Source of the DNA: Geitlerinema sp. PCC 9228
GTDB lineage: Bacteria; Cyanobacteriota; Cyanobacteriia; Cyanobacteriales; PCC-9228
Reading direction: 5' to 3'
Assembly: GCF_001870905.1 (NCBI RefSeq)
Contig: NZ_LNDC01000104.1
Location: 37,157-87,580, forward strand
DNA: 50,424 nt
Part shown: piece by piece, positions 1 through 50,424 of the stretch
Layout of the letters: every line of letters starts with the position of its first letter
Position numbering within the stretch: position 1 is the stretch's first letter
The notes under the pieces: model-generated
What the model was told of the DNA's origin: nothing
Databases searched by the model: none
What the model saw: only the letters and a program-made list of their open reading frames with translations
Program-made: the position numbers and the translations under genes

Positions 1-1390
1 CACCATAGCGCGCCACCAAGTCGCTAGAGCGTTGCGTCGTTTCTTCAATCGCTTTGGCAATTTGCTGCAGGCACAGGTCGCCTCGCTGATGTCCGTAGGT
101 ATCGTTGTAGGATTTGAAACGATCCACATCGCACATCACAATGGCTATAGGCGTTTTGTCTTGGGCGGAACGCTGCCATTCCCGGGATAAATATTCTTCA
201 AAACAGCGGCGATTGGCAACTTGGGTCAGTTCATCTACCCGAACCAGATTTTGCAGCGTGCGATTGGCTTTTTCAAGTTCTTCTAGCTTGCGATTGATGC
301 TGTCGCTTTCTAAATTTTGTTTAGCAAAATACTGCCGGTACAGCTCGCAACTGGGTTGGGCGTACGACCCCTGTAACGTTACCACTCCCATACTCTCCAG
401 TTGATACGCTGCAATGGGTTCCAGGGGAACCGGTTCTGATGAAGTTACCACTCGTTTGAGGGTTCTTGCCAGTTGCGGACGTTCGCGTAAAATCGAAAGA
501 AATCCACGCAAGCGATCGCGGTAGATTCCTGCTTCCGTAGCCGCCGTTTTCATTAACGCTTCAAAGTCCAGATGTCCTTGATACAAACAATACAAAGCCA
601 ACCGAATGCGATAGGGATGCCCTCCCACCAGTTCCATCAGCCGCTCTACCCGCTGGCGGCATTGCCGGCTGTTCCAACTCAGTCCCTGACGGGCCACCAA
701 ATCTTCCACTTGTTCCGGAGTAAACTCCGGTAAAGTCAGCGGCAACCCCACATTAAAGGGCGATTGGTGTAAGTTAAGGGGAATGTATACTTCCGTAGAA
801 TGAACTACCACCAGCCGCATTTTTTGCAGGGGAGGGCTTTGTTTGGCTTCTTCGTGCCAGGAACGCAACAGCGGCAAAAATTCCTGGGCAATATCTGGAT
901 ATTCAAAAACGCGGTTGACTTCGTTGAGGGTCAAACACAGAGGTGCGTCAAGATTGGCAAGCAAATACCCTTGCAGGTAAAGGGTACAGCTAATTTTGCT
1001 ACCAATATCTTCATCCCAGTATTCGTTGAGTTGGATAGGTATTTGCAGCTGGTGGCTGATATTGGCACAAAACCAACGCAAAAATTTATCTAAATCCCGG
1101 AAAATGGCTTTGTCTGCTTGGTGGAAATCCAAACATGCCGTGTAATATCCCAACCAGCGCGCGCGATCGAGAATGCGTATCAGTAAAGAACTCTTACCAG
1201 TCTGCCTCGGTGCTTTAATACGGGTGACGCTGCCTGGTTTTTCTATTTCAGCATAGGCCATCTCCTCTAAAGGAGGCCGTTCTATATACAGAGGGCAATC
1301 TATAGGCACGGGACCTTCTGGAAAGTCCGAATGGTTTTGATATGCAAATGGATGCATTCCCTTATATGTGTGCGAGCAGTCGCTGGGCAT
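1..1390 (-). CDS. AAA-like ATPase domain + GGDEF diguanylate cyclase (partial, C-terminus off the window)
   Basis: Translating the complement from ATG 1390 gives 463 open codons to the window edge; an in-frame TGA at 1421-1423 fixes the start region. Residues 25-345 look like the cyanobacterial AAA-like domain, with a P-loop APRQTGKSS at about 60-68 preceded by PLYIERPP. A helical linker follows. A GGDEF domain starts near residue 384 (VDELTQVANRR, then CDVDRFKSYNDTYGH, which holds the metal-binding Asp and substrate-contact residues). The window ends exactly after RYGG, the first part of the GGDEF signature, so catalytic competence cannot be judged. By family it should make cyclic di-GMP from two GTP, with the ATPase module as sensor or regulator (inference). 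No partner gene is adjacent in view. Confidence 0.88.
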   Translation of the reverse strand, partial: MPSDCSHTYKGMHPFAYQNHSDFPEGPVPIDCPLYIERPPLEEMAYAEIEKPGSVTRIKAPRQTGKSSLLIRILDRARWLGYYTACLDFHQADKAIFRDLDKFLRWFCANISHQLQIPIQLNEYWDEDIGSKISCTLYLQGYLLANLDAPLCLTLNEVNRVFEYPDIAQEFLPLLRSWHEEAKQSPPLQKMRLVVVHSTEVYIPLNLHQSPFNVGLPLTLPEFTPEQVEDLVARQGLSWNSRQCRQRVERLMELVGGHPYRIRLALYCLYQGHLDFEALMKTAATEAGIYRDRLRGFLSILRERPQLARTLKRVVTSSEPVPLEPIAAYQLESMGVVTLQGSYAQPSCELYRQYFAKQNLESDSINRKLEELEKANRTLQNLVRVDELTQVANRRCFEEYLSREWQRSAQDKTPIAIVMCDVDRFKSYNDTYGHQRGDLCLQQIAKAIEETTQRSSDLVARYG

Positions 1391-1423
1391 GATGTTTTGT
1401 ATGGGTTTGTTGGTGAAATTTCA

Positions 1424-1748
1424 AGAAATCTTGCTAGTACAACGAATACCAGCTAGCGCAAACAGGCAAACTCATGTCTATGTTTTCAAGAATTCTCCAT
1501 TACCAAAAGTTTCCAACAACAGCTAAAAGAATGCTACGGGAGCTCCGGGTGTTTACTTTCTATTTTAGGGAAAATTTGGCGTGCTGGAAAACCTTTTTCG
1601 GGAGAAAGGGGCCAAAAATTTAGCAAAATTTTAACTGTCGTTGTATAGTTTTTGGAAGATTGGTGGTAAACCACCCACAGATGGAGAAGGTTTTCTGGTA
1701 CAGCCAGTCGCAGTTATGCTGGAGGAGCTAGGTGGAGGCATGGATTTT
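1424..1748. other. intergenic, no recognised gene
   Basis: This AT-rich gap lies between the 5' end of the leftward GGDEF gene and the 3' end of the leftward psiE-like gene. It should hold the GGDEF promoter. I see no convincing small gene, RNA or repeat here. Confidence 0.5.
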
Positions 1749-2219
1749 TTATTTTCTCGAATCTTCATTGTTAATGCCACTGCGGATAATCCAGTAGCTC
1801 AGGGTGAGGGTAAAAACCGCGATCGCCAATCCAATCAAATCTACCCCAGAATCCTTTTTAAAATCAAACAGCACAATTTTTCGCGAAACCGCAATGAGAG
1901 AAGTTCCAATGGCTAACTCCAGCTGGATGTAATGCTGGCGTAAATAGGCGGTGATATTCTCCATAATTTCCAAAGCAATGAGAATATTTAAAAACAAGCC
2001 AAAAATGGGAAATAGAGTGTCCGTAAGCGACCCCAACGGTCGGGAAAGCAACTGTTGGGTTAAAGCCACCACCAAATCCACCACAGCCACCAGCAAAAAA
2101 ATTACCATCACGATGGTCAAAAATTTAGAAAGCTGACCCTCCAGCTGTTCGATGCGGTGGAGAAATTGTTCGTCTTGCAGTTCTTTGAGCAAACGCCGCC
2201 AAAATTGTTTCAATCGCAC
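1749..2219 (-). CDS. PsiE-like phosphate-starvation-inducible membrane protein
   Basis: The 156-residue protein has a basic, amphipathic N-terminus (1-30) and four predicted membrane segments, at about 33-55, 68-92, 100-120 and 128-147. The spacing and the motif around LFPIFGLFLNILIALEIMENI match the PsiE family (phosphate-starvation-inducible E). The family is known from phosphate-stress regulons but has no biochemical function that I can state. It stands alone, divergent from the phosphohexomutase gene. No Pho box is obvious in the 170 bp between them, so phosphate control is not shown by the sequence. Confidence 0.75.
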   Translation of the reverse strand: MRLKQFWRRLLKELQDEQFLHRIEQLEGQLSKFLTIVMVIFLLVAVVDLVVALTQQLLSRPLGSLTDTLFPIFGLFLNILIALEIMENITAYLRQHYIQLELAIGTSLIAVSRKIVLFDFKKDSGVDLIGLAIAVFTLTLSYWIIRSGINNEDSRK

Positions 2220-2389
2220 AATCCTTCCCCACGCGATTTCGCCAAACCCAGATTTTGATTCTACCGTACGGTGGTTGCCGCCGCTTCCTGACAGGTTTTT
2301 CTATCAAAACCGCTTAAATCCTGGGAATCCTTCGTATACCATAGGGGGGAATCTGGAATTCATCAACGAGCAAAACGGCTTTCTACACT

Positions 2390-3817
2390 ATGAGCATCGC
2401 AACCTCCAAACCTCCCAAAATTAAATTCGGTACCGATGGTTGGCGCGGTATTATTGCCGATGACTTTACCTTTGCCAACGTTCGTAAAGTCACCCGCGCG
2501 ATCGCAAGCTACCTGGAAACCGCCTACAGTCAAGACAAACCCGTCTTAATTAGCTACGATCCCCGCTTTCTAGCCGACGAATTTGCCCAAACCGCAGCCC
2601 AAGTACTTGCGGAACAAGGGTGGTCAGTGAAAATGGTACAGCGGGATTGCCCAACGCCGGTGATTGCCTATAATGTCCAGCAAATGGATACCGCCGGAGC
2701 GTTGATGTTCACCGCCAGCCACAATCCAGCTACCTATTGTGGAATTAAGTATATCCCCGATTATGCTGGACCTGCTACCACAGAAATTACCGATACCATT
2801 GTGGCGAATATTGACACCGCCAGCGATGCACCGGTGGGGCGGGATTATGCCGATCGAATTTCCCGGTTCGACCCCAAAAACAGCTACCTGCAATTTCTCT
2901 ATACCCGCCTGGATGTGGCCAAAATTCGCAGTGCCAAGTTGAAAGTCAAATACGATGCCTTGTATTCTACCACCAGGGGCTATCTCGACGAGGCATTGGC
3001 GCACTGCGGCTGTCAGGTGGAATCTTTTCATACCCACCGCGATGTTTTGTTTGGCGGCGGCATGCCGGAACCCAAAGCGGAACAGTTGCAAGAGTTGGTG
3101 GCAGCGGTCAAGCAAGATCGAGCGGATTTGGGCTTGGCAACCGATGGCGATGGCGATCGCTTTGGGGTGGTTGACGAACAGGGCAATGTCTTGACCCCCA
3201 ATACTATTTTGCTGCTGCTGGCGCGCCATTTGGTGAAAAATAAAGGGCTAACCGGCGCGATCGTACGTACGGTGGCAACCACCCATCTGTTGGATAGTTG
3301 GGCGGCTAAATACGGCTTGCCTACCTACGAAACTGCGGTAGGATTTAAATACGTAGGTGCCAAAATGCGGGAAACCGATGTGCTGATCGGCGGTGAAGAA
3401 TCCGGCGGTTTGAGCGTTCTCGGTCACATTCCGGAGAAAGATGGCATTCTGGCAGATTTGCTGATTGCGGAAGCTATGGCCTATGAGGGTAAACCCCTCA
3501 GCCAGTTGGTGGAAGAAGCGATCGCAGAAGCCAACGGACCGGTGTACAACCAGCGGTTGGATTTGCATCTAGAAGAAGAACGCAAGCAAGCAATTTTAGA
3601 GCAATTTGGCAACCATCCTCCCCAGGAAATTGCTGGCATCGGCGTGAAAGAAGTGGGACGTAAAGATGGTACCAAACTCTATCTGGAAGATGGCGGTTGG
3701 ATTTTGCTGCGTCCTTCCGGAACCGAACCGTTAATGCGGGTGTATCTGGAAACTACTTCTGAAGAGAAACAGAGACAGCTGAGTGCCTACATGCAGGAGG
3801 CCCTGCAAAAGCAATAA
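2390..3817 (+). CDS. phosphoglucomutase/phosphomannomutase family protein
   Basis: This 475-residue alpha-D-phosphohexomutase has the usual family length and all four signatures: substrate contact FGTDGWRG (13-20), phosphoserine loop TASHNP with Ser110, metal loop DGDGDRFG (about 252-259), sugar loop EESGG (about 335), and phosphate loop RPSGTEP near residue 445. It should interconvert hexose 1- and 6-phosphates through a bis-phosphate intermediate in the cytosol. The residues after TASHNP (ATYCGIKY) resemble the cyanobacterial phosphoglucomutase/phosphomannomutase subgroup rather than phosphoglucosamine mutase, so I give no symbol. The next rightward gene follows only after an inverted-repeat element and a terminator, so it is probably monocistronic. 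Confidence 0.92.
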   Translation: MSIATSKPPKIKFGTDGWRGIIADDFTFANVRKVTRAIASYLETAYSQDKPVLISYDPRFLADEFAQTAAQVLAEQGWSVKMVQRDCPTPVIAYNVQQMDTAGALMFTASHNPATYCGIKYIPDYAGPATTEITDTIVANIDTASDAPVGRDYADRISRFDPKNSYLQFLYTRLDVAKIRSAKLKVKYDALYSTTRGYLDEALAHCGCQVESFHTHRDVLFGGGMPEPKAEQLQELVAAVKQDRADLGLATDGDGDRFGVVDEQGNVLTPNTILLLLARHLVKNKGLTGAIVRTVATTHLLDSWAAKYGLPTYETAVGFKYVGAKMRETDVLIGGEESGGLSVLGHIPEKDGILADLLIAEAMAYEGKPLSQLVEEAIAEANGPVYNQRLDLHLEEERKQAILEQFGNHPPQEIAGIGVKEVGRKDGTKLYLEDGGWILLRPSGTEPLMRVYLETTSEEKQRQLSAYMQEALQKQ

Positions 3818-3855
3818 GATTGTTTCTTTAAAATCCTGCTAGAAATTGCCCTCGG

Positions 3856-3999
3856 ACCCCCCTTTCATACCCAATCCGATGTTTCTCAACTACCAACGCC
3901 ACTCGCACCGTTTCCCTTGACAAGGGCGACGACAGGGGATTGTTCCTCGGGGGTGGCGCTGCGGGTCTTGCCAGTGCGGATTCCGTATCAAAGGGGGGA
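3856..3999. repeat. MITE-like inverted-repeat element, copy 1
   Basis: The ends form long imperfect inverted repeats: ACCCCCCTTTCATACCCAAT on the left, and CCGTATCAAAGGGGGG on the right read on the same strand. The inner ends match the TNATACCNAATCCG consensus seen in four other copies in this window. Length is about 144 bp with no coding capacity. It lies in the 3' region of the phosphohexomutase gene and could fold into a hairpin in its transcript. Confidence 0.65.
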
Positions 4000-4053
4000 T
4001 GGGCACAAGCGAACGCAATTGCTCTTGTGGAAAAATGGTAGTATCCAAAATAG

Positions 4054-4091
4054 ACCATCGGGCCAGCAGCTGGTTTTCCCGATGGTTTTTT
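4054..4091 (+). terminator. intrinsic terminator after the phosphohexomutase gene
   Basis: A perfect 9-bp stem ACCATCGGG (4054-4062) / CCCGATGGT (4078-4086) surrounds an inner CCAG/CTGG stem and is followed by a T tract. It lies 18 bp before the next start codon, so it separates the upstream mutase transcript from the LapA-domain gene. Confidence 0.75.
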
Positions 4092-4108
4092 GACAAATAT
4101 TCATTTTT

Positions 4109-4363
4109 ATGCTAGGTATGGCTATATTTTTGGCATCGAGCCTTGTAAGTGTTTGGTTGCTTGCCATTGCGATCGTGGCCATGCAAAACGCCGAACCAGT
4201 CACCCTGTGGTTTTTGACCTTTCAGTCGGTTCCCATTCCCTTTGGCTTTGTGTTTGCCTGCAGTGTGGTTATTGGTTTGCTGGCTGGGGGGTTGTGGCAG
4301 ATTGTCTTCCCTGCCAACAGCAAGAAAAAAACGCGCCGACCCCCCAACCGCGATCGCGTTTAG
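4109..4363 (+). CDS. LapA-domain (DUF1049) small membrane protein
   Basis: The 84-residue protein has two hydrophobic segments (about 3-24 and 44-66) separated by QNAEPVTLWFLTFQSVPIPF, the hallmark of LapA/DUF1049 domain proteins, and a basic tail (KKKTRRPPNRDR). These are inner-membrane proteins linked in E. coli to lipopolysaccharide assembly; their cyanobacterial role is not established. A second in-frame ATG at 4118 could be used instead. The stop codon overlaps the stop of the convergent downstream gene by 3 bp. Confidence 0.75.
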   Translation: MLGMAIFLASSLVSVWLLAIAIVAMQNAEPVTLWFLTFQSVPIPFGFVFACSVVIGLLAGGLWQIVFPANSKKKTRRPPNRDRV

Positions 4364-5355
4364 ACAGCGTAGACCTGTCCGTTGAGCAGCAAACGGGTAA
4401 TGCCCTTGGCTTGCAGGTAGGGGCGTACCTTTTGAAACAACTTCGCATCGGGAACCTTGCACACCCGTTGAGCGCGGCTGGCAAAGCGGCGGGCAACCCG
4501 GTGGTTGTCGAAAACCGGCAGGGCAATTTGGTCGGTTTCCGGTTGGGGGATTTTGCCCAAATCGCTAAACTCCCGTAACGGACGGGCAATCAACTCCGAA
4601 CCGCGATCGACCACCAAATAGCAGGTTTTGGGGAAAGAAGCCGCCTGCAATGGCAGAATTTGGATCTCATCCTCCGGCGATCGCGACGTACCTGAAAAGG
4701 AATAGCGCCGACCGTTAGTACCCTCCGTCTCCGCACTTTCCCCTTCAAAATCCTCATCTTCAAAATCCTCGAAATCCTCTTCATCCACTTCGAGGTCCAG
4801 GTCTTCGCCGACCCCAAAAAAGCTCTCCGCCATGCTTTCCTGCCACTGCTGGGTGCTTTCCGAGTCCGATTCCTGCGGTTGGACTTCGTAGGCACTGCCA
4901 GGATCCCCGCTTTGGTCCTTGGTTTCCTCAGAGGTGAAAAGCAAATCCAACTGTTGGTTCGATGCTTCTTCCTCTGCTGCCGGGGAAGGCGAAACCGACC
5001 ATTGTTCCCCCACCGTGGTTGCCGTCGAGGTTTCGTTGGGAACAGAAGGACGTTTGCGCTTGCGTCGTAGAGGCGTTCCCGACCGGGAAGGGGATGCCTC
5101 GGGCGAGGGGGTCGCCCCAGGCATCGACGTTGCCTCCACCTCCGCTTCTGAGACGCCACTTTGGGCGCGGGCTGTGCGTTTTTGCTGAATGAGGGATTCG
5201 TACTCGGATTTGGGGAGCGTACTTTTCAAAAAACGACTAATGGTGGAATTGCTCACCCCGTACCGACTCGCCAGGGTCAGCGTCGTTTCCTCTGGCTGTC
5301 GGTAAAGTTGGAGAATTTCCTGTTTGTCAGCGTCCGTAAGTTTTTTAGAAGCCAT
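4360..5355 (-). CDS. helix-turn-helix protein with acidic linker (transposase-like HTH)
   Basis: Residues 1-55 (LTDADKQEILQLYRQPEETT, then LASRYGVSNSTISRFL) form a helix-turn-helix like those at the N-terminus of transposases and psq-type proteins. Residues 60-215 are low-complexity, with an Asp/Glu-rich run near 180-205. The last 110 residues form a separate conserved-looking domain (CYLVVDRGSELIARPL to LLLNGQVYAV). No DDE catalytic core, inverted terminal repeats or target duplication is visible, so it is more likely a domesticated DNA-binding protein than an active transposase. I cannot give a function. Confidence 0.6.
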   Translation of the reverse strand: MASKKLTDADKQEILQLYRQPEETTLTLASRYGVSNSTISRFLKSTLPKSEYESLIQQKRTARAQSGVSEAEVEATSMPGATPSPEASPSRSGTPLRRKRKRPSVPNETSTATTVGEQWSVSPSPAAEEEASNQQLDLLFTSEETKDQSGDPGSAYEVQPQESDSESTQQWQESMAESFFGVGEDLDLEVDEEDFEDFEDEDFEGESAETEGTNGRRYSFSGTSRSPEDEIQILPLQAASFPKTCYLVVDRGSELIARPLREFSDLGKIPQPETDQIALPVFDNHRVARRFASRAQRVCKVPDAKLFQKVRPYLQAKGITRLLLNGQVYAV

Positions 5356-5417
5356 GAATCGACTGTTTTACGGTAAGTACAGCAAATTGCCAGCCGTTCT
5401 GATAAACTTACACAAAC

Positions 5418-5669
5418 TTAGCCAAAACGGCTAAACTTGCTGTTATCTTCCTGTTTCCTAGAGGCAACCGGGGCGTTTTCCTCTCCACAGGCTGACACGG
5501 TCGAACTGACCGCCTTAACAAGATTTACAGTAAATTTCCCCTGGCGATCGCAGACCTGAGGAAAAGGATTGAAGGGGAGAATGGCTTTTCTCGTTCCGCC
5601 CAAACCGGCTTGCCCCAACTGCCTGACGACTTTACCATCGCTGACCTTGGCTTGCCAGAAAAATTTCAA
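5418..5669 (-). CDS. possible small hypothetical protein
   Basis: This 83-codon frame starts at an ATG that overlaps the stop codon of the upstream membrane-protein gene (ATGA), the only argument that it is translated. I recognise no domain, membrane segment or signal peptide, and the composition is not distinctive. It may be a chance frame in the 3' region. Confidence 0.2.
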   Translation of the reverse strand: MKFFWQAKVSDGKVVRQLGQAGLGGTRKAILPFNPFPQVCDRQGKFTVNLVKAVSSTVSACGEENAPVASRKQEDNSKFSRFG

Positions 5670-6778
5670 GAAGCACTGGTCGTACGACGGCGGGCACGGC
5701 GAGAACGAGAAGGTGCCATAGATAGACTATACTCTAAAGCCGCACCGATCCAAAATAACACGCCAGCAAGGACGTAGAACACTTCTAACAAAGCACCGCT
5801 TTGATAGTCGGGTAGGCGCGTATCGGCGTACTTAAACCACATATCTGCAATGAAAAAGCAGAAGGTGGCAAAGGCAATCATTTGCCAGGAACGGGAAGAT
5901 TTGCCGCCCCAAAAGGCAAGCAGCAAAGCTGTAGCAATCACCAGCAAGAACACATCGGCAATAATGTAGAACAAGTTCACCCAATTGGCAAAAGGAGAAA
6001 GACTTTCATCTAGGGTTTCTGCCCATTGGGGGGCATTGTTGATGGCTTCTTCTTCCTGTACTGGCTCCTCGGAGGCTGCCGGCGATGGTGATGGTGATGG
6101 TGATGGTGATGGTGATGGTGAGGCTTCTGGGGAAGCTTGCGACTGGATTTGGGCATCAGCAGCAATTGCAGGGGCTTCCAACCAGTTGCCACCCTGCCAA
6201 CGCCCTGGCGCTACTTCCACCGCCGCCGTAGTATCGGATTCCGGAACTTCAGCCACCTCTGGCGGATTGGAAAGCCACCAGGCAAAAGCCGTACCCGCCA
6301 CCAAAATACCGAGTAAAACGCCCCACTGCCAAATTTCTAGGTTCAAGCGGCGGGAAATTACCGCTAGGATCATACTGATCCCAATTGCAAAATAGCTTAG
6401 TAGATAAAAGAGATCTCCGGGGGATACGTCTGGGTCTAGTTCAAAGATTAGCTCCCACAATCCAAAAAACAAGCCGGCAATGAGGTAGCTAAACATCCCG
6501 ATGCAAATTCCCGCCCAAACGTTTCTCCCACTGACAATTCTGGGACTCAACCAGTTGCGCAGGCACAACAGTCCTGCAAACAAAAAGGCACCCAGTTCCA
6601 AAATGTAGGTACCAATGAGATACCATAAAGGACTACCTGCCCCTGGAAGGGTCACGCTGAAGAGCAAAAAGAACATTAAAGAAACAAAGCCCCACAGGAT
6701 ACCGCTAACCACCAGGGTTTGGGAAGAGAATAAAGCTTGCCAGATGACGTTGGATGCTTTCTGGGAGGTACTGCTCAT
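5666..6778 (-). CDS. polytopic membrane protein with Ser-Pro repeat loop, function unknown
   Basis: The 370-residue protein has about nine hydrophobic segments: five or six in residues 20-175, then a soluble insert (about 180-265), then four more before a basic tail (SRSRRARRR). The insert carries a perfect Ser-Pro dipeptide run encoded by six tandem GATGGT hexamers (6084-6119 on the + strand). Because repeat gain or loss comes in 6-bp units, it would change loop length without shifting frame. I do not recognise the family. The leftward orientation is shared with its neighbours, and the start is the first ATG. Confidence 0.65.
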   Translation of the reverse strand: MSSTSQKASNVIWQALFSSQTLVVSGILWGFVSLMFFLLFSVTLPGAGSPLWYLIGTYILELGAFLFAGLLCLRNWLSPRIVSGRNVWAGICIGMFSYLIAGLFFGLWELIFELDPDVSPGDLFYLLSYFAIGISMILAVISRRLNLEIWQWGVLLGILVAGTAFAWWLSNPPEVAEVPESDTTAAVEVAPGRWQGGNWLEAPAIAADAQIQSQASPEASPSPSPSPSPSPSPAASEEPVQEEEAINNAPQWAETLDESLSPFANWVNLFYIIADVFLLVIATALLLAFWGGKSSRSWQMIAFATFCFFIADMWFKYADTRLPDYQSGALLEVFYVLAGVLFWIGAALEYSLSMAPSRSRRARRRTTSAS

Positions 6779-7088
6779 GGATTTTCCTCAGCACAGAACA
6801 GATCGATGAGTGGATAGGAACGGGTAGCTTGGCGGTACCAAGTTACCGGATTCACCCCCCCAAACCAACCATTGCTCCATGGCTTTGGTTGCTTGGGCTG
6901 TTGGCGAATCAGCCAGACAAATTAGGCTGCAATAGAACTGAAAAAGGGCTAGGCAGAGACTGCAATCAGCGATGCAAAAAGCACTGTCGCATGAGGGAAA
7001 GATGGCTCTACATGGAAAGATTTCCGCGGGGAACTGCCCTAGAAATGGAGAAGGAAGCTCCACAGATCGTGTTGGCTTTGGCCTAATT
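6779..7088. other. intergenic, no recognised gene
   Basis: This 310-bp gap lies between two leftward genes. Short frames on both strands look random, and I see no structured RNA or repeat. It presumably carries the promoter of the polytopic membrane protein gene. Confidence 0.5.
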
Positions 7089-7763
7089 TTAGGCAACCGT
7101 CCACAGTTTTCCCAGGGGAGATTTTCTCATCCAATCCAAAAACTGGTTTTTTTCCGATGCTTCCATATCTTCCAGAATATCTAAGGCACGTTCTGTAAAA
7201 CTAGCATTTCCAAAGTAGGATTTTCCCAAACGATGGAGTTCTTGCAACAATGTAATTAGATGGTGTTCCTGCCAGTTGGGAACGGAGGGATCTTCAAGGG
7301 GGTCAATTTCCAGCCACTTTTTCACCTGTTGGGGTTGTTCGGCTTGGGGAAAACGCCACTGGCTGAGTATATTCGCCAGTTCCTTTTGAAACGAACCAGC
7401 CTGTTTGGTACCGAGCAAGTCTTCCACATCGAAATACACGGCTTGCAACAGGAGCAAGCAGGCTTGTGTAAAAAAAGGAGCTACATCGCCACTCGCACCT
7501 GCATGCAAGTTTTCTTTAAGCTGTTCGAGACGAACTTTCCCCCAAACGCTATAGCGTTCTTCTTCTTCCAAAAGTACGCAAGCTTTGCCCCGGTTATCCG
7601 TAAGCTCCCGCCAAAAAGCTCTGGCTTCATCGGCTTGCTGCGCGTTAAAGACCGTAATCAGGCGGAAGGTTTGCCCCTGATAGGTCAAAATTGGAATTTG
7701 TTGGCCGCTTTTGGGGTGTTGAACGCTGGAAACTTCAACATCCTGCCGTTTCAGAATAAACAT
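7089..7763 (-). CDS. conserved cyanobacterial hypothetical protein (resembles Npun_F0813 family)
   Basis: This is a soluble 224-residue protein starting MFILKRQDVEVSSVQHPKSG and ending in a helical, charged half. From memory the N-terminus and length resemble a cyanobacteria-specific family named after Npun_F0813, with no known function. No catalytic motif, membrane span or signal peptide is visible. It is transcribed leftward and separated by about 300 bp from the next leftward gene, so it is probably not in an operon. Confidence 0.65.
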   Translation of the reverse strand: MFILKRQDVEVSSVQHPKSGQQIPILTYQGQTFRLITVFNAQQADEARAFWRELTDNRGKACVLLEEEERYSVWGKVRLEQLKENLHAGASGDVAPFFTQACLLLLQAVYFDVEDLLGTKQAGSFQKELANILSQWRFPQAEQPQQVKKWLEIDPLEDPSVPNWQEHHLITLLQELHRLGKSYFGNASFTERALDILEDMEASEKNQFLDWMRKSPLGKLWTVA

Positions 7764-8210
7764 GACACTTTAACAAAGACTCCTAACGAGCCAGAAGCGC
7801 ACTAGATACAATGCAAGAGCAATTGGATAGGATTTCTACCAATAGCATCATTCCCCTGACCTGGCTAAGTATTACATGCAGTTGCCCACCCTGACTTACA
7901 ACCAGGTTTGCTGGTCGAATTGACGTTTATGCTTTTATCTATCTTAGTTTATAACGCAACATTCCCCGAACGGTTTTCTGGATAGTTGGGAAGGGAGCGT
8001 GGGGGGTGTACCGAGCGTACCGAGCATGGGAGACACAACACAAATAGATTGATTTCCTAAATCTCCTAAATCTCCTAAATCTCCCAAACTCCAACGCTCC
8101 GACGCTCCTACCTGCGATCGCTTGGGGCTACAGACTTGCCTTATCCCCCCATCGATCGGTATAATTTAACCGGCGCAATGGCGGTCATTGCTCGAAAGAA
8201 ACCCTTGCGA
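7764..8210. other. intergenic region with short direct repeats
   Basis: No gene is evident. At about 8054-8090 there are four tandem copies of a 9-bp unit (CTCCTAAAT). They are flanked by GC-rich fragments (GAGCGTGGGG, CCAACGCTCCGACGCTCC) like those at 10460-10550. These look like cyanobacterial short repetitive sequences. The tRNA promoter should lie at the right end. Confidence 0.55.
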
Positions 8211-8284
8211 GGGTGCGTAACTCAGCCGGATAGAGTAGCTGCCTTCTAAGCAGCGAGTCGCAGGTTCGAGTCCTGCCGCACCCG
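8211..8284 (+). tRNA. tRNA-Arg (anticodon TCT)
   Basis: The 74-nt cloverleaf is complete. The acceptor stem is GGGTGCG/CGCACCC (8211-8217 with 8277-8283) and the D stem ACTC/GAGT. The anticodon stem GCTGC/GCAGC has loop CTTCTAA, giving anticodon TCT. The T stem is GCAGG/CCTGC with loop TTCGAGT, and the discriminator base is G. CCA is not encoded. It reads AGA (and probably AGG) arginine codons. Confidence 0.97.
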
Positions 8285-8452
8285 TTATTTTTTTCTATGA
8301 AATTAAGTAGTGGCGATCGCGATTTTATTTATTTATTAGTAGGTTTGCGTTTTTCTCTAGCGGGAGGTGGCTGCTAACAGCACCCCCTTTCCCGTAAAAT
8401 AGCAGGGTGACATTGATTCGCTTTTTGCTATCGCACATCCTAACTGAACTCT

Positions 8453-10036
8453 ATGGATTTTTCTGCAATTTCCGCACAGCTGAATGTCGGCGCTATTTTG
8501 CCAGAAAGTATCGTCGTGGGTACGTTACTTGTCGTACTCGTCGGCGATTTAATTGTAGGGCGTTCCTCCTCGCGGTGGACCCCTTACGTAGCGGTGGCTG
8601 GCTTGCTGGCTGCCATGGTTTCCCTGTTTTTCCTTTGGGATAGTGCAGAACCTATTGCCTTTTTGGGTAGCTTCAGCGGCGATAATCTCAGCATTGTCTT
8701 CCGCGGCATCATTGCCCTTTCAACAGTATTTACCATTTTGATGTCGGTTTCCTATGTAGAGCGCAGCAGCACGTCGATGGCTGAGTTTATCGGCATTCTG
8801 CTGACGGCTACCCTGGGTGCCATGTTCCTGTCAGGAGCCAACGAGCTGGTCGCTGTATTTATTTCCCTGGAAACTTTGAGCGTGTCTTCGTATATCCTCA
8901 CCGGATATATGAAACGCGATCCCCGCTCCAACGAAGCGGCTTTGAAATATCTGTTAATCGGAGCGGCTAGTTCGGCAATTTTCCTTTACAGTGCTTCTCT
9001 GCTATACGGTTTTTCCGGCGGCGAAACCAACCTAGGGGAAATTGGTGCTAGCTTGGCAGCCACGAGTGCCGATAATTCTCTCGTTGTTATTATCGCTTTA
9101 GTTTTCGCGATCGCGGGCATCGCGTTCAAAATTTCCGCAGCTCCTTTCCACCAATGGACCCCTGACGTATACGAAGGGTCTCCCACTCCCGTTGTCGCCT
9201 TCTTATCTGTCGGTTCCAAAGCTGGCGGTTTTGCCTTAGCCATTCGCCTGTTACTCTCTATTTTCCCGGCTGTCAGCGAACAGTGGCACTTTATTTTCAC
9301 CGCCCTCGCCATTCTCAGCTTGGTTTTGGGCAACGTGGTGGCTTTGGCACAAACCAGCCTCAAACGTATGCTGGCGTATTCTTCCATCGGTCAAGCCGGC
9401 TTTTTGATGATTGGGTTGATTGCCGATACGGAAGCTGGCTATTCCAGCACCATTTTCTACCTGCTGGTTTACCTGTTCATGAACTTGGGCGCTTTCGCCG
9501 GCGTGATTCTGTTCTCCCTACGTACCGGCACCGACCAAATTAGCGAATACGCGGGATTGTACCAAAAAGACCCCTTGCTCACCGCTGCTTTGAGCATTTG
9601 CCTGCTGTCTCTCGGTGGTATTCCACCTTTGGCTGGTTTCTTTGGCAAACTGTATCTGTTCTGGGCAGGTTGGCAAGCCGGTTTGTATTTGCTGGTCTTC
9701 CTGGGATTGATTGCCAGCGTAGCCTCCATCTACTACTACATCCGTGTGGTCAAAATGATGGTAGTCAAAGAACCCCAAGAAATGTCCGCCTCCGTACGCA
9801 ACTATCCAGCGGTTGACTGGCGTTTGCCCGGCATGCGTCCGTTGCAAGTGGGATTGGTTCTGTCGATGGTCGCTGCCACCATTACCGGTATCTTATCCAA
9901 TCCTCTATTTACCATTGCCAATCGAGCGGTCACCCAAACCCCCTTGATGCAAAACACGCTGGCTCAAGTAGGATCGACCCAGACCATGGCCAACCAACCC
10001 CAATCCCCTGAAGACATGGCTTCGGTTTCTCGGTAA
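8453..10036 (+). CDS. ndhB: NAD(P)H-quinone oxidoreductase subunit 2 (NdhB)
   Basis: The 527-residue polytopic protein has the family's usual length and about 14 membrane segments. Typical antiporter-like motifs are present: [19 protein letters not shown] and [16 protein letters not shown] in the first half, then [35 protein letters not shown] and [18 protein letters not shown]. NdhB is a proton-pumping membrane subunit of the NDH-1 complex. It serves respiration, PSI cyclic electron flow and CO2 uptake in thylakoids. The gene is monocistronic here: a clear hairpin plus T tract follows at 10067-10110. Confidence 0.97.
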
Positions 10037-10066
10037 CGATTCTCGCAATTTTGGTTGTTTTCTGCA

Positions 10067-10110
10067 GTCAGAAGCTACAGCAATCCCTTGGCTGGGCTTC
10101 TGGCTTTTTT
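10067..10110 (+). terminator. intrinsic terminator after ndhB
   Basis: The stem GTCAGAAGC (10067-10075) pairs with GCTTCTGGC (10096-10104, one G-T wobble) and is followed by TTTTTT. It begins 31 bp after the ndhB stop codon. Confidence 0.75.
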
Positions 10111-10159
10111 ATGGAAAATTTTTGTCCAAAATGCCACGAATCTAGCCGGCAAAATGTTT

Positions 10160-10398
10160 TAATACCAAATCCGATGTGTACGCATTTGAGATACCAGGAG
10201 GGGGAGTGGGAGGAGTGGGAGGAGGGGGAGGAGTGGGAGGAGTGGGAGGAGGGGGAGGAGTGGGAGGAGTGGGAGGAGTGGGAGGAGTGGGAGGAGGGGG
10301 AGGAGTGGGAGGAGGGGGAGGATGGATGGGGAAACCACAAGAAGTTTTCGCCTTAGCCTGGGAATCGATCGGGTCTTCGCAGTACGGATTTGATATAA
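10160..10398. repeat. MITE-like inverted-repeat element, copy 2, with purine-rich 9-bp tandem array
   Basis: The left end TAATACCAAATCCGATG and the right end CGGATTTGATATAA are inverted copies of each other, matching the family consensus. The inside, about 10197-10323, is an array of a 9-bp unit of the GGAGGAGTG type with GGAGGAGGG variants. All G runs lie on the + strand. It has no credible coding capacity. Confidence 0.7.
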
Positions 10399-10459
10399 CA
10401 TGGGAATATAAGCTCGCTGATTTTCGCTCTAAACTGGGGAAGGAATACTATCATTTCCC

Positions 10460-10552
10460 ACGCTCGGTACGCTCCCACGCCCCCACGCCCCCAAGCTCCC
10501 ACGCCCCCAAGCTCGGCACGCCCCCACGCTCCCACGCTCCCACCCCCACCTG
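10460..10552. repeat. C-rich short direct repeats upstream of pyrR
   Basis: Irregular repetition of units like GCTCCCACGCCCCCA fills the 5' side of pyrR, ending about 20 bp before its start codon. Similar short units occur at 7990-8105. No regulatory structure is evident. Confidence 0.5.
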
Positions 10553-10573
10553 CCGCCATTTGATGCAACTTTC

Positions 10574-11125
10574 ATGAACGTTGAAATTCTCTCCTCAGAG
10601 GAAATTCGCCGCACCATTACTCGTTTGTCCTCGGAAATTATCGAACGGACAGCGGATTTGGATAATTTAGCCCTTCTCGGCATTTACACCCGAGGTGTGC
10701 CTTTGGCGCATATGCTGGCAGAGCAAATCCGTACTTTGGAATCGGTGGATGTTTTTGTGGGGGCTCTCGATATTACCTTCTACCGCGATGATTTGGACCA
10801 AATTGGCTTGCGTACTCCTGCCAAAGATAATATTCCTCCCAGCATTAACGGCAAAACCATTGTTTTGGTCGATGATGTAATTTATACCGGACGCACCATT
10901 CGCGCCGCTCTCAATGCCATTTACGATTACGGTAGACCCCAAGCCGTACGTTTGGCTGTCTTGGTAGACCGAGGACATCGGGAATTGCCCATTCACCCGG
11001 ATTTTATCGGCAAAAATCTACCAACTTCAAAAGACGAAAAAGTGAAAGTATGCCTGCAAAGTATTGATGGCAAAGATACTGTGGAACTACTGAAAACGCC
11101 TACTTATAGCAACTATCCTTTATGA
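10574..11125 (+). CDS. pyrR: PyrR: bifunctional pyrimidine regulator / uracil phosphoribosyltransferase
   Basis: This 183-residue type I phosphoribosyltransferase has PRPP-binding motif [18 protein letters not shown] at about 96-113 and the PyrR-type N-terminus ([17 protein letters not shown]). The family converts uracil and PRPP to UMP; in Bacillus it also binds pyr mRNA to cause attenuation. I see no pyr attenuator in the leader here, so RNA regulation is unproven. Its stop overlaps the start of fni (ATGA), implying translational coupling. Dihydroorotase (pyrC) lies elsewhere in the window, at 38834. Confidence 0.93.
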
Positions 11126-12186
11126 GCGAACCATCTGCCAATACCAACGCTGCCGGTGGGGCACAAACCCAAACCCGCAAGGCAGACCACCTGCGTGTCT
11201 GTCTGGAATCCGACGTTCAATTTCGTCAAACCACCACGGGATTGGAACGCTATCGTTTCGTTCACTGCTGTTTGCCGGAACTGGATGGTGCTGAGGTTGA
11301 TTGCAGTACCAGCTTTTTGGGGAAATTCTTACAAGCACCTTTGTTGATTTCTTCTATGACTGGCGGTACGGAAACTGCCAAACGCATTAACGAACGATTG
11401 GCAGAAGTCGCCCAATCCTATCAAATTGCTATGGGTGTGGGGTCGATGCGGGTGGCGTTGGAAAAGCCAGAAGTGGTGGATACGTTTGCCATGCGGCGAA
11501 TTGCTCCCGATGCTTTGCTGTTTGCCAATTTGGGTGCGGTGCAGCTGAACTATCAATATGGGGTTGACGAGTACCAACGGGCTGTGGATTTGCTGCAAGC
11601 AGATGCGCTGATTTTGCATTTGAATCCGTTGCAGGAATGCGTGCAAACAAGCGGGGATATTAATTTTCAGGGATTGCTTGACAAAATTGCCGACTTGTGT
11701 TCTAAGGTGAGGGTGCCGGTGATTGCCAAGGAAGTGGGCAATGGGATTTCGGCGGCGATGGCACAGAAATTGCAGGCGGCGGGGGTAGCGGCTATTGATG
11801 TGGCTGGTGCTGGTGGCACTTCTTGGGCTAAGGTAGAAGGACAGCGTTCGTCGGATGTAAAATCTCGGCGTTTGGGACAAACGTTTGCTGATTGGGGGTT
11901 GCCGACGGCGGAGTGTTTGGAAAACATTCACCAGTTGAATTTGCCGGTTTCGCTGATTGCTTCTGGTGGGATTCAAAATGGATTGGAGGTAGCAAAAGCG
12001 ATCGCATTGGGTGCCGATTTAGTAGGATTGGCCCGACCATTTTTACAAGCGGCAGCCGAGTCTTCCGAAGCTGTTTATACGCTAGCGGATATTCTGATGG
12101 CAGAAATGAAAACCGCCTTATTTTGCACGGGAAATGCCAATTTCCAGCAACTGCGCCAATCCCAGTGTTGGGAAAAAATTCAATAG
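11122..12186 (+). CDS. fni: isopentenyl-diphosphate delta-isomerase, type 2
   Basis: The 354-residue FMN-dependent TIM-barrel protein has family landmarks: the N-terminal [58 protein letters not shown], and the phosphate-binding ASGGIQNG near residue 280. It interconverts IPP and DMAPP, supplying carotenoids, the chlorophyll phytyl tail and quinones. The ATG overlaps the pyrR stop codon. sppA follows 26 bp later, so the three genes may be one transcript. Confidence 0.95.
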
Positions 12187-12212
12187 ATTCTCGATTGACT
12201 TGGTAAATTTTT

Positions 12213-14039
12213 ATGCGTAGCTTTTTGAAATATACGTTTGCCACGCTTGTAGGCAGCTTTTTAGGATTATTTCTATTTTTAGGCGTTGGGTTTGGCTCTC
12301 TCATATGGCTGATTGTTTCCACAGCCAGCAAAACGGGAGAACCCACCGTTGAAGATAAATCGGTTTTGGTTTTTGACCTATCGGCTACCATTCGCGATAC
12401 CCAACCGCAATTAAGTAGCCGCCAAGCGGTGGAAAGTGCCCTCGGCGAACCGGATGAAAGCGTTCTTACCTTGCGCAATGTTTTGCAAACGTTGGAAGCA
12501 GCGGCGGAAGACGACAAAATTGTGGGGTTGTACCTGCGGGGAACAAATGCCGAAACCAGTACTGGATATGCTATTTTGCGGGAAGTACGCCAGGCTTTGG
12601 ATGAATTCCGGGAATCGGGCAAACCTATCTACGCCTACGACCTGAATTGGAGCGAAAAAGAATATTATTTGGCTTCTGCGGCGAATAAAGTATTTGTCAA
12701 TCCCTCTGGCATGGTGTTGATTAACGGTTTTAGTTCCCGTACCGCTTTTTATAAGGAGGCACTGGATAAATACGGTATTGGCATTCAGGTGGTTCGCGCT
12801 GGCAAATACAAGTCGGCGGTGGAACCTTACCAACGAACGGAGTTAAGCGATGCCAACCGCCAGCAAACCCAGCAATTGCTCGATGATATTTGGCGAGAAT
12901 TTCGGATGACTGCCAGCCGCAACCGGGAAATTGACGCTCAAGGGTTGCAGATAGTGGCTAGCAAGTGGGGCTTGATCCAACCCCCAACGGCGAAATCGGA
13001 AAATTTGGTGGATGAGGTAGCTTATTTTGATGAGGTAACGGCGCAGTTGCGGGAGTTGACCGAGCAAAGTGGCGAAGATACCGCTTCTTTCCGGAATGTG
13101 GGCATGGTCAAATATAAGAGTAGCCTCGAGAATGGTTTTGATGGTAGTGAAGAGGAAGCGAACAATCAAGTAGCGGTTGTTTACGCAGAAGGAGCGATTG
13201 TTCCCGGTAGCGGTACTTTGCAGCAGGTGGGTAGCAATCGGTTTTCCCGACGGTTACGCAAGTTGCGCGAGGATGAGAATGTGAAAGCGATTGTCATGCG
13301 GGTAAACAGCCCTGGGGGCAGCGCTACGGCTTCGGAGGTGATTCAACGGGAAGTGAAGCTTACCCAACAAAAGAAACCCATTGTGATTTCTATGGGGAAT
13401 TATGCGGCTTCTGGTGGCTATCTCATTTCTACCTATGGCAGCAAGATTTATGCGGAACCGAATACGATTACGGGGTCGATTGGGGTATATGGTTTGCTTC
13501 CCAACGTTCAGGAGTTGGGCAATGAGTTGGGGATTACCTGGGATGGGGTAAAAACCAATCCATTTGCGGATTTAAATACGATTAGCCGCCCCAAAACGGA
13601 GGCGGAGATGCAAAAATTGCGGCAGATGGTACAGCAATCCTACGATCGCTTTTTGGCGGATGTTGCCCAAGGTCGGGAGTTGGAACGATCGCAAGTAGCG
13701 GATTTGGCGCAGGGTCGCGTTTGGTCTGGGGTTCAGGCGCAAAAAGTTGGGTTGGTGGATGAGTTGGGGGGGTTGGAAGATGCGATCGCGGCGGCGGCAT
13801 CTATGGCAGAATTGGACCAATGGCAGGTGCAAGAGTATCCCAAACGTAGCAGTTTTGAGGAACGTTTGTTGAAACAAATCCTGCAAAGTCGTCTCGGTGT
13901 GGATGGGGAAGGTTCGCTGGTGGAAAGTCAGTTACAGCAGGAGTGGCAGCGCCTCAAACAGCAAATGGAGTTGCTGGCAACCCTCAATGACCCACAGCAT
14001 ATCTACGCTTTGATGCCTTATAAAATAGAAATTGAGTAA
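12213..14039 (+). CDS. sppA: signal peptide peptidase SppA, long (67K) type
   Basis: The 608-residue protein has an N-terminal membrane anchor (about 9-37) and two tandem S49 peptidase halves. The catalytic dyad of the long SppA form is visible: Lys200 in RAGKYKSAVEP and Ser400 in SMGNYAASGGYLIS. The nucleotide-like loop VNSPGGSATAS (about 364-374) also fits. It degrades cleaved signal peptides in the membrane; cyanobacterial SppA has been linked to light acclimation of thylakoid proteins. The stop codon runs directly into the repeat array at 14045. Confidence 0.93.
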   Translation: MRSFLKYTFATLVGSFLGLFLFLGVGFGSLIWLIVSTASKTGEPTVEDKSVLVFDLSATIRDTQPQLSSRQAVESALGEPDESVLTLRNVLQTLEAAAEDDKIVGLYLRGTNAETSTGYAILREVRQALDEFRESGKPIYAYDLNWSEKEYYLASAANKVFVNPSGMVLINGFSSRTAFYKEALDKYGIGIQVVRAGKYKSAVEPYQRTELSDANRQQTQQLLDDIWREFRMTASRNREIDAQGLQIVASKWGLIQPPTAKSENLVDEVAYFDEVTAQLRELTEQSGEDTASFRNVGMVKYKSSLENGFDGSEEEANNQVAVVYAEGAIVPGSGTLQQVGSNRFSRRLRKLREDENVKAIVMRVNSPGGSATASEVIQREVKLTQQKKPIVISMGNYAASGGYLISTYGSKIYAEPNTITGSIGVYGLLPNVQELGNELGITWDGVKTNPFADLNTISRPKTEAEMQKLRQMVQQSYDRFLADVAQGRELERSQVADLAQGRVWSGVQAQKVGLVDELGGLEDAIAAAASMAELDQWQVQEYPKRSSFEERLLKQILQSRLGVDGEGSLVESQLQQEWQRLKQQMELLATLNDPQHIYALMPYKIEIE

Positions 14040-14044
14040 GAATT

Positions 14045-14345
14045 GTAGGGTGGGCAATGCCCACCCAACTACTTATTAAAAAATGTTTTCAATAGGAATG
14101 TTCCGATTAAGTAAGAATTGTAGGGTGGGCAATGCCCACCCTTATTAAAAAATGTTTTCAATAGGAATGTTCCGGTTGCTGGTAATCCAAATAGGCGTTT
14201 GCGTGTTTGAAGTCGCTACAGTTAATCGCTTGTTCCGTAAAAGCCTCCATTGGTACGGTGCATTTGAGTTGATTTAAAAAATGTTTTCAATAGGAATGTT
14301 CTGATTAAGTAAGAATTGTAGGGTGGGCAATGCCCACCCTACTTA
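14045..14345. repeat. array of truncated 3'-end copies of a small gene with 22-bp palindromes
   Basis: Three copies of a palindrome with GGGTGGGCAATGCCCACCC at its core (14045-14066, 14120-14141, 14318-14339) alternate with fragments that match the 3' end of the leftward gene at 14359-14675. The 3'-end fragments lie at about 14074-14105, 14143-14270 (the longest) and 14274-14302. In the longest copy the C-terminal reading frame is intact, unlike in the full gene. Confidence 0.75.
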
Positions 14346-14358
14346 TTAAAAAATGTTT

Positions 14359-14675
14359 TCAATAGGGAGGTTCCGGTTGCTGGTAATCCAAATAGGCGTT
14401 TGCGTGTTTGAAGTCGCTACAGTTAATCGCTTGTTCCGTAAAAGCCTCCATTGTACGGTGCATTTGAGTCGATAATCTCCCGTACAAAAGGCACAGCGAT
14501 CGCAAGGGATTTGATGTACGCGCTTTATTTGAGCAACACCTTTCCTGAGATTGCGCCAGAAAGCCGATAGCAACAAACCAACAAACAACCAAGCAAATAT
14601 ACCACGAAAAAGAACCAATAGATCGAAACTCGTGTCAACCATCACGATAAATCTCCCAATACCAAGCATTCCCAA
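14359..14675 (-). pseudogene. small membrane/Cys-motif protein, frameshifted
   Basis: From ATG 14675 the frame reads through a membrane segment (about 15-38) and a four-Cys motif (CDRCAFCTGDYRLKC, 58-72). It then leaves the expected frame at about 14453, where one base is missing relative to the partial duplicate at 14251-14260 (TTGTAC here, TTGGTAC there). Restoring the base gives a continuous protein of about 105 residues, continuing VPMEAFTEQAINCSDF and ending at 14359. The Cys pattern suggests metal binding (inference). It could be a sequencing error, a pseudogene, or a site of gene conversion. Confidence 0.65.
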
Positions 14676-14696
14676 GCAAACTCACCAAATGGTCTG

Positions 14697-14725
14697 GTAG
14701 GGGCGCTTTGCGAAACGCCCCCACC
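14697..14725 (-). terminator. hairpin at the end of the antenna operon
   Basis: The inverted repeat GGTAGGGGCG / CGCCCCCACC (one mismatch) with loop CTTTGCGAAA sits 46 bp downstream of the last antenna gene, which is read leftward. It has no strong T tract, so it may act as an mRNA 3' stabiliser or simply be one of the palindromes scattered here. Confidence 0.4.
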
Positions 14726-14770
14726 TTCAAGAGACTCTATGGCAACCTTCCCAAAGTTAGTTCGCGAATC

Positions 14771-15847
14771 CTACCGAGAAGTGCCCACGGCTTCCTGGGA
14801 AGGAGAAGAAGCCACCATTTCGGAGGAGCGCCCTTCCCAAAGTTGGGCAATCTTGCTGAAATCGACCCCAGCAGCGCGCAAAGCATGCCAGAGGTGACCC
14901 TGCAAGAAGAAAAAGGCAAGGAAAAAGTGAGCGTTGGCCAGCCAAGCCCGAGGCGTATACGTTCCTGGTTCCAACTCAGCTGTATCCGCAAAATACGGTA
15001 CGAAACTGACCTGCAACTCCAACGTGGGACCGTAAAATTCCACCGGATAAGCCAGGGTATTGAAAGCACAGAAGGCAGTGGCAACGAATCCTGCCAAGGC
15101 AATTCCCCCTAAAGAGTAAGACAAAATGGCTTCCCCAGAGAAGTTGAGCAAGCGTTTCGCCCAAGCAAACGGTTCCTGCACGATATGCCAAATCCCGCCT
15201 GCCAACAGCAAAATGGCAACGTAGATATGACCGCCAACCAAATCTTCTAAATTGTCAACCCAGAGGAAATCAGTTTGATAGCTGTAGATAACCCAAGGGT
15301 TGAGGGTGGGATTGCTCACCTGACGAACTTCACCCAAATTGGGGTCGTAGAGACCACCACCAGCGGTGGCGTGGAAAACAAAGAGCAATGCACCCAATCC
15401 CAGGAAAATCAAGTGGATACCGAGGATAGACCCCAGTTTTTTCGGGTCGTTCCACTCAAAATGGAACTTGGCAGCACCACCGGAAGCCTGTTGCAAATCG
15501 CTGGGAACGCGCGTTTGGTGGAAGAAAGCACCAAATCCCAACACGCCAGAAGAAATCAGATGGACCACACCCACCACGTAAAAGGGATAGGTGTCGATCG
15601 CTTCTGCGCCTTCTGTCATGCCCAAGCCTAAAGCCGCCAGATGGGGCAACAGAATCAACCCCTGTTCGTACATGGGGGTTGCTGGGTTATACTGGGAGAG
15701 TTCAAAGAGGGTAAATGCGCCTGCCCAAAACACAATCAGGGCAGCGTGGGCAATGTGGGCGGTGAGAAACGTACCGGATAAATTCGCCAGCCGGGCGTTT
15801 CCCGCCCACCATCCATATCGGACTTGAAAGTTTCCGTAAGTTTGCAT
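14771..15847 (-). CDS. CP43-like chlorophyll-binding antenna protein (IsiA/Pcb family), third gene
   Basis: The 358-residue protein has six membrane segments of the CP43-like fold, with short lumenal loops as in IsiA/Pcb. Family landmarks are [14 protein letters not shown] near the N-terminus, [44 protein letters not shown], and a final helix ending [22 protein letters not shown]. It carries an extra C-terminal tail of about 25 residues ([16 protein letters not shown]). The start has an excellent GAGGAGG site. It lies 20 bp after the IsiA-PsaL gene, so it is the last gene of the operon. It should bind chlorophyll a around a photosystem, most likely PSI given its neighbour. Confidence 0.92.
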
Positions 15848-15867
15848 GAATGCCTCCTCAATGCAAG

Positions 15868-17265
15868 TTAGTTAATCGTGCCGCGAAAGATAGCATCGAT
15901 GACCTCAAAGTTTTGCAAAAGAAAGTAAGCGACCCAAGCGCCGCCAACGCCGCCAATTAGGAAGCTAGCGCGAAATTGATTCCAATCTTGTTGGTCTTGC
16001 AGCCAGTAGAAGATGGTGCCTTCCCGACAAGCAGCGAGAACGACGGTGACGATGCCGATAATTGCAGCAGCAGCTAGCAAGGCAGTTTGGCGAATCCAAC
16101 TAGGTTCGGAGAACGGACTGAGCGTCACAAACGGACCCACCAAGAAATAACCGTGAGCCATGCCAATTTCCAATCCACGCCACATGGGCGATAAGCCGCG
16201 ACGGTAAACGGGCAAATTGGCCAAAAATATCAGCGTGGCTTCGCCAGAACCAGTATTGGCAGCAAAGACACCGCGACGCATGTCAAAGCCACCAGCACGC
16301 GATCGCACTCTGACCGCATGCCAGATGTGCCCTACCAACAGCAACGTAGCCAAAACCACATGGGTCGTTGCCAGCCAAGTACGAGGCGCGATCGCACCAT
16401 TAGCCGTTTCCGACCAACCCAACGGTCCGTAAAATTCCACCGGATAAGCCAGGTCGTTGGTCGTGACAAAATAAGCAGCCAAAAATCCGGCATACGCCAA
16501 AGCCCCTAGACTGTAAGACAAATAAGCTTCGCCAGACCAATACAGCACATCTCGCGCCCATTTATAAGGTTTCGAGACCACGTGCCAAATGCCACCGCCG
16601 ATACACAAAAGTCCAACCCAGATATGACCGCCAACCAGGTCCTCCAGGTTATCCACAGCAGCCATTCCTGCTGGACCTTGCGATCCCACCAGGTAGCCAA
16701 AAATGCGGATGGGATTGAACGTCGGGTTGCTGACAACGCGAACGGATTGAATATTGGCATCGTACAAACCGCCAGCGTAGGTCGCCTTAAAAGCCAGCAG
16801 CAACGCTCCCAATCCCAGCAAAATCAAGTGAATGCCCAAAATCGAGGTCATTTTGTCCTGGTCTTGCCAGTCGTAGCCGAAAAAGCCAGGAATCGACTTC
16901 TCTTGCGGCAAAACCTCCGGACCTAACAAAGCGTGGTAGACACCACCAGCTGCCAAAACGGCGGAACTTACCAAATGCAGCACCCCGACAACCAAATAAG
17001 GATAGGTGTCCACAATTTGTCCGCCCTCGGCAACACCAAATCCCAAAGTTGCCAAATGCGGCAGCAGAATCAGTCCTTGTTCGTATAAAGGTTCGCCGGG
17101 ATGGTAACGAGAAAGTTCGAAGAGGGTAAACGCGCCTGCCCAGAACACGATTAAGGCTGCTTGTGCGACGTGCGCGCCTAGTAATTTTCCGGAAAGGTTC
17201 GTCAAACGCGCATTGCCTGCCCACCAACCGTAAGCTCGTTCTGGAACCGTGGTTGTTGCCGTCAT
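15868..17265 (-). CDS. IsiA-PsaL fusion: CP43-like antenna with C-terminal PsaL domain
   Basis: I chose ATG 17265 (465 residues, [15 protein letters not shown]) because it overlaps the stop of the upstream isiA-like gene as ATGA and is preceded by AGGAGG; a frame extends upstream but is non-homologous. Residues 1-338 are an IsiA-type six-helix antenna. Residues 345-465 match Psa[34 protein letters not shown], a second helix, then [19 protein letters not shown]. PsaL is the PSI subunit that forms the trimer interface, so this protein can be expected to dock at that site of PSI and bring antenna chlorophyll with it (inference). Such fusions are known in some cyanobacteria with several isiA-family genes. 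Confidence 0.93.
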
Positions 17266-18242
17266 AGGTTCGTGCCTCCTAATGCCTTCATGCGAGCGCG
17301 AATGGCGTGCCAAAGATGGCCAGCTAAGAAAACAGCCGCCAAAGCTATATGGGCTGTCGCCAGCCAAGTCCGTGCGGTGACAGCACCGGATGCTTCTTGC
17401 AAGCCGACGGGACCGTAAAAGACTTCTGGATAGGCAAAGTCGTTGACGGTAACGAAATAAGCCGCCAAAACACCCATATAAGCCAAAGCCCCCAAACTAT
17501 AGGAAAGATAAGCTTCCCCAGACCATACGAACAAACGCTTGGTCCAACCAAAGGGTTTGCTGGCAATATGCCACAAGCCGCCAACAACGCAGAGAAAGCC
17601 GACCCAAGCGTGACCGCCGACCAGGTCTTCTAGGTTATCCACAGCAGCCATGCCTTGACTGCCCACCAGATAGCCGAAGATTTGAACTGGGTTGAAGGTG
17701 GGTTGGGTGACCACTCGTACTGCTTCTGCATTGGGGTCGTACAAACCGCCCCAAAACATGGCTTTGGTGACCAACAACCAAGCCCCCAATCCCAGCAAAA
17801 TTAGATGAATGCCGAGAATGGTGGTCATTTTGTTGGTATCCTGCCAGCTGTAGCCGAAAAAGCCAGCAAAGGTATCGTCTCGCGACAGTACGCGCGGACC
17901 GAAGACGGCGTGGTAAATGCCACCAGCACCCAAGACGGCAGAACCAACCAGATGCAAAACGCCAATAACGAAGAAGGGATAGGTATCTGCAATTTCCCCG
18001 CCATCGGCAACTCCCAATCCTAAGGTGGCGAGATGGGGCAGCAGAATCAACCCTTGTTCGTACATGGGTTGTGCTGGGTTGTATTGGGCGAGTTCGAAGA
18101 GGGTAAAGGAACCTGCCCAAAAGGCGATTAAACCGCTGTGAGCGACGTGCGCGCCCAACAGTTTCCCCGATAAATCGGTGAAGCGAGCGTTCCCTGCCCA
18201 CCAACCGTAGTTGGATGGTGATGGCAATGTGGTTGTGCTCAT
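17262..18242 (-). CDS. isiA: IsiA-like iron-stress chlorophyll-binding protein
   Basis: This 326-residue CP43-like protein has six membrane segments and the family motifs [64 protein letters not shown] and [16 protein letters not shown]. IsiA rings around photosystem I act as an accessory antenna and quencher under iron limitation. It is the first gene of a three-gene leftward operon. The TATAAT -10 box lies inside a 23-bp palindrome (18271-18293), giving a leader of roughly 30 nt. The symbol is by family; I cannot distinguish it from other Pcb-type members without a tree. No flavodoxin gene (isiB) is present in the window. Confidence 0.88.
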
Positions 18243-18270
18243 GACATTGGACCTCGTGAACGGTTGCTAA

Positions 18271-18293
18271 TTGTTGAAAATTATATTCAACAA
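18271..18293 (-). promoter_or_regulatory. palindromic operator overlapping the -10 box of the antenna operon
   Basis: TTGTTGAA-N7-TTCAACAA is a perfect 8-bp inverted repeat. Read leftward its spacer region contains a perfect TATAAT (18285-18280), with no good -35 box. The inner 17 bp (TTGAAAATTATATTCAA) match the site at 19508-19524 in 16 of 17 positions. The position over -10 suits a repressor, or a promoter that needs remote activation. Confidence 0.75.
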
Positions 18294-18385
18294 CCTTGGG
18301 TACCTATTCAAACTTTATTGGCAAAAATTTGCAAGTGTTTGGGAGTAAAGTTTTGTAAAAATTCTCCCAGAAAGCCAGGTGTTTT

Positions 18386-18416
18386 GGTAGGGGCGCAACG
18401 CGCGATCGCCCCTACC
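18386..18416. repeat. inverted repeat GGTAGGGGCG / CGCCCCTACC
   Basis: A perfect 10-bp stem encloses an 11-nt loop, in the region between the regulator gene and the antenna operon, about 105 bp upstream of the operator. It belongs to the GTAGGGGC-type palindromes scattered in this window (14697, 49216). Confidence 0.55.
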
Positions 18417-18463
18417 AGGGCAATTGAGAAATTCCAGACAATCGTTGTTTTTCAGAACTGGTG

Positions 18464-18636
18464 TAATACCAAATCTTCGGTCCTCCCCCTCCTCCCCCTC
18501 CTCCCACTCCTCCTCCTCCTCCCACTCCTCCCACTCCTCCCACTCCTCCCACTCCTCCCACTCCTCCCACTCCTCCCACTCCTCCCCCTCCTCCACTGGC
18601 AAGTACCCATTAGCGAGGTTTTTCAGGATTCGGTAG
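18464..18636. repeat. pyrimidine-rich 9-bp tandem array, possible MITE-like element
   Basis: The left end TAATACCAAATCTTCGG resembles the family end sequence. About 18479-18597 is an array of CTCCCACTC-type 9-mers, the complement of the array at 10197-10323. A weak candidate right end, GGATTCGGTA (18627-18636), lies over the last codons of the regulator gene, so the element may have reshaped that gene's C-terminus. Confidence 0.5.
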
Positions 18637-19273
18637 CTGCGGGAAGATGCTTTTTGAGAATCATGCGCCGCTTCTCGTCAAAACTGAGAATGCCTTGGTC
18701 TTGGAATTTACCCATTAGGCGGGTAACGGTAACGCGGCTGGTACTGATGGCGTTGGCGAGTTCTTGGTGGGTGAGGCGAATGCCAATTCGGGTTCCTTGG
18801 GGGGTGGTTTCTCCCATTTCCTGTTGCAGCCATTGCAGAAGTTGTTGCAAACGTGTTTCAACACGACGCTGTCCCGCGATCGCTAACAATGCCTCCACTT
18901 GCTGCAGTCGCTGGTTGATTTGCGGCAGTAGCTGTTGCGCTAGGGTGGGCGAAGATTCGATTTCGGTCATGGAATACCAAGTTAAATAGACATCTGACTG
19001 AGCTTTGGCTTGATAGGTGGGCAAGGAAGTCAACCAAGACCCAAAACACAGATTCGGACCAACCCAACCAACTAAGCCTTCGTCTCCATTTGAATAAAAT
19101 GTACTTACCTGCACGTATCCCTGGCAAACTTGCCATACACCAGGAAGTCTGGAGCAAATCTCTTGACCTTTGCGGTAAAACAGCAAGCGATTGTCTCCTA
19201 AGCGATCGCGAAGCGTTCCCCAACGAGAACTGCGGCTTTTGGTTGATAGTGAGGGTAACATGCTGGTGCTCAT
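18623..19273 (-). CDS. CRP/FNR-family transcriptional regulator, IdiB-like by context
   Basis: I start at ATG 19273 (216 residues, MSTSMLPSL) because GAGGAG lies 10 nt upstream. The N-terminal half is a cupin-like effector domain (LLFYRKGQEICSRLPGVWQV to WVGPNLCFGSWL). The C-terminal half has a CRP-type helix-turn-helix, LTHQELANAISTSRVTVTRL, with a recognition helix like that of NtcA. The four-Cys pattern of FNR is absent. It is co-oriented with the antenna operon and has a Fur box and an operator like theirs in its own upstream region. In Synechococcus the CRP-family regulator IdiB controls iron-stress genes; assigning this protein to that role is inference. Confidence 0.85.
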   Translation of the reverse strand: MSTSMLPSLSTKSRSSRWGTLRDRLGDNRLLFYRKGQEICSRLPGVWQVCQGYVQVSTFYSNGDEGLVGWVGPNLCFGSWLTSLPTYQAKAQSDVYLTWYSMTEIESSPTLAQQLLPQINQRLQQVEALLAIAGQRRVETRLQQLLQWLQQEMGETTPQGTRIGIRLTHQELANAISTSRVTVTRLMGKFQDQGILSFDEKRRMILKKHLPAATES

Positions 19274-19506
19274 TTGTTGGCATCTCCTCAGCGATTCGGT
19301 GGTCCCGACTTGCAGGGCTGGACTTTTGTTGCAAATCATGTTTAACGATTGCATTCTAATTTTATTAAAAATAATTTGCAACTTTGCAACCAGTATTGGG
19401 GTCGTCTATCTCCGAGTTACCAGCGATCGCTTTTGCCTGTTTTTCCCGATATATGGAAAATTTGAATTTTATACATATTTTGTCTTTATCTATATTTTGG
19501 TTGTTT

Positions 19507-19525
19507 ATTGAAAAATATATTCAAT
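19507..19525 (-). promoter_or_regulatory. second copy of the antenna operator, upstream of the regulator
   Basis: ATTGAA-N7-TTCAAT. Read leftward it contains the -10-like TATATT in the same position as in the antenna promoter. It would give a leader of about 230 nt before the regulator's start codon. It matches the core of the 18271-18293 site in 16 of 17 positions. Confidence 0.7.
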
Positions 19526-19556
19526 TGTTTTTGGGCGGCATCCCTCGCTACAATTT

Positions 19557-19575
19557 GATAACGATAATCATTATC
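19557..19575. promoter_or_regulatory. Fur box
   Basis: GATAACGATAATCATTATC matches the classical 19-bp Fur consensus GATAATGATAATCATTATC at 18 of 19 positions. It lies about 32 bp upstream of the second operator on the regulator side, and about 420 bp upstream of the rightward Fe-S fusion gene. Fur with Fe(II) should block transcription when iron is replete. Confidence 0.85.
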
Positions 19576-19679
19576 ACCATAATTCGGTTCGGAGTTGGTT
19601 GTCAAGGGTGGATAGCGATCGCTGTTCCCGGCTTTTGTAGAGAAGGGAAGCGATCGCCGTTGTGGATTTCGTATCGTGG

Positions 19680-19708
19680 TTGACAAAGCTAGCTTGGATC
19701 GTACAAAG
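19680..19708 (+). promoter_or_regulatory. possible sigma70-type promoter for the Fe-S fusion gene
   Basis: A perfect TTGACA (19680-19685) is followed 16 bp later by TACAAA (19702-19707), a weak -10. It would give a leader of about 280 nt. This is suggestive only. The rest of 19576-19994 shows no supported gene. Confidence 0.3.
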
Positions 19709-19994
19709 TACAAAAAAGTAATGCTCTGTAGGCGTTGGCGAATACCTAAATAGCTAAAAAGTCTACATTCAAAATTAAAAAAGACCCCAGCAGGGCAATA
19801 AGTAGAATTACTTATATTCAGATCGAGGCCACCTTTGCCGTGACTGGTAGCTGCGATCGCGCGGAATCCTACAATCGTTTGCCCGTTATATAACCAACTG
19901 AACAACTTTACATACGAACAATTGATGAATCTTGCCAGCCAACGCCCTCAGAATATTTATCCATCCCGTTGTTGTTAATTTCCACCGATCCAAA

Positions 19995-22643
19995 ATGCCT
20001 GATACCTCCATTCCTCTCTATCCCGAACCTGCCAAAGTTCCCGCCGATCCCTACGAATACCTAGAATATGAAAACTGGCTTGCCTTTCACCGGGTTTGGG
20101 GGAAAATGAGCGACGATACCATAAATGCGATCGCCCGTCACTTACAAGCTTTGCCCATCCCCGCCAACACCCCTATTTACCAAGAAAACCAAACCCCCCA
20201 AGGCATCTATTTCCTCAAATGGGGAACCGTAGAAATTTACCGCCAATCCCCCGTCGGCAAAAGCCACATCACCTATCGCAACGCCGGGGAAGTTTTTGGC
20301 TACTTGCCCCTGGTCAGCAACCAATGGCAACATAAATACCAAGCCAATGCGATCGCGCTTACCAGCAGCGAAGTTTGGTTTCTGCATCGGGATACCCTCC
20401 AAACCCTCACCCAAAAATATCCCGACCTGCAGCAAGCCATTACCAGCCTGTTGGTACAAGACCTAGAGCGATTTACCGAACGAATCGCCAGCGAACAAGC
20501 CCGAATTCAGGGATTGCAACCCTACCTGCAACCCCTGCCCAACCAAGAAGGCATCGTGGGTTCCAGCAAACCCAGCCAAAAACTCGCCAAATCCGTCGAA
20601 ACCGCCAGTCAAGACCAAAAACCCATTGTTTTCCAAGCCCAGCGGGGTACCGGCAAAACCTTCATCGCCGGCTTAATCCACCAACAATCCTCCCTACAAA
20701 ACCAACCCTTCGCCGAAATTGACTGCGCCACCCTGGTTCGCGAAGCAGGAGGTACCATCAACAGCGATCGCATTTTTGGCAGCGGCGAACACACCATTGG
20801 CATCCTAGAACTGGTCGAACGCGGCACCCTCGCCATCGACAACGTGCATTTGCTCAGCAAATCCGACCGCGAACGGCTGTTTGAATACCTAAAAACCGGC
20901 ACCATCTACCGCAACCATGCCACCACCCCTCGACAAATCTCCGTTCGCCTAATTCTCATCGCCCCGCAGAAATTAAACCTCCCCGACATCGACCACCACA
21001 CCATCAAACTTCCACCCCTCACACAACGCAAAGCCGATATTGGCGAATTTGCCCGCCACTTCGTTCGTAAGTTTTGTCAAGAAAGCGATCGCCCCTTCCT
21101 CGAACTCGACCAAGCCGACCTGCGGCGCTTAATTAGCTACAACTACCCCGGCAACATCGCCGAACTCGCCGCCATCCTCGAACGCGCCGTCGCCATGACC
21201 CCAAGCGGGCAAACCGTCATCCCCGAACAAGTCTTGTGGTCGGTAGAATCCCAGAAAAACAGCTTTCGCATCGATTTACTCAACTTTATCCCCGGCTTGC
21301 GCAAATTCCTCCTCAGCGACTGGTGGCCCCAGCGCACCTGGATTTTAATGATGCTTGTCTTTGTTCCCGTCACCCTCATGGGCTTCATCGGACCGCAAGG
21401 GCGCGACGAAAGTATCACCTTGCACTTATTCTGGGCGTGGTGGTGGCCTTTTTACCTGCTGTTGTTCCCCATTTTAGGGCGTTTGTGGTGTTCCGTATGT
21501 CCCTTTATGATAACCGCTGAATGGTTGCGCAACCTTTCCTTGTGGATATTCCCCCGTTCCCTCAAACCTTGGAACACCAAAGCCTTAAATCGTTGGGGCG
21601 CTTGGTGGCTTTGGGCAGGATTCGTCGCCATTTACATCTGGGAAAAACTCTGGGATTTGCCCCACAGCGCCTACCTCTCCGCCTGGTTGTTAATGATTAT
21701 CACCGGCGGTGCCATTATCTTTAGCCTAATTTACGAACGTCGCCTGTGGTGCCGCTACCTGTGCCCCATCGGCGGCATGAACGGATTATTTGCCAAACTC
21801 TCCGTTGTGGAATTGCGATCGACCCAACAAGTGTGTGGCAGTCAGTGCAGTACCTTTGGCTGCTACAAAGGCAGCGATGCCACCCCAGTAAACTTTCCCG
21901 ATCCTTTGCCCACCGAAGGGCAAGCCACCGGCGGCTGCCCCCTCTATTCCCATCCCGCCCAATTAAAAGACAATCGCGATTGCATGTTCTGCATGACCTG
22001 TTTGAAAGCCTGCCCCAATCGTTCCGTACAGCTCAATCTGCGCTTTCCCGCCGCCGACATCCTGGAAAATCACCAGCCATTTTGGGCAGAAGTGGCGTTG
22101 CTGGTGCTATTGCTGGGTGGCGTTTTCATGCACCAAGGCAATAAATTTCTCAGCTGGTTTGGTTGGGGCGATATTCCCTTGGATTCGGAACATTTGTTGG
22201 TTTCTTTGCCAGTGGTATCCCTGCTGTTAAGTATTCCCTTTGTGTTAACCTATGGAATCCACCAACTGACGCGCTTGTGGATGCGTTTGGTCTTTCCTAG
22301 CGGGCAACAGACATTTCCCGAATACCTCCAGGTTATCTATGCCTATCTGCCTCTCACCCTGGGTGCCAATTTGGCATACTATATCCCCACGGCGATTACC
22401 GAGTCGGGAACGCTTTTGCCCACATTAGCGCGTACGGCTGGTTTTAGCGGTGGTATGCTGCCGACGCTAACCTGGAGTTTGGATGTAGCTAATTTCTTGC
22501 AAGGTGTGGTGCTGTTGTGGTCTTTTGGGTTTAGCGTTTATCTGCTATCGGGGATTACCAAGCGGTTTGTGAAAGCCAATCTTCCCCATATTTTGTTGAT
22601 GCTGGGGTTGACGGTGGTTTTCTTTCCGTTGATGGTGTTTTAA
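19995..22643 (+). CDS. cNMP-binding + degenerate NtrC-type AAA+ + polytopic Fe-S membrane protein
   Basis: I prefer ATG 19995 (882 residues) to an upstream in-frame TTG at 19932. Order: CRP-type cyclic-nucleotide domain (about 40-165); AAA+ domain like sigma54 activators (about 200-420) with Walker A QRGTGKT (216-222); then eight or nine membrane helices carrying NapH/FixG-like cysteines. These are CSVCPF (499-502), CRYLCP (586-590), C614/C618/C623, and a ferredoxin motif CMFCMTCLKACP (663-673). The AAA+ part lacks the sigma54-contact GAFTGA loop, has Asp-Asn (AIDNVH) instead of the Walker B Asp-Glu, and has no C-terminal DNA-binding domain. It is thus likely a membrane redox protein gated by nucleotide sensing rather than a transcription activator (inference). 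cysK follows 37 bp downstream. Confidence 0.85.
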   Translation: MPDTSIPLYPEPAKVPADPYEYLEYENWLAFHRVWGKMSDDTINAIARHLQALPIPANTPIYQENQTPQGIYFLKWGTVEIYRQSPVGKSHITYRNAGEVFGYLPLVSNQWQHKYQANAIALTSSEVWFLHRDTLQTLTQKYPDLQQAITSLLVQDLERFTERIASEQARIQGLQPYLQPLPNQEGIVGSSKPSQKLAKSVETASQDQKPIVFQAQRGTGKTFIAGLIHQQSSLQNQPFAEIDCATLVREAGGTINSDRIFGSGEHTIGILELVERGTLAIDNVHLLSKSDRERLFEYLKTGTIYRNHATTPRQISVRLILIAPQKLNLPDIDHHTIKLPPLTQRKADIGEFARHFVRKFCQESDRPFLELDQADLRRLISYNYPGNIAELAAILERAVAMTPSGQTVIPEQVLWSVESQKNSFRIDLLNFIPGLRKFLLSDWWPQRTWILMMLVFVPVTLMGFIGPQGRDESITLHLFWAWWWPFYLLLFPILGRLWCSVCPFMITAEWLRNLSLWIFPRSLKPWNTKALNRWGAWWLWAGFVAIYIWEKLWDLPHSAYLSAWLLMIITGGAIIFSLIYERRLWCRYLCPIGGMNGLFAKLSVVELRSTQQVCGSQCSTFGCYKGSDATPVNFPDPLPTEGQATGGCPLYSHPAQLKDNRDCMFCMTCLKACPNRSVQLNLRFPAADILENHQPFWAEVALLVLLLGGVFMHQGNKFLSWFGWGDIPLDSEHLLVSLPVVSLLLSIPFVLTYGIHQLTRLWMRLVFPSGQQTFPEYLQVIYAYLPLTLGANLAYYIPTAITESGTLLPTLARTAGFSGGMLPTLTWSLDVANFLQGVVLLWSFGFSVYLLSGITKRFVKANLPHILLMLGLTVVFFPLMVF

Positions 22644-22680
22644 AAACGAAAAACTGCGATATAGACATTAGGGAAAAAAC

Positions 22681-23643
22681 ATGCAAATTTACAACGATAT
22701 TACTGAAATTATCGGGCGTACGCCGTTGGTGCGGTTGAACAAATTGCCCCAACAGTACGATTGCGTGGCGGAAATTGTGTTGAAGCTGGAAAGTTTCAAT
22801 CCGGCGAAGTCGGTGAAAGACCGCATTGCTATTAGTATGGTGGCGGAAGCGGAACGCAGTGGGTTGATCGAACCGGGCAAATCTACGATTGTTGAGTCTA
22901 CTTCCGGCAATACGGGGATTGGTTTGGCAATGGTTTGTGCGGCGAAGGGATATCGCACGATTTTGACGATGCCGGAGAATATGAGTCGGGAACGTATGCA
23001 GCTGTTGCAAGCTTATGGGGCGGAAATTGACACGACGCCGGCGAAGTTGGATATGGCAGGTGCGATCGCGCGTGCTAACGAACTGTTGGCAACAATTCCC
23101 AATTCGTTTTCTCCCCAACAGTTTAGCAATCCCGCCAATCCCAAAATTCACTATACCACAACGGGGGTGGAACTTTGGCAGGATACCGATGGTGAGTTGG
23201 ATGCTGTGGTGTTGGGAGTGGGTACTGGCGGTACGCTTACGGGGGCAGGACGTTATTTGAAACAGAAAAAAAACGATTTGCAGTTGATTGCGGTGGAACC
23301 AACGTTGAGTCCGGTTTTGAGTGGCGGTTGTTCCCAAGTCCACAATTTACAGGGGATTGGTGCTGGGTTCGTTCCCGATGTTTTGCGGGTGGATTTGATT
23401 GATGAAATTGTTACCGTTAGCGAGGAACAAGCTTATAAAATAGGGCGAGAACTGGCGAAAGAGGAAGGAATTCTGAGTGGCATTTCTACGGGGGCAGCCG
23501 TCTATGCGGCTTTGCAATTAGGACAGAAGGCTAAATGGAGGGGAAAACGGCTAGTAGTTATTCAACCCAGTGGCGGGGAACGGTATTTGAGTACCCCCTT
23601 GTTTGCGGAAACCAGCGAAAATACAGAAGTGCCGGTTTCTTAG
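22681..23643 (+). CDS. cysK: cysteine synthase (O-acetylserine sulfhydrylase)
   Basis: The 320-residue fold-type II PLP enzyme has its Schiff-base Lys46 in NPAKSVKDRIA, substrate loop ESTSGNTGIGLA (about 76), PLP phosphate loop GTGGTLTGAG (about 181) and the conserved SGGCSQVHNLQGIGAGFVP region. It makes cysteine from O-acetylserine and sulfide. It lies between the Fe-S membrane fusion and kptA, all rightward with gaps of 37 and 9 bp, so the three are probably co-transcribed. Cyanobacteria usually have more than one paralogue, so this may be a specialised copy serving Fe-S or sulfur-stress needs (inference). Confidence 0.94.
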   Translation: MQIYNDITEIIGRTPLVRLNKLPQQYDCVAEIVLKLESFNPAKSVKDRIAISMVAEAERSGLIEPGKSTIVESTSGNTGIGLAMVCAAKGYRTILTMPENMSRERMQLLQAYGAEIDTTPAKLDMAGAIARANELLATIPNSFSPQQFSNPANPKIHYTTTGVELWQDTDGELDAVVLGVGTGGTLTGAGRYLKQKKNDLQLIAVEPTLSPVLSGGCSQVHNLQGIGAGFVPDVLRVDLIDEIVTVSEEQAYKIGRELAKEEGILSGISTGAAVYAALQLGQKAKWRGKRLVVIQPSGGERYLSTPLFAETSENTEVPVS

Positions 23644-23652
23644 ATTGTTTGT

Positions 23653-24243
23653 ATGGATGCCAAACGAAGAAAAAAGGTCAGCAAATATCTTTCCAAAATT
23701 CTGCGGCACGATCCCCATCGGATTGGTTTGGAATTGGATCCGGGGGGTTGGGTGAATTTGGAAACCCTGCTATCGACTTTTCGCGAATATGGGGTGGAGA
23801 TGGCTGCCGAAGAGATTGTTGATGTGATTCAAAAGTCGGATAAACCTCGGTTTGCGTTAGAACCCATAGATAAAGAAGAAAGTGGCGATCCAGTAGCCAA
23901 TCCTTCGCTGTTTCGCATTCGTGCGGCATACGGACATTCGTTTTCTGTGGATTTGGAACGTAAGCCGGAAGCACCGCCGTCGGTTCTCTATCACGGTACG
24001 GCAGCACAATTTGTTGGGTCGATTCAACAGGAAGGGTTACAATCGATGGGGCGGCAGTTCGTTCATCTTTACGAATATCCGGAAGGTGCTTGGGCTGTGG
24101 GCAGACGTAAGGGGCGATCGCGACTTTTTTCTGTTAATGCTGCGGCGATGTATGCTGATGGGTATGCTTTTTATCACGTAGGCGAGGGAATTTGGCTGAC
24201 TCGTACGGTGCCGCCTGGATATTTGCAACTTCAATCCATATAA
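23653..24243 (+). CDS. kptA: RNA 2'-phosphotransferase KptA/Tpt1
   Basis: The 196-residue protein has the two halves of the family: an N-terminal winged helix (KVSKYLSKILRHDPHRIGLE, then LDPGGWVNLETLL) and a C-terminal NAD-binding part with YHGTAAQFVGSIQQEGLQSM and RSRLFSVNAAAMYADG. The Arg-His-Arg-Arg catalytic set is consistent with KILRHD, RAAYGHS and the later basic residues. The family transfers a 2'-phosphate from RNA to NAD. In bacteria, which lack the matching tRNA splicing, the natural substrate is unknown. The start is 9 bp after cysK. Confidence 0.93.
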   Translation: MDAKRRKKVSKYLSKILRHDPHRIGLELDPGGWVNLETLLSTFREYGVEMAAEEIVDVIQKSDKPRFALEPIDKEESGDPVANPSLFRIRAAYGHSFSVDLERKPEAPPSVLYHGTAAQFVGSIQQEGLQSMGRQFVHLYEYPEGAWAVGRRKGRSRLFSVNAAAMYADGYAFYHVGEGIWLTRTVPPGYLQLQSI

Positions 24244-24567
24244 AAGCGATCGCGGTGACTGGTTTTCTGGGAGGAGTCTTTCCCATACAAGATAGAAAAT
24301 ATACCAGAAAATATAAAGTTTTCATTAAAATTTTTCCGTTCCATGGCAGAAGCGATCGCTTTTTGGCCAACAGAGAGATAAAATTGCGGAAGTGCCCTTT
24401 TGGGCGTACTGGCGAGCTTTCATGGTAGCTTTTGGGCGCAAATGGGATGTAGGTTTAACATGGTTTTGGTAGGGGCGGATAAAGAAGGAAAACAACGGCT
24501 ATGGTGGTTGCTGAATTTTTTGCAGTTGAGTAGGATAGATTCAGTCTGAAAGTATTTTGGGATTTTC
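24244..24567. other. intergenic, no recognised gene
   Basis: This 324-bp gap has two HIP1 sites (24247 and 24353) and no credible frame or structured RNA. It should carry the promoter of the DUF4168 gene. Confidence 0.5.
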
Positions 24568-25113
24568 ATGCTAGGCAAATCAATTCTATTGGGCAGTGCT
24601 GCTTCTATTTTGGTGCTAGGAAACCCAGTTTCTACTGTCGCCCAACAAAGTGCCCCCCAACAACAATCTCCCCAACAAACGCAACAAACCGTCTCGGTGG
24701 GAGATGAGGAACTGCGCAACTTTGTGAGTGCTTTCCAAACCATTCAATCCATTCGCAAACAATCTATCAATCAAATGCGGCAAGAAATTAAAGACCGAGG
24801 GCTGAGTTTGGATCGATACAGACAGTTCTTGCAACAGCGGCAAGGAAATGGCAATGGCGATAGCAACATGAATCTCAGCCAAGAGGAAAAACAGAAGTTC
24901 CAGCAAGCCACCAATCGCATCCGCCAAATCGAGCAGGAAACGCAAAGCAAAATCCAGCAAGCCGTTCGCGAGGAAGGCTTGGAACCTAACCGGTTTCAAG
25001 AAATTCAAAATGCTATCCGCCAAGATCGGCAATTGCGGCAAAGAGCGGTGCAAATGCTCAGAGAAACCCAGCAACAGCCCAATTCTAATTCCAACAATTC
25101 TAATTCCAATTAG
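24568..25113 (+). CDS. DUF4168 secreted/periplasmic protein
   Basis: The 181-residue protein has a signal peptide (MLGKSILLGSAASILVLG, cleavage probably after about residue 27). A Gln-rich linker and a helical DUF4168-type domain follow: RNFVSAFQTIQSIRKQSINQ, LSLDRYRQFLQQ, LEPNRFQEIQNAIRQD. The tail is low-complexity Asn/Ser. The family is widespread in cyanobacteria and proteobacteria with no known function. The gene stands alone. Confidence 0.75.
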   Translation: MLGKSILLGSAASILVLGNPVSTVAQQSAPQQQSPQQTQQTVSVGDEELRNFVSAFQTIQSIRKQSINQMRQEIKDRGLSLDRYRQFLQQRQGNGNGDSNMNLSQEEKQKFQQATNRIRQIEQETQSKIQQAVREEGLEPNRFQEIQNAIRQDRQLRQRAVQMLRETQQQPNSNSNNSNSN

Positions 25114-25142
25114 GATTCCTCAGAGTACAATAATTGGCATCA

Positions 25143-25189
25143 CTTTTGGCTGGCGATCGCTTCTTTTCCAGCCATTTCCCAGCCAAAAG
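25143..25189 (+). terminator. inverted repeat downstream of the DUF4168 gene
   Basis: CTTTTGGCTGG (25143-25153) pairs perfectly with CCAGCCAAAAG (25179-25189) around a 25-nt loop holding a HIP1 site, 30 bp after the stop codon. There is no T tract after it, so termination is uncertain. Confidence 0.4.
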
Positions 25190-25355
25190 ATTTGTACTTT
25201 ATTTATTGGCAAAATTGGGATGTTCGCGGATTCCTCTGGCTTGCGGTCAGGGGATTTTTATGGGTGCAAAAAATATGGGAAAAAAGCGCGATCGCTCCTT
25301 TCTCCATCCCACAACTACGATACCATTGGCAAATAGCAGCTGGCAGAACCAACCC

Positions 25356-25487
25356 TAATACCAAATTTCGTGACGCAAAAACCACAATTTGCTGTAGGGA
25401 GAACCCCCGTGATTGCCCACCAATCGGGGGAAACACAGGGGCACTGCCCTTAGGGTTTTGCGGTTTTTTGTACCGGATTGCGTATCG
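25356..25487. repeat. MITE-like inverted-repeat element, copy 3
   Basis: The left end is TAATACCAAATTTCG and the right end CGGATTGCGTATCG. The interior contains AAACCACAATTTGCTGTAGG, the CCCCCGTG-TTGCCC region and GGGGCACTGCCC. It lines up along its length with the reverse complement of the copy at 32656-32788, so the two are true homologues rather than chance palindromes. Confidence 0.75.
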
Positions 25488-25516
25488 GATGGCTGCTAGA
25501 TGTGAGACAATTGATT

Positions 25517-25735
25517 TTAGGCTAAAATCAGTGCCAGAATCACAGAAATACCAACAGCTACAACGAAACCGCCGAAACCCAGTTCCTCCGAATCTTTGTC
25601 ATCTCCGTTGGAGTGATGGTTGTGGGGTTCGCCATCTTTGGCATTGAACGGAATCCGGATGTAGCGATCGGGTTGCTTGCCATCGGGGATGAAGATGTAG
25701 CCATCTTCTTCGTGGTGGCGGATTTTTTTAGACAT
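25517..25735 (-). CDS. small tail-anchored protein, function unknown
   Basis: I start at ATG 25735 (72 residues, MSKKIRHHEEDGYIFIPDGK) because GGAGGTG lies about 10 nt upstream; a longer frame upstream lacks such a site. The soluble part is His/Asp/Glu-rich (GEPHNHHSNGDDKDSEE). The last 22 residues form one hydrophobic helix, giving a tail-anchored topology. I do not recognise the family. Confidence 0.6.
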   Translation of the reverse strand: MSKKIRHHEEDGYIFIPDGKQPDRYIRIPFNAKDGEPHNHHSNGDDKDSEELGFGGFVVAVGISVILALILA

Positions 25736-26510
25736 CTGAGAAGTCACCTCCAGCAGGGGAAGTATTGGCAGTGGGTGCGAGCGTATCGCCTTTGTTCTCC
25801 TTATCCACTCGTTCGTACTAGAATTCAGCAAAAATCAGTGCAGGAGATACGACATTTGCAAGTTGGCAAGCACAGACTGGAGAACTGATGGAAGTACAAA
25901 CATCTCGATTCCAACCGAGTGACGCTATCTGCAAGTTCTGCTGCTGCACTTTATGCGTTTGCAATTGACGACAAAACTTGTACTTGTAGGAAACTCCATA
26001 AATTTGATGAAGTTGTGTAGATGCGTTAACGGCGGTTTTCCCCCCGTTTCCCCTTACTTCTCACCAGACAGTAGTTATGCACTCTTTTTGATGGCTTTTC
26101 AAAACAACAGACCCATTTGGATCGAAAAAATGTTCCCATATCGATCGATAATTTGCGATCGCGAGCCAATCGCTGCAAGAAATAACTGCCTGGAATAGCC
26201 AACACCAGCGGAAACTTAAATTCTTTTATCAGCCGCAAAAGGCATCATGCGGACAAGAAAAACCTTTCCTACCTTCTGGTTATGCAAAACATTCATGGCG
26301 TTAATTTCGTTTTTTGGTGGAATACTTGCGAAACAACTGCGATCGATCTAATCTTAGCAAGACTATACTTTAATACTACATAGATAATACAAAACTGTCA
26401 ACCAATCCCAACCAAGAATAACGAAACCTACATAGACAGAGAACTTTCTCCCACGCCAGGGCCAAGCTACGGCAAAATAGAATTAGCTAAGCATTAGAAA
26501 ATGGTCCTAC
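25736..26510. other. long intergenic region without a supported gene
   Basis: About 775 bp lie between a leftward small gene and the rightward pbpC gene. Frames of 70-90 codons on both strands have no recognisable domain or good ribosome-binding site. The right part is AT-rich and probably carries the pbpC promoter. No repeat-family element was found. Confidence 0.5.
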
Positions 26511-28832
26511 ATGCGTGGAATTGGGCGTAAAATCAAATCCATGGGGCAGTGGTTGTTCTCTCCCCGTCGCCGCTGGATGAAGCTCTTGCTGGCTGCACTT
26601 TTGTTGCTGTTGTTGGGGCGATCGCTTCCCTACTTGGCACCGATACACGCCAGCGATTTGGTTCCCCAGCAGCAAGCCATTTCCTTTCGCGCGAGCCACG
26701 GATTGCCCTTGGGAACCTTGCTAACCAGAAACCAAGAACACACCGCCGTCGTTCCCCTAGAACAAATTTCACCGTATTTCCAACAAGCCATCCTCGCCGC
26801 CGAAGACCAACGCTTTTACCAACACAGCGGCGTGGATACGCTTGCCATTGGAAGAGCCTTGCTAGAAGCCTATCATACCGGCAAAATCGTCAGCGGTGCT
26901 TCCACCATCACCATGCAACTGGCACGGATGGTAGAACCCGCACCCCGCACCCTTCCCACCAAAATCCAAGAAGCCTGGCGTTCCTGGCGCATCGAAGCCG
27001 GCAGCAGCAAAGACGAAATTTTTCATGCCTACCTCAACCGTCTTCCCATGGGAGGCAATCTCTATGGCGTAGAAGCCGCCGCACGGACCTATTTTGGCGT
27101 ACCAGCCGCCGATTTAAGCCTAGCACAAGCCACCATGCTAGCCGCCATTCCCAACGCACCCAATCGCTTCAATCCCTACTACGGTTTGTGGGAACTGCAA
27201 CAACGACAGGAATACATTCTCAACCGCATGGCAGCAGAGGGATATATTTCCCGCGATCGCGCGCAAAAAGCCATGCAAACATCGCCGCAACTGCTATCTC
27301 CCGAAAAAGGCATTGTCGCCGCACCGCATTTTCTATTTTGGCTCTCGCAACGCCTACCCGATAGCGCCTCTCAAGTGCGCACCACCCTGGATTTGCCCTT
27401 ACAAAAATTTGTCCAAAACCAAGTAGAGCAAGTAGTCAAACGATTAGCCTCCCGCAACGTTCGCCATGGCGCCGCATTGGTTATCGACAACCATACCGGG
27501 GAAATACGTGCTTATGTGGGTTCTCCCGGATATTTCGCCGATCGCCGGGGAAGCAACGACGGCGTGCAAGCCTTGCGCCAACCCGGTTCCACGTTAAAAC
27601 CGTTTTTGTACGAACTGGCACTGCACAACGGCACCATTCGACCCAATACCATTTTGGCAGATGTGCCCACCCACTACCCGATTCCCGGTGCCAAAGTGTA
27701 CAGTCCCGTGGATTATAGCAAGAAATTCCACGGACCGGTGCGGGTGCGCGCGGCACTGGCAAATTCCCTCAACGTACCGGCGGTGCGGGTTTTGGAAGAT
27801 ATGGGTGTGGAAAGTTTTTTGCAACGCTTGCGGCAGTTGGGATTCGAGCATTTAGACCAATCTGCCGAACATTACGGTTTGGGTTTGGCTTTGGGAAGCG
27901 GGGAGGTTTCCTTGTGGGAGTTGGCAAGAGCCTATACCAGAATGGCAACCCAAGGCAAGATTCAATCGTTGGTTGTCAAACCTGGCAAAACCCAAGCGGC
28001 GGCTAGTTCGGTTGCGGAGAAAGAACGCCGCTACTGGCGCTTGATTGCCGATATGTTAAGCGATCGCCATGCCCGGGCTACAGCTTTTGGGGTAGAATCC
28101 GTATTGAATCTACCATTTCCCGCAGCAGTGAAAACTGGTACTTCCTCGGATTATCGCGATACGTGGACGGTTGGTTTTACCAGTGATTATACGGTAGCCA
28201 CTTGGGTGGGAAATTTCAACGGCGATCGCATGGATGGGGTTTCCGGGGTTCAAGGAGCGGCACCTTTGTGGCAGCGGATTATGCTCCATTTGCATGAAAA
28301 CCAAGAGCCAGAGCCTTTCCCCAAACCCCAGAAAATGCAGGAATATCCCATCTGTGCCGTTACAGGATTGAAACCCACCTCTGAGTGTCAGAACGTGGTG
28401 TTGGAATATTTAGCACCGCAAGACATGGATGAATATCGCCAAGCGCCAAACAATCTGCAGCTACCGCCGGAATACAACAATTGGCTGGCGCAGCAAAAGC
28501 AAACTCGCTTTGCCGATGCTTTGCAGATTGTCTTTCCCCAGGAAAACGATTATTTTTTGGTGGATGCGGAAAATCCTTCCCGTTTGAAATTTGAACTGGC
28601 TGGGGTGCCAGATGGGGAAGTGAACTGGTGGTTGCTGGGTGAAGGTGAAAAAACCCTGCTGTCTACCACCGAATCTCAGGATTCTTTGTTTTGGTCGATG
28701 CGACCGGGAAATTGGGTTTTGCAGGTAAAATCAAAAGAAGAAGAGAAAAGCAGCCAGGTGCGCTTTCAAGTGCAAACAGCGGCGTCTCAACCGCAAAAAC
28801 GGGGTTTTTCCGTAGCTGGCGAAGCCAACTAG
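26511..28832 (+). CDS. pbpC: penicillin-binding protein 1C (bifunctional transglycosylase/transpeptidase)
   Basis: The 773-residue protein has an N-terminal anchor (about 22-42) and a GT51 domain with catalytic Glu98 in AAEDQRFYQHSGVD, plus GASTITMQLARM. The transpeptidase domain has SxxK motif GSTLKPF (about 363), SLN motif (about 421) and KTGTS (about 544). A C-terminal BiPBP_C beta domain starts near 680 (LQIVFPQENDYFLVD). It polymerises glycan strands, and the 1C type is thought to have a minor, non-essential role. It is flanked by unrelated genes and is likely monocistronic. Confidence 0.95.
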   Translation: MRGIGRKIKSMGQWLFSPRRRWMKLLLAALLLLLLGRSLPYLAPIHASDLVPQQQAISFRASHGLPLGTLLTRNQEHTAVVPLEQISPYFQQAILAAEDQRFYQHSGVDTLAIGRALLEAYHTGKIVSGASTITMQLARMVEPAPRTLPTKIQEAWRSWRIEAGSSKDEIFHAYLNRLPMGGNLYGVEAAARTYFGVPAADLSLAQATMLAAIPNAPNRFNPYYGLWELQQRQEYILNRMAAEGYISRDRAQKAMQTSPQLLSPEKGIVAAPHFLFWLSQRLPDSASQVRTTLDLPLQKFVQNQVEQVVKRLASRNVRHGAALVIDNHTGEIRAYVGSPGYFADRRGSNDGVQALRQPGSTLKPFLYELALHNGTIRPNTILADVPTHYPIPGAKVYSPVDYSKKFHGPVRVRAALANSLNVPAVRVLEDMGVESFLQRLRQLGFEHLDQSAEHYGLGLALGSGEVSLWELARAYTRMATQGKIQSLVVKPGKTQAAASSVAEKERRYWRLIADMLSDRHARATAFGVESVLNLPFPAAVKTGTSSDYRDTWTVGFTSDYTVATWVGNFNGDRMDGVSGVQGAAPLWQRIMLHLHENQEPEPFPKPQKMQEYPICAVTGLKPTSECQNVVLEYLAPQDMDEYRQAPNNLQLPPEYNNWLAQQKQTRFADALQIVFPQENDYFLVDAENPSRLKFELAGVPDGEVNWWLLGEGEKTLLSTTESQDSLFWSMRPGNWVLQVKSKEEEKSSQVRFQVQTAASQPQKRGFSVAGEAN

Positions 28833-28842
28833 GCACCTGGGT

Positions 28843-29052
28843 TTAGTTCAAGCGATCGCGAACCTGCAAACGACCCCGGTTAATGGAGTAGAATAGACGG
28901 TTGACGGCTTTGTATTCCTCTTCGTTGAGTTCGCCGTTAAGCAAGGCTGCCATTAAGCCATAGCGATCGCTTAGGGTTAAGATACCAGTGGCACTGGCAG
29001 AGGCGAAAATTTCAGAAATGGCATCGGGTAGGGGATGAATCGTAGGAGACAT
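28843..29052 (-). CDS. small conserved protein, paralogue A
   Basis: The 69-residue soluble protein from ATG 29052 (an upstream GTG is less likely) has PLPDAISEIFASASATGILT, DRYGLMAALLNGELNEEE, AVNRLFYSINRGRLQV. It is clearly paralogous to the gene at 31970-32170: DRYGLMAA, VNRL-YS and RGRLQ are shared along the entire length. The function is unknown. It ends 10 bp from the convergent pbpC stop. Confidence 0.7.
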   Translation of the reverse strand: MSPTIHPLPDAISEIFASASATGILTLSDRYGLMAALLNGELNEEEYKAVNRLFYSINRGRLQVRDRLN

Positions 29053-29204
29053 AAGTAATAACACTGAATTTGTACGTTTCTATTATCGGTGTTGGCTGTT
29101 GTATTCTCTGTGACAGTACGGAGGTTTGTATGCGATCGCGATCGCATGTCCCTACGACGAGGGTCGCCGCCACAGAAACCGGATAATTCGATGTAAATTC
29201 GATG

Positions 29205-29327
29205 TAATACCAAATCCGTCCTGGCAAGACCCAATCGTAAAACTGGGTTAGAACCCCCTGTGGTCCCCCTTGTAAAGGGAGACGGTTCGGGGTACGTTTG
29301 TGGTTGAGAGAATCGAATTTGGTATAA
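29205..29327. repeat. MITE-like inverted-repeat element, copy 4
   Basis: The left end TAATACCAAATCCG (29205-29218) and the right end CGAATTTGGTATAA (29314-29327) are inverted, with one mismatch in the aligned part. The interior has AACCCCCTGTGGTCCCCC. It lies between paralogue A and the FG-GAP/RTX gene, in a 466-bp stretch with no other supported gene. Confidence 0.75.
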
Positions 29328-29518
29328 TTTTGCAGAAATCGTTGGTTATACGGATGCTCCCTGAATCTGTTCTCTACTGTAAAGGCGAATTTCATCAAGG
29401 TTCTTAAACTTTTGACAAACCTCTGCGAGATAATTTGTAAATTTTCTGTAAAAACAAAAGATGGCAGCAGCCAAAACCGCCACCATCGGTGCATTTTCCC
29501 GATTTTCCCCCTCTATAC

Positions 29519-31447
29519 TTAGACCGCCAAAAAATCATCAGCGCTCATAGCACTGGGGTCAACGTCGGGCAAAAACGCTAAAATTTGTTCGTTATTGGGA
29601 ATATAGGTAATGAAAGTGCCTGGGGTTTCTTCCACCGAACCGACAATAAAATTTAGATTCTCGAAGGTGGTTTCCGCCGGCAAGGCAAACACATCTTCCC
29701 CATCCTGATAAACCACGGTATCGTAGGTGAGCGTATCCCTTCGCAGAACGTAAACATCCGCTCCCTCACCGCCAATCAACGTATCGTTCCCCAAATCGCC
29801 GTACAGCCAATCGCCAGCGCCATCGGCAAGCGGCGTATCCGCATCTCCAAAAATGATATCGTCGTTTTGACCGCCGTAGAGACTATCGCTTCCGGCACCG
29901 CCGAAGATAAAATCGTTCCCCATGTTGCCATTGGCAATATCGTTGCCGCGATGGTCTCCCAGGGTATCGTCTCCCAACCCTCCCAAAAGAATATCGTTGC
30001 CATCTTCCGGTGTCGTCACACCACCAATCAATACCGATTGTTTCATGGCATCGGGTACGTTGGCATCGGTGCTGGTATTGCCACCAAAAACCATATCGCT
30101 GCCAGCATTACCGTTGAGGGTATCATCTCCAGGACCGCCATTGAGTCCATCATCTCCTCCAAACCCTGCGATCGCGTCGTTGCCAGCCATCCCAAAGATT
30201 TGTTCGCCAACTTCGGTTCCCAAAATCACATCGTTGCCACTAGTTGTAGCTGGTGATGGGTTGCTTGGTGGGTTGGGTTCTGTATCGGAAGCGTTCACCA
30301 ATACCGATATGCCATCGACATTTTGTCCGACTGTTGCTAAATCCATTTTTCCATCCTTATTCCAATCTCCGACAGTTGCCGAAACGCAACCGTTGCTGGT
30401 GGCAAAGTCAGTAGCCGTGGCTAGCTCACCGTTGCCTTCTCCTAAAAAAAGAGAGATCGCATCATCGCTAGCTTGTACGTAGGTAGTGGTATCCCTGGGA
30501 ATGTCATCGCTGTTGCCGTTGGTACCAACCAGGTCGATCGCGCCATTGCCATCGATATCTGCCGCCACCACATCTTGCAAGCCAACGCCTATGTGAGCGT
30601 CTGCTACGGCATCGGTTCCTCGTACGAAATTTCCCGTTCCGTTTCCCAGTAAGATGGAGATACTGCCGGGAATAGCCGCTGCATTGGCGATCGCGAGATC
30701 CGTGTTGCCATCGCCGTTCAAATCTTCCGCAAGGAGAGATTTGGGTGTGTTGGTGCCTAAAGAAACTTCTGTCTCCGTACCAAAGCGATCGCTACCGTTT
30801 CCCAACCAAACAGCAACAGTATCCGTACCATTCCCTGACACATCGTTGGCGGTGGCTACATCGACACGACCATCACCATTGACATCAGTGAGGAGAACAT
30901 CTTGTACGTCACCGTTGATGGATAGACCATCGGCAAAGCGAAACTCGCCAGTACCATCTCCTGTCAGGAGCAAGACATCCTTGTATAAATCTTCCGGACC
31001 TGCGATCGCTAAATCCAAAAGACCATCGCTGTTGATATCTCCCGTCGCTATCGATTGGGGAGTGAAGAAGTGACCGAAAGAGAAGCGATCGTCTTTGGCA
31101 CACGCAATATCGTCAACTGCCAACGTAGACATATAGCGAAAATTCCCCGTACCATCGGAGAGCAAAATCGATACGTTTCCCGACAAGTTGGCAACGGCAA
31201 TATCGGGATAGCCATTGCTGTTGAAATCACCCGCGACCAGGGATTGGGGATTGCTACCACCAACGGTGATATCGGCGATCGCTTGAAAGTCTCCCGTTCC
31301 ATCTCCGAGTAAGATAGAAACGCTATCCGAGCGCGTATTAGCAGTGGCTAAATCAAGATTCCCATCTCCGTTGAAATCCTCCGTAGCGATCGCTTGTGGG
31401 GAAACACCGGCGATCGGGCGATCGAGGCGCACAAAATCAACAGCCAT
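29519..31447 (-). CDS. FG-GAP/VCBS repeat protein with RTX-type calcium-binding repeats
   Basis: The 642-residue protein has no classical signal peptide. Residues 1-385 hold about seven FG-GAP/VCBS repeats (DFNGDGNLDLATANT, VSILLGDGTGDF, DINSDGLLDLAIAG), a beta-propeller-like adhesion module. After a Pro/Ser linker, residues 405-585 carry RTX nonapeptide repeats (GMAGNDAIAGFGGDDGL, GGAGSDSLYGGQNDDI, GGEGADVYVL). RTX proteins fold with calcium after type I secretion, and the C-terminal 60 residues probably hold the secretion signal. The start has an AGGAGA site. It is likely an extracellular or surface protein; no secretion genes are nearby. Confidence 0.85.
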   Translation of the reverse strand: MAVDFVRLDRPIAGVSPQAIATEDFNGDGNLDLATANTRSDSVSILLGDGTGDFQAIADITVGGSNPQSLVAGDFNSNGYPDIAVANLSGNVSILLSDGTGNFRYMSTLAVDDIACAKDDRFSFGHFFTPQSIATGDINSDGLLDLAIAGPEDLYKDVLLLTGDGTGEFRFADGLSINGDVQDVLLTDVNGDGRVDVATANDVSGNGTDTVAVWLGNGSDRFGTETEVSLGTNTPKSLLAEDLNGDGNTDLAIANAAAIPGSISILLGNGTGNFVRGTDAVADAHIGVGLQDVVAADIDGNGAIDLVGTNGNSDDIPRDTTTYVQASDDAISLFLGEGNGELATATDFATSNGCVSATVGDWNKDGKMDLATVGQNVDGISVLVNASDTEPNPPSNPSPATTSGNDVILGTEVGEQIFGMAGNDAIAGFGGDDGLNGGPGDDTLNGNAGSDMVFGGNTSTDANVPDAMKQSVLIGGVTTPEDGNDILLGGLGDDTLGDHRGNDIANGNMGNDFIFGGAGSDSLYGGQNDDIIFGDADTPLADGAGDWLYGDLGNDTLIGGEGADVYVLRRDTLTYDTVVYQDGEDVFALPAETTFENLNFIVGSVEETPGTFITYIPNNEQILAFLPDVDPSAMSADDFLAV

Positions 31448-31917
31448 ATTTTCTTCTCCTACTTGAATTTATGAAAATGCCATTCAATTCTGGAATATCG
31501 AGTCATTTTGACGGCATAAGAAATGGGAACGGTAGCTGACTTTCGTTGCTACAGCGCCACCGTTGTGCCACCAAAAAGCAAGACAATAGGAAAATACTCT
31601 TATGAGTAGGGCTTGGTTGCCGAAACCAAACGTACTGGTATCCCCAAATTTGCGATCGCTTGCCTCTAGATGGATAAAAATTCTCGCTGGCTTTTCCAGG
31701 ACCAGCGGTGGTTGTTTCGGCGATCTAGAGGTGGTTTCGCTCGCAAAAACCTAATTATGTTTCTTTGATCTAAATTCATTTTACCCCTTGAGTGGGGTTT
31801 TCTACCGCCATGTTGGGTTTTGATAAAAAAGTTCAAGTTTGACGTAGCGTAAAGAACTTTCGGAAATAGACAATCTTAAATTGGAAAATATTTGCAAAGA
31901 TACTGAAAACCTGTAGG
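31448..31917. other. intergenic, no recognised gene
   Basis: About 470 bp of AT-rich sequence lie upstream of the leftward FG-GAP/RTX gene, presumably with its promoter. I see no credible coding frame or member of the inverted-repeat family. Confidence 0.5.
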
Positions 31918-31970
31918 GTGGCTGTTCGCGAAGCTATAGATTGTAGCGATATCTGTTTCGCGAACGCCAC
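31918..31970 (-). terminator. long hairpin at the 3' end of paralogue B
   Basis: GTGGC-T-GTTCGCGAA (31918-31932) pairs with TTCGCGAACGCCAC (31957-31970), a 14-bp stem with a one-base bulge. It abuts the stop codon of the leftward small gene. A short T run follows leftward, so it can terminate or protect that mRNA. TTCGCGAA-type palindromes recur at 45776 and 49216. Confidence 0.5.
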
Positions 31971-32170
31971 TAGTCAACAATTTGCAAGCGACCGCGCCAG
32001 GCAGAATACAGCAAGCGATTGACGGCATCCCGTTCTTCTGGTTTCAAGCTACCATCGAGGATGGCTGCCATGAGACCGTAGCGATCGCCGATGGTAAGTT
32101 TGCGGGTTTTGCTAGCGGAAGCAAAGATTTCAGCAATGGCACCGGGAAGTGGTTTTAAAGAAGGAAACAT
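31970..32170 (-). CDS. small conserved protein, paralogue B
   Basis: The 66-residue protein from ATG 32170 has AAGGAG 6 nt upstream. It reads MFPSLKPLPGAIAEIFASAS, DRYGLMAAILDGSLKPEE, AVNRLLYSAWRGRLQIVD. It is paralogous to the 28843-29052 gene, and the two copies bracket the FG-GAP/RTX gene in the same orientation. There is no known domain; it is predicted to be soluble and helical. Confidence 0.75.
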   Translation of the reverse strand: MFPSLKPLPGAIAEIFASASKTRKLTIGDRYGLMAAILDGSLKPEERDAVNRLLYSAWRGRLQIVD

Positions 32171-32344
32171 AATCAACTCCTTGAACTCTCTATTTTCACT
32201 ATCGCTTATAGGCAGAAATTTCCCAGCGATCGTATAGAGAGTCTAATGTGACATTTCTAGTTGCCACTGGTGACTGTAAACCCGGTTACATTGCGATCGC
32301 GATCGCAACATTTATTTTCAAACCGGTATGTTTTATCGCTAAAA

Positions 32345-32942
32345 ACGCGGAAAGACCCGGGATAGGTCCAACACGCGATCGGCAAATTCTGGTAGGAAAC
32401 GGTTTCGTTAGCGAGATACACTTGCTGGCGGCAATAGGCAAATTCCCCAGATGGTTTTTGGTAGGGGTGGGGGAGATTTCATTTGGCGATCGCAATCCAG
32501 GGAAGCGTCGGCAATTTCGATAAGCAACAGCAAATCGGCTGGTTGGGGGTGATTGTTGAGATAGTCATCTTCGCGGTATCTGGCGATCGCGATATCTGGT
32601 TCTGGTTGCCTGTATGGCGGAATTTTGATGGGATATTGGCAGCGATCGCTCCCTCTGATACGAAATCCGATGTACATAAACCCACAAAAATGTAGGGGTA
32701 GTGCCCTTTTATTCCACAAAAAAGGAGCAACCACGGGGGGTTGCCCCTACAGAAAAATTGTGGTTTCCCCATGTCGGATTTGGTATGACAGCAGTGAAAA
32801 TAATACCGCTAGCAAACGGCTGCAGCCAACAGCTTCTCCGCGAATGAGTTCCACGCGATCGCTGGGGTCAAAAAATCCCTACTCTAACGATGAAATTGGT
32901 CGATGGTGAAGCGTTTGAGCGTTTGGTGGTGGCTGCAGGCAT
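32345..32942 (-). pseudogene. Uma2-family (DUF820) endonuclease remnant, interrupted by a MITE-like element
   Basis: Read leftward, the right part encodes typical Uma2 N-terminal pieces in shifted frames (KRFTIDQFHR, then SDRVELIRGE). The left part encodes the core region QYPIKIPPYRQPEPDIAIAR followed by HPQPADLLLLIEIADASLD. Between them lies the inverted-repeat element at 32656-32788, which replaces or splits the expected middle. There is a stop after DQFHR, and the C-terminal part after DCDRQMK is out of frame or lost. Uma2 proteins are PD-(D/E)XK-like and abundant in cyanobacteria; this copy is dead. Confidence 0.75.
32656..32788. repeat. MITE-like inverted-repeat element, copy 5
   Basis: The ends TGATACGAAATCCGATG and CGGATTTGGTATGA are inverted. 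The interior includes GTAGGGGTAGTGCCC and AACCACGGGGGGTTGCCCC. Its reverse complement aligns with copy 3 (25356-25487) from end to end. It sits inside the Uma2 remnant, giving a before/after insertion context. Confidence 0.8.
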
Positions 32943-33067
32943 GGCAACAGAGTCAAATTGGTTGTGGTAAGATTAGATAAGATAGCCTTGAGTAGTGTGC
33001 TGTTTTTCGTTCGCTGCTATTTTAGCTGCTATTTTTATTAAGCGATCGGCATCCTGGGTGAGTTCGC

Positions 33068-34105
33068 ATGAAGTGGAACGGGCAGACAAAAGCGCAATTT
33101 CGCCATATTTTGTGCCATGTTTATCGTACTCCAGTCGATCTGGAAATGTTCGTTGTGGAGAGGGATTTTTGCCGGAGTCTGGCAGAAATTACCGCAGAGA
33201 TGACTTTACGGGGAAAAGTTTATCAGTTAATCCAGTCAGCAGATGCCCAAGGATGGTTGGACGATTTGTTTGCCGCTTTTTGCGAGGAAAATGCTGGCAA
33301 TCCCCATGTGGAGCAATTGAAAGCTGAGTTGGAAAGCCTTTCTGCTGGCAACGGCGGCAGGGAGAAGTCTAGAAGCGATCGCCAAGATTTCGATGGTTCC
33401 CAGGAAAGAAATCAAAGCCAGCAAGCGCAAACAGCCGAACAGCCTCTGCCTAAAGAACTGCCCCAAAAAGACTATCTACGCTTAAAGCATTTATTGGCTT
33501 CGGGGAGATGGCGAGAGGCAAACGAACAAACGAGAGTAATTCTTTTGCGGGCTGTCAATGCCGAGGAAAATTATCTTAATGACGAACAAATCCAAAATTT
33601 TCCCTGTCAAGTCTTAAAAATTATCGATCGCCTGTGGTTACAATATAGCAAGGGACGGTTTGGGTTTAGCATCCAAAAGCAAATTTTCGATGAGTGTAAA
33701 AAAGATATACCAACATTTGGCGATCGCGTGCAGTGGCGCATTCAAGACGATTGGATATCTGGCGATCGAGTTATTTATTCTCCCAACCATGCACCGAAAG
33801 GTCATTTACCCTGGGGAATCGTACAAGTAATTACGATGGACAATGTTTTTCTCGATGCCTTTATGGATGGTTTTAAAGTAGCCACCAAAACATTGGTACG
33901 CCAAGATTGGCAATTGCAGATGCTGGCAGATTTTATGGATTTTGGTAGCACTTTTCTCAGTCAGAAAGATTTTGACAAAGAAGATTTCAAACGAGGAATG
34001 AAACACGAACTGGCTCAAGAGGAGGCTTGGTGGGAAGGCAATAGGCTGGAAGAGTTGAAAGTTCAAAAGCTTTTTTCCCTGCTGTATGCTTGCCCCAATC
34101 TATAA
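33068..34105 (+). CDS. EAD1-like effector-associated domain fused to a GUN4 domain
   Basis: The 345-residue protein has residues 8-90 (FRHILCHVYRTPVDLEMFV, then GKVYQLIQSADAQGWLDDLF and ENAGNP) resembling effector-associated domain 1, a helical adaptor that joins conflict-system proteins. A Gln/Ser/Glu-rich linker (91-130) follows. Residues 135-300 match GUN4 (LKHLLASGRWREANEQTRVI, then FPCQVLKIIDRLWLQYSKGR and FGFSIQKQIF). GUN4 binds porphyrins and stimulates magnesium chelatase, but EAD-linked GUN4 domains probably act as ligand sensors in other pathways (inference). The partner with a matching EAD is not in the window. About 45 residues of mixed C-terminal sequence follow. Confidence 0.8.
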   Translation: MKWNGQTKAQFRHILCHVYRTPVDLEMFVVERDFCRSLAEITAEMTLRGKVYQLIQSADAQGWLDDLFAAFCEENAGNPHVEQLKAELESLSAGNGGREKSRSDRQDFDGSQERNQSQQAQTAEQPLPKELPQKDYLRLKHLLASGRWREANEQTRVILLRAVNAEENYLNDEQIQNFPCQVLKIIDRLWLQYSKGRFGFSIQKQIFDECKKDIPTFGDRVQWRIQDDWISGDRVIYSPNHAPKGHLPWGIVQVITMDNVFLDAFMDGFKVATKTLVRQDWQLQMLADFMDFGSTFLSQKDFDKEDFKRGMKHELAQEEAWWEGNRLEELKVQKLFSLLYACPNL

Positions 34106-34434
34106 TTAGTATCATTTTATTCAAAATCTGGAAGAAATAAATAATCGGGGTATTTCACAAATGATACAAGACAATTCGTGTACAAATTGGATAGTTGTCG
34201 AAAAATAATTCAAAAATAATTTAATTCGGAATGCGCAAAAACTTTTACTTGATATGAGTTTTGTCAAAAACAGTTGTCAACCCACCCAAATTCTCCGATC
34301 GGCAGTCACAATTTCTTGCTATTTTTTGTTTTATTTTGGGATTTGTACAACTAAAATCCAAAGGAACAAATTTGAAACAAACCACGTGAATAGGGGAAAA
34401 CAGGGTCGCAATTTTACTAAGGTAACAGCTCAAC
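34106..34434. other. intergenic, no recognised gene
   Basis: AT-rich sequence lies between the convergent EAD1-GUN4 and TerB-like genes. One 66-codon frame here has no family features. No terminator with a good T tract was found. Confidence 0.5.
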
Positions 34435-34495
34435 TGCGATCGCTACAAACCTGAAATGCGATCGCTGCAAGCCTGAAATGCGATCGCTACAAGCA
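34435..34495. repeat. three tandem 22-bp units each containing a HIP1 site
   Basis: The unit TGCGATCGCTACAAGCCTGA plus AA repeats at 34435, 34457 and 34479 (the last incomplete), with one- or two-base differences. It lies just beyond the stop codon of the leftward TerB-like gene. Confidence 0.7.
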
Positions 34496-34502
34496 AATTT
34501 TC

Positions 34503-34988
34503 CTACTTTCTCCCGTGAAAAAACGATCGCAACTTCTCGGTAAGCTTTTCCACCAATCCCTGTTGCTGGTCTTGACCGCTGTCAGCTTCCACACGCTGGA
34601 CCACCTCTGGCGGCAAATCCAACAATTGCTTTAATTTTTGATAGGCTTGGGCTTCTTCCGGATTGATATTCGGTTCTGAAGGACTCCGAGAACTAGAAGC
34701 AATGACCTCATATCCCAGGTGCAACACCAACTCCCGTTCTTCTTGGCTTTGCAGGTGCGGCGTGAGTTCTTCCAGCGGAATGTTTTGCATCACGTAATCC
34801 CGCAGTTCCGATTTGAGGGAATCTCGCTGTTGTTCGTCTTGGGCAAACAATTCGCTAAATCGGTCCAACATGACATCGACTTCGGTGGTGGATAGTTCCC
34901 CATCCGACCATGCCATAGAAGTGACGATGCGCAGCATGTTCATTTGGTGGGGATTGATAGAGGGAGGTGGTGGCGGTTGTACGGCCAT
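34503..34988 (-). CDS. TerB-like (tellurite-resistance/DjlA-type) protein
   Basis: The 161-residue protein has a Pro-rich start (MAVQPPPPPSINPHQ). Its TerB-like helical domain includes MAWSDGELSTTEVDVMLDRF, which carries the conserved acidic D-G-E-x-x-x-x-E pattern of the family (metal-binding in TerB), and ELVLHLGYEVIASS. The C-terminal 60 residues are charged and helical. TerB-type domains are linked to membrane-associated stress complexes, but no other ter genes are in view, so the role is open. Confidence 0.7.
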   Translation of the reverse strand: MAVQPPPPPSINPHQMNMLRIVTSMAWSDGELSTTEVDVMLDRFSELFAQDEQQRDSLKSELRDYVMQNIPLEELTPHLQSQEERELVLHLGYEVIASSSRSPSEPNINPEEAQAYQKLKQLLDLPPEVVQRVEADSGQDQQQGLVEKLTEKLRSFFHGRK

Positions 34989-35122
34989 GAGAGTTCTCCT
35001 AAATGCGATCGCTGTTTGGAATTTTAGGTCAGTTATGGGGCTGTCGTGCGCATTTGTTAAAAATCGTTATCAAAAACGAACCGCCGGTAAAACCGCCAAT
35101 GGGTTTATTTCACGTAGGGGCA

Positions 35123-35322
35123 ACCCCCCGTGGTTGCCCTCTTGCTTGCGGGGAATAGGGGCAGGCACGGGGAATAGGGAATAGGGGCAGGCACGGGGAA
35201 TAGGGAATAGGGGCAGGCACGGGGAATAGGGAATGGGGCAGGCACGGGGAATAGGGAATAGGGGCAGGCACGGGGAATAGGGCAGGCACGGGGCAGGCAC
35301 GGGGGCACTGCCCCTACGGGAT
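35123..35322. repeat. 26-bp tandem array (GGGGAATAGGGAATAGGGGC-type units)
   Basis: About six units built on GGGGAATAGGGAATAGGGGC plus AGGCAC, some shortened, run from about 35150 to 35310. They are bounded by GTAGGGGCAACCCCCCGTGG on the left and GGGGGCACTGCCCCTAC on the right. These borders match the interior of the MITE-like copies 3 and 5, so the array appears to be an expanded derivative of that family. Confidence 0.75.
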
Positions 35323-35324
35323 TG

Positions 35325-37139
35325 TTACGAATTCAAAGAATCAATGGGAATTCCCAACCAACGGGAAAAATTCTCCTCTTGTTCGCGATCGCTTTTGGCA
35401 ACTGGTTCGATTTGATAGTTGCTGGGTTGCGGTTCCCCTAATGTTACCGTACAAGTGCGCAACTCATCCTCGTGAAACACCGTTAGCTGCACTTGGTCTC
35501 CTGGCTGATATGCTTGCAGGCGTTCCGGGAGTTGCTGGCTGTTTACCCGAAAACCTTCCAACGCCACCAGTTCGTCGTTGGCGTCGATGCCGGCTTGTTG
35601 TGCGGGTGACCCCAACTCTACAAATTTGATGGTTTCTTTACCATTTTCTGTTGCTGCTGTCAACCCCAAACGCGGCGGTTTGTCGGTGGTGTCTTCCGGT
35701 TTTACCCGCAAACCAAAGGCATGGAGATAGTCATCCAGGGGCAGTTCTTCAGTTCCGTGGATGTAGCGTTGGAAAAACTCATCCATGTCGGTTCCGGCAG
35801 CTTGCGCGATCGCATCTTGCAATTGGGCCGCCGTATAGCCCGTTTCTGACTTGCCAAAATCTTCCCAAAGCGATCGCATCACCGTATCCAGCGATCGCTG
35901 GTTGTTACTATTTTGCCGAATCAGCAAATCCAGCAGCAAGCAAACCAACTCCCCTTTCAAATAATACGAAATCTGGGAATTATCGCTGTTGGCATCCCGG
36001 CGGTATAGCTTAATCCAAGCATCAAAACTAGACTCGCTCACCGGTTGCACCTGACGACCCGGCGTATTCAAAAACCGCGTCACATCCTTGCTCAGCTTAT
36101 CCAAAAATGCCTGAGTGCTGTAAATCCCAGCCCGCAAAGGAATCAGCAAATCGTAATAGCTGGTTGCCCCTTCGCAGAACCACAACGACGGCGTGTAGTT
36201 CTCCTGTTCGTAATCAAACGTTTCCAACTCCTTAGGTCGAATCCGCTTCACATTCCACAGATGGAAGAACTCGTGGGCAACCAACTGCATGAAGCGTTCG
36301 TATTTTTCGCGAACTTGAAAACCCAACCGGGGATAGTTCAACGAACAGCTATTTTTGTGTTCCAAACCGCCAAAACCGGAACCCGATTGATGCAGCAAGA
36401 ATATATAGCGATCGTAAGGCAAACCGCCGTAAATTTGCGCCTCAGTTTGGATAATTTTCTTGGTATCTTCAATAATTTGATGGGGGTCTGCATTGCCCTG
36501 CCCCCAAATCGCCAGTTCGTGGCTTTTGCCCAATACCTCAAATTCGTAGCTGGCGTGGTTGCCAACTTCAAACGGACTATCCACCAGCGTATCGAAATCC
36601 GGGGCTTGATAGGTATGTTCGGCTTTGCCAGCGGTTTCTAGCGGCGTAGTTACCCGCCAGTGGGGATAGGGAGGAACCACACGAATTTGCAAAGGTTGGT
36701 ACTGCCACTGGGGAACGTACAAACACAGCGCCGCTGGATTAAAATAACCGTGGGTCAGGTCCAAATGATTGGTCCGTACCGTAAGTTCGTTGGCATAGAC
36801 CCGATAGCGAATGCGAATGTCATCAACCCCTTCAGTTTGGATTTGCCAGTGGTTTTTGCTGGCTTTGTTCCAAGAGAGTGGCGTTTCTTGGTCTTGGGGG
36901 TCTTCTGGCGTGGCAGCTGCGGCGGTGAAATCTTGTAAATGGCGGGCGTATTCCCGTACCAAATAGGAACCAGGCGTCCATACTGGCATTTTTACATCCA
37001 ATACATCGGACGACCAGCCCCGGATGTGTAGCGTTACCTCAAACAAATGGGTTTCGGGATGGGGCATGGCAACTTGGTATTGGATGGGGGTTGCCACTTG
37101 GAAGGTTTCGCTGGATTTGGTTTTTATCGCTTGAGTCAT
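35325..37139 (-). CDS. M61-family metallopeptidase with PDZ domain
   Basis: The 604-residue protein has an N-terminal beta domain (20-200) and a thermolysin-like catalytic domain with GGLEHKNS (257-264) and zinc site HEFFHLWNVKRIRPKELE (H289, E290, H293). A helical region and a C-terminal PDZ domain (about 500-575, FVELGSPAQQAGIDANDEL) follow. The family includes glycyl aminopeptidases, and all zinc ligands appear to be present. No signal peptide is visible, so it is probably cytosolic. The gene stands alone; its downstream side abuts the 26-bp tandem array. Confidence 0.9.
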   Translation of the reverse strand: MTQAIKTKSSETFQVATPIQYQVAMPHPETHLFEVTLHIRGWSSDVLDVKMPVWTPGSYLVREYARHLQDFTAAAATPEDPQDQETPLSWNKASKNHWQIQTEGVDDIRIRYRVYANELTVRTNHLDLTHGYFNPAALCLYVPQWQYQPLQIRVVPPYPHWRVTTPLETAGKAEHTYQAPDFDTLVDSPFEVGNHASYEFEVLGKSHELAIWGQGNADPHQIIEDTKKIIQTEAQIYGGLPYDRYIFLLHQSGSGFGGLEHKNSCSLNYPRLGFQVREKYERFMQLVAHEFFHLWNVKRIRPKELETFDYEQENYTPSLWFCEGATSYYDLLIPLRAGIYSTQAFLDKLSKDVTRFLNTPGRQVQPVSESSFDAWIKLYRRDANSDNSQISYYLKGELVCLLLDLLIRQNSNNQRSLDTVMRSLWEDFGKSETGYTAAQLQDAIAQAAGTDMDEFFQRYIHGTEELPLDDYLHAFGLRVKPEDTTDKPPRLGLTAATENGKETIKFVELGSPAQQAGIDANDELVALEGFRVNSQQLPERLQAYQPGDQVQLTVFHEDELRTCTVTLGEPQPSNYQIEPVAKSDREQEENFSRWLGIPIDSLNS

Positions 37140-37230
37140 GAACTTTTGTAAACTGGCCTCGGCAACAGCAAAAATCGGCCGGATGGCAGCCGATTTCCTT
37201 TCTGATATTTCTACTGTTACACAAGACGCT

Positions 37231-37914
37231 CTATACGTGTTCTGCCAGATGGTTGAGTTGTTTTAAATTCACCAAATACATGACCTCGCTTTCCACATCG
37301 ATTTTCAGCCAACCCTTGTTGTGCAGCTTTTCGATAATTTGGCTGGTTTGTTCCACGCTAATGTCGGAAACATCTGCCAAATCCTGGTGGGGAATATTAA
37401 AAATTTCTGCCCCTTCTTCGTTGACCTCGCCGTAGTTCTCTGCCAGCCAAACCAACGTATTCGCTAGCTTCACCGCTGGCGGGGTATGGCGCAATAAAAA
37501 ACGCCAGTTGGTTTGACGCAGCCGTCTGACCATTAGCTGCAACATGCGGTGGTGTAGCTGGGCATCTTTGAACAGGGTTTGGATGAACCGCTGGGCTGAT
37601 ACGCTAATTAAATCGACATTCGACAGGGCAATGACATCCGTGGAACGCGGGGATTCGTCGAGGATTGCCATTTCGCCAAAAAAATCTCCACGACCTAAAA
37701 TCGCCAGTGTCACCACCCGGTCTCCGTAAAAACGGCGTACTTTGACCCAGCCAGAGGCAATAAAGTAAACGGCATTCCCCCAAGCGTCTTCCATCAAGAC
37801 GGCACGATTGGCGGGATATTCGTGCTCTACGCTGACAGAAAGCAACCATTCCAAGGTTTCGGGGCTAGCGCTGTTGAAAAGGGGGAAAAGCTCGGTAAAA
37901 GCTTCTGTTTGCAT
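37231..37914 (-). CDS. CRP/FNR-family transcriptional regulator
   Basis: The 227-residue protein has an N-terminal cyclic-nucleotide-type beta roll (15-120, GRGDFFGEMAILDESPRSTD resembling the cNMP-binding cassette GE-A---) and a dimer helix. The C-terminal winged helix-turn-helix reads IPHQDLADVSDISVEQTSQI, then IEKLHNKGWL. The GEMA/PRS cassette suggests that it may really bind a cyclic nucleotide, unlike the 18623 regulator. There is no obvious target site nearby. It is the second CRP-family gene in the window. Confidence 0.88.
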   Translation of the reverse strand: MQTEAFTELFPLFNSASPETLEWLLSVSVEHEYPANRAVLMEDAWGNAVYFIASGWVKVRRFYGDRVVTLAILGRGDFFGEMAILDESPRSTDVIALSNVDLISVSAQRFIQTLFKDAQLHHRMLQLMVRRLRQTNWRFLLRHTPPAVKLANTLVWLAENYGEVNEEGAEIFNIPHQDLADVSDISVEQTSQIIEKLHNKGWLKIDVESEVMYLVNLKQLNHLAEHV

Positions 37915-37992
37915 GAAAAATCGCGAATTCTAGCAATCCGGGTGAGGAAATCCTATATGCCAAATGGGAGGGAAAATGGGAGTTTTGCCCTC

Positions 37993-38604
37993 CTATTCAA
38001 TTTCCCCTATACGATTGGGGGGCCAAAAGCGGATAACGGCACGACCGATAATTTTATCCCGGGGGACAAATCCCCAGTAGTGACTATCATAGCTGTTATT
38101 GCGGTTATCTCCTAGAACAAAATAGGAGTTTTCGGGAACGGTGGTTTTAGGATAGTGGTACAAGGGGTCGCTGGCAACGTATTCCTCGTCGAGGGGTTTG
38201 CCGTTGACGTAAACTCGTCCGTCTTCAATTCTAATAGTATCCCCAGGAAGTCCAATTATGCGTTTGATGAAGGCGTCGTGATAGTTTTTATCTTCCAGTT
38301 TTTCGGTAGGTTTGAAGACCACAATGTCTCCCCGTTGGGGTTTTTGGAAGTTATAGGTGATTTTGTCAACGATTAGGCGGTCGTTGATTTGTAGGGTGGG
38401 TTGCATGGAACCGGAAGGGATGTATCGCGCTTCGGCAACAAAGGTGCGAATGCCGAAAGCCAGCAAGACGCTGAGGGTGAGGGTTTTGACGGTTTCCACC
38501 CAAGGATTTTCTTCGTGACCCTGGGTGTCGTTGGTTGTAGGTTTGGGGTTGTTGGGATTGGGCGAGTTGTGTTGGGACTCTTCTTTTGGTGGTACGCGAC
38601 TCAT
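37993..38604 (-). CDS. lepB: signal peptidase I
   Basis: I start at ATG 38604 (203 residues, MSRVPPKEESQ); the upstream extension is not family-like. It has one N-terminal membrane helix (about 40-57), nucleophile Ser66 in YIPSGSMQPTL, general base Lys114 in DAFIKRIIGLPGD, and the box GDNRNNSYDSHYWGFV. It removes signal peptides from proteins exported to thylakoid lumen or periplasm. Cyanobacteria usually have two paralogues; I cannot tell which this is. Confidence 0.93.
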   Translation of the reverse strand: MSRVPPKEESQHNSPNPNNPKPTTNDTQGHEENPWVETVKTLTLSVLLAFGIRTFVAEARYIPSGSMQPTLQINDRLIVDKITYNFQKPQRGDIVVFKPTEKLEDKNYHDAFIKRIIGLPGDTIRIEDGRVYVNGKPLDEEYVASDPLYHYPKTTVPENSYFVLGDNRNNSYDSHYWGFVPRDKIIGRAVIRFWPPNRIGEIE

Positions 38605-38833
38605 AGACCAAAGGGGTTGTGGAAAGAGAGGACAAGCGTCAAGGAACTGTATCCAACCGGTATATACTACCAATTGATACAACCATCTGGCATTCCCATT
38701 GTATAGCGATCGCGAACCGATTAACTAGATACCATGAATTGGCTTTTGAAAGCGATCGCCTGCTGCCAAAATGGATGTATCCCTATTATTTTAGATACTT
38801 GCCCTTAAAAAACAGGAATTTTAGGAAGGATCC

Positions 38834-40198
38834 ATGAGCTATTCTTCTTCTTCGGCTGGTTTGGTAATCCGCAAAGCCCACATTCTCCTTTCCGATGACA
38901 GTTGGTTGCTGGGAGATGTACAGATTCGCGACGGTCAAATTGTGCGAATTGCTTCCGAAATTGAGGAAACTGACGATGGCGAATTGAATGCGGAAGGCTT
39001 AACGCTGCTGCCTGGGGTTATCGACCCACAGGTTCATTTTCGCGAACCGGGGTTGGAACATAAAGAAGATTTACACAGCGCCAGCCACGCTTGCGCCAAA
39101 GGGGGGGTCACGTCATTTCTGGAAATGCCCAATACCAAACCGATTACCAGTACGCAAGCGGCTTTGGATGACAAACTCCAACGCGCTGCCCAAAAGTCCT
39201 TGGTCAATTATGGCTTTTTTATCGGCGCGACGGGGGAAAATACGGCGGATTTGCTTTCTGTCAATCCCACACCGGGCATTAAAATTTTCATGGGGTCTAT
39301 GAAAGGTGACCTGTTGGTGGATACGGAAGCGGCTTTGGAACCAATTTTTGCCGAAGGGGAACGGTTGATTGCGGTTCATGCGGAAAATCAGGAACGCATC
39401 CGCCAGCGCAAGCAGTTGTTTGCTGGCTTTCACGACCCCAGTTTTCATTCTTTGATTCAAGACAACCAAACGGCGTTGGAAGCGACGCAGTTGGCGTTGA
39501 AACTATCGAAAAAATACCAAAGGCGGCTGCATATTTTGCATTTATCTACCGCCGACGAAGCACAACTGTTGCGCCAGGAAAAACCGGCTTGGGTGACGAC
39601 TGAAGTAACGCCGCAGCATTTGCTGTTGAATACGTCTGCCTACGAAAAATTGGGAACCCTAGCCCAGATGAACCCACCCCTGAAATCGCCGGCGGACAAT
39701 CAAGTTTTGTGGCAAGCTTTATTGGATGGGGTGATTGATTTTATTGCTACCGACCACGCCCCCCATACGCTACAAGAGAAAGCCAAACGCTATCCCGATA
39801 CGCCAGCGGGGATGCCAGGTGTGGAAACGTCGCTGCCGTTGCTGCTAACTCAGGCGATGCAAGGTCGCTGTACGGTGGCGCAGGTGGCAAATTGGATGTC
39901 GAAGGCGGTGGCGAAGGGATACGGTATTCCCAATAAAGGTGCGATCGCGGTTGGTTACGATGCGGATTTGGTTTTGGTGGATTTACAATCGTACTATCCG
40001 GTACGCCGGGAAGGTTTGATGACCCGCTGCGGTTGGAGTCCTTTTGAAGGCTGGAACCTGACGGGATGGCCGGTGACGACTATTGTTGGTGGTGAGGTGG
40101 TTTACGATCGCGGTACATTTCGCGATCGCCCTTGCGGTCAGGCTTTGAGCTTTACTGGGTCCACTCTGTCTGATGCCGAGTCCTCCCAAGATGGTTAA
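38834..40198 (+). CDS. pyrC: dihydroorotase (class I)
   Basis: The 454-residue amidohydrolase has the metal-binding DPQVHFREPG (about 63-72; the usual DxHxH has Gln for the first His, read D-P-Q-V-H-F-R-E-P-G), KIFMGSMKGDL, VHAENQERI, LHLSTADEAQLL and DHAPHTLQEKA. It cyclises carbamoyl-aspartate to dihydroorotate in pyrimidine synthesis. A TAGGAAGGA site precedes the ATG. The Gln in place of the first metal-binding His hints at altered metal binding or a dihydroorotase-like role, so activity should not be taken for granted. Confidence 0.85.
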   Translation: MSYSSSSAGLVIRKAHILLSDDSWLLGDVQIRDGQIVRIASEIEETDDGELNAEGLTLLPGVIDPQVHFREPGLEHKEDLHSASHACAKGGVTSFLEMPNTKPITSTQAALDDKLQRAAQKSLVNYGFFIGATGENTADLLSVNPTPGIKIFMGSMKGDLLVDTEAALEPIFAEGERLIAVHAENQERIRQRKQLFAGFHDPSFHSLIQDNQTALEATQLALKLSKKYQRRLHILHLSTADEAQLLRQEKPAWVTTEVTPQHLLLNTSAYEKLGTLAQMNPPLKSPADNQVLWQALLDGVIDFIATDHAPHTLQEKAKRYPDTPAGMPGVETSLPLLLTQAMQGRCTVAQVANWMSKAVAKGYGIPNKGAIAVGYDADLVLVDLQSYYPVRREGLMTRCGWSPFEGWNLTGWPVTTIVGGEVVYDRGTFRDRPCGQALSFTGSTLSDAESSQDG

Positions 40199-40252
40199 AA
40201 TAGAAAGTACGTTAACGAAACTTCACAATACAGCGCGATAATTTTAAGGAAC

Positions 40253-41146
40253 ATGACAGTAACCAAAACACCTGCAGCCGTGGGCTGGGAAAAATATTCC
40301 TGGATGTGGCAGGGATACCACATTCGCTATACCGTCGTGGGAACGGGGCAGCCTTTGCTGCTGCTACACGGATTTGGCGCTTCCATCGGTCACTGGCGTA
40401 AGAACATCCCGGTGCTTGCCGCACAGGGATATCAAGTTTACGCGATCGATTTGCTGGGATTTGGCGATTCGGACAAGCCAGCCCTGGATTATAGCTTGCA
40501 TTTGTGGCAAGAACTGCTTTGCGATTTTATCAGCGATCGCATTCAACAACCCACGGTCTTCGTCGGTAATTCCATCGGTGCGCTGCTTTCTTTGATGATG
40601 GCAGCGGACTATCCCGAACATACGGCAGGTGTGGTCTTAATCAATGCTGCTGGCGGTTTGAATCATCGCCCGCAAGAATTGAATTTGCCGTTGCGCGTGG
40701 TCATGGGAACTTTTAGCAAAGTTACGCAAGCGCCCGTTATCGGTCCGATGGTCTTCCATCAAATTCGCCAGCGGCATCGCATCCGCCGTACTTTGTATCA
40801 AGTTTATGCCAACCCAGAGGCAGTCACGGAAGAGTTAGTGGACCTATTGTACCAACCTTCCTGCCACGAAGGCGCGCAAAAGGTCTTTGCATCCATTCTC
40901 AACGCGCCTGCCGGTCCCCATCCATCGGAGTTGCTGCCTCAAGTGGACTGTCCTATGCTTGTGTTATGGGGAGAAGACGACCCGTGGACCCCCATCAGCG
41001 GTTCTGCGATTTATCAGAAACTTGCCCAAGAAAAGGATGCGGTGGATTTCTTTTCTATCCCACAAGCCGGTCACTGTCCCCACGACGAACAACCAGATAC
41101 GGTGAACGGATATATTGTAGACTGGCTAGCGGCGCATTTCGCGTAG
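40253..41146 (+). CDS. alpha/beta-fold hydrolase
   Basis: The 297-residue protein has the oxyanion region LLLLHGFGASIGHW (36-49), LLGFGDSDKP, nucleophile Ser107 in VGNSIGALLS, acid Asp in WGEDDPWTP (about 243) and catalytic His in QAGHCPHDEQPD (about 275). The sequence style matches plant-like and cyanobacterial hydrolases related to chlorophyll or pheophytin dephytylation and menaquinone synthesis, but the substrate cannot be read from it. It starts 54 bp after pyrC. A common transcript is possible but unproven. Confidence 0.85.
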   Translation: MTVTKTPAAVGWEKYSWMWQGYHIRYTVVGTGQPLLLLHGFGASIGHWRKNIPVLAAQGYQVYAIDLLGFGDSDKPALDYSLHLWQELLCDFISDRIQQPTVFVGNSIGALLSLMMAADYPEHTAGVVLINAAGGLNHRPQELNLPLRVVMGTFSKVTQAPVIGPMVFHQIRQRHRIRRTLYQVYANPEAVTEELVDLLYQPSCHEGAQKVFASILNAPAGPHPSELLPQVDCPMLVLWGEDDPWTPISGSAIYQKLAQEKDAVDFFSIPQAGHCPHDEQPDTVNGYIVDWLAAHFA

Positions 41147-41160
41147 TTGGTTATAACGAC

Positions 41161-41297
41161 CGTAGGGGCAGCGCCCCCGTGCCTGCCCCGTTCAAACAGC
41201 AGCGCCCCCGTGCCTGCCCCGTTCAAAACAGCAGCGCCCCCGTGCCTGCCCCGTTCAAAACAGCAGCGCCCCCGTGCCTGCCCCGTTCAAAACAGCA
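41161..41297. repeat. 32-bp tandem array, four units
   Basis: Units beginning GCGCCCCCGTGCCTGCCCCG, followed by TTCAAAACAGCA, start at 41171, 41202, 41234 and 41266 (spacing 31, 32, 32). The shared core CCCCCGTGCCTGCCCC is the reverse complement of the core of the 26-bp array at 35150-35310. The array lies between the hydrolase and msrA and ends about 35 bp before the msrA start. Confidence 0.8.
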
Positions 41298-41332
41298 ATT
41301 GATACGGTGCGTTCTCAGGTATGTATGATAGT

Positions 41333-41821
41333 ATGGATTTAGAAAAAGCAACATTTGGTGCTGGTTGTTTTTGGGGAGTAGAAGAACATTTCCGCCAACT
41401 TCCTGGTGTTGTCAATACATCCGTAGGCTATATGGGCGGTCATTTCCCCAATCCTTCTTATTTGGATGTGTGTGCGCGCATTACCGGTCACGCGGAAGTG
41501 GTTCAGGTGGAATACGACCCGCAGCAGATAAGTTACGAAGAGTTGTTGCAGGTGTTTTGGCAGATTCACGACCCTACCAGTATAAATCGACAAGGCAGCG
41601 ATCGCGGCGAACAGTATCGCTCGGTTATTTTTTACCATACCCCAGAACAACGGAAATTGGCACAGGCTTCCAAACAGCGATTGCAGCAGGTCGAAGGCTA
41701 CGATAAGGAGATTGTCACGCAAATCGAACCGGCGACGGAATACTATCTCGCTGAAGAGGAACACCAGCAATATTGGGAGAAGAAGAAACGAAAAGCCTCT
41801 CGCTCTGGGAAGTCTGGGTAA
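41333..41821 (+). CDS. msrA: peptide methionine sulfoxide reductase MsrA
   Basis: From ATG 41333 (162 residues; ATG 41321 is an alternative) the protein has catalytic Cys12 in TFGAGCFWGVEEHF. It also shows TSVGYMGGHFPNPSYLDVC, HAEVVQVEYDP, LLQVFWQIHDPTSINRQGSD and RGEQYRSVIFY. This is standard MsrA. It reduces methionine-S-sulfoxide in proteins using thioredoxin and protects against oxidative damage. No C-terminal recycling cysteines are obvious in the last 40 residues (EEEHQQYWEKKKRKAS). Confidence 0.95.
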   Translation: MDLEKATFGAGCFWGVEEHFRQLPGVVNTSVGYMGGHFPNPSYLDVCARITGHAEVVQVEYDPQQISYEELLQVFWQIHDPTSINRQGSDRGEQYRSVIFYHTPEQRKLAQASKQRLQQVEGYDKEIVTQIEPATEYYLAEEEHQQYWEKKKRKASRSGKSG

Positions 41822-42028
41822 TTGTTTGTTCTGCTATTGTACTTCTTTTGTACCAACAAATTACTATTTTTGGGCAGGTTAGATGTTTAGGATGGGGCAG
41901 CTCCGACGGTGCCCCCCTTCGCGCAGGTGCCCAACCAAAAATTTTTTTCTTTTGGTTTTTTTGTCCTGCCGGCTATGTCTACTTTTTATTTTATGGGAAT
42001 TTTCCCGATTTGTCAAGGATGCGGACAA

Positions 42029-43138
42029 TTATGAGTTCAAAGATGGGTAGATGGTTTTTCCCGTATCTGGGTCGAACAGAAATAGCTTTTCTGAAGGAAA
42101 TGATACCAACAAGCGATCGCCTGGTTGCGGGAAATAGGCAGCATCCACTTGTACGTTCAGGGATTGGGGATTGCCGGGGATGCCAGCGCGGATGAGGGTT
42201 TCGCGACCCAAAGGTTCTACCACTTGTACGGACAAGGATAGCACGTTTTCCCCGGGCGTATCGCAAATTTGGACATGTTCCGGGCGAATTCCCACTTCTA
42301 GAGTTTTCTGGGGATGGGAATGGATGGCGGCGGCGAGGTGGTCCGCTACGGGCAGGCAAGCCGTACCGTCGTTGCTGGTAAAATAAAAATAATTCTTGTG
42401 ATATTGGACTGGTAACACGTTCATGGGGGGACTGCCAAGAAATTTCGCCACCATGCGATTGGCTGGTCGTTCGTAAACGCTTTGCGGCGTACCGATTTGC
42501 TGGATTTTCCCCTGGTCTAACACCACCATACGGTCGGCGAGGGTCATGGCTTCTATTTGATCGTGGGTTACGTAAATGGTAGTAATGCCTAAAGCGGCGT
42601 GGAGTTGTTTTAATTCTGCTCTGGTATCGTCTCGCAGTTGCGCGTCTAAATTCGATAGGGGTTCATCTAACAAGAATACACGAGGTTGGCGCGCGATCGC
42701 ACGTCCCAAAGCCACCCGTTGTTGCTGACCCCCAGAAAGCTGCCGGGGTTTGCGGTCGAGGAGGTGTTGTATATTTAAAATTTGCGCCACTTCCTGAATG
42801 CGTTTGTCGATGGTTTCTTTGGCAACGCCACGCATCCGCAAACCAAACCCAATATTTTTGGCAACACTCATGTGGGGATATAGGGCATAATTTTGGAAAA
42901 CCATAGCCACATCCCGCTGCCTGCCAGGAATGTCGTTCATGCACCGATTGTCGATATATATATTGCCAGAACTCGGCGCATCCAACCCAGCAATGGTTCG
43001 CAAAATGGTGGATTTGCCGCAGCCAGACGGACCCACCAACACCCACAACTCGCCTTGACCAACGGTAAAATTAATATGTTCGACAGCGGTATAGTCGCCA
43101 AATCGCCGGCTGATATTTTCCAAACGAACGCTAGACAT
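42029..43138 (-). CDS. ABC transporter ATP-binding protein (sugar/polyol type, MalK/UgpC-like)
   Basis: The 369-residue protein has Walker A GPSGCGKST (36-44), Q-loop VFQNYALYPHMSV, signature LSGGQQQRVALGRA, Walker B VFLLDEPLSNLDAQLR, H-loop YVTHDQIEAM and a C-terminal TOBE/MalK-like regulatory domain (about 235-365). The subgroup energises uptake of sugars, glycerol-3-phosphate or compatible solutes. No permease or binding protein is adjacent, so it is probably a shared, orphan ATPase as in several cyanobacteria. The HD-domain gene overlaps its start by 8 bp, implying co-transcription. Confidence 0.9.
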   Translation of the reverse strand: MSSVRLENISRRFGDYTAVEHINFTVGQGELWVLVGPSGCGKSTILRTIAGLDAPSSGNIYIDNRCMNDIPGRQRDVAMVFQNYALYPHMSVAKNIGFGLRMRGVAKETIDKRIQEVAQILNIQHLLDRKPRQLSGGQQQRVALGRAIARQPRVFLLDEPLSNLDAQLRDDTRAELKQLHAALGITTIYVTHDQIEAMTLADRMVVLDQGKIQQIGTPQSVYERPANRMVAKFLGSPPMNVLPVQYHKNYFYFTSNDGTACLPVADHLAAAIHSHPQKTLEVGIRPEHVQICDTPGENVLSLSVQVVEPLGRETLIRAGIPGNPQSLNVQVDAAYFPQPGDRLLVSFPSEKLFLFDPDTGKTIYPSLNS

Positions 43139-43709
43139 TTTCGGTTTGCGCTACCAATTTTTGCAAGTCTACAACCGTACGCGCCAATTCTTCCACCAAA
43201 GGAGAATTGTCATGGCTGCGAAAAGCAGCTACTACGGATTGATAGTACCACAGGGTACCGTCGCGACCTCCTTTAAACCGCTGCCAAATGGCTTCCCCTA
43301 GCTGGCGGTAGTCAGCAACAATGGAACGCGCGTTGTGTATTTTATCCGCCAAACCAACCAAACGCCCAGACGAACTTAAATGGGGGATACTGTTAATATA
43401 AGCCTGTTTGCGATCGCGCCAAGGAGGTTTGGGGGTAACATCGCTTTCGGTACACTCGTCTACAATGGCGGCTACCTTATCGCCAAACCGCTGGCGAATA
43501 CGATCTCGAATTGTAGCACCGCCGCAGTCTTCAATGGCATCGTGTAAAAGTGCGGCAATGGCTTCGTCTTCGTTGCCACCGGCATCCAAAACAATGCTGG
43601 TCACCCCCAGCAGGTGGCTAACGTAGGGAACTCCAGACCCCTTGCGTTTTTGGTTGGCGTGGAGTTCGCTGGCGTAGGTTAAAGCGTCGGTAAACCGTTG
43701 CGAAAGCAT
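43131..43709 (-). CDS. HD-domain phosphohydrolase (SpoT/RelA-like N-terminal type)
   Basis: The 192-residue protein from ATG 43709 has the HD superfamily signature: His32 in VSHLLGV, His56-Asp57 in IAALLHDAIEDCGG, and a late Asp in LADKIHNARSI. This matches (p)ppGpp hydrolase-type HD domains without synthetase or ACT parts. It may be a small alarmone hydrolase (MESH1-like) or act on another nucleotide. Its 3' end overlaps the ABC ATPase gene. It is divergent from the next gene. Confidence 0.85.
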   Translation of the reverse strand: MLSQRFTDALTYASELHANQKRKGSGVPYVSHLLGVTSIVLDAGGNEDEAIAALLHDAIEDCGGATIRDRIRQRFGDKVAAIVDECTESDVTPKPPWRDRKQAYINSIPHLSSSGRLVGLADKIHNARSIVADYRQLGEAIWQRFKGGRDGTLWYYQSVVAAFRSHDNSPLVEELARTVVDLQKLVAQTENV

Positions 43710-43774
43710 AAATTGGACAATTGACAGCAAAAATTATTGGTTTTCCTACCCAAAATCTACGATAAAGACGTAGG

Positions 43775-45637
43775 ATGAGGGCAAGATTGCTATTATTGTC
43801 CAGTATATATTTTTTGGCTGCTACCGTGAGTAGAGACCTATTCGCCCAAATTGCCATTTCTCAAGTGCTAAAGATTTTAACCCTTTGCGATCGCAATCCC
43901 CACAGTCCCACCTACGGTTGCTTCGATCGCAACTTCTGGCACTATAAAATTATCGACTTTCCCAGCGGTATGTCCCAGGAATTTGTGCTGCCGTTGGCGC
44001 TAGCCTACCACACCGACCTCCCCGGCAACCCTTTTTACCAAGAAGAAGCCATTCGCAATTGGGTGGAAGCCGGCATTCTCTACGCTGCAGAAAGTTCCCA
44101 CAAAGACGGTTCCTGCGACGATTATTTTCCCTTCGAACGCGCGGGTGGCGCAGCGGCATTTTCTTTGTTAGCCTGCGTAAAAAGCTACCAACTGTTGGGT
44201 CTGGATAACTACAACGCCCTGACCTTTTTTGAAAAACGTGCCGACTGGCTGGCAAACCACCACGAAAGCGGCCAGCTAACCAACCACCAGGCGTTGATTG
44301 TTTTGTGTTTGGAACTAACCTCCCAACTGCTCAAAACATCTAAGTGGGACCGCGCCAAAGCCTTGCGTTTGGAAAAAGTTTTGGACTGGCAACATGACGA
44401 AGGCTGGTTTGTAGAATACGAAGGGTTCGACCCCGGTTACCACACGCTGACGATTTCTTGTTTGGCGGAATACTACCAGCAAAAACCCGACGGTCGCCTG
44501 CGGGAGGCGTTGCGCAAAGCGGTGGAACTGGCAGCGCAGTTTGTTCATCCCGATGGGTCTTTTGGTGGGGAATACGGCAGCCGCAATACCTACAATTTCT
44601 TTCCCCACGGCTTTGAGTTGGTGGGTCAGTGGATGCCGGAAGCTTTGGCGATTAACGATGCTTTTTTGGAAGGGTTGGAAAAAGGGTTGGGTCCGGTGTA
44701 TTCTGACGACCATATTGTGGGACATCACGCTTGGAATTATTTGCTGGCGTGGCAAGATTTTGTGACGGAAAATCGGCCGAATGCGTCGGTTCGCTCTCTG
44801 TTTGGCAACGAACGGGTTTGGCTGTCGGAAGCGCAAATTTTGGTCGATCGCCGTTCGTCGAATAAGCCTACTACACAAACTTCGGCAAGTGAGTCTTCTT
44901 CGGAAACGCCGGAAGATAGCAGTTCTTCGGAATGGGAAGCAGAAACAGATACCACTGGGGAAAATCAAAATCAACCGGAAGGGGAAGAACATCACCAGGA
45001 ACCAGCTTCCCCAGCGCCGCCAGAAGAACAACCCCAAGGTCAGTTGAGCGTATCCCAAGCCGAACCGGTGGAACTATATGTGGCTTTGAATAAGGGTGGG
45101 GCATTTAAGCTATTTCGCGGCGATCGCTTGATTGTATCGGATACTCAGGTTTCGCTGTTGGTTCGTCAGGGGAAAAAGCAAAAAAATGCCGTTGCTCATT
45201 TGGTTGGTCCCTATCAAGCCATTGTCGGCGAAGATGAAATTGTGATTAAAGGACAGTTGGGTTGGGCGAAACAGCAGCAAATGACGCCGGCGAAGAATAT
45301 TTTGCTGCGGTTGGTGATGTTGAGTGTAGGCAGATTTTTCCCGGATCTAATTCGTAAGTTACTGCAAAAGATGTTAATTACTGGCAAAAAAGATGCGCCG
45401 ATGAGCTTTATTCGCCGATTTCAGTGGGAAAACGGTCGGTGGCATGTGACGGATACGGTTCATGCGGATAATTGGAACCAGGTGGAGGCGGCAGGGATTG
45501 GTTGCGACCAAACCTCGATTTATGTGGTGATGAGTCGTACGTTCCAAATGGGTCAGTTGCAGCCTTGGTTGGATTTAACGCCGGAGGTTCACAAGCTGTC
45601 TGGTGGCGATCCTTTAATTTGCGATCGCTATTTCTAA
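43775..45637 (+). CDS. heparinase-like alpha/alpha-toroid protein, function uncertain
   Basis: The 620-residue protein has an N-terminal helical toroid (about 20-340, rich in aromatic and His residues: SGMSQEFVLPLALAYHTDLP, EGFDPGYHTLTISCLAEYY, HGFELVGQWMPEAL). An acidic Ser/Glu/Pro linker (about 365-435) and a C-terminal beta domain follow. The order resembles heparinase II/III-type polysaccharide lyases. The first 18 residues look like a weak signal peptide; a GTG at 43826 (VSRDLFAQIAIS) is an alternative start that would make it cytosolic. The substrate is unknown. Confidence 0.65.
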   Translation: MRARLLLLSSIYFLAATVSRDLFAQIAISQVLKILTLCDRNPHSPTYGCFDRNFWHYKIIDFPSGMSQEFVLPLALAYHTDLPGNPFYQEEAIRNWVEAGILYAAESSHKDGSCDDYFPFERAGGAAAFSLLACVKSYQLLGLDNYNALTFFEKRADWLANHHESGQLTNHQALIVLCLELTSQLLKTSKWDRAKALRLEKVLDWQHDEGWFVEYEGFDPGYHTLTISCLAEYYQQKPDGRLREALRKAVELAAQFVHPDGSFGGEYGSRNTYNFFPHGFELVGQWMPEALAINDAFLEGLEKGLGPVYSDDHIVGHHAWNYLLAWQDFVTENRPNASVRSLFGNERVWLSEAQILVDRRSSNKPTTQTSASESSSETPEDSSSSEWEAETDTTGENQNQPEGEEHHQEPASPAPPEEQPQGQLSVSQAEPVELYVALNKGGAFKLFRGDRLIVSDTQVSLLVRQGKKQKNAVAHLVGPYQAIVGEDEIVIKGQLGWAKQQQMTPAKNILLRLVMLSVGRFFPDLIRKLLQKMLITGKKDAPMSFIRRFQWENGRWHVTDTVHADNWNQVEAAGIGCDQTSIYVVMSRTFQMGQLQPWLDLTPEVHKLSGGDPLICDRYF

Positions 45638-45644
45638 AACTTGC

Positions 45645-45664
45645 CCTGAGCTTTGTCGAAGGGT
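45645..45664. repeat. REP-like palindrome CCCTGAGCTTTGTCGAAGGG
   Basis: This 20-bp imperfect palindrome resembles a short sequence found between genes of many unrelated bacteria. It lies 8 bp after the stop codon of the toroid-protein gene. A separate 8-bp stem, GTTCGCGA / TCGCGAAC, is found at 45776-45793, before the nuclease gene. Confidence 0.5.
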
Positions 45665-45865
45665 ATAAACAGTTGGTATAGTTGCGGTCTTCTTGGTCGC
45701 TTCTTAACCCAACGGCAATCTATCGTTAATCTTAGTTCGGTAAATTCTACGAGAAAACACGTATAAATGGTTACCGTTCGCGAAATCGCGAACCAATCCT
45801 GCAAAATTCCCTGTTGCAGGCAAAAACCATAGCATTTCAACCCCTCGTTAGGAGACCGACTTTCC

Positions 45866-48800
45866 GTGAAAACCGCGATCGCATTCGACCTGGTTAACAG
45901 CAGCAGGCAAAATCTCGTTGATTTCACCAATCCCTTCCGAGATGCCTTTGACTCCCCTGCCGATGGATTCCAAATCTACCAGCGTGGCGTATCCCCAAGC
46001 ATTCCTTTTGCCGTTCTCGACGATAGCCTCAGCATTTTCCCTGCCGACGACCAAGGCATTATTGGCGAAGCCAACCAAGACCGTTTTTTTGGCGTTGCCG
46101 ATACCGTCAACAGTCAAAATGCAACAGGAGATACCACGGCAAGTTGGGTTTTTGATATCAGCAACGGAAATAATCTACAACTTGCCATCGACATGGGGGC
46201 CATGGGAGACTTTGAAGATAGCGATATTTTCACTTGGACCTATCAAATCGATGGTGGTAGCGAACAGGTAGCGTTCCAAAATTCCGTAGATACCAGTGGT
46301 AGCTTCACCTATACGATGGATGATGGGAAAACCGTTTCCCTCAACGACCCCATGCAGCTAAATGGAACAACCCTCACCAACGACCTACAAACCTTTACCA
46401 CCGATATTGATGGAACGGGTTCCCAACTAACGCTTACTTTAACTGCCAATACCAACGGCGGCGACGAAGCATTTGCCTTCCAAAATATTGTCATTTCTGA
46501 AAACGGGGGGTCTGCGGCTACCGACCCAGTGATGAACGAATTTGTTTTTAACCATACGGGAAGCGACAACCAAGAATATCTGGAAATTGCTGGGGATGCC
46601 AATACCAACTACGCCAATTTCAGCCTTCTTTCCGTGGAAGGGGATAGCAACGTAGCGGGAACGGTGGATAGTGTATTTTCTGTGGGAACCACTGATGCCA
46701 ACGGTCTTTGGGAAACTGGTTTCCTCAGCAATGAATTGGAAAACGGCAGCAACAGTTTGTTGTTGGTGGAAAATTTTGCTGGCAATGTTGGCGACGACTT
46801 GGATACCGACAACGATGGCGTTTTGGAGACAACGCCTTGGGAACGTGTGGTGGATAGCGTTGCGGTGGATGATGGTGGCAGTAGCGATCGCACTTATGCT
46901 AATGTTACTTTAGCCGCAAACTTTGATGGCTTGTCTTCGTTTCCCCCCGGTGGCGCTTCTCGCCTTCCCAATGCCACCGACACCGATAGCATAGCCGATT
47001 GGGTTCGCAACGATTTCGATTTGGCAGGCATCAATGGCGGTACGCCGGAGTTGGGAGAAGCATTCAATACCCCTGGCGAACTCAATGCTGCCATCGACGA
47101 AACTTCCTTGCCAAAATCCCTAGCCATCTACGACATTCAAGGGGAAGGTCACAATTCCCCATTCGTCGGCGAAGCGATAGTGACTTCGGGTATTGTCACA
47201 GCGGTGGATAGCAATGGCTTTTACCTGCAAGATGCCACCGGCGATGGCAATGAAAATACTTCCGATGGAATTTTTGTTTTTAGTGGGTCTTCCCCGGGAG
47301 TTTCCCTTGGCGACGAACTAGAAGTTCAAGCAACGGTAACGGAATTTATTCCTGGTGGTGTCGATACCGGCAATTTATCCATTACCGAATTAGTCAATCC
47401 CAGCCTAGAAACCCTTTCCACTGGCAATCCGCTGCCGGATGCGGTGGTGTTGGCGGAAGGCAACCGCCTCCCACCCAAGCAAGTTATCGATAACGATAAT
47501 TTTGCCGAGTTCGATCCTCAAGAAGATGGGATTGATTTCTACGAAAGTTTGGAAGGGATGCGCGTTACCGTAAATAATGCGATCGCAGTTAGTCCCACCA
47601 ATCGCTTCGGAGAAATCTTTACCGTTGCCGAAAACGGCGAAGGAGAAAACACCTCCGGTCTCAGCCAACGGGGAACCATCAATATCAGTCCCGATGATTT
47701 CAACCCCGAACGCATTCAAATACAGCTCGATAGCGATATCTTACCCAATTTTTCTCCCCAGGTCAACGTTGGTTCCCAACTGGGAAATGTAACTGGCGTG
47801 GTTGGCTACAACTTCGGCAACTTTGAAGTGGTGGCGACGGAGACCTTCTCGCCGGTGGCTTCCCACCTCACCCCAGAAAGTAGCGAACTGCAAAGCAGCG
47901 ACCAGCAGCTAACGGTGGCTAGCTACAACCTTCTCAACTTAGACCCGACCGTAGAAGACCCCAACCTCACCGAAGATGGGTTTGGCGATGTTGATGACGA
48001 TATTGCAGCAGGTCGGTTTGCTGCGATCGCTTCTCAGATAGCCAACCAACTCAACGCTCCCGATATTGTAGCTTTGCAAGAAATCCAAGACAACAACGGC
48101 GCGGAAATTTCCGATGTGACCTCCGCCGATGCTACCTTGCAACGGTTGGTGGATGAAATTGCTGCTGCCGGCGGTGGCGAATACGAATTTATCGACAATC
48201 CCTTCATCGGCAACGAAACCAACGGCGGTCAACCTGGTGGCAATATCCGCAATGCCTTTTTGTACAAACCCGACCGAGTTCGCTTCGTGGAAGGTTCCCT
48301 CACTTCCATTGTGGACCCCCAAGACCAACAAACCAACCCCGACAATCCCTTCTTTGACAGCCGCCTGCCGCTATCGGCAGAGTTTCGGTTTGGCGAAGAA
48401 ACGGTAACCGTGGTCAACAATCATTTTTCTTCCAAAGGCGGCAGCAGTCCTTTGTTCGGTCAAAACCAGCCAACAGTCACCAACGAATCCAACACCGGTC
48501 AGGAAGACCCCAACATCAACGGTTCTCTCGACGAACGTCGCGACCAAGCTACGGCGGTGAAAGAATATACTGATGGGATTTTAGCAGAAAATCCCGATGC
48601 CAATGTGGTGGTTCTGGGGGATTTAAATGAATTTGAATTTATTTCTCCAGTTGCAGATATTTTAGGAGAAAATTTAACCAACCTGACCGATGCTTTGGAT
48701 GGCAACGAAGGGTACAGTTTTATTTTCCAAGGCAATTCCCAATCTTTGGACCACATTCTGGTTAGCGATGGGTTGCAAAATACGGCGCAGTTGGATATCG

Positions 48801-49195
48801 TGCATACCAACACGGAATTTGCCGATGCTGCTAGCGACCACGACCCATTGTTAGCCGGATTGCTGTTTGGGAAAATGGAAGAAGAAGCCGAAGGTGAAGG
48901 TGAATCCAATTCTGGCGATTCCCTCGCTGGCGACCTGGAACTTTCCGAAGAAACCGCCGATTGGCTAACCAGTTTTTCCGAAGAAAGCGAGGAAGCTGTT
49001 TCCTTATCGACGTTTTTGGAAAATCTGGGATACGAGGGAGAAAATCCCGTGGCAGATGGCTACCTGCAATTGACAGAAATGGAAGGCGGTACGCTGCTAG
49101 CGATGGATGCCGATGGATTTGGCGATGCTTACGAATCCCAGCCTTTGGCGTTTTTTGCGGAACTGTCTCTTGAGGAATTGCAATTCGGTTTTTAA
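45866..49195 (+). CDS. large extracellular endonuclease (ExeM/NucH-like) with lamin-tail domain
   Basis: The 1109-residue protein starts at GTG 45866 with TTAGGAGACC upstream. Order: N-terminal beta domain (1-205); a lamin-tail-like domain (about 220-350, NEFVFNHTGSDNQEYLEIAG); an OB-like domain (about 415-670, VTSGIVTAVDSNGFYLQDAT); endonuclease/exonuclease/phosphatase domain (about 685-1010) with SYNLLNLD, DIVALQEIQDNNG, VNNHFSSKGG, GDLNEFEF and SDHDPLLAG. The catalytic Glu, Asp, Asn and His set of the fold is present. A Glu/Ser-rich C-terminus of about 90 residues follows. It is probably secreted without a classical signal peptide and may scavenge phosphate from DNA (inference). Confidence 0.88.
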   Translation: MKTAIAFDLVNSSRQNLVDFTNPFRDAFDSPADGFQIYQRGVSPSIPFAVLDDSLSIFPADDQGIIGEANQDRFFGVADTVNSQNATGDTTASWVFDISNGNNLQLAIDMGAMGDFEDSDIFTWTYQIDGGSEQVAFQNSVDTSGSFTYTMDDGKTVSLNDPMQLNGTTLTNDLQTFTTDIDGTGSQLTLTLTANTNGGDEAFAFQNIVISENGGSAATDPVMNEFVFNHTGSDNQEYLEIAGDANTNYANFSLLSVEGDSNVAGTVDSVFSVGTTDANGLWETGFLSNELENGSNSLLLVENFAGNVGDDLDTDNDGVLETTPWERVVDSVAVDDGGSSDRTYANVTLAANFDGLSSFPPGGASRLPNATDTDSIADWVRNDFDLAGINGGTPELGEAFNTPGELNAAIDETSLPKSLAIYDIQGEGHNSPFVGEAIVTSGIVTAVDSNGFYLQDATGDGNENTSDGIFVFSGSSPGVSLGDELEVQATVTEFIPGGVDTGNLSITELVNPSLETLSTGNPLPDAVVLAEGNRLPPKQVIDNDNFAEFDPQEDGIDFYESLEGMRVTVNNAIAVSPTNRFGEIFTVAENGEGENTSGLSQRGTINISPDDFNPERIQIQLDSDILPNFSPQVNVGSQLGNVTGVVGYNFGNFEVVATETFSPVASHLTPESSELQSSDQQLTVASYNLLNLDPTVEDPNLTEDGFGDVDDDIAAGRFAAIASQIANQLNAPDIVALQEIQDNNGAEISDVTSADATLQRLVDEIAAAGGGEYEFIDNPFIGNETNGGQPGGNIRNAFLYKPDRVRFVEGSLTSIVDPQDQQTNPDNPFFDSRLPLSAEFRFGEETVTVVNNHFSSKGGSSPLFGQNQPTVTNESNTGQEDPNINGSLDERRDQATAVKEYTDGILAENPDANVVVLGDLNEFEFISPVADILGENLTNLTDALDGNEGYSFIFQGNSQSLDHILVSDGLQNTAQLDIVHTNTEFADAASDHDPLLAGLLFGKMEEEAEGEGESNSGDSLAGDLELSEETADWLTSFSEESEEAVSLSTFLENLGYEGENPVADGYLQLTEMEGGTLLAMDADGFGDAYESQPLAFFAELSLEELQFGF

Positions 49196-49215
49196 TTGTT
49201 CCATAGATCGATCGT

Positions 49216-49242
49216 GTAGGGGTGTTCGCGAAACGCCCCTAC
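49216..49242. terminator. hairpin after the nuclease gene
   Basis: GTAGGGG-T-GTTTCGCGAA-type palindrome: GTAGGGG (49216-49222) pairs with CCCCTAC (49236-49242) around a loop containing TTCGCGAA, 20 bp after the stop codon. There is no T tract. Confidence 0.4.
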
Positions 49243-49321
49243 CTGGTAAACGTTTTTAGAGCAAGTGCGATATGCTGGTGGTATAGACTTGGCCTATCTG
49301 TTGGGAAAAGAGGAGGACGTT

Positions 49322-49620
49322 ATGTCTAGACCAGCCTACGATCGGGAACGAGAAAAATGCCTTGATGTATGAAGTATTTGTAGGTACCTATAATGAAGAA
49401 GAACAAGCACTTTGCTGGTATTATTATTTGGAAAATAAAATAATCTTTCCTTTTCAAGCGCGTTGGGGAAATGAAATTGTGGAAGTTACGGATATGGATG
49501 AGGATTCGGAGGAAGCGGGGTCGGATGTGCGGTTGAATGTTTTGTATCGGGAAGGGGATATGAAAGACCCAAGAAGCGATCGCAGATCTACGCTATTGGA
49601 AAGAAAGGTTGGGAGAATAG
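49322..49620 (+). pseudogene. CcbP-family calcium-binding protein gene with two frameshifts
   Basis: From ATG 49322 the frame reads MSRPAYDREREKC, like the family N-terminus, then stops at 49370. The next frame (from about 49362) continues MYEVFVGTYNEEEQALCWYY, then YLENKIIFPFQARW and the acidic VTDMDEDSEE. The third frame (from about 49576) supplies the expected C-terminus AIADLRYWKERLGE, ending at 49620. Each shift is equivalent to one extra base. The segment after FPFQARW also lacks a stretch normally present in the family. The gene is best read as decayed; a sequencing problem is less likely because there are two shifts and a deletion. Confidence 0.7.
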
Positions 49621-49638
49621 GAAAAGGAAACTCGCTAC

Positions 49639-50274
49639 TTACCCCACTTGCTGCCGTAAAGCAAATGTATAGCGTTGGGTTTGAATATCTGTAATTAAAT
49701 GAAAAGGGCGAATTTCGTCTAATGCTGCCAGGCGATTTTCCACACCATAAAAACCTGGTGCCCTCATGAACAAAACGTTGCCACCGGAGGCATCAATTTC
49801 GATGGGATGGTTGCCAGCGCGATCGCTACACACGTAAAATTTTCCCTTTCCGGTTAAAACAAAAATACAGACCAAGTTTTTATAGCGTTTGCCGTCTTTA
49901 TGAGGGGTAATACCAATGGAACCAGGTTCGTATTTTTGCACGACCATAGTATTCAAATCTATGGGAAATGCAAAGGGATAAACATCCAGTTTCGCTAGCG
50001 ATTCTGTTAAAAGATTCTGAAAGGCGTCGCGCAACTGTAAAAATAAGGAAGCTTGGGATAAATCCTCGCAGGAAGCTAATTGTTGGCGTACCAAGCGATC
50101 GCTTTTTCCCACCTCTTCTGTTTGGTATTGATAGGGCAAGTTTTGCGCCGTACGTACCAATTCTGCACGGCATTCTGGGGTTAAGATGGGGAGGGAGGTA
50201 GCGCCGATGTTGGTGAGAGCTTCTAAAATAGCGGGTAAGCTGGATTCTAGGGTATGATTTAGAAAAAATTGCAT
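49639..50274 (-). CDS. 2OG-Fe(II) oxygenase-like protein
   Basis: The 211-residue protein has a jelly-roll core with an HxD pair (H125, D127 in ITPHKDGKRY), a distal His192 in IRPFHLITD, and Arg201 or Arg207 (RYTFALRQ) in place for 2-oxoglutarate. The region VVQKYEPGSIG before HKD is also typical. The substrate is unknown. The 3' end is only 19 bp from the stop codon of the CcbP remnant on the other strand. Confidence 0.6.
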   Translation of the reverse strand: MQFFLNHTLESSLPAILEALTNIGATSLPILTPECRAELVRTAQNLPYQYQTEEVGKSDRLVRQQLASCEDLSQASLFLQLRDAFQNLLTESLAKLDVYPFAFPIDLNTMVVQKYEPGSIGITPHKDGKRYKNLVCIFVLTGKGKFYVCSDRAGNHPIEIDASGGNVLFMRAPGFYGVENRLAALDEIRPFHLITDIQTQRYTFALRQQVG

Positions 50275-50424
50275 ACAGTTTCTGGCAAAACAAGCAAATA
50301 TCTCCCCTTCTCTAGGATAGCAAGAAATTTTCCCTGAAAGTTCTGCTACTTCCTAATAGGTGATTTACTGGACAATAATTGACTTTTATTGACTTGATAG
50401 TCGTAGCCATCTTTCTTAAAGATT
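50275..50424. other. right edge, no recognised feature
   Basis: This is probably the 5' region of the oxygenase-like gene. It ends with AT-rich sequence and two nearby GACTTTTATTGACTTG-like direct repeats of TTGACTT. No gene starts here. Confidence 0.4.

Follow-up and report, generated by a model that had tools for sequence, protein, structure and literature searches.

A cyanobacterial protein joining a CRP-like domain and a PspF-like AAA+ domain stripped of hydrolysis residues to an Fe-S membrane module, linked in one clade to cysteine synthase and sulfide genes

Four kinds of described system come closest to the gene reported here: bacterial enhancer-binding proteins, the CRP/FNR sensor domain, the NapH, NosR and RdhC membrane proteins, and the sqr gene clusters of cyanobacteria. 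In the enhancer-binding protein PspF, the Walker B substitution E108Q lowers ATPase activity to <1%, tightens ATP binding ~30-fold and gives constitutive hexamers (PMC4132715), and substitutions of the arginine-finger residues R162 and R168 likewise abolish ATPase activity and yield hexamers (PMC3419264). The membrane segments of NapH, NosR and RdhC are proposed to oxidise quinol, and their Cys motifs are essential (PMC5928378). Published companions of cyanobacterial sqr are ArsR, petC2, TauE, rhodanese and psbA (PMC5061849, PMC11304991); term searches of the text of these two papers returned no mention of the protein described below or of its partner cysteine synthase. In Synechococcus 7002, polysulfide raises pdo, rhod, tauE, cysK2, psbA and petC, and a gene named 'nifA' falls under polysulfide and H2O2 (PMC12466478).

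A three-part gene and its two clades

The window, a stretch of 50,424 nucleotides from Geitlerinema sp. PCC 9228 (NZ_LNDC01000104.1, positions 37,157 to 87,580), contains a gene that combines parts resembling the first three of these systems:

19995..22643, + strand: whole gene, CRP-like domain, pseudo-AAA+ domain and Fe-S membrane module (882 aa; phylum-wide architecture)

As an earlier note made from the letters had read it, the three parts lie in one frame (19995-22643, +; 882 aa), along which Pfam places cNMP_binding, Sigma54_activat, AAA_lid_14, two Fer4_5 stretches and a weak Fer4 match, in that order. The predicted structure (mean pLDDT 84.7) opens with a beta-roll and its long helix, continues with the AAA+ core and lid, and ends in a membrane half made of helices; residues 612-657, near the first ferredoxin cysteines, are poorly modelled. 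In NCBIfam, NifA, DhaR and PspF score best against the AAA+ part and NapH against the membrane part; each stays far under its cut-off, and the protein is therefore without a curated NCBIfam family. The literature searched gave no described function for it, in agreement with the earlier note, and term searches on SQR plus cysteine synthase returned nothing on this gene.

A domain-architecture search, proposed in that note as a check, found the three-part fusion again: among 386 genomes surveyed across the phylum, >70 matches cover all three parts, and a scan of named genomes gave 506 relatives, of which the best 80 of 506 were retained, every one cyanobacterial. Since the architecture recurs across the phylum, it is neither a chance product nor a fusion of frames by assembly error, the artefact that the note had raised against itself; the identical frame is present in many assemblies. 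A degenerating lone gene is likewise ruled out, as all relatives share the losses described below and have retained the Walker A Lys and the 12 Cys. We also rejected a role in defence, as the PADLOC matches are to RtcR/PspF-type AAA+ and CRP-like domains only.

Several variants of the architecture were observed. In the small genomes of one family (f26) matches start near residue 165, so the CRP-like part is missing or unrecognisable there. Copies split into two frames or carrying several stops (L042 3039-5761; G648:C317; G656:C568) are possibly pseudogenes or sequencing errors. Proteins of a distant family, f39, carry two tandem PspF-like AAA+ domains each (G321:C44:1408-2877; G106:C1; G325:C24), and their match to the query is restricted to the AAA+ part.

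The tree separates the window's clade (62 rows) from a sister clade (27 rows) with full support, and the nearest relatives of the window gene include Spirulina subsalsa and Phormidium pseudopriestleyi, the latter photosynthesising in sulfide (PMC8002359). The sister clade is widespread and has no conserved neighbours in the loci inspected. The window's clade is patchy, present in 39/391 genomes of the order. Plasmids carry members of it in Pseudanabaena galeata and in Aulosira laxa, whose plasmid is typed as conjugative. Where the window-clade gene occurs, it mostly accompanies a sister copy in the same genome (386-genome survey). The window genome encodes a second copy on another contig, at 40% identity.

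The CRP-like and AAA+ head

Four features define the N-terminal half of the protein:

20067..20534, + strand: CRP-like beta-roll and long helix, residues 25-180 (Pfam cNMP_binding 55-142; predicted structure)
20553..21230, + strand: NtrC/PspF-type AAA+ core and lid, residues 187-412 (Pfam; PDB sequences; best Foldseek matches are PspF structures)
20637..20660, + strand: Walker A AQRGTGKT, residues 215-222, intact (alignment of relatives)
20832..20846, + strand: Walker B AIDNV, residues 280-284, catalytic Glu replaced by Asn283 (alignment of relatives)

The AAA+ half is of common ancestry with sigma54 activators. It matches Sigma54_activat (PF00158) at residues 187-327 with 60.2 bits (cut-off 20.2) and AAA_lid_14 at residues 344-412 with 50.5 bits, reaches E-values down to 7e-19 against bacterial enhancer-binding proteins among PDB sequences, and superposes on PspF in Foldseek (E 5e-13, TMt 0.77), where the first match is the E108Q Walker B mutant.

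We followed the catalytic residues through an alignment of 93 relatives, with 66 sequences from the window's clade and 27 from its sister. The loss of GAFTGA and the exchange of the Walker B Glu for Asn, both read by the earlier note in the single protein, extend to the family: GAFTGA is found in 0/93, and the Walker B position (AIDNV in the window protein, FLDEL in PspF) is Asn in 84/89 readable sequences, Gln or His in the rest and Glu in none, so that no homologue with both motifs intact occurs among the 93. Two further losses went unremarked in that note. The arginine-finger segment (RxDxxxR motif; FRADLLDRL in PspF) is deleted across the family, and the sensor I Asn is replaced in every relative aligned. 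The reading of YPGNIAELA as a departure at sensor II does not stand, as PspF itself reads WPGNIAEL and only the W to Y change differs; the sensor II Arg is kept in every sequence readable there. The Walker A Lys is kept in 89/89, with the form GxxGxGKT intact in the window protein, and the sister clade reads GEPGLEKD or GEPGLGKD, always with Asp at the Thr position. The term 'crippled' thus suits the hydrolysis machinery of the domain and not its Walker A.

This pattern suggests that the AAA+ domain probably binds ATP without hydrolysing it and that it may serve assembly or gating, with a putative ring. Of the two roles suggested in the note, gating or assembling the redox module, assembly by an active motor is made less likely by the disappearance of all hydrolysis features. 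Across the whole family, nature appears to have arrived at an equivalent of the Walker B trap mutants made in the laboratory for AAA+ proteins.

The protein is not a transcription activator, since the Pfam scan found no HTH in it and sigma54 (PF04552) is absent from the window genome (the same profile was found in 4/14 control genomes). The paradox stated in the earlier note, a sigma54-activator-like AAA+ domain in an organism without sigma54, therefore holds for the window genome, and the absence of sigma54, GAFTGA and the Walker B Glu supports its view that the AAA+ domain has been repurposed, here outside transcription, and joined to a redox module in the membrane. Database records name members of the family, for example, 'nitrogen assimilation regulatory protein'; because the protein cannot be a sigma54 activator, such names mislead network reconstructions.

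The CRP-like domain, which the note had called nucleotide-sensing, gives a clear cNMP_binding match (residues 55-142, 56.5 bits, cut-off 27.5). In the window's clade the FGE motif reads FGY, replacing the phosphate-binding Glu with Tyr, and the partner Arg, the basic residue of the cNMP pocket, is not conserved; the sister clade is without both the FGE-type Glu motif and the basic residue. The sensing of nucleotides is therefore unsupported, the canonical cNMP phosphate contacts being missing.

The membrane Fe-S module

The remaining residues form a multi-pass membrane half with clustered cysteines:

21255..22640, + strand: membrane module, residues 421-882, 8-9 long helices, 12 conserved Cys (alignment; hydropathy; predicted structure)
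21489..21503, + strand: first Cys pair, CSVCP (CX2CP), residues 499-503, at a transmembrane helix end (conserved 65/65 and 27/27)
21750..21767, + strand: second Cys pair, CRYLCP (CX3CP), residues 586-591 (conserved in all)
21834..22016, + strand: ferredoxin-like segment, C614, C618, C623 and C648 plus CX2CX2CX3CP (663-674) (low model confidence)

The earlier count of at least twelve Cys in cluster-like spacing was correct: the protein has 14 Cys, and the 12 in the membrane half (499, 502, 586, 590, 614, 618, 623, 648, 663, 666, 669 and 673) are conserved in all or all-but-one of 93. Fer4_5 (PF12801) matches in two stretches (33.4 bits, cut-off 22). Fer4 scores 16.9 bits, under its cut-off of 21.1, in a segment with eight conserved Cys and one canonical CX2CX2CX3CP; judged from their number, these Cys would suffice for two [4Fe-4S] clusters. 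Averaged hydropathy and loop charge predict a cytoplasmic position for the ferredoxin segment and for the two Cys-pair motifs.

The membrane half is a candidate for working in the manner of NapH and NosR, yet falls outside strict membership on two counts: one motif is CX2CP and one CX3CP, where membership asks for two CX3CP, and the NCBIfam NapH/MauN model scores 32.1 bits against a cut-off of 213. Among solved structures, Foldseek returned no relative of this half at E <=0.001 and VIA-align gave Z <=5.4, a result that falls short of proving a new fold.

Stand-alone relatives of the membrane half, plasmid-borne, were observed in several settings. On a plasmid of Ca. Chlorohelix allophototropha, a stand-alone 4Fe-4S membrane protein (L168 5659-6597) is encoded within a group of sulfane-sulfur genes that also includes TusA, rhodaneses, DsrE, TauE and ArsR, and the relative in Sulfurovum adjoins a TauE/SafE gene. 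Those in Azospirillum and Rhizobium adjoin genes for the FTR1 iron permease and cupredoxin. As such relatives also occur in iron uptake, sulfur is not the sole use of the module.

The CRP-like and AAA+ domains are signalling modules, and for RdhC, which is related to NosR and NapH, the original proposal was a role in transcriptional regulation (PMC5928378). The protein could on these grounds be a membrane-bound sensor or regulator: its Fe-S module would read the redox state, its head would pass the signal on to transcription or a partner protein, and no electron flux would be carried. We consider this improbable: the protein has no DNA-binding domain, the genome no sigma54 and the AAA+ domain no hydrolysis, 12 invariant Cys and a membrane part of 460 residues suggest more than sensing, and for RdhC the same paper argues for electron transfer instead of regulation (PMC5928378).

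Sulfide neighbourhood, proposed function and known systems

The gene has one conserved partner in the window's clade:

22681..23643, + strand: cysteine synthase, CysK family, 320 aa, 37 bp downstream (the clade's conserved partner gene)

A cysteine synthase lies directly downstream at 38/66 non-redundant window-clade loci and at 0/27 sister-clade loci. With two or three such genes per genome, chance would not come near to placing one beside over half of the loci; the other cysteine synthase of the window genome is 58% identical to the neighbour. No cysK is near the remaining 28/66 loci, for some because contigs end. We scored a wider sulfur set within 10 kb (cysK, SQR-like, rhodanese, DsrE, TauE, persulfide-dioxygenase-like, ArsR and Hdr-like genes) and found at least one member at 45/66 window-clade against 1/27 sister-clade loci, and at 25/66 against 1/27 with cysK set aside; the p-values of this linkage are optimistic, because the neighbour profiles (HMMs) were built from the clade's own neighbours. 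SQR-like genes, a label for NCBIfam similarity to type III SQR under its cut-off, are present in 35/39 genomes with the gene and 95/352 without it (OR 24, uncorrected for phylogeny).

The sulfide islands of the window's clade contain SQR-like, rhodanese, DsrE, TauE, petC and psbA genes. Two are plasmid-borne, ~15 kb in size and have transposases nearby (L157 and L158); between them they hold DsrE, rhodanese, petC, psbA, NifX-like, FAD oxidoreductase and ArsR genes. At two further loci (L039 and L040) clade members lie inside heterodisulfide-reductase-like gene clusters with an SQR-like gene. The genes raised by polysulfide in Synechococcus 7002 (PMC12466478) are of the same kinds as those in the islands, and the 'nifA' of that strain may belong to this family.

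In the window, cysK is the one member of the sulfide set that adjoins the gene. One SQR-like type is present in the window genome on another contig, and the other type had no match in that genome. The SQR-like gene is followed by genes named by eye as an RND adaptor and a Tll0287-like protein (L162 9944-13989, G000:C94); both kinds are also near other window-clade loci. Directly after cysK is a KptA/Tpt1 RNA 2'-phosphotransferase (23653-24243, +; PF01885). Upstream, on the opposite strand, lies a Crp-type HTH regulator (18623-19381, -) with no Pfam cNMP match in its N-terminal half; we rejected it as the gene's regulator, as it is not conserved as a neighbour. Beyond it are a tandem array (18481-18594) of 12.7 copies of the 9-bp unit TCCTCCCAC and three tandem isiA/Pcb-like chlorophyll-binding protein genes (14771-18242, -). 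Genes of the isiA-like kind are of the iron-stress type; one further such neighbour was found, at a sister-clade locus (L049), and they are not conserved.

A check of gene neighbours, also proposed in the earlier note, therefore divides by clade, with cysK and sulfide genes conserved in the window's clade and no neighbours conserved in the sister clade. The linkage of the window's clade to cysteine synthase and sulfide islands is new here, having been missed in that note, and it points to sulfide, not to generic iron or sulfur stress.

Two other readings of the neighbourhood were weighed. A membrane metal reductase of the CcoG or FtrD kind could supply iron or copper when sulfide makes metals scarce, so that the link to sulfide would be indirect. 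The FTR1 and cupredoxin neighbours of the stand-alone relatives in Azospirillum and Rhizobium, FeoB near three window-clade loci and the isiA-like genes beside the window gene speak for it, but the constant partner is cysK and no metal transporter, and FTR1 and cupredoxin are not among the clade's recurrent neighbours; we think it unlikely. Alternatively, the islands could be primarily microaerobic sets (psbA and petC variants, heme oxygenase, HemN, cytochrome bd) in which sulfide genes ride along since the conditions coincide. Genes for psbA, petC, HO, HemN, cydAB and ADO-like proteins are indeed near several window-clade loci, and petC2 beside sqr is cited as raised under low oxygen (PMC11304991). 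Such genes are near 4 to 9 of 66 loci, however, against 38/66 for cysK, which has no obvious low-oxygen role, and a low-oxygen protein has a correspondingly small share of our confidence.

The explanation we favour, with slightly more confidence than doubt, is a membrane Fe-S electron-transfer protein of the NapH/NosR type that works in the metabolism of sulfide or sulfane sulfur and carries an AAA+ head unable to hydrolyse ATP. The CRP-like and PspF-like head would sit on the cytoplasmic side of the membrane module, which may link the plastoquinone pool by electron transfer to a sulfur compound of the cytoplasm that accepts or donates electrons (sulfane sulfur, persulfide or sulfide), the direction and partners being inferred. 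SQR alongside would feed electrons from sulfide into the same plastoquinone pool, and co-produced CysK would fix the resulting or excess sulfide as cysteine. Bound to ATP, the head may act as a scaffold or lid, and a ligand or partner would prompt it to assemble or gate the module. In a bolder and more tentative form, which we hold possible though doubtful, a permanently ATP-bound ring of the sigma54-activator type, a natural ATP trap, would be a ligand-gated lid over a membrane quinone-sulfur oxidoreductase, making a new class of respiratory or photosynthetic complex for life with or on sulfide.

The gene thus probably encodes not the gene switch named in databases but a so far unstudied protein of electron transfer in life with sulfide. 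If the sulfide link is true, it is an overlooked conserved membrane component of sulfide-adapted, possibly anoxygenic cyanobacteria, and with a defined partner (CysK) and plasmid-borne copies it is directly testable.

Compared with known systems, the protein shares with PspF, NtrC and NifA an AAA+ core and lid of the Sigma54_activat family, and differs from these enhancer-binding proteins in lacking GAFTGA, the Walker B Glu, the arginine-finger segment, an HTH and a sigma54 in its genome, and in its fusion to a membrane protein. Like the CRP/FNR sensor domain, its N-terminal part has a Pfam match above cut-off and a beta-roll followed by a long helix, whereas it reads FGY instead of FGE, does not conserve the basic residue and has no HTH. 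With NapH, NosR and RdhC (PceC) it has in common a multi-pass arrangement, Fer4_5 motifs and two Cys-pair-Pro motifs at helix ends, and with NapH and NosR also a ferredoxin-like segment. Unlike those proteins, it has CX2CP as its first motif, no FMN-binding domain, about twice the size and an N-terminal CRP-like and AAA+ head, and it is not near nap, nos or rdh genes. The cyanobacterial sqr clusters (that of Geitlerinema PCC 9228, the suo operon of the Synechocystis plasmid and the petC2/tauE/rhodanese clusters) are alike in their companions, with SQR-like, ArsR, psbA, petC, TauE and rhodanese genes found in both.
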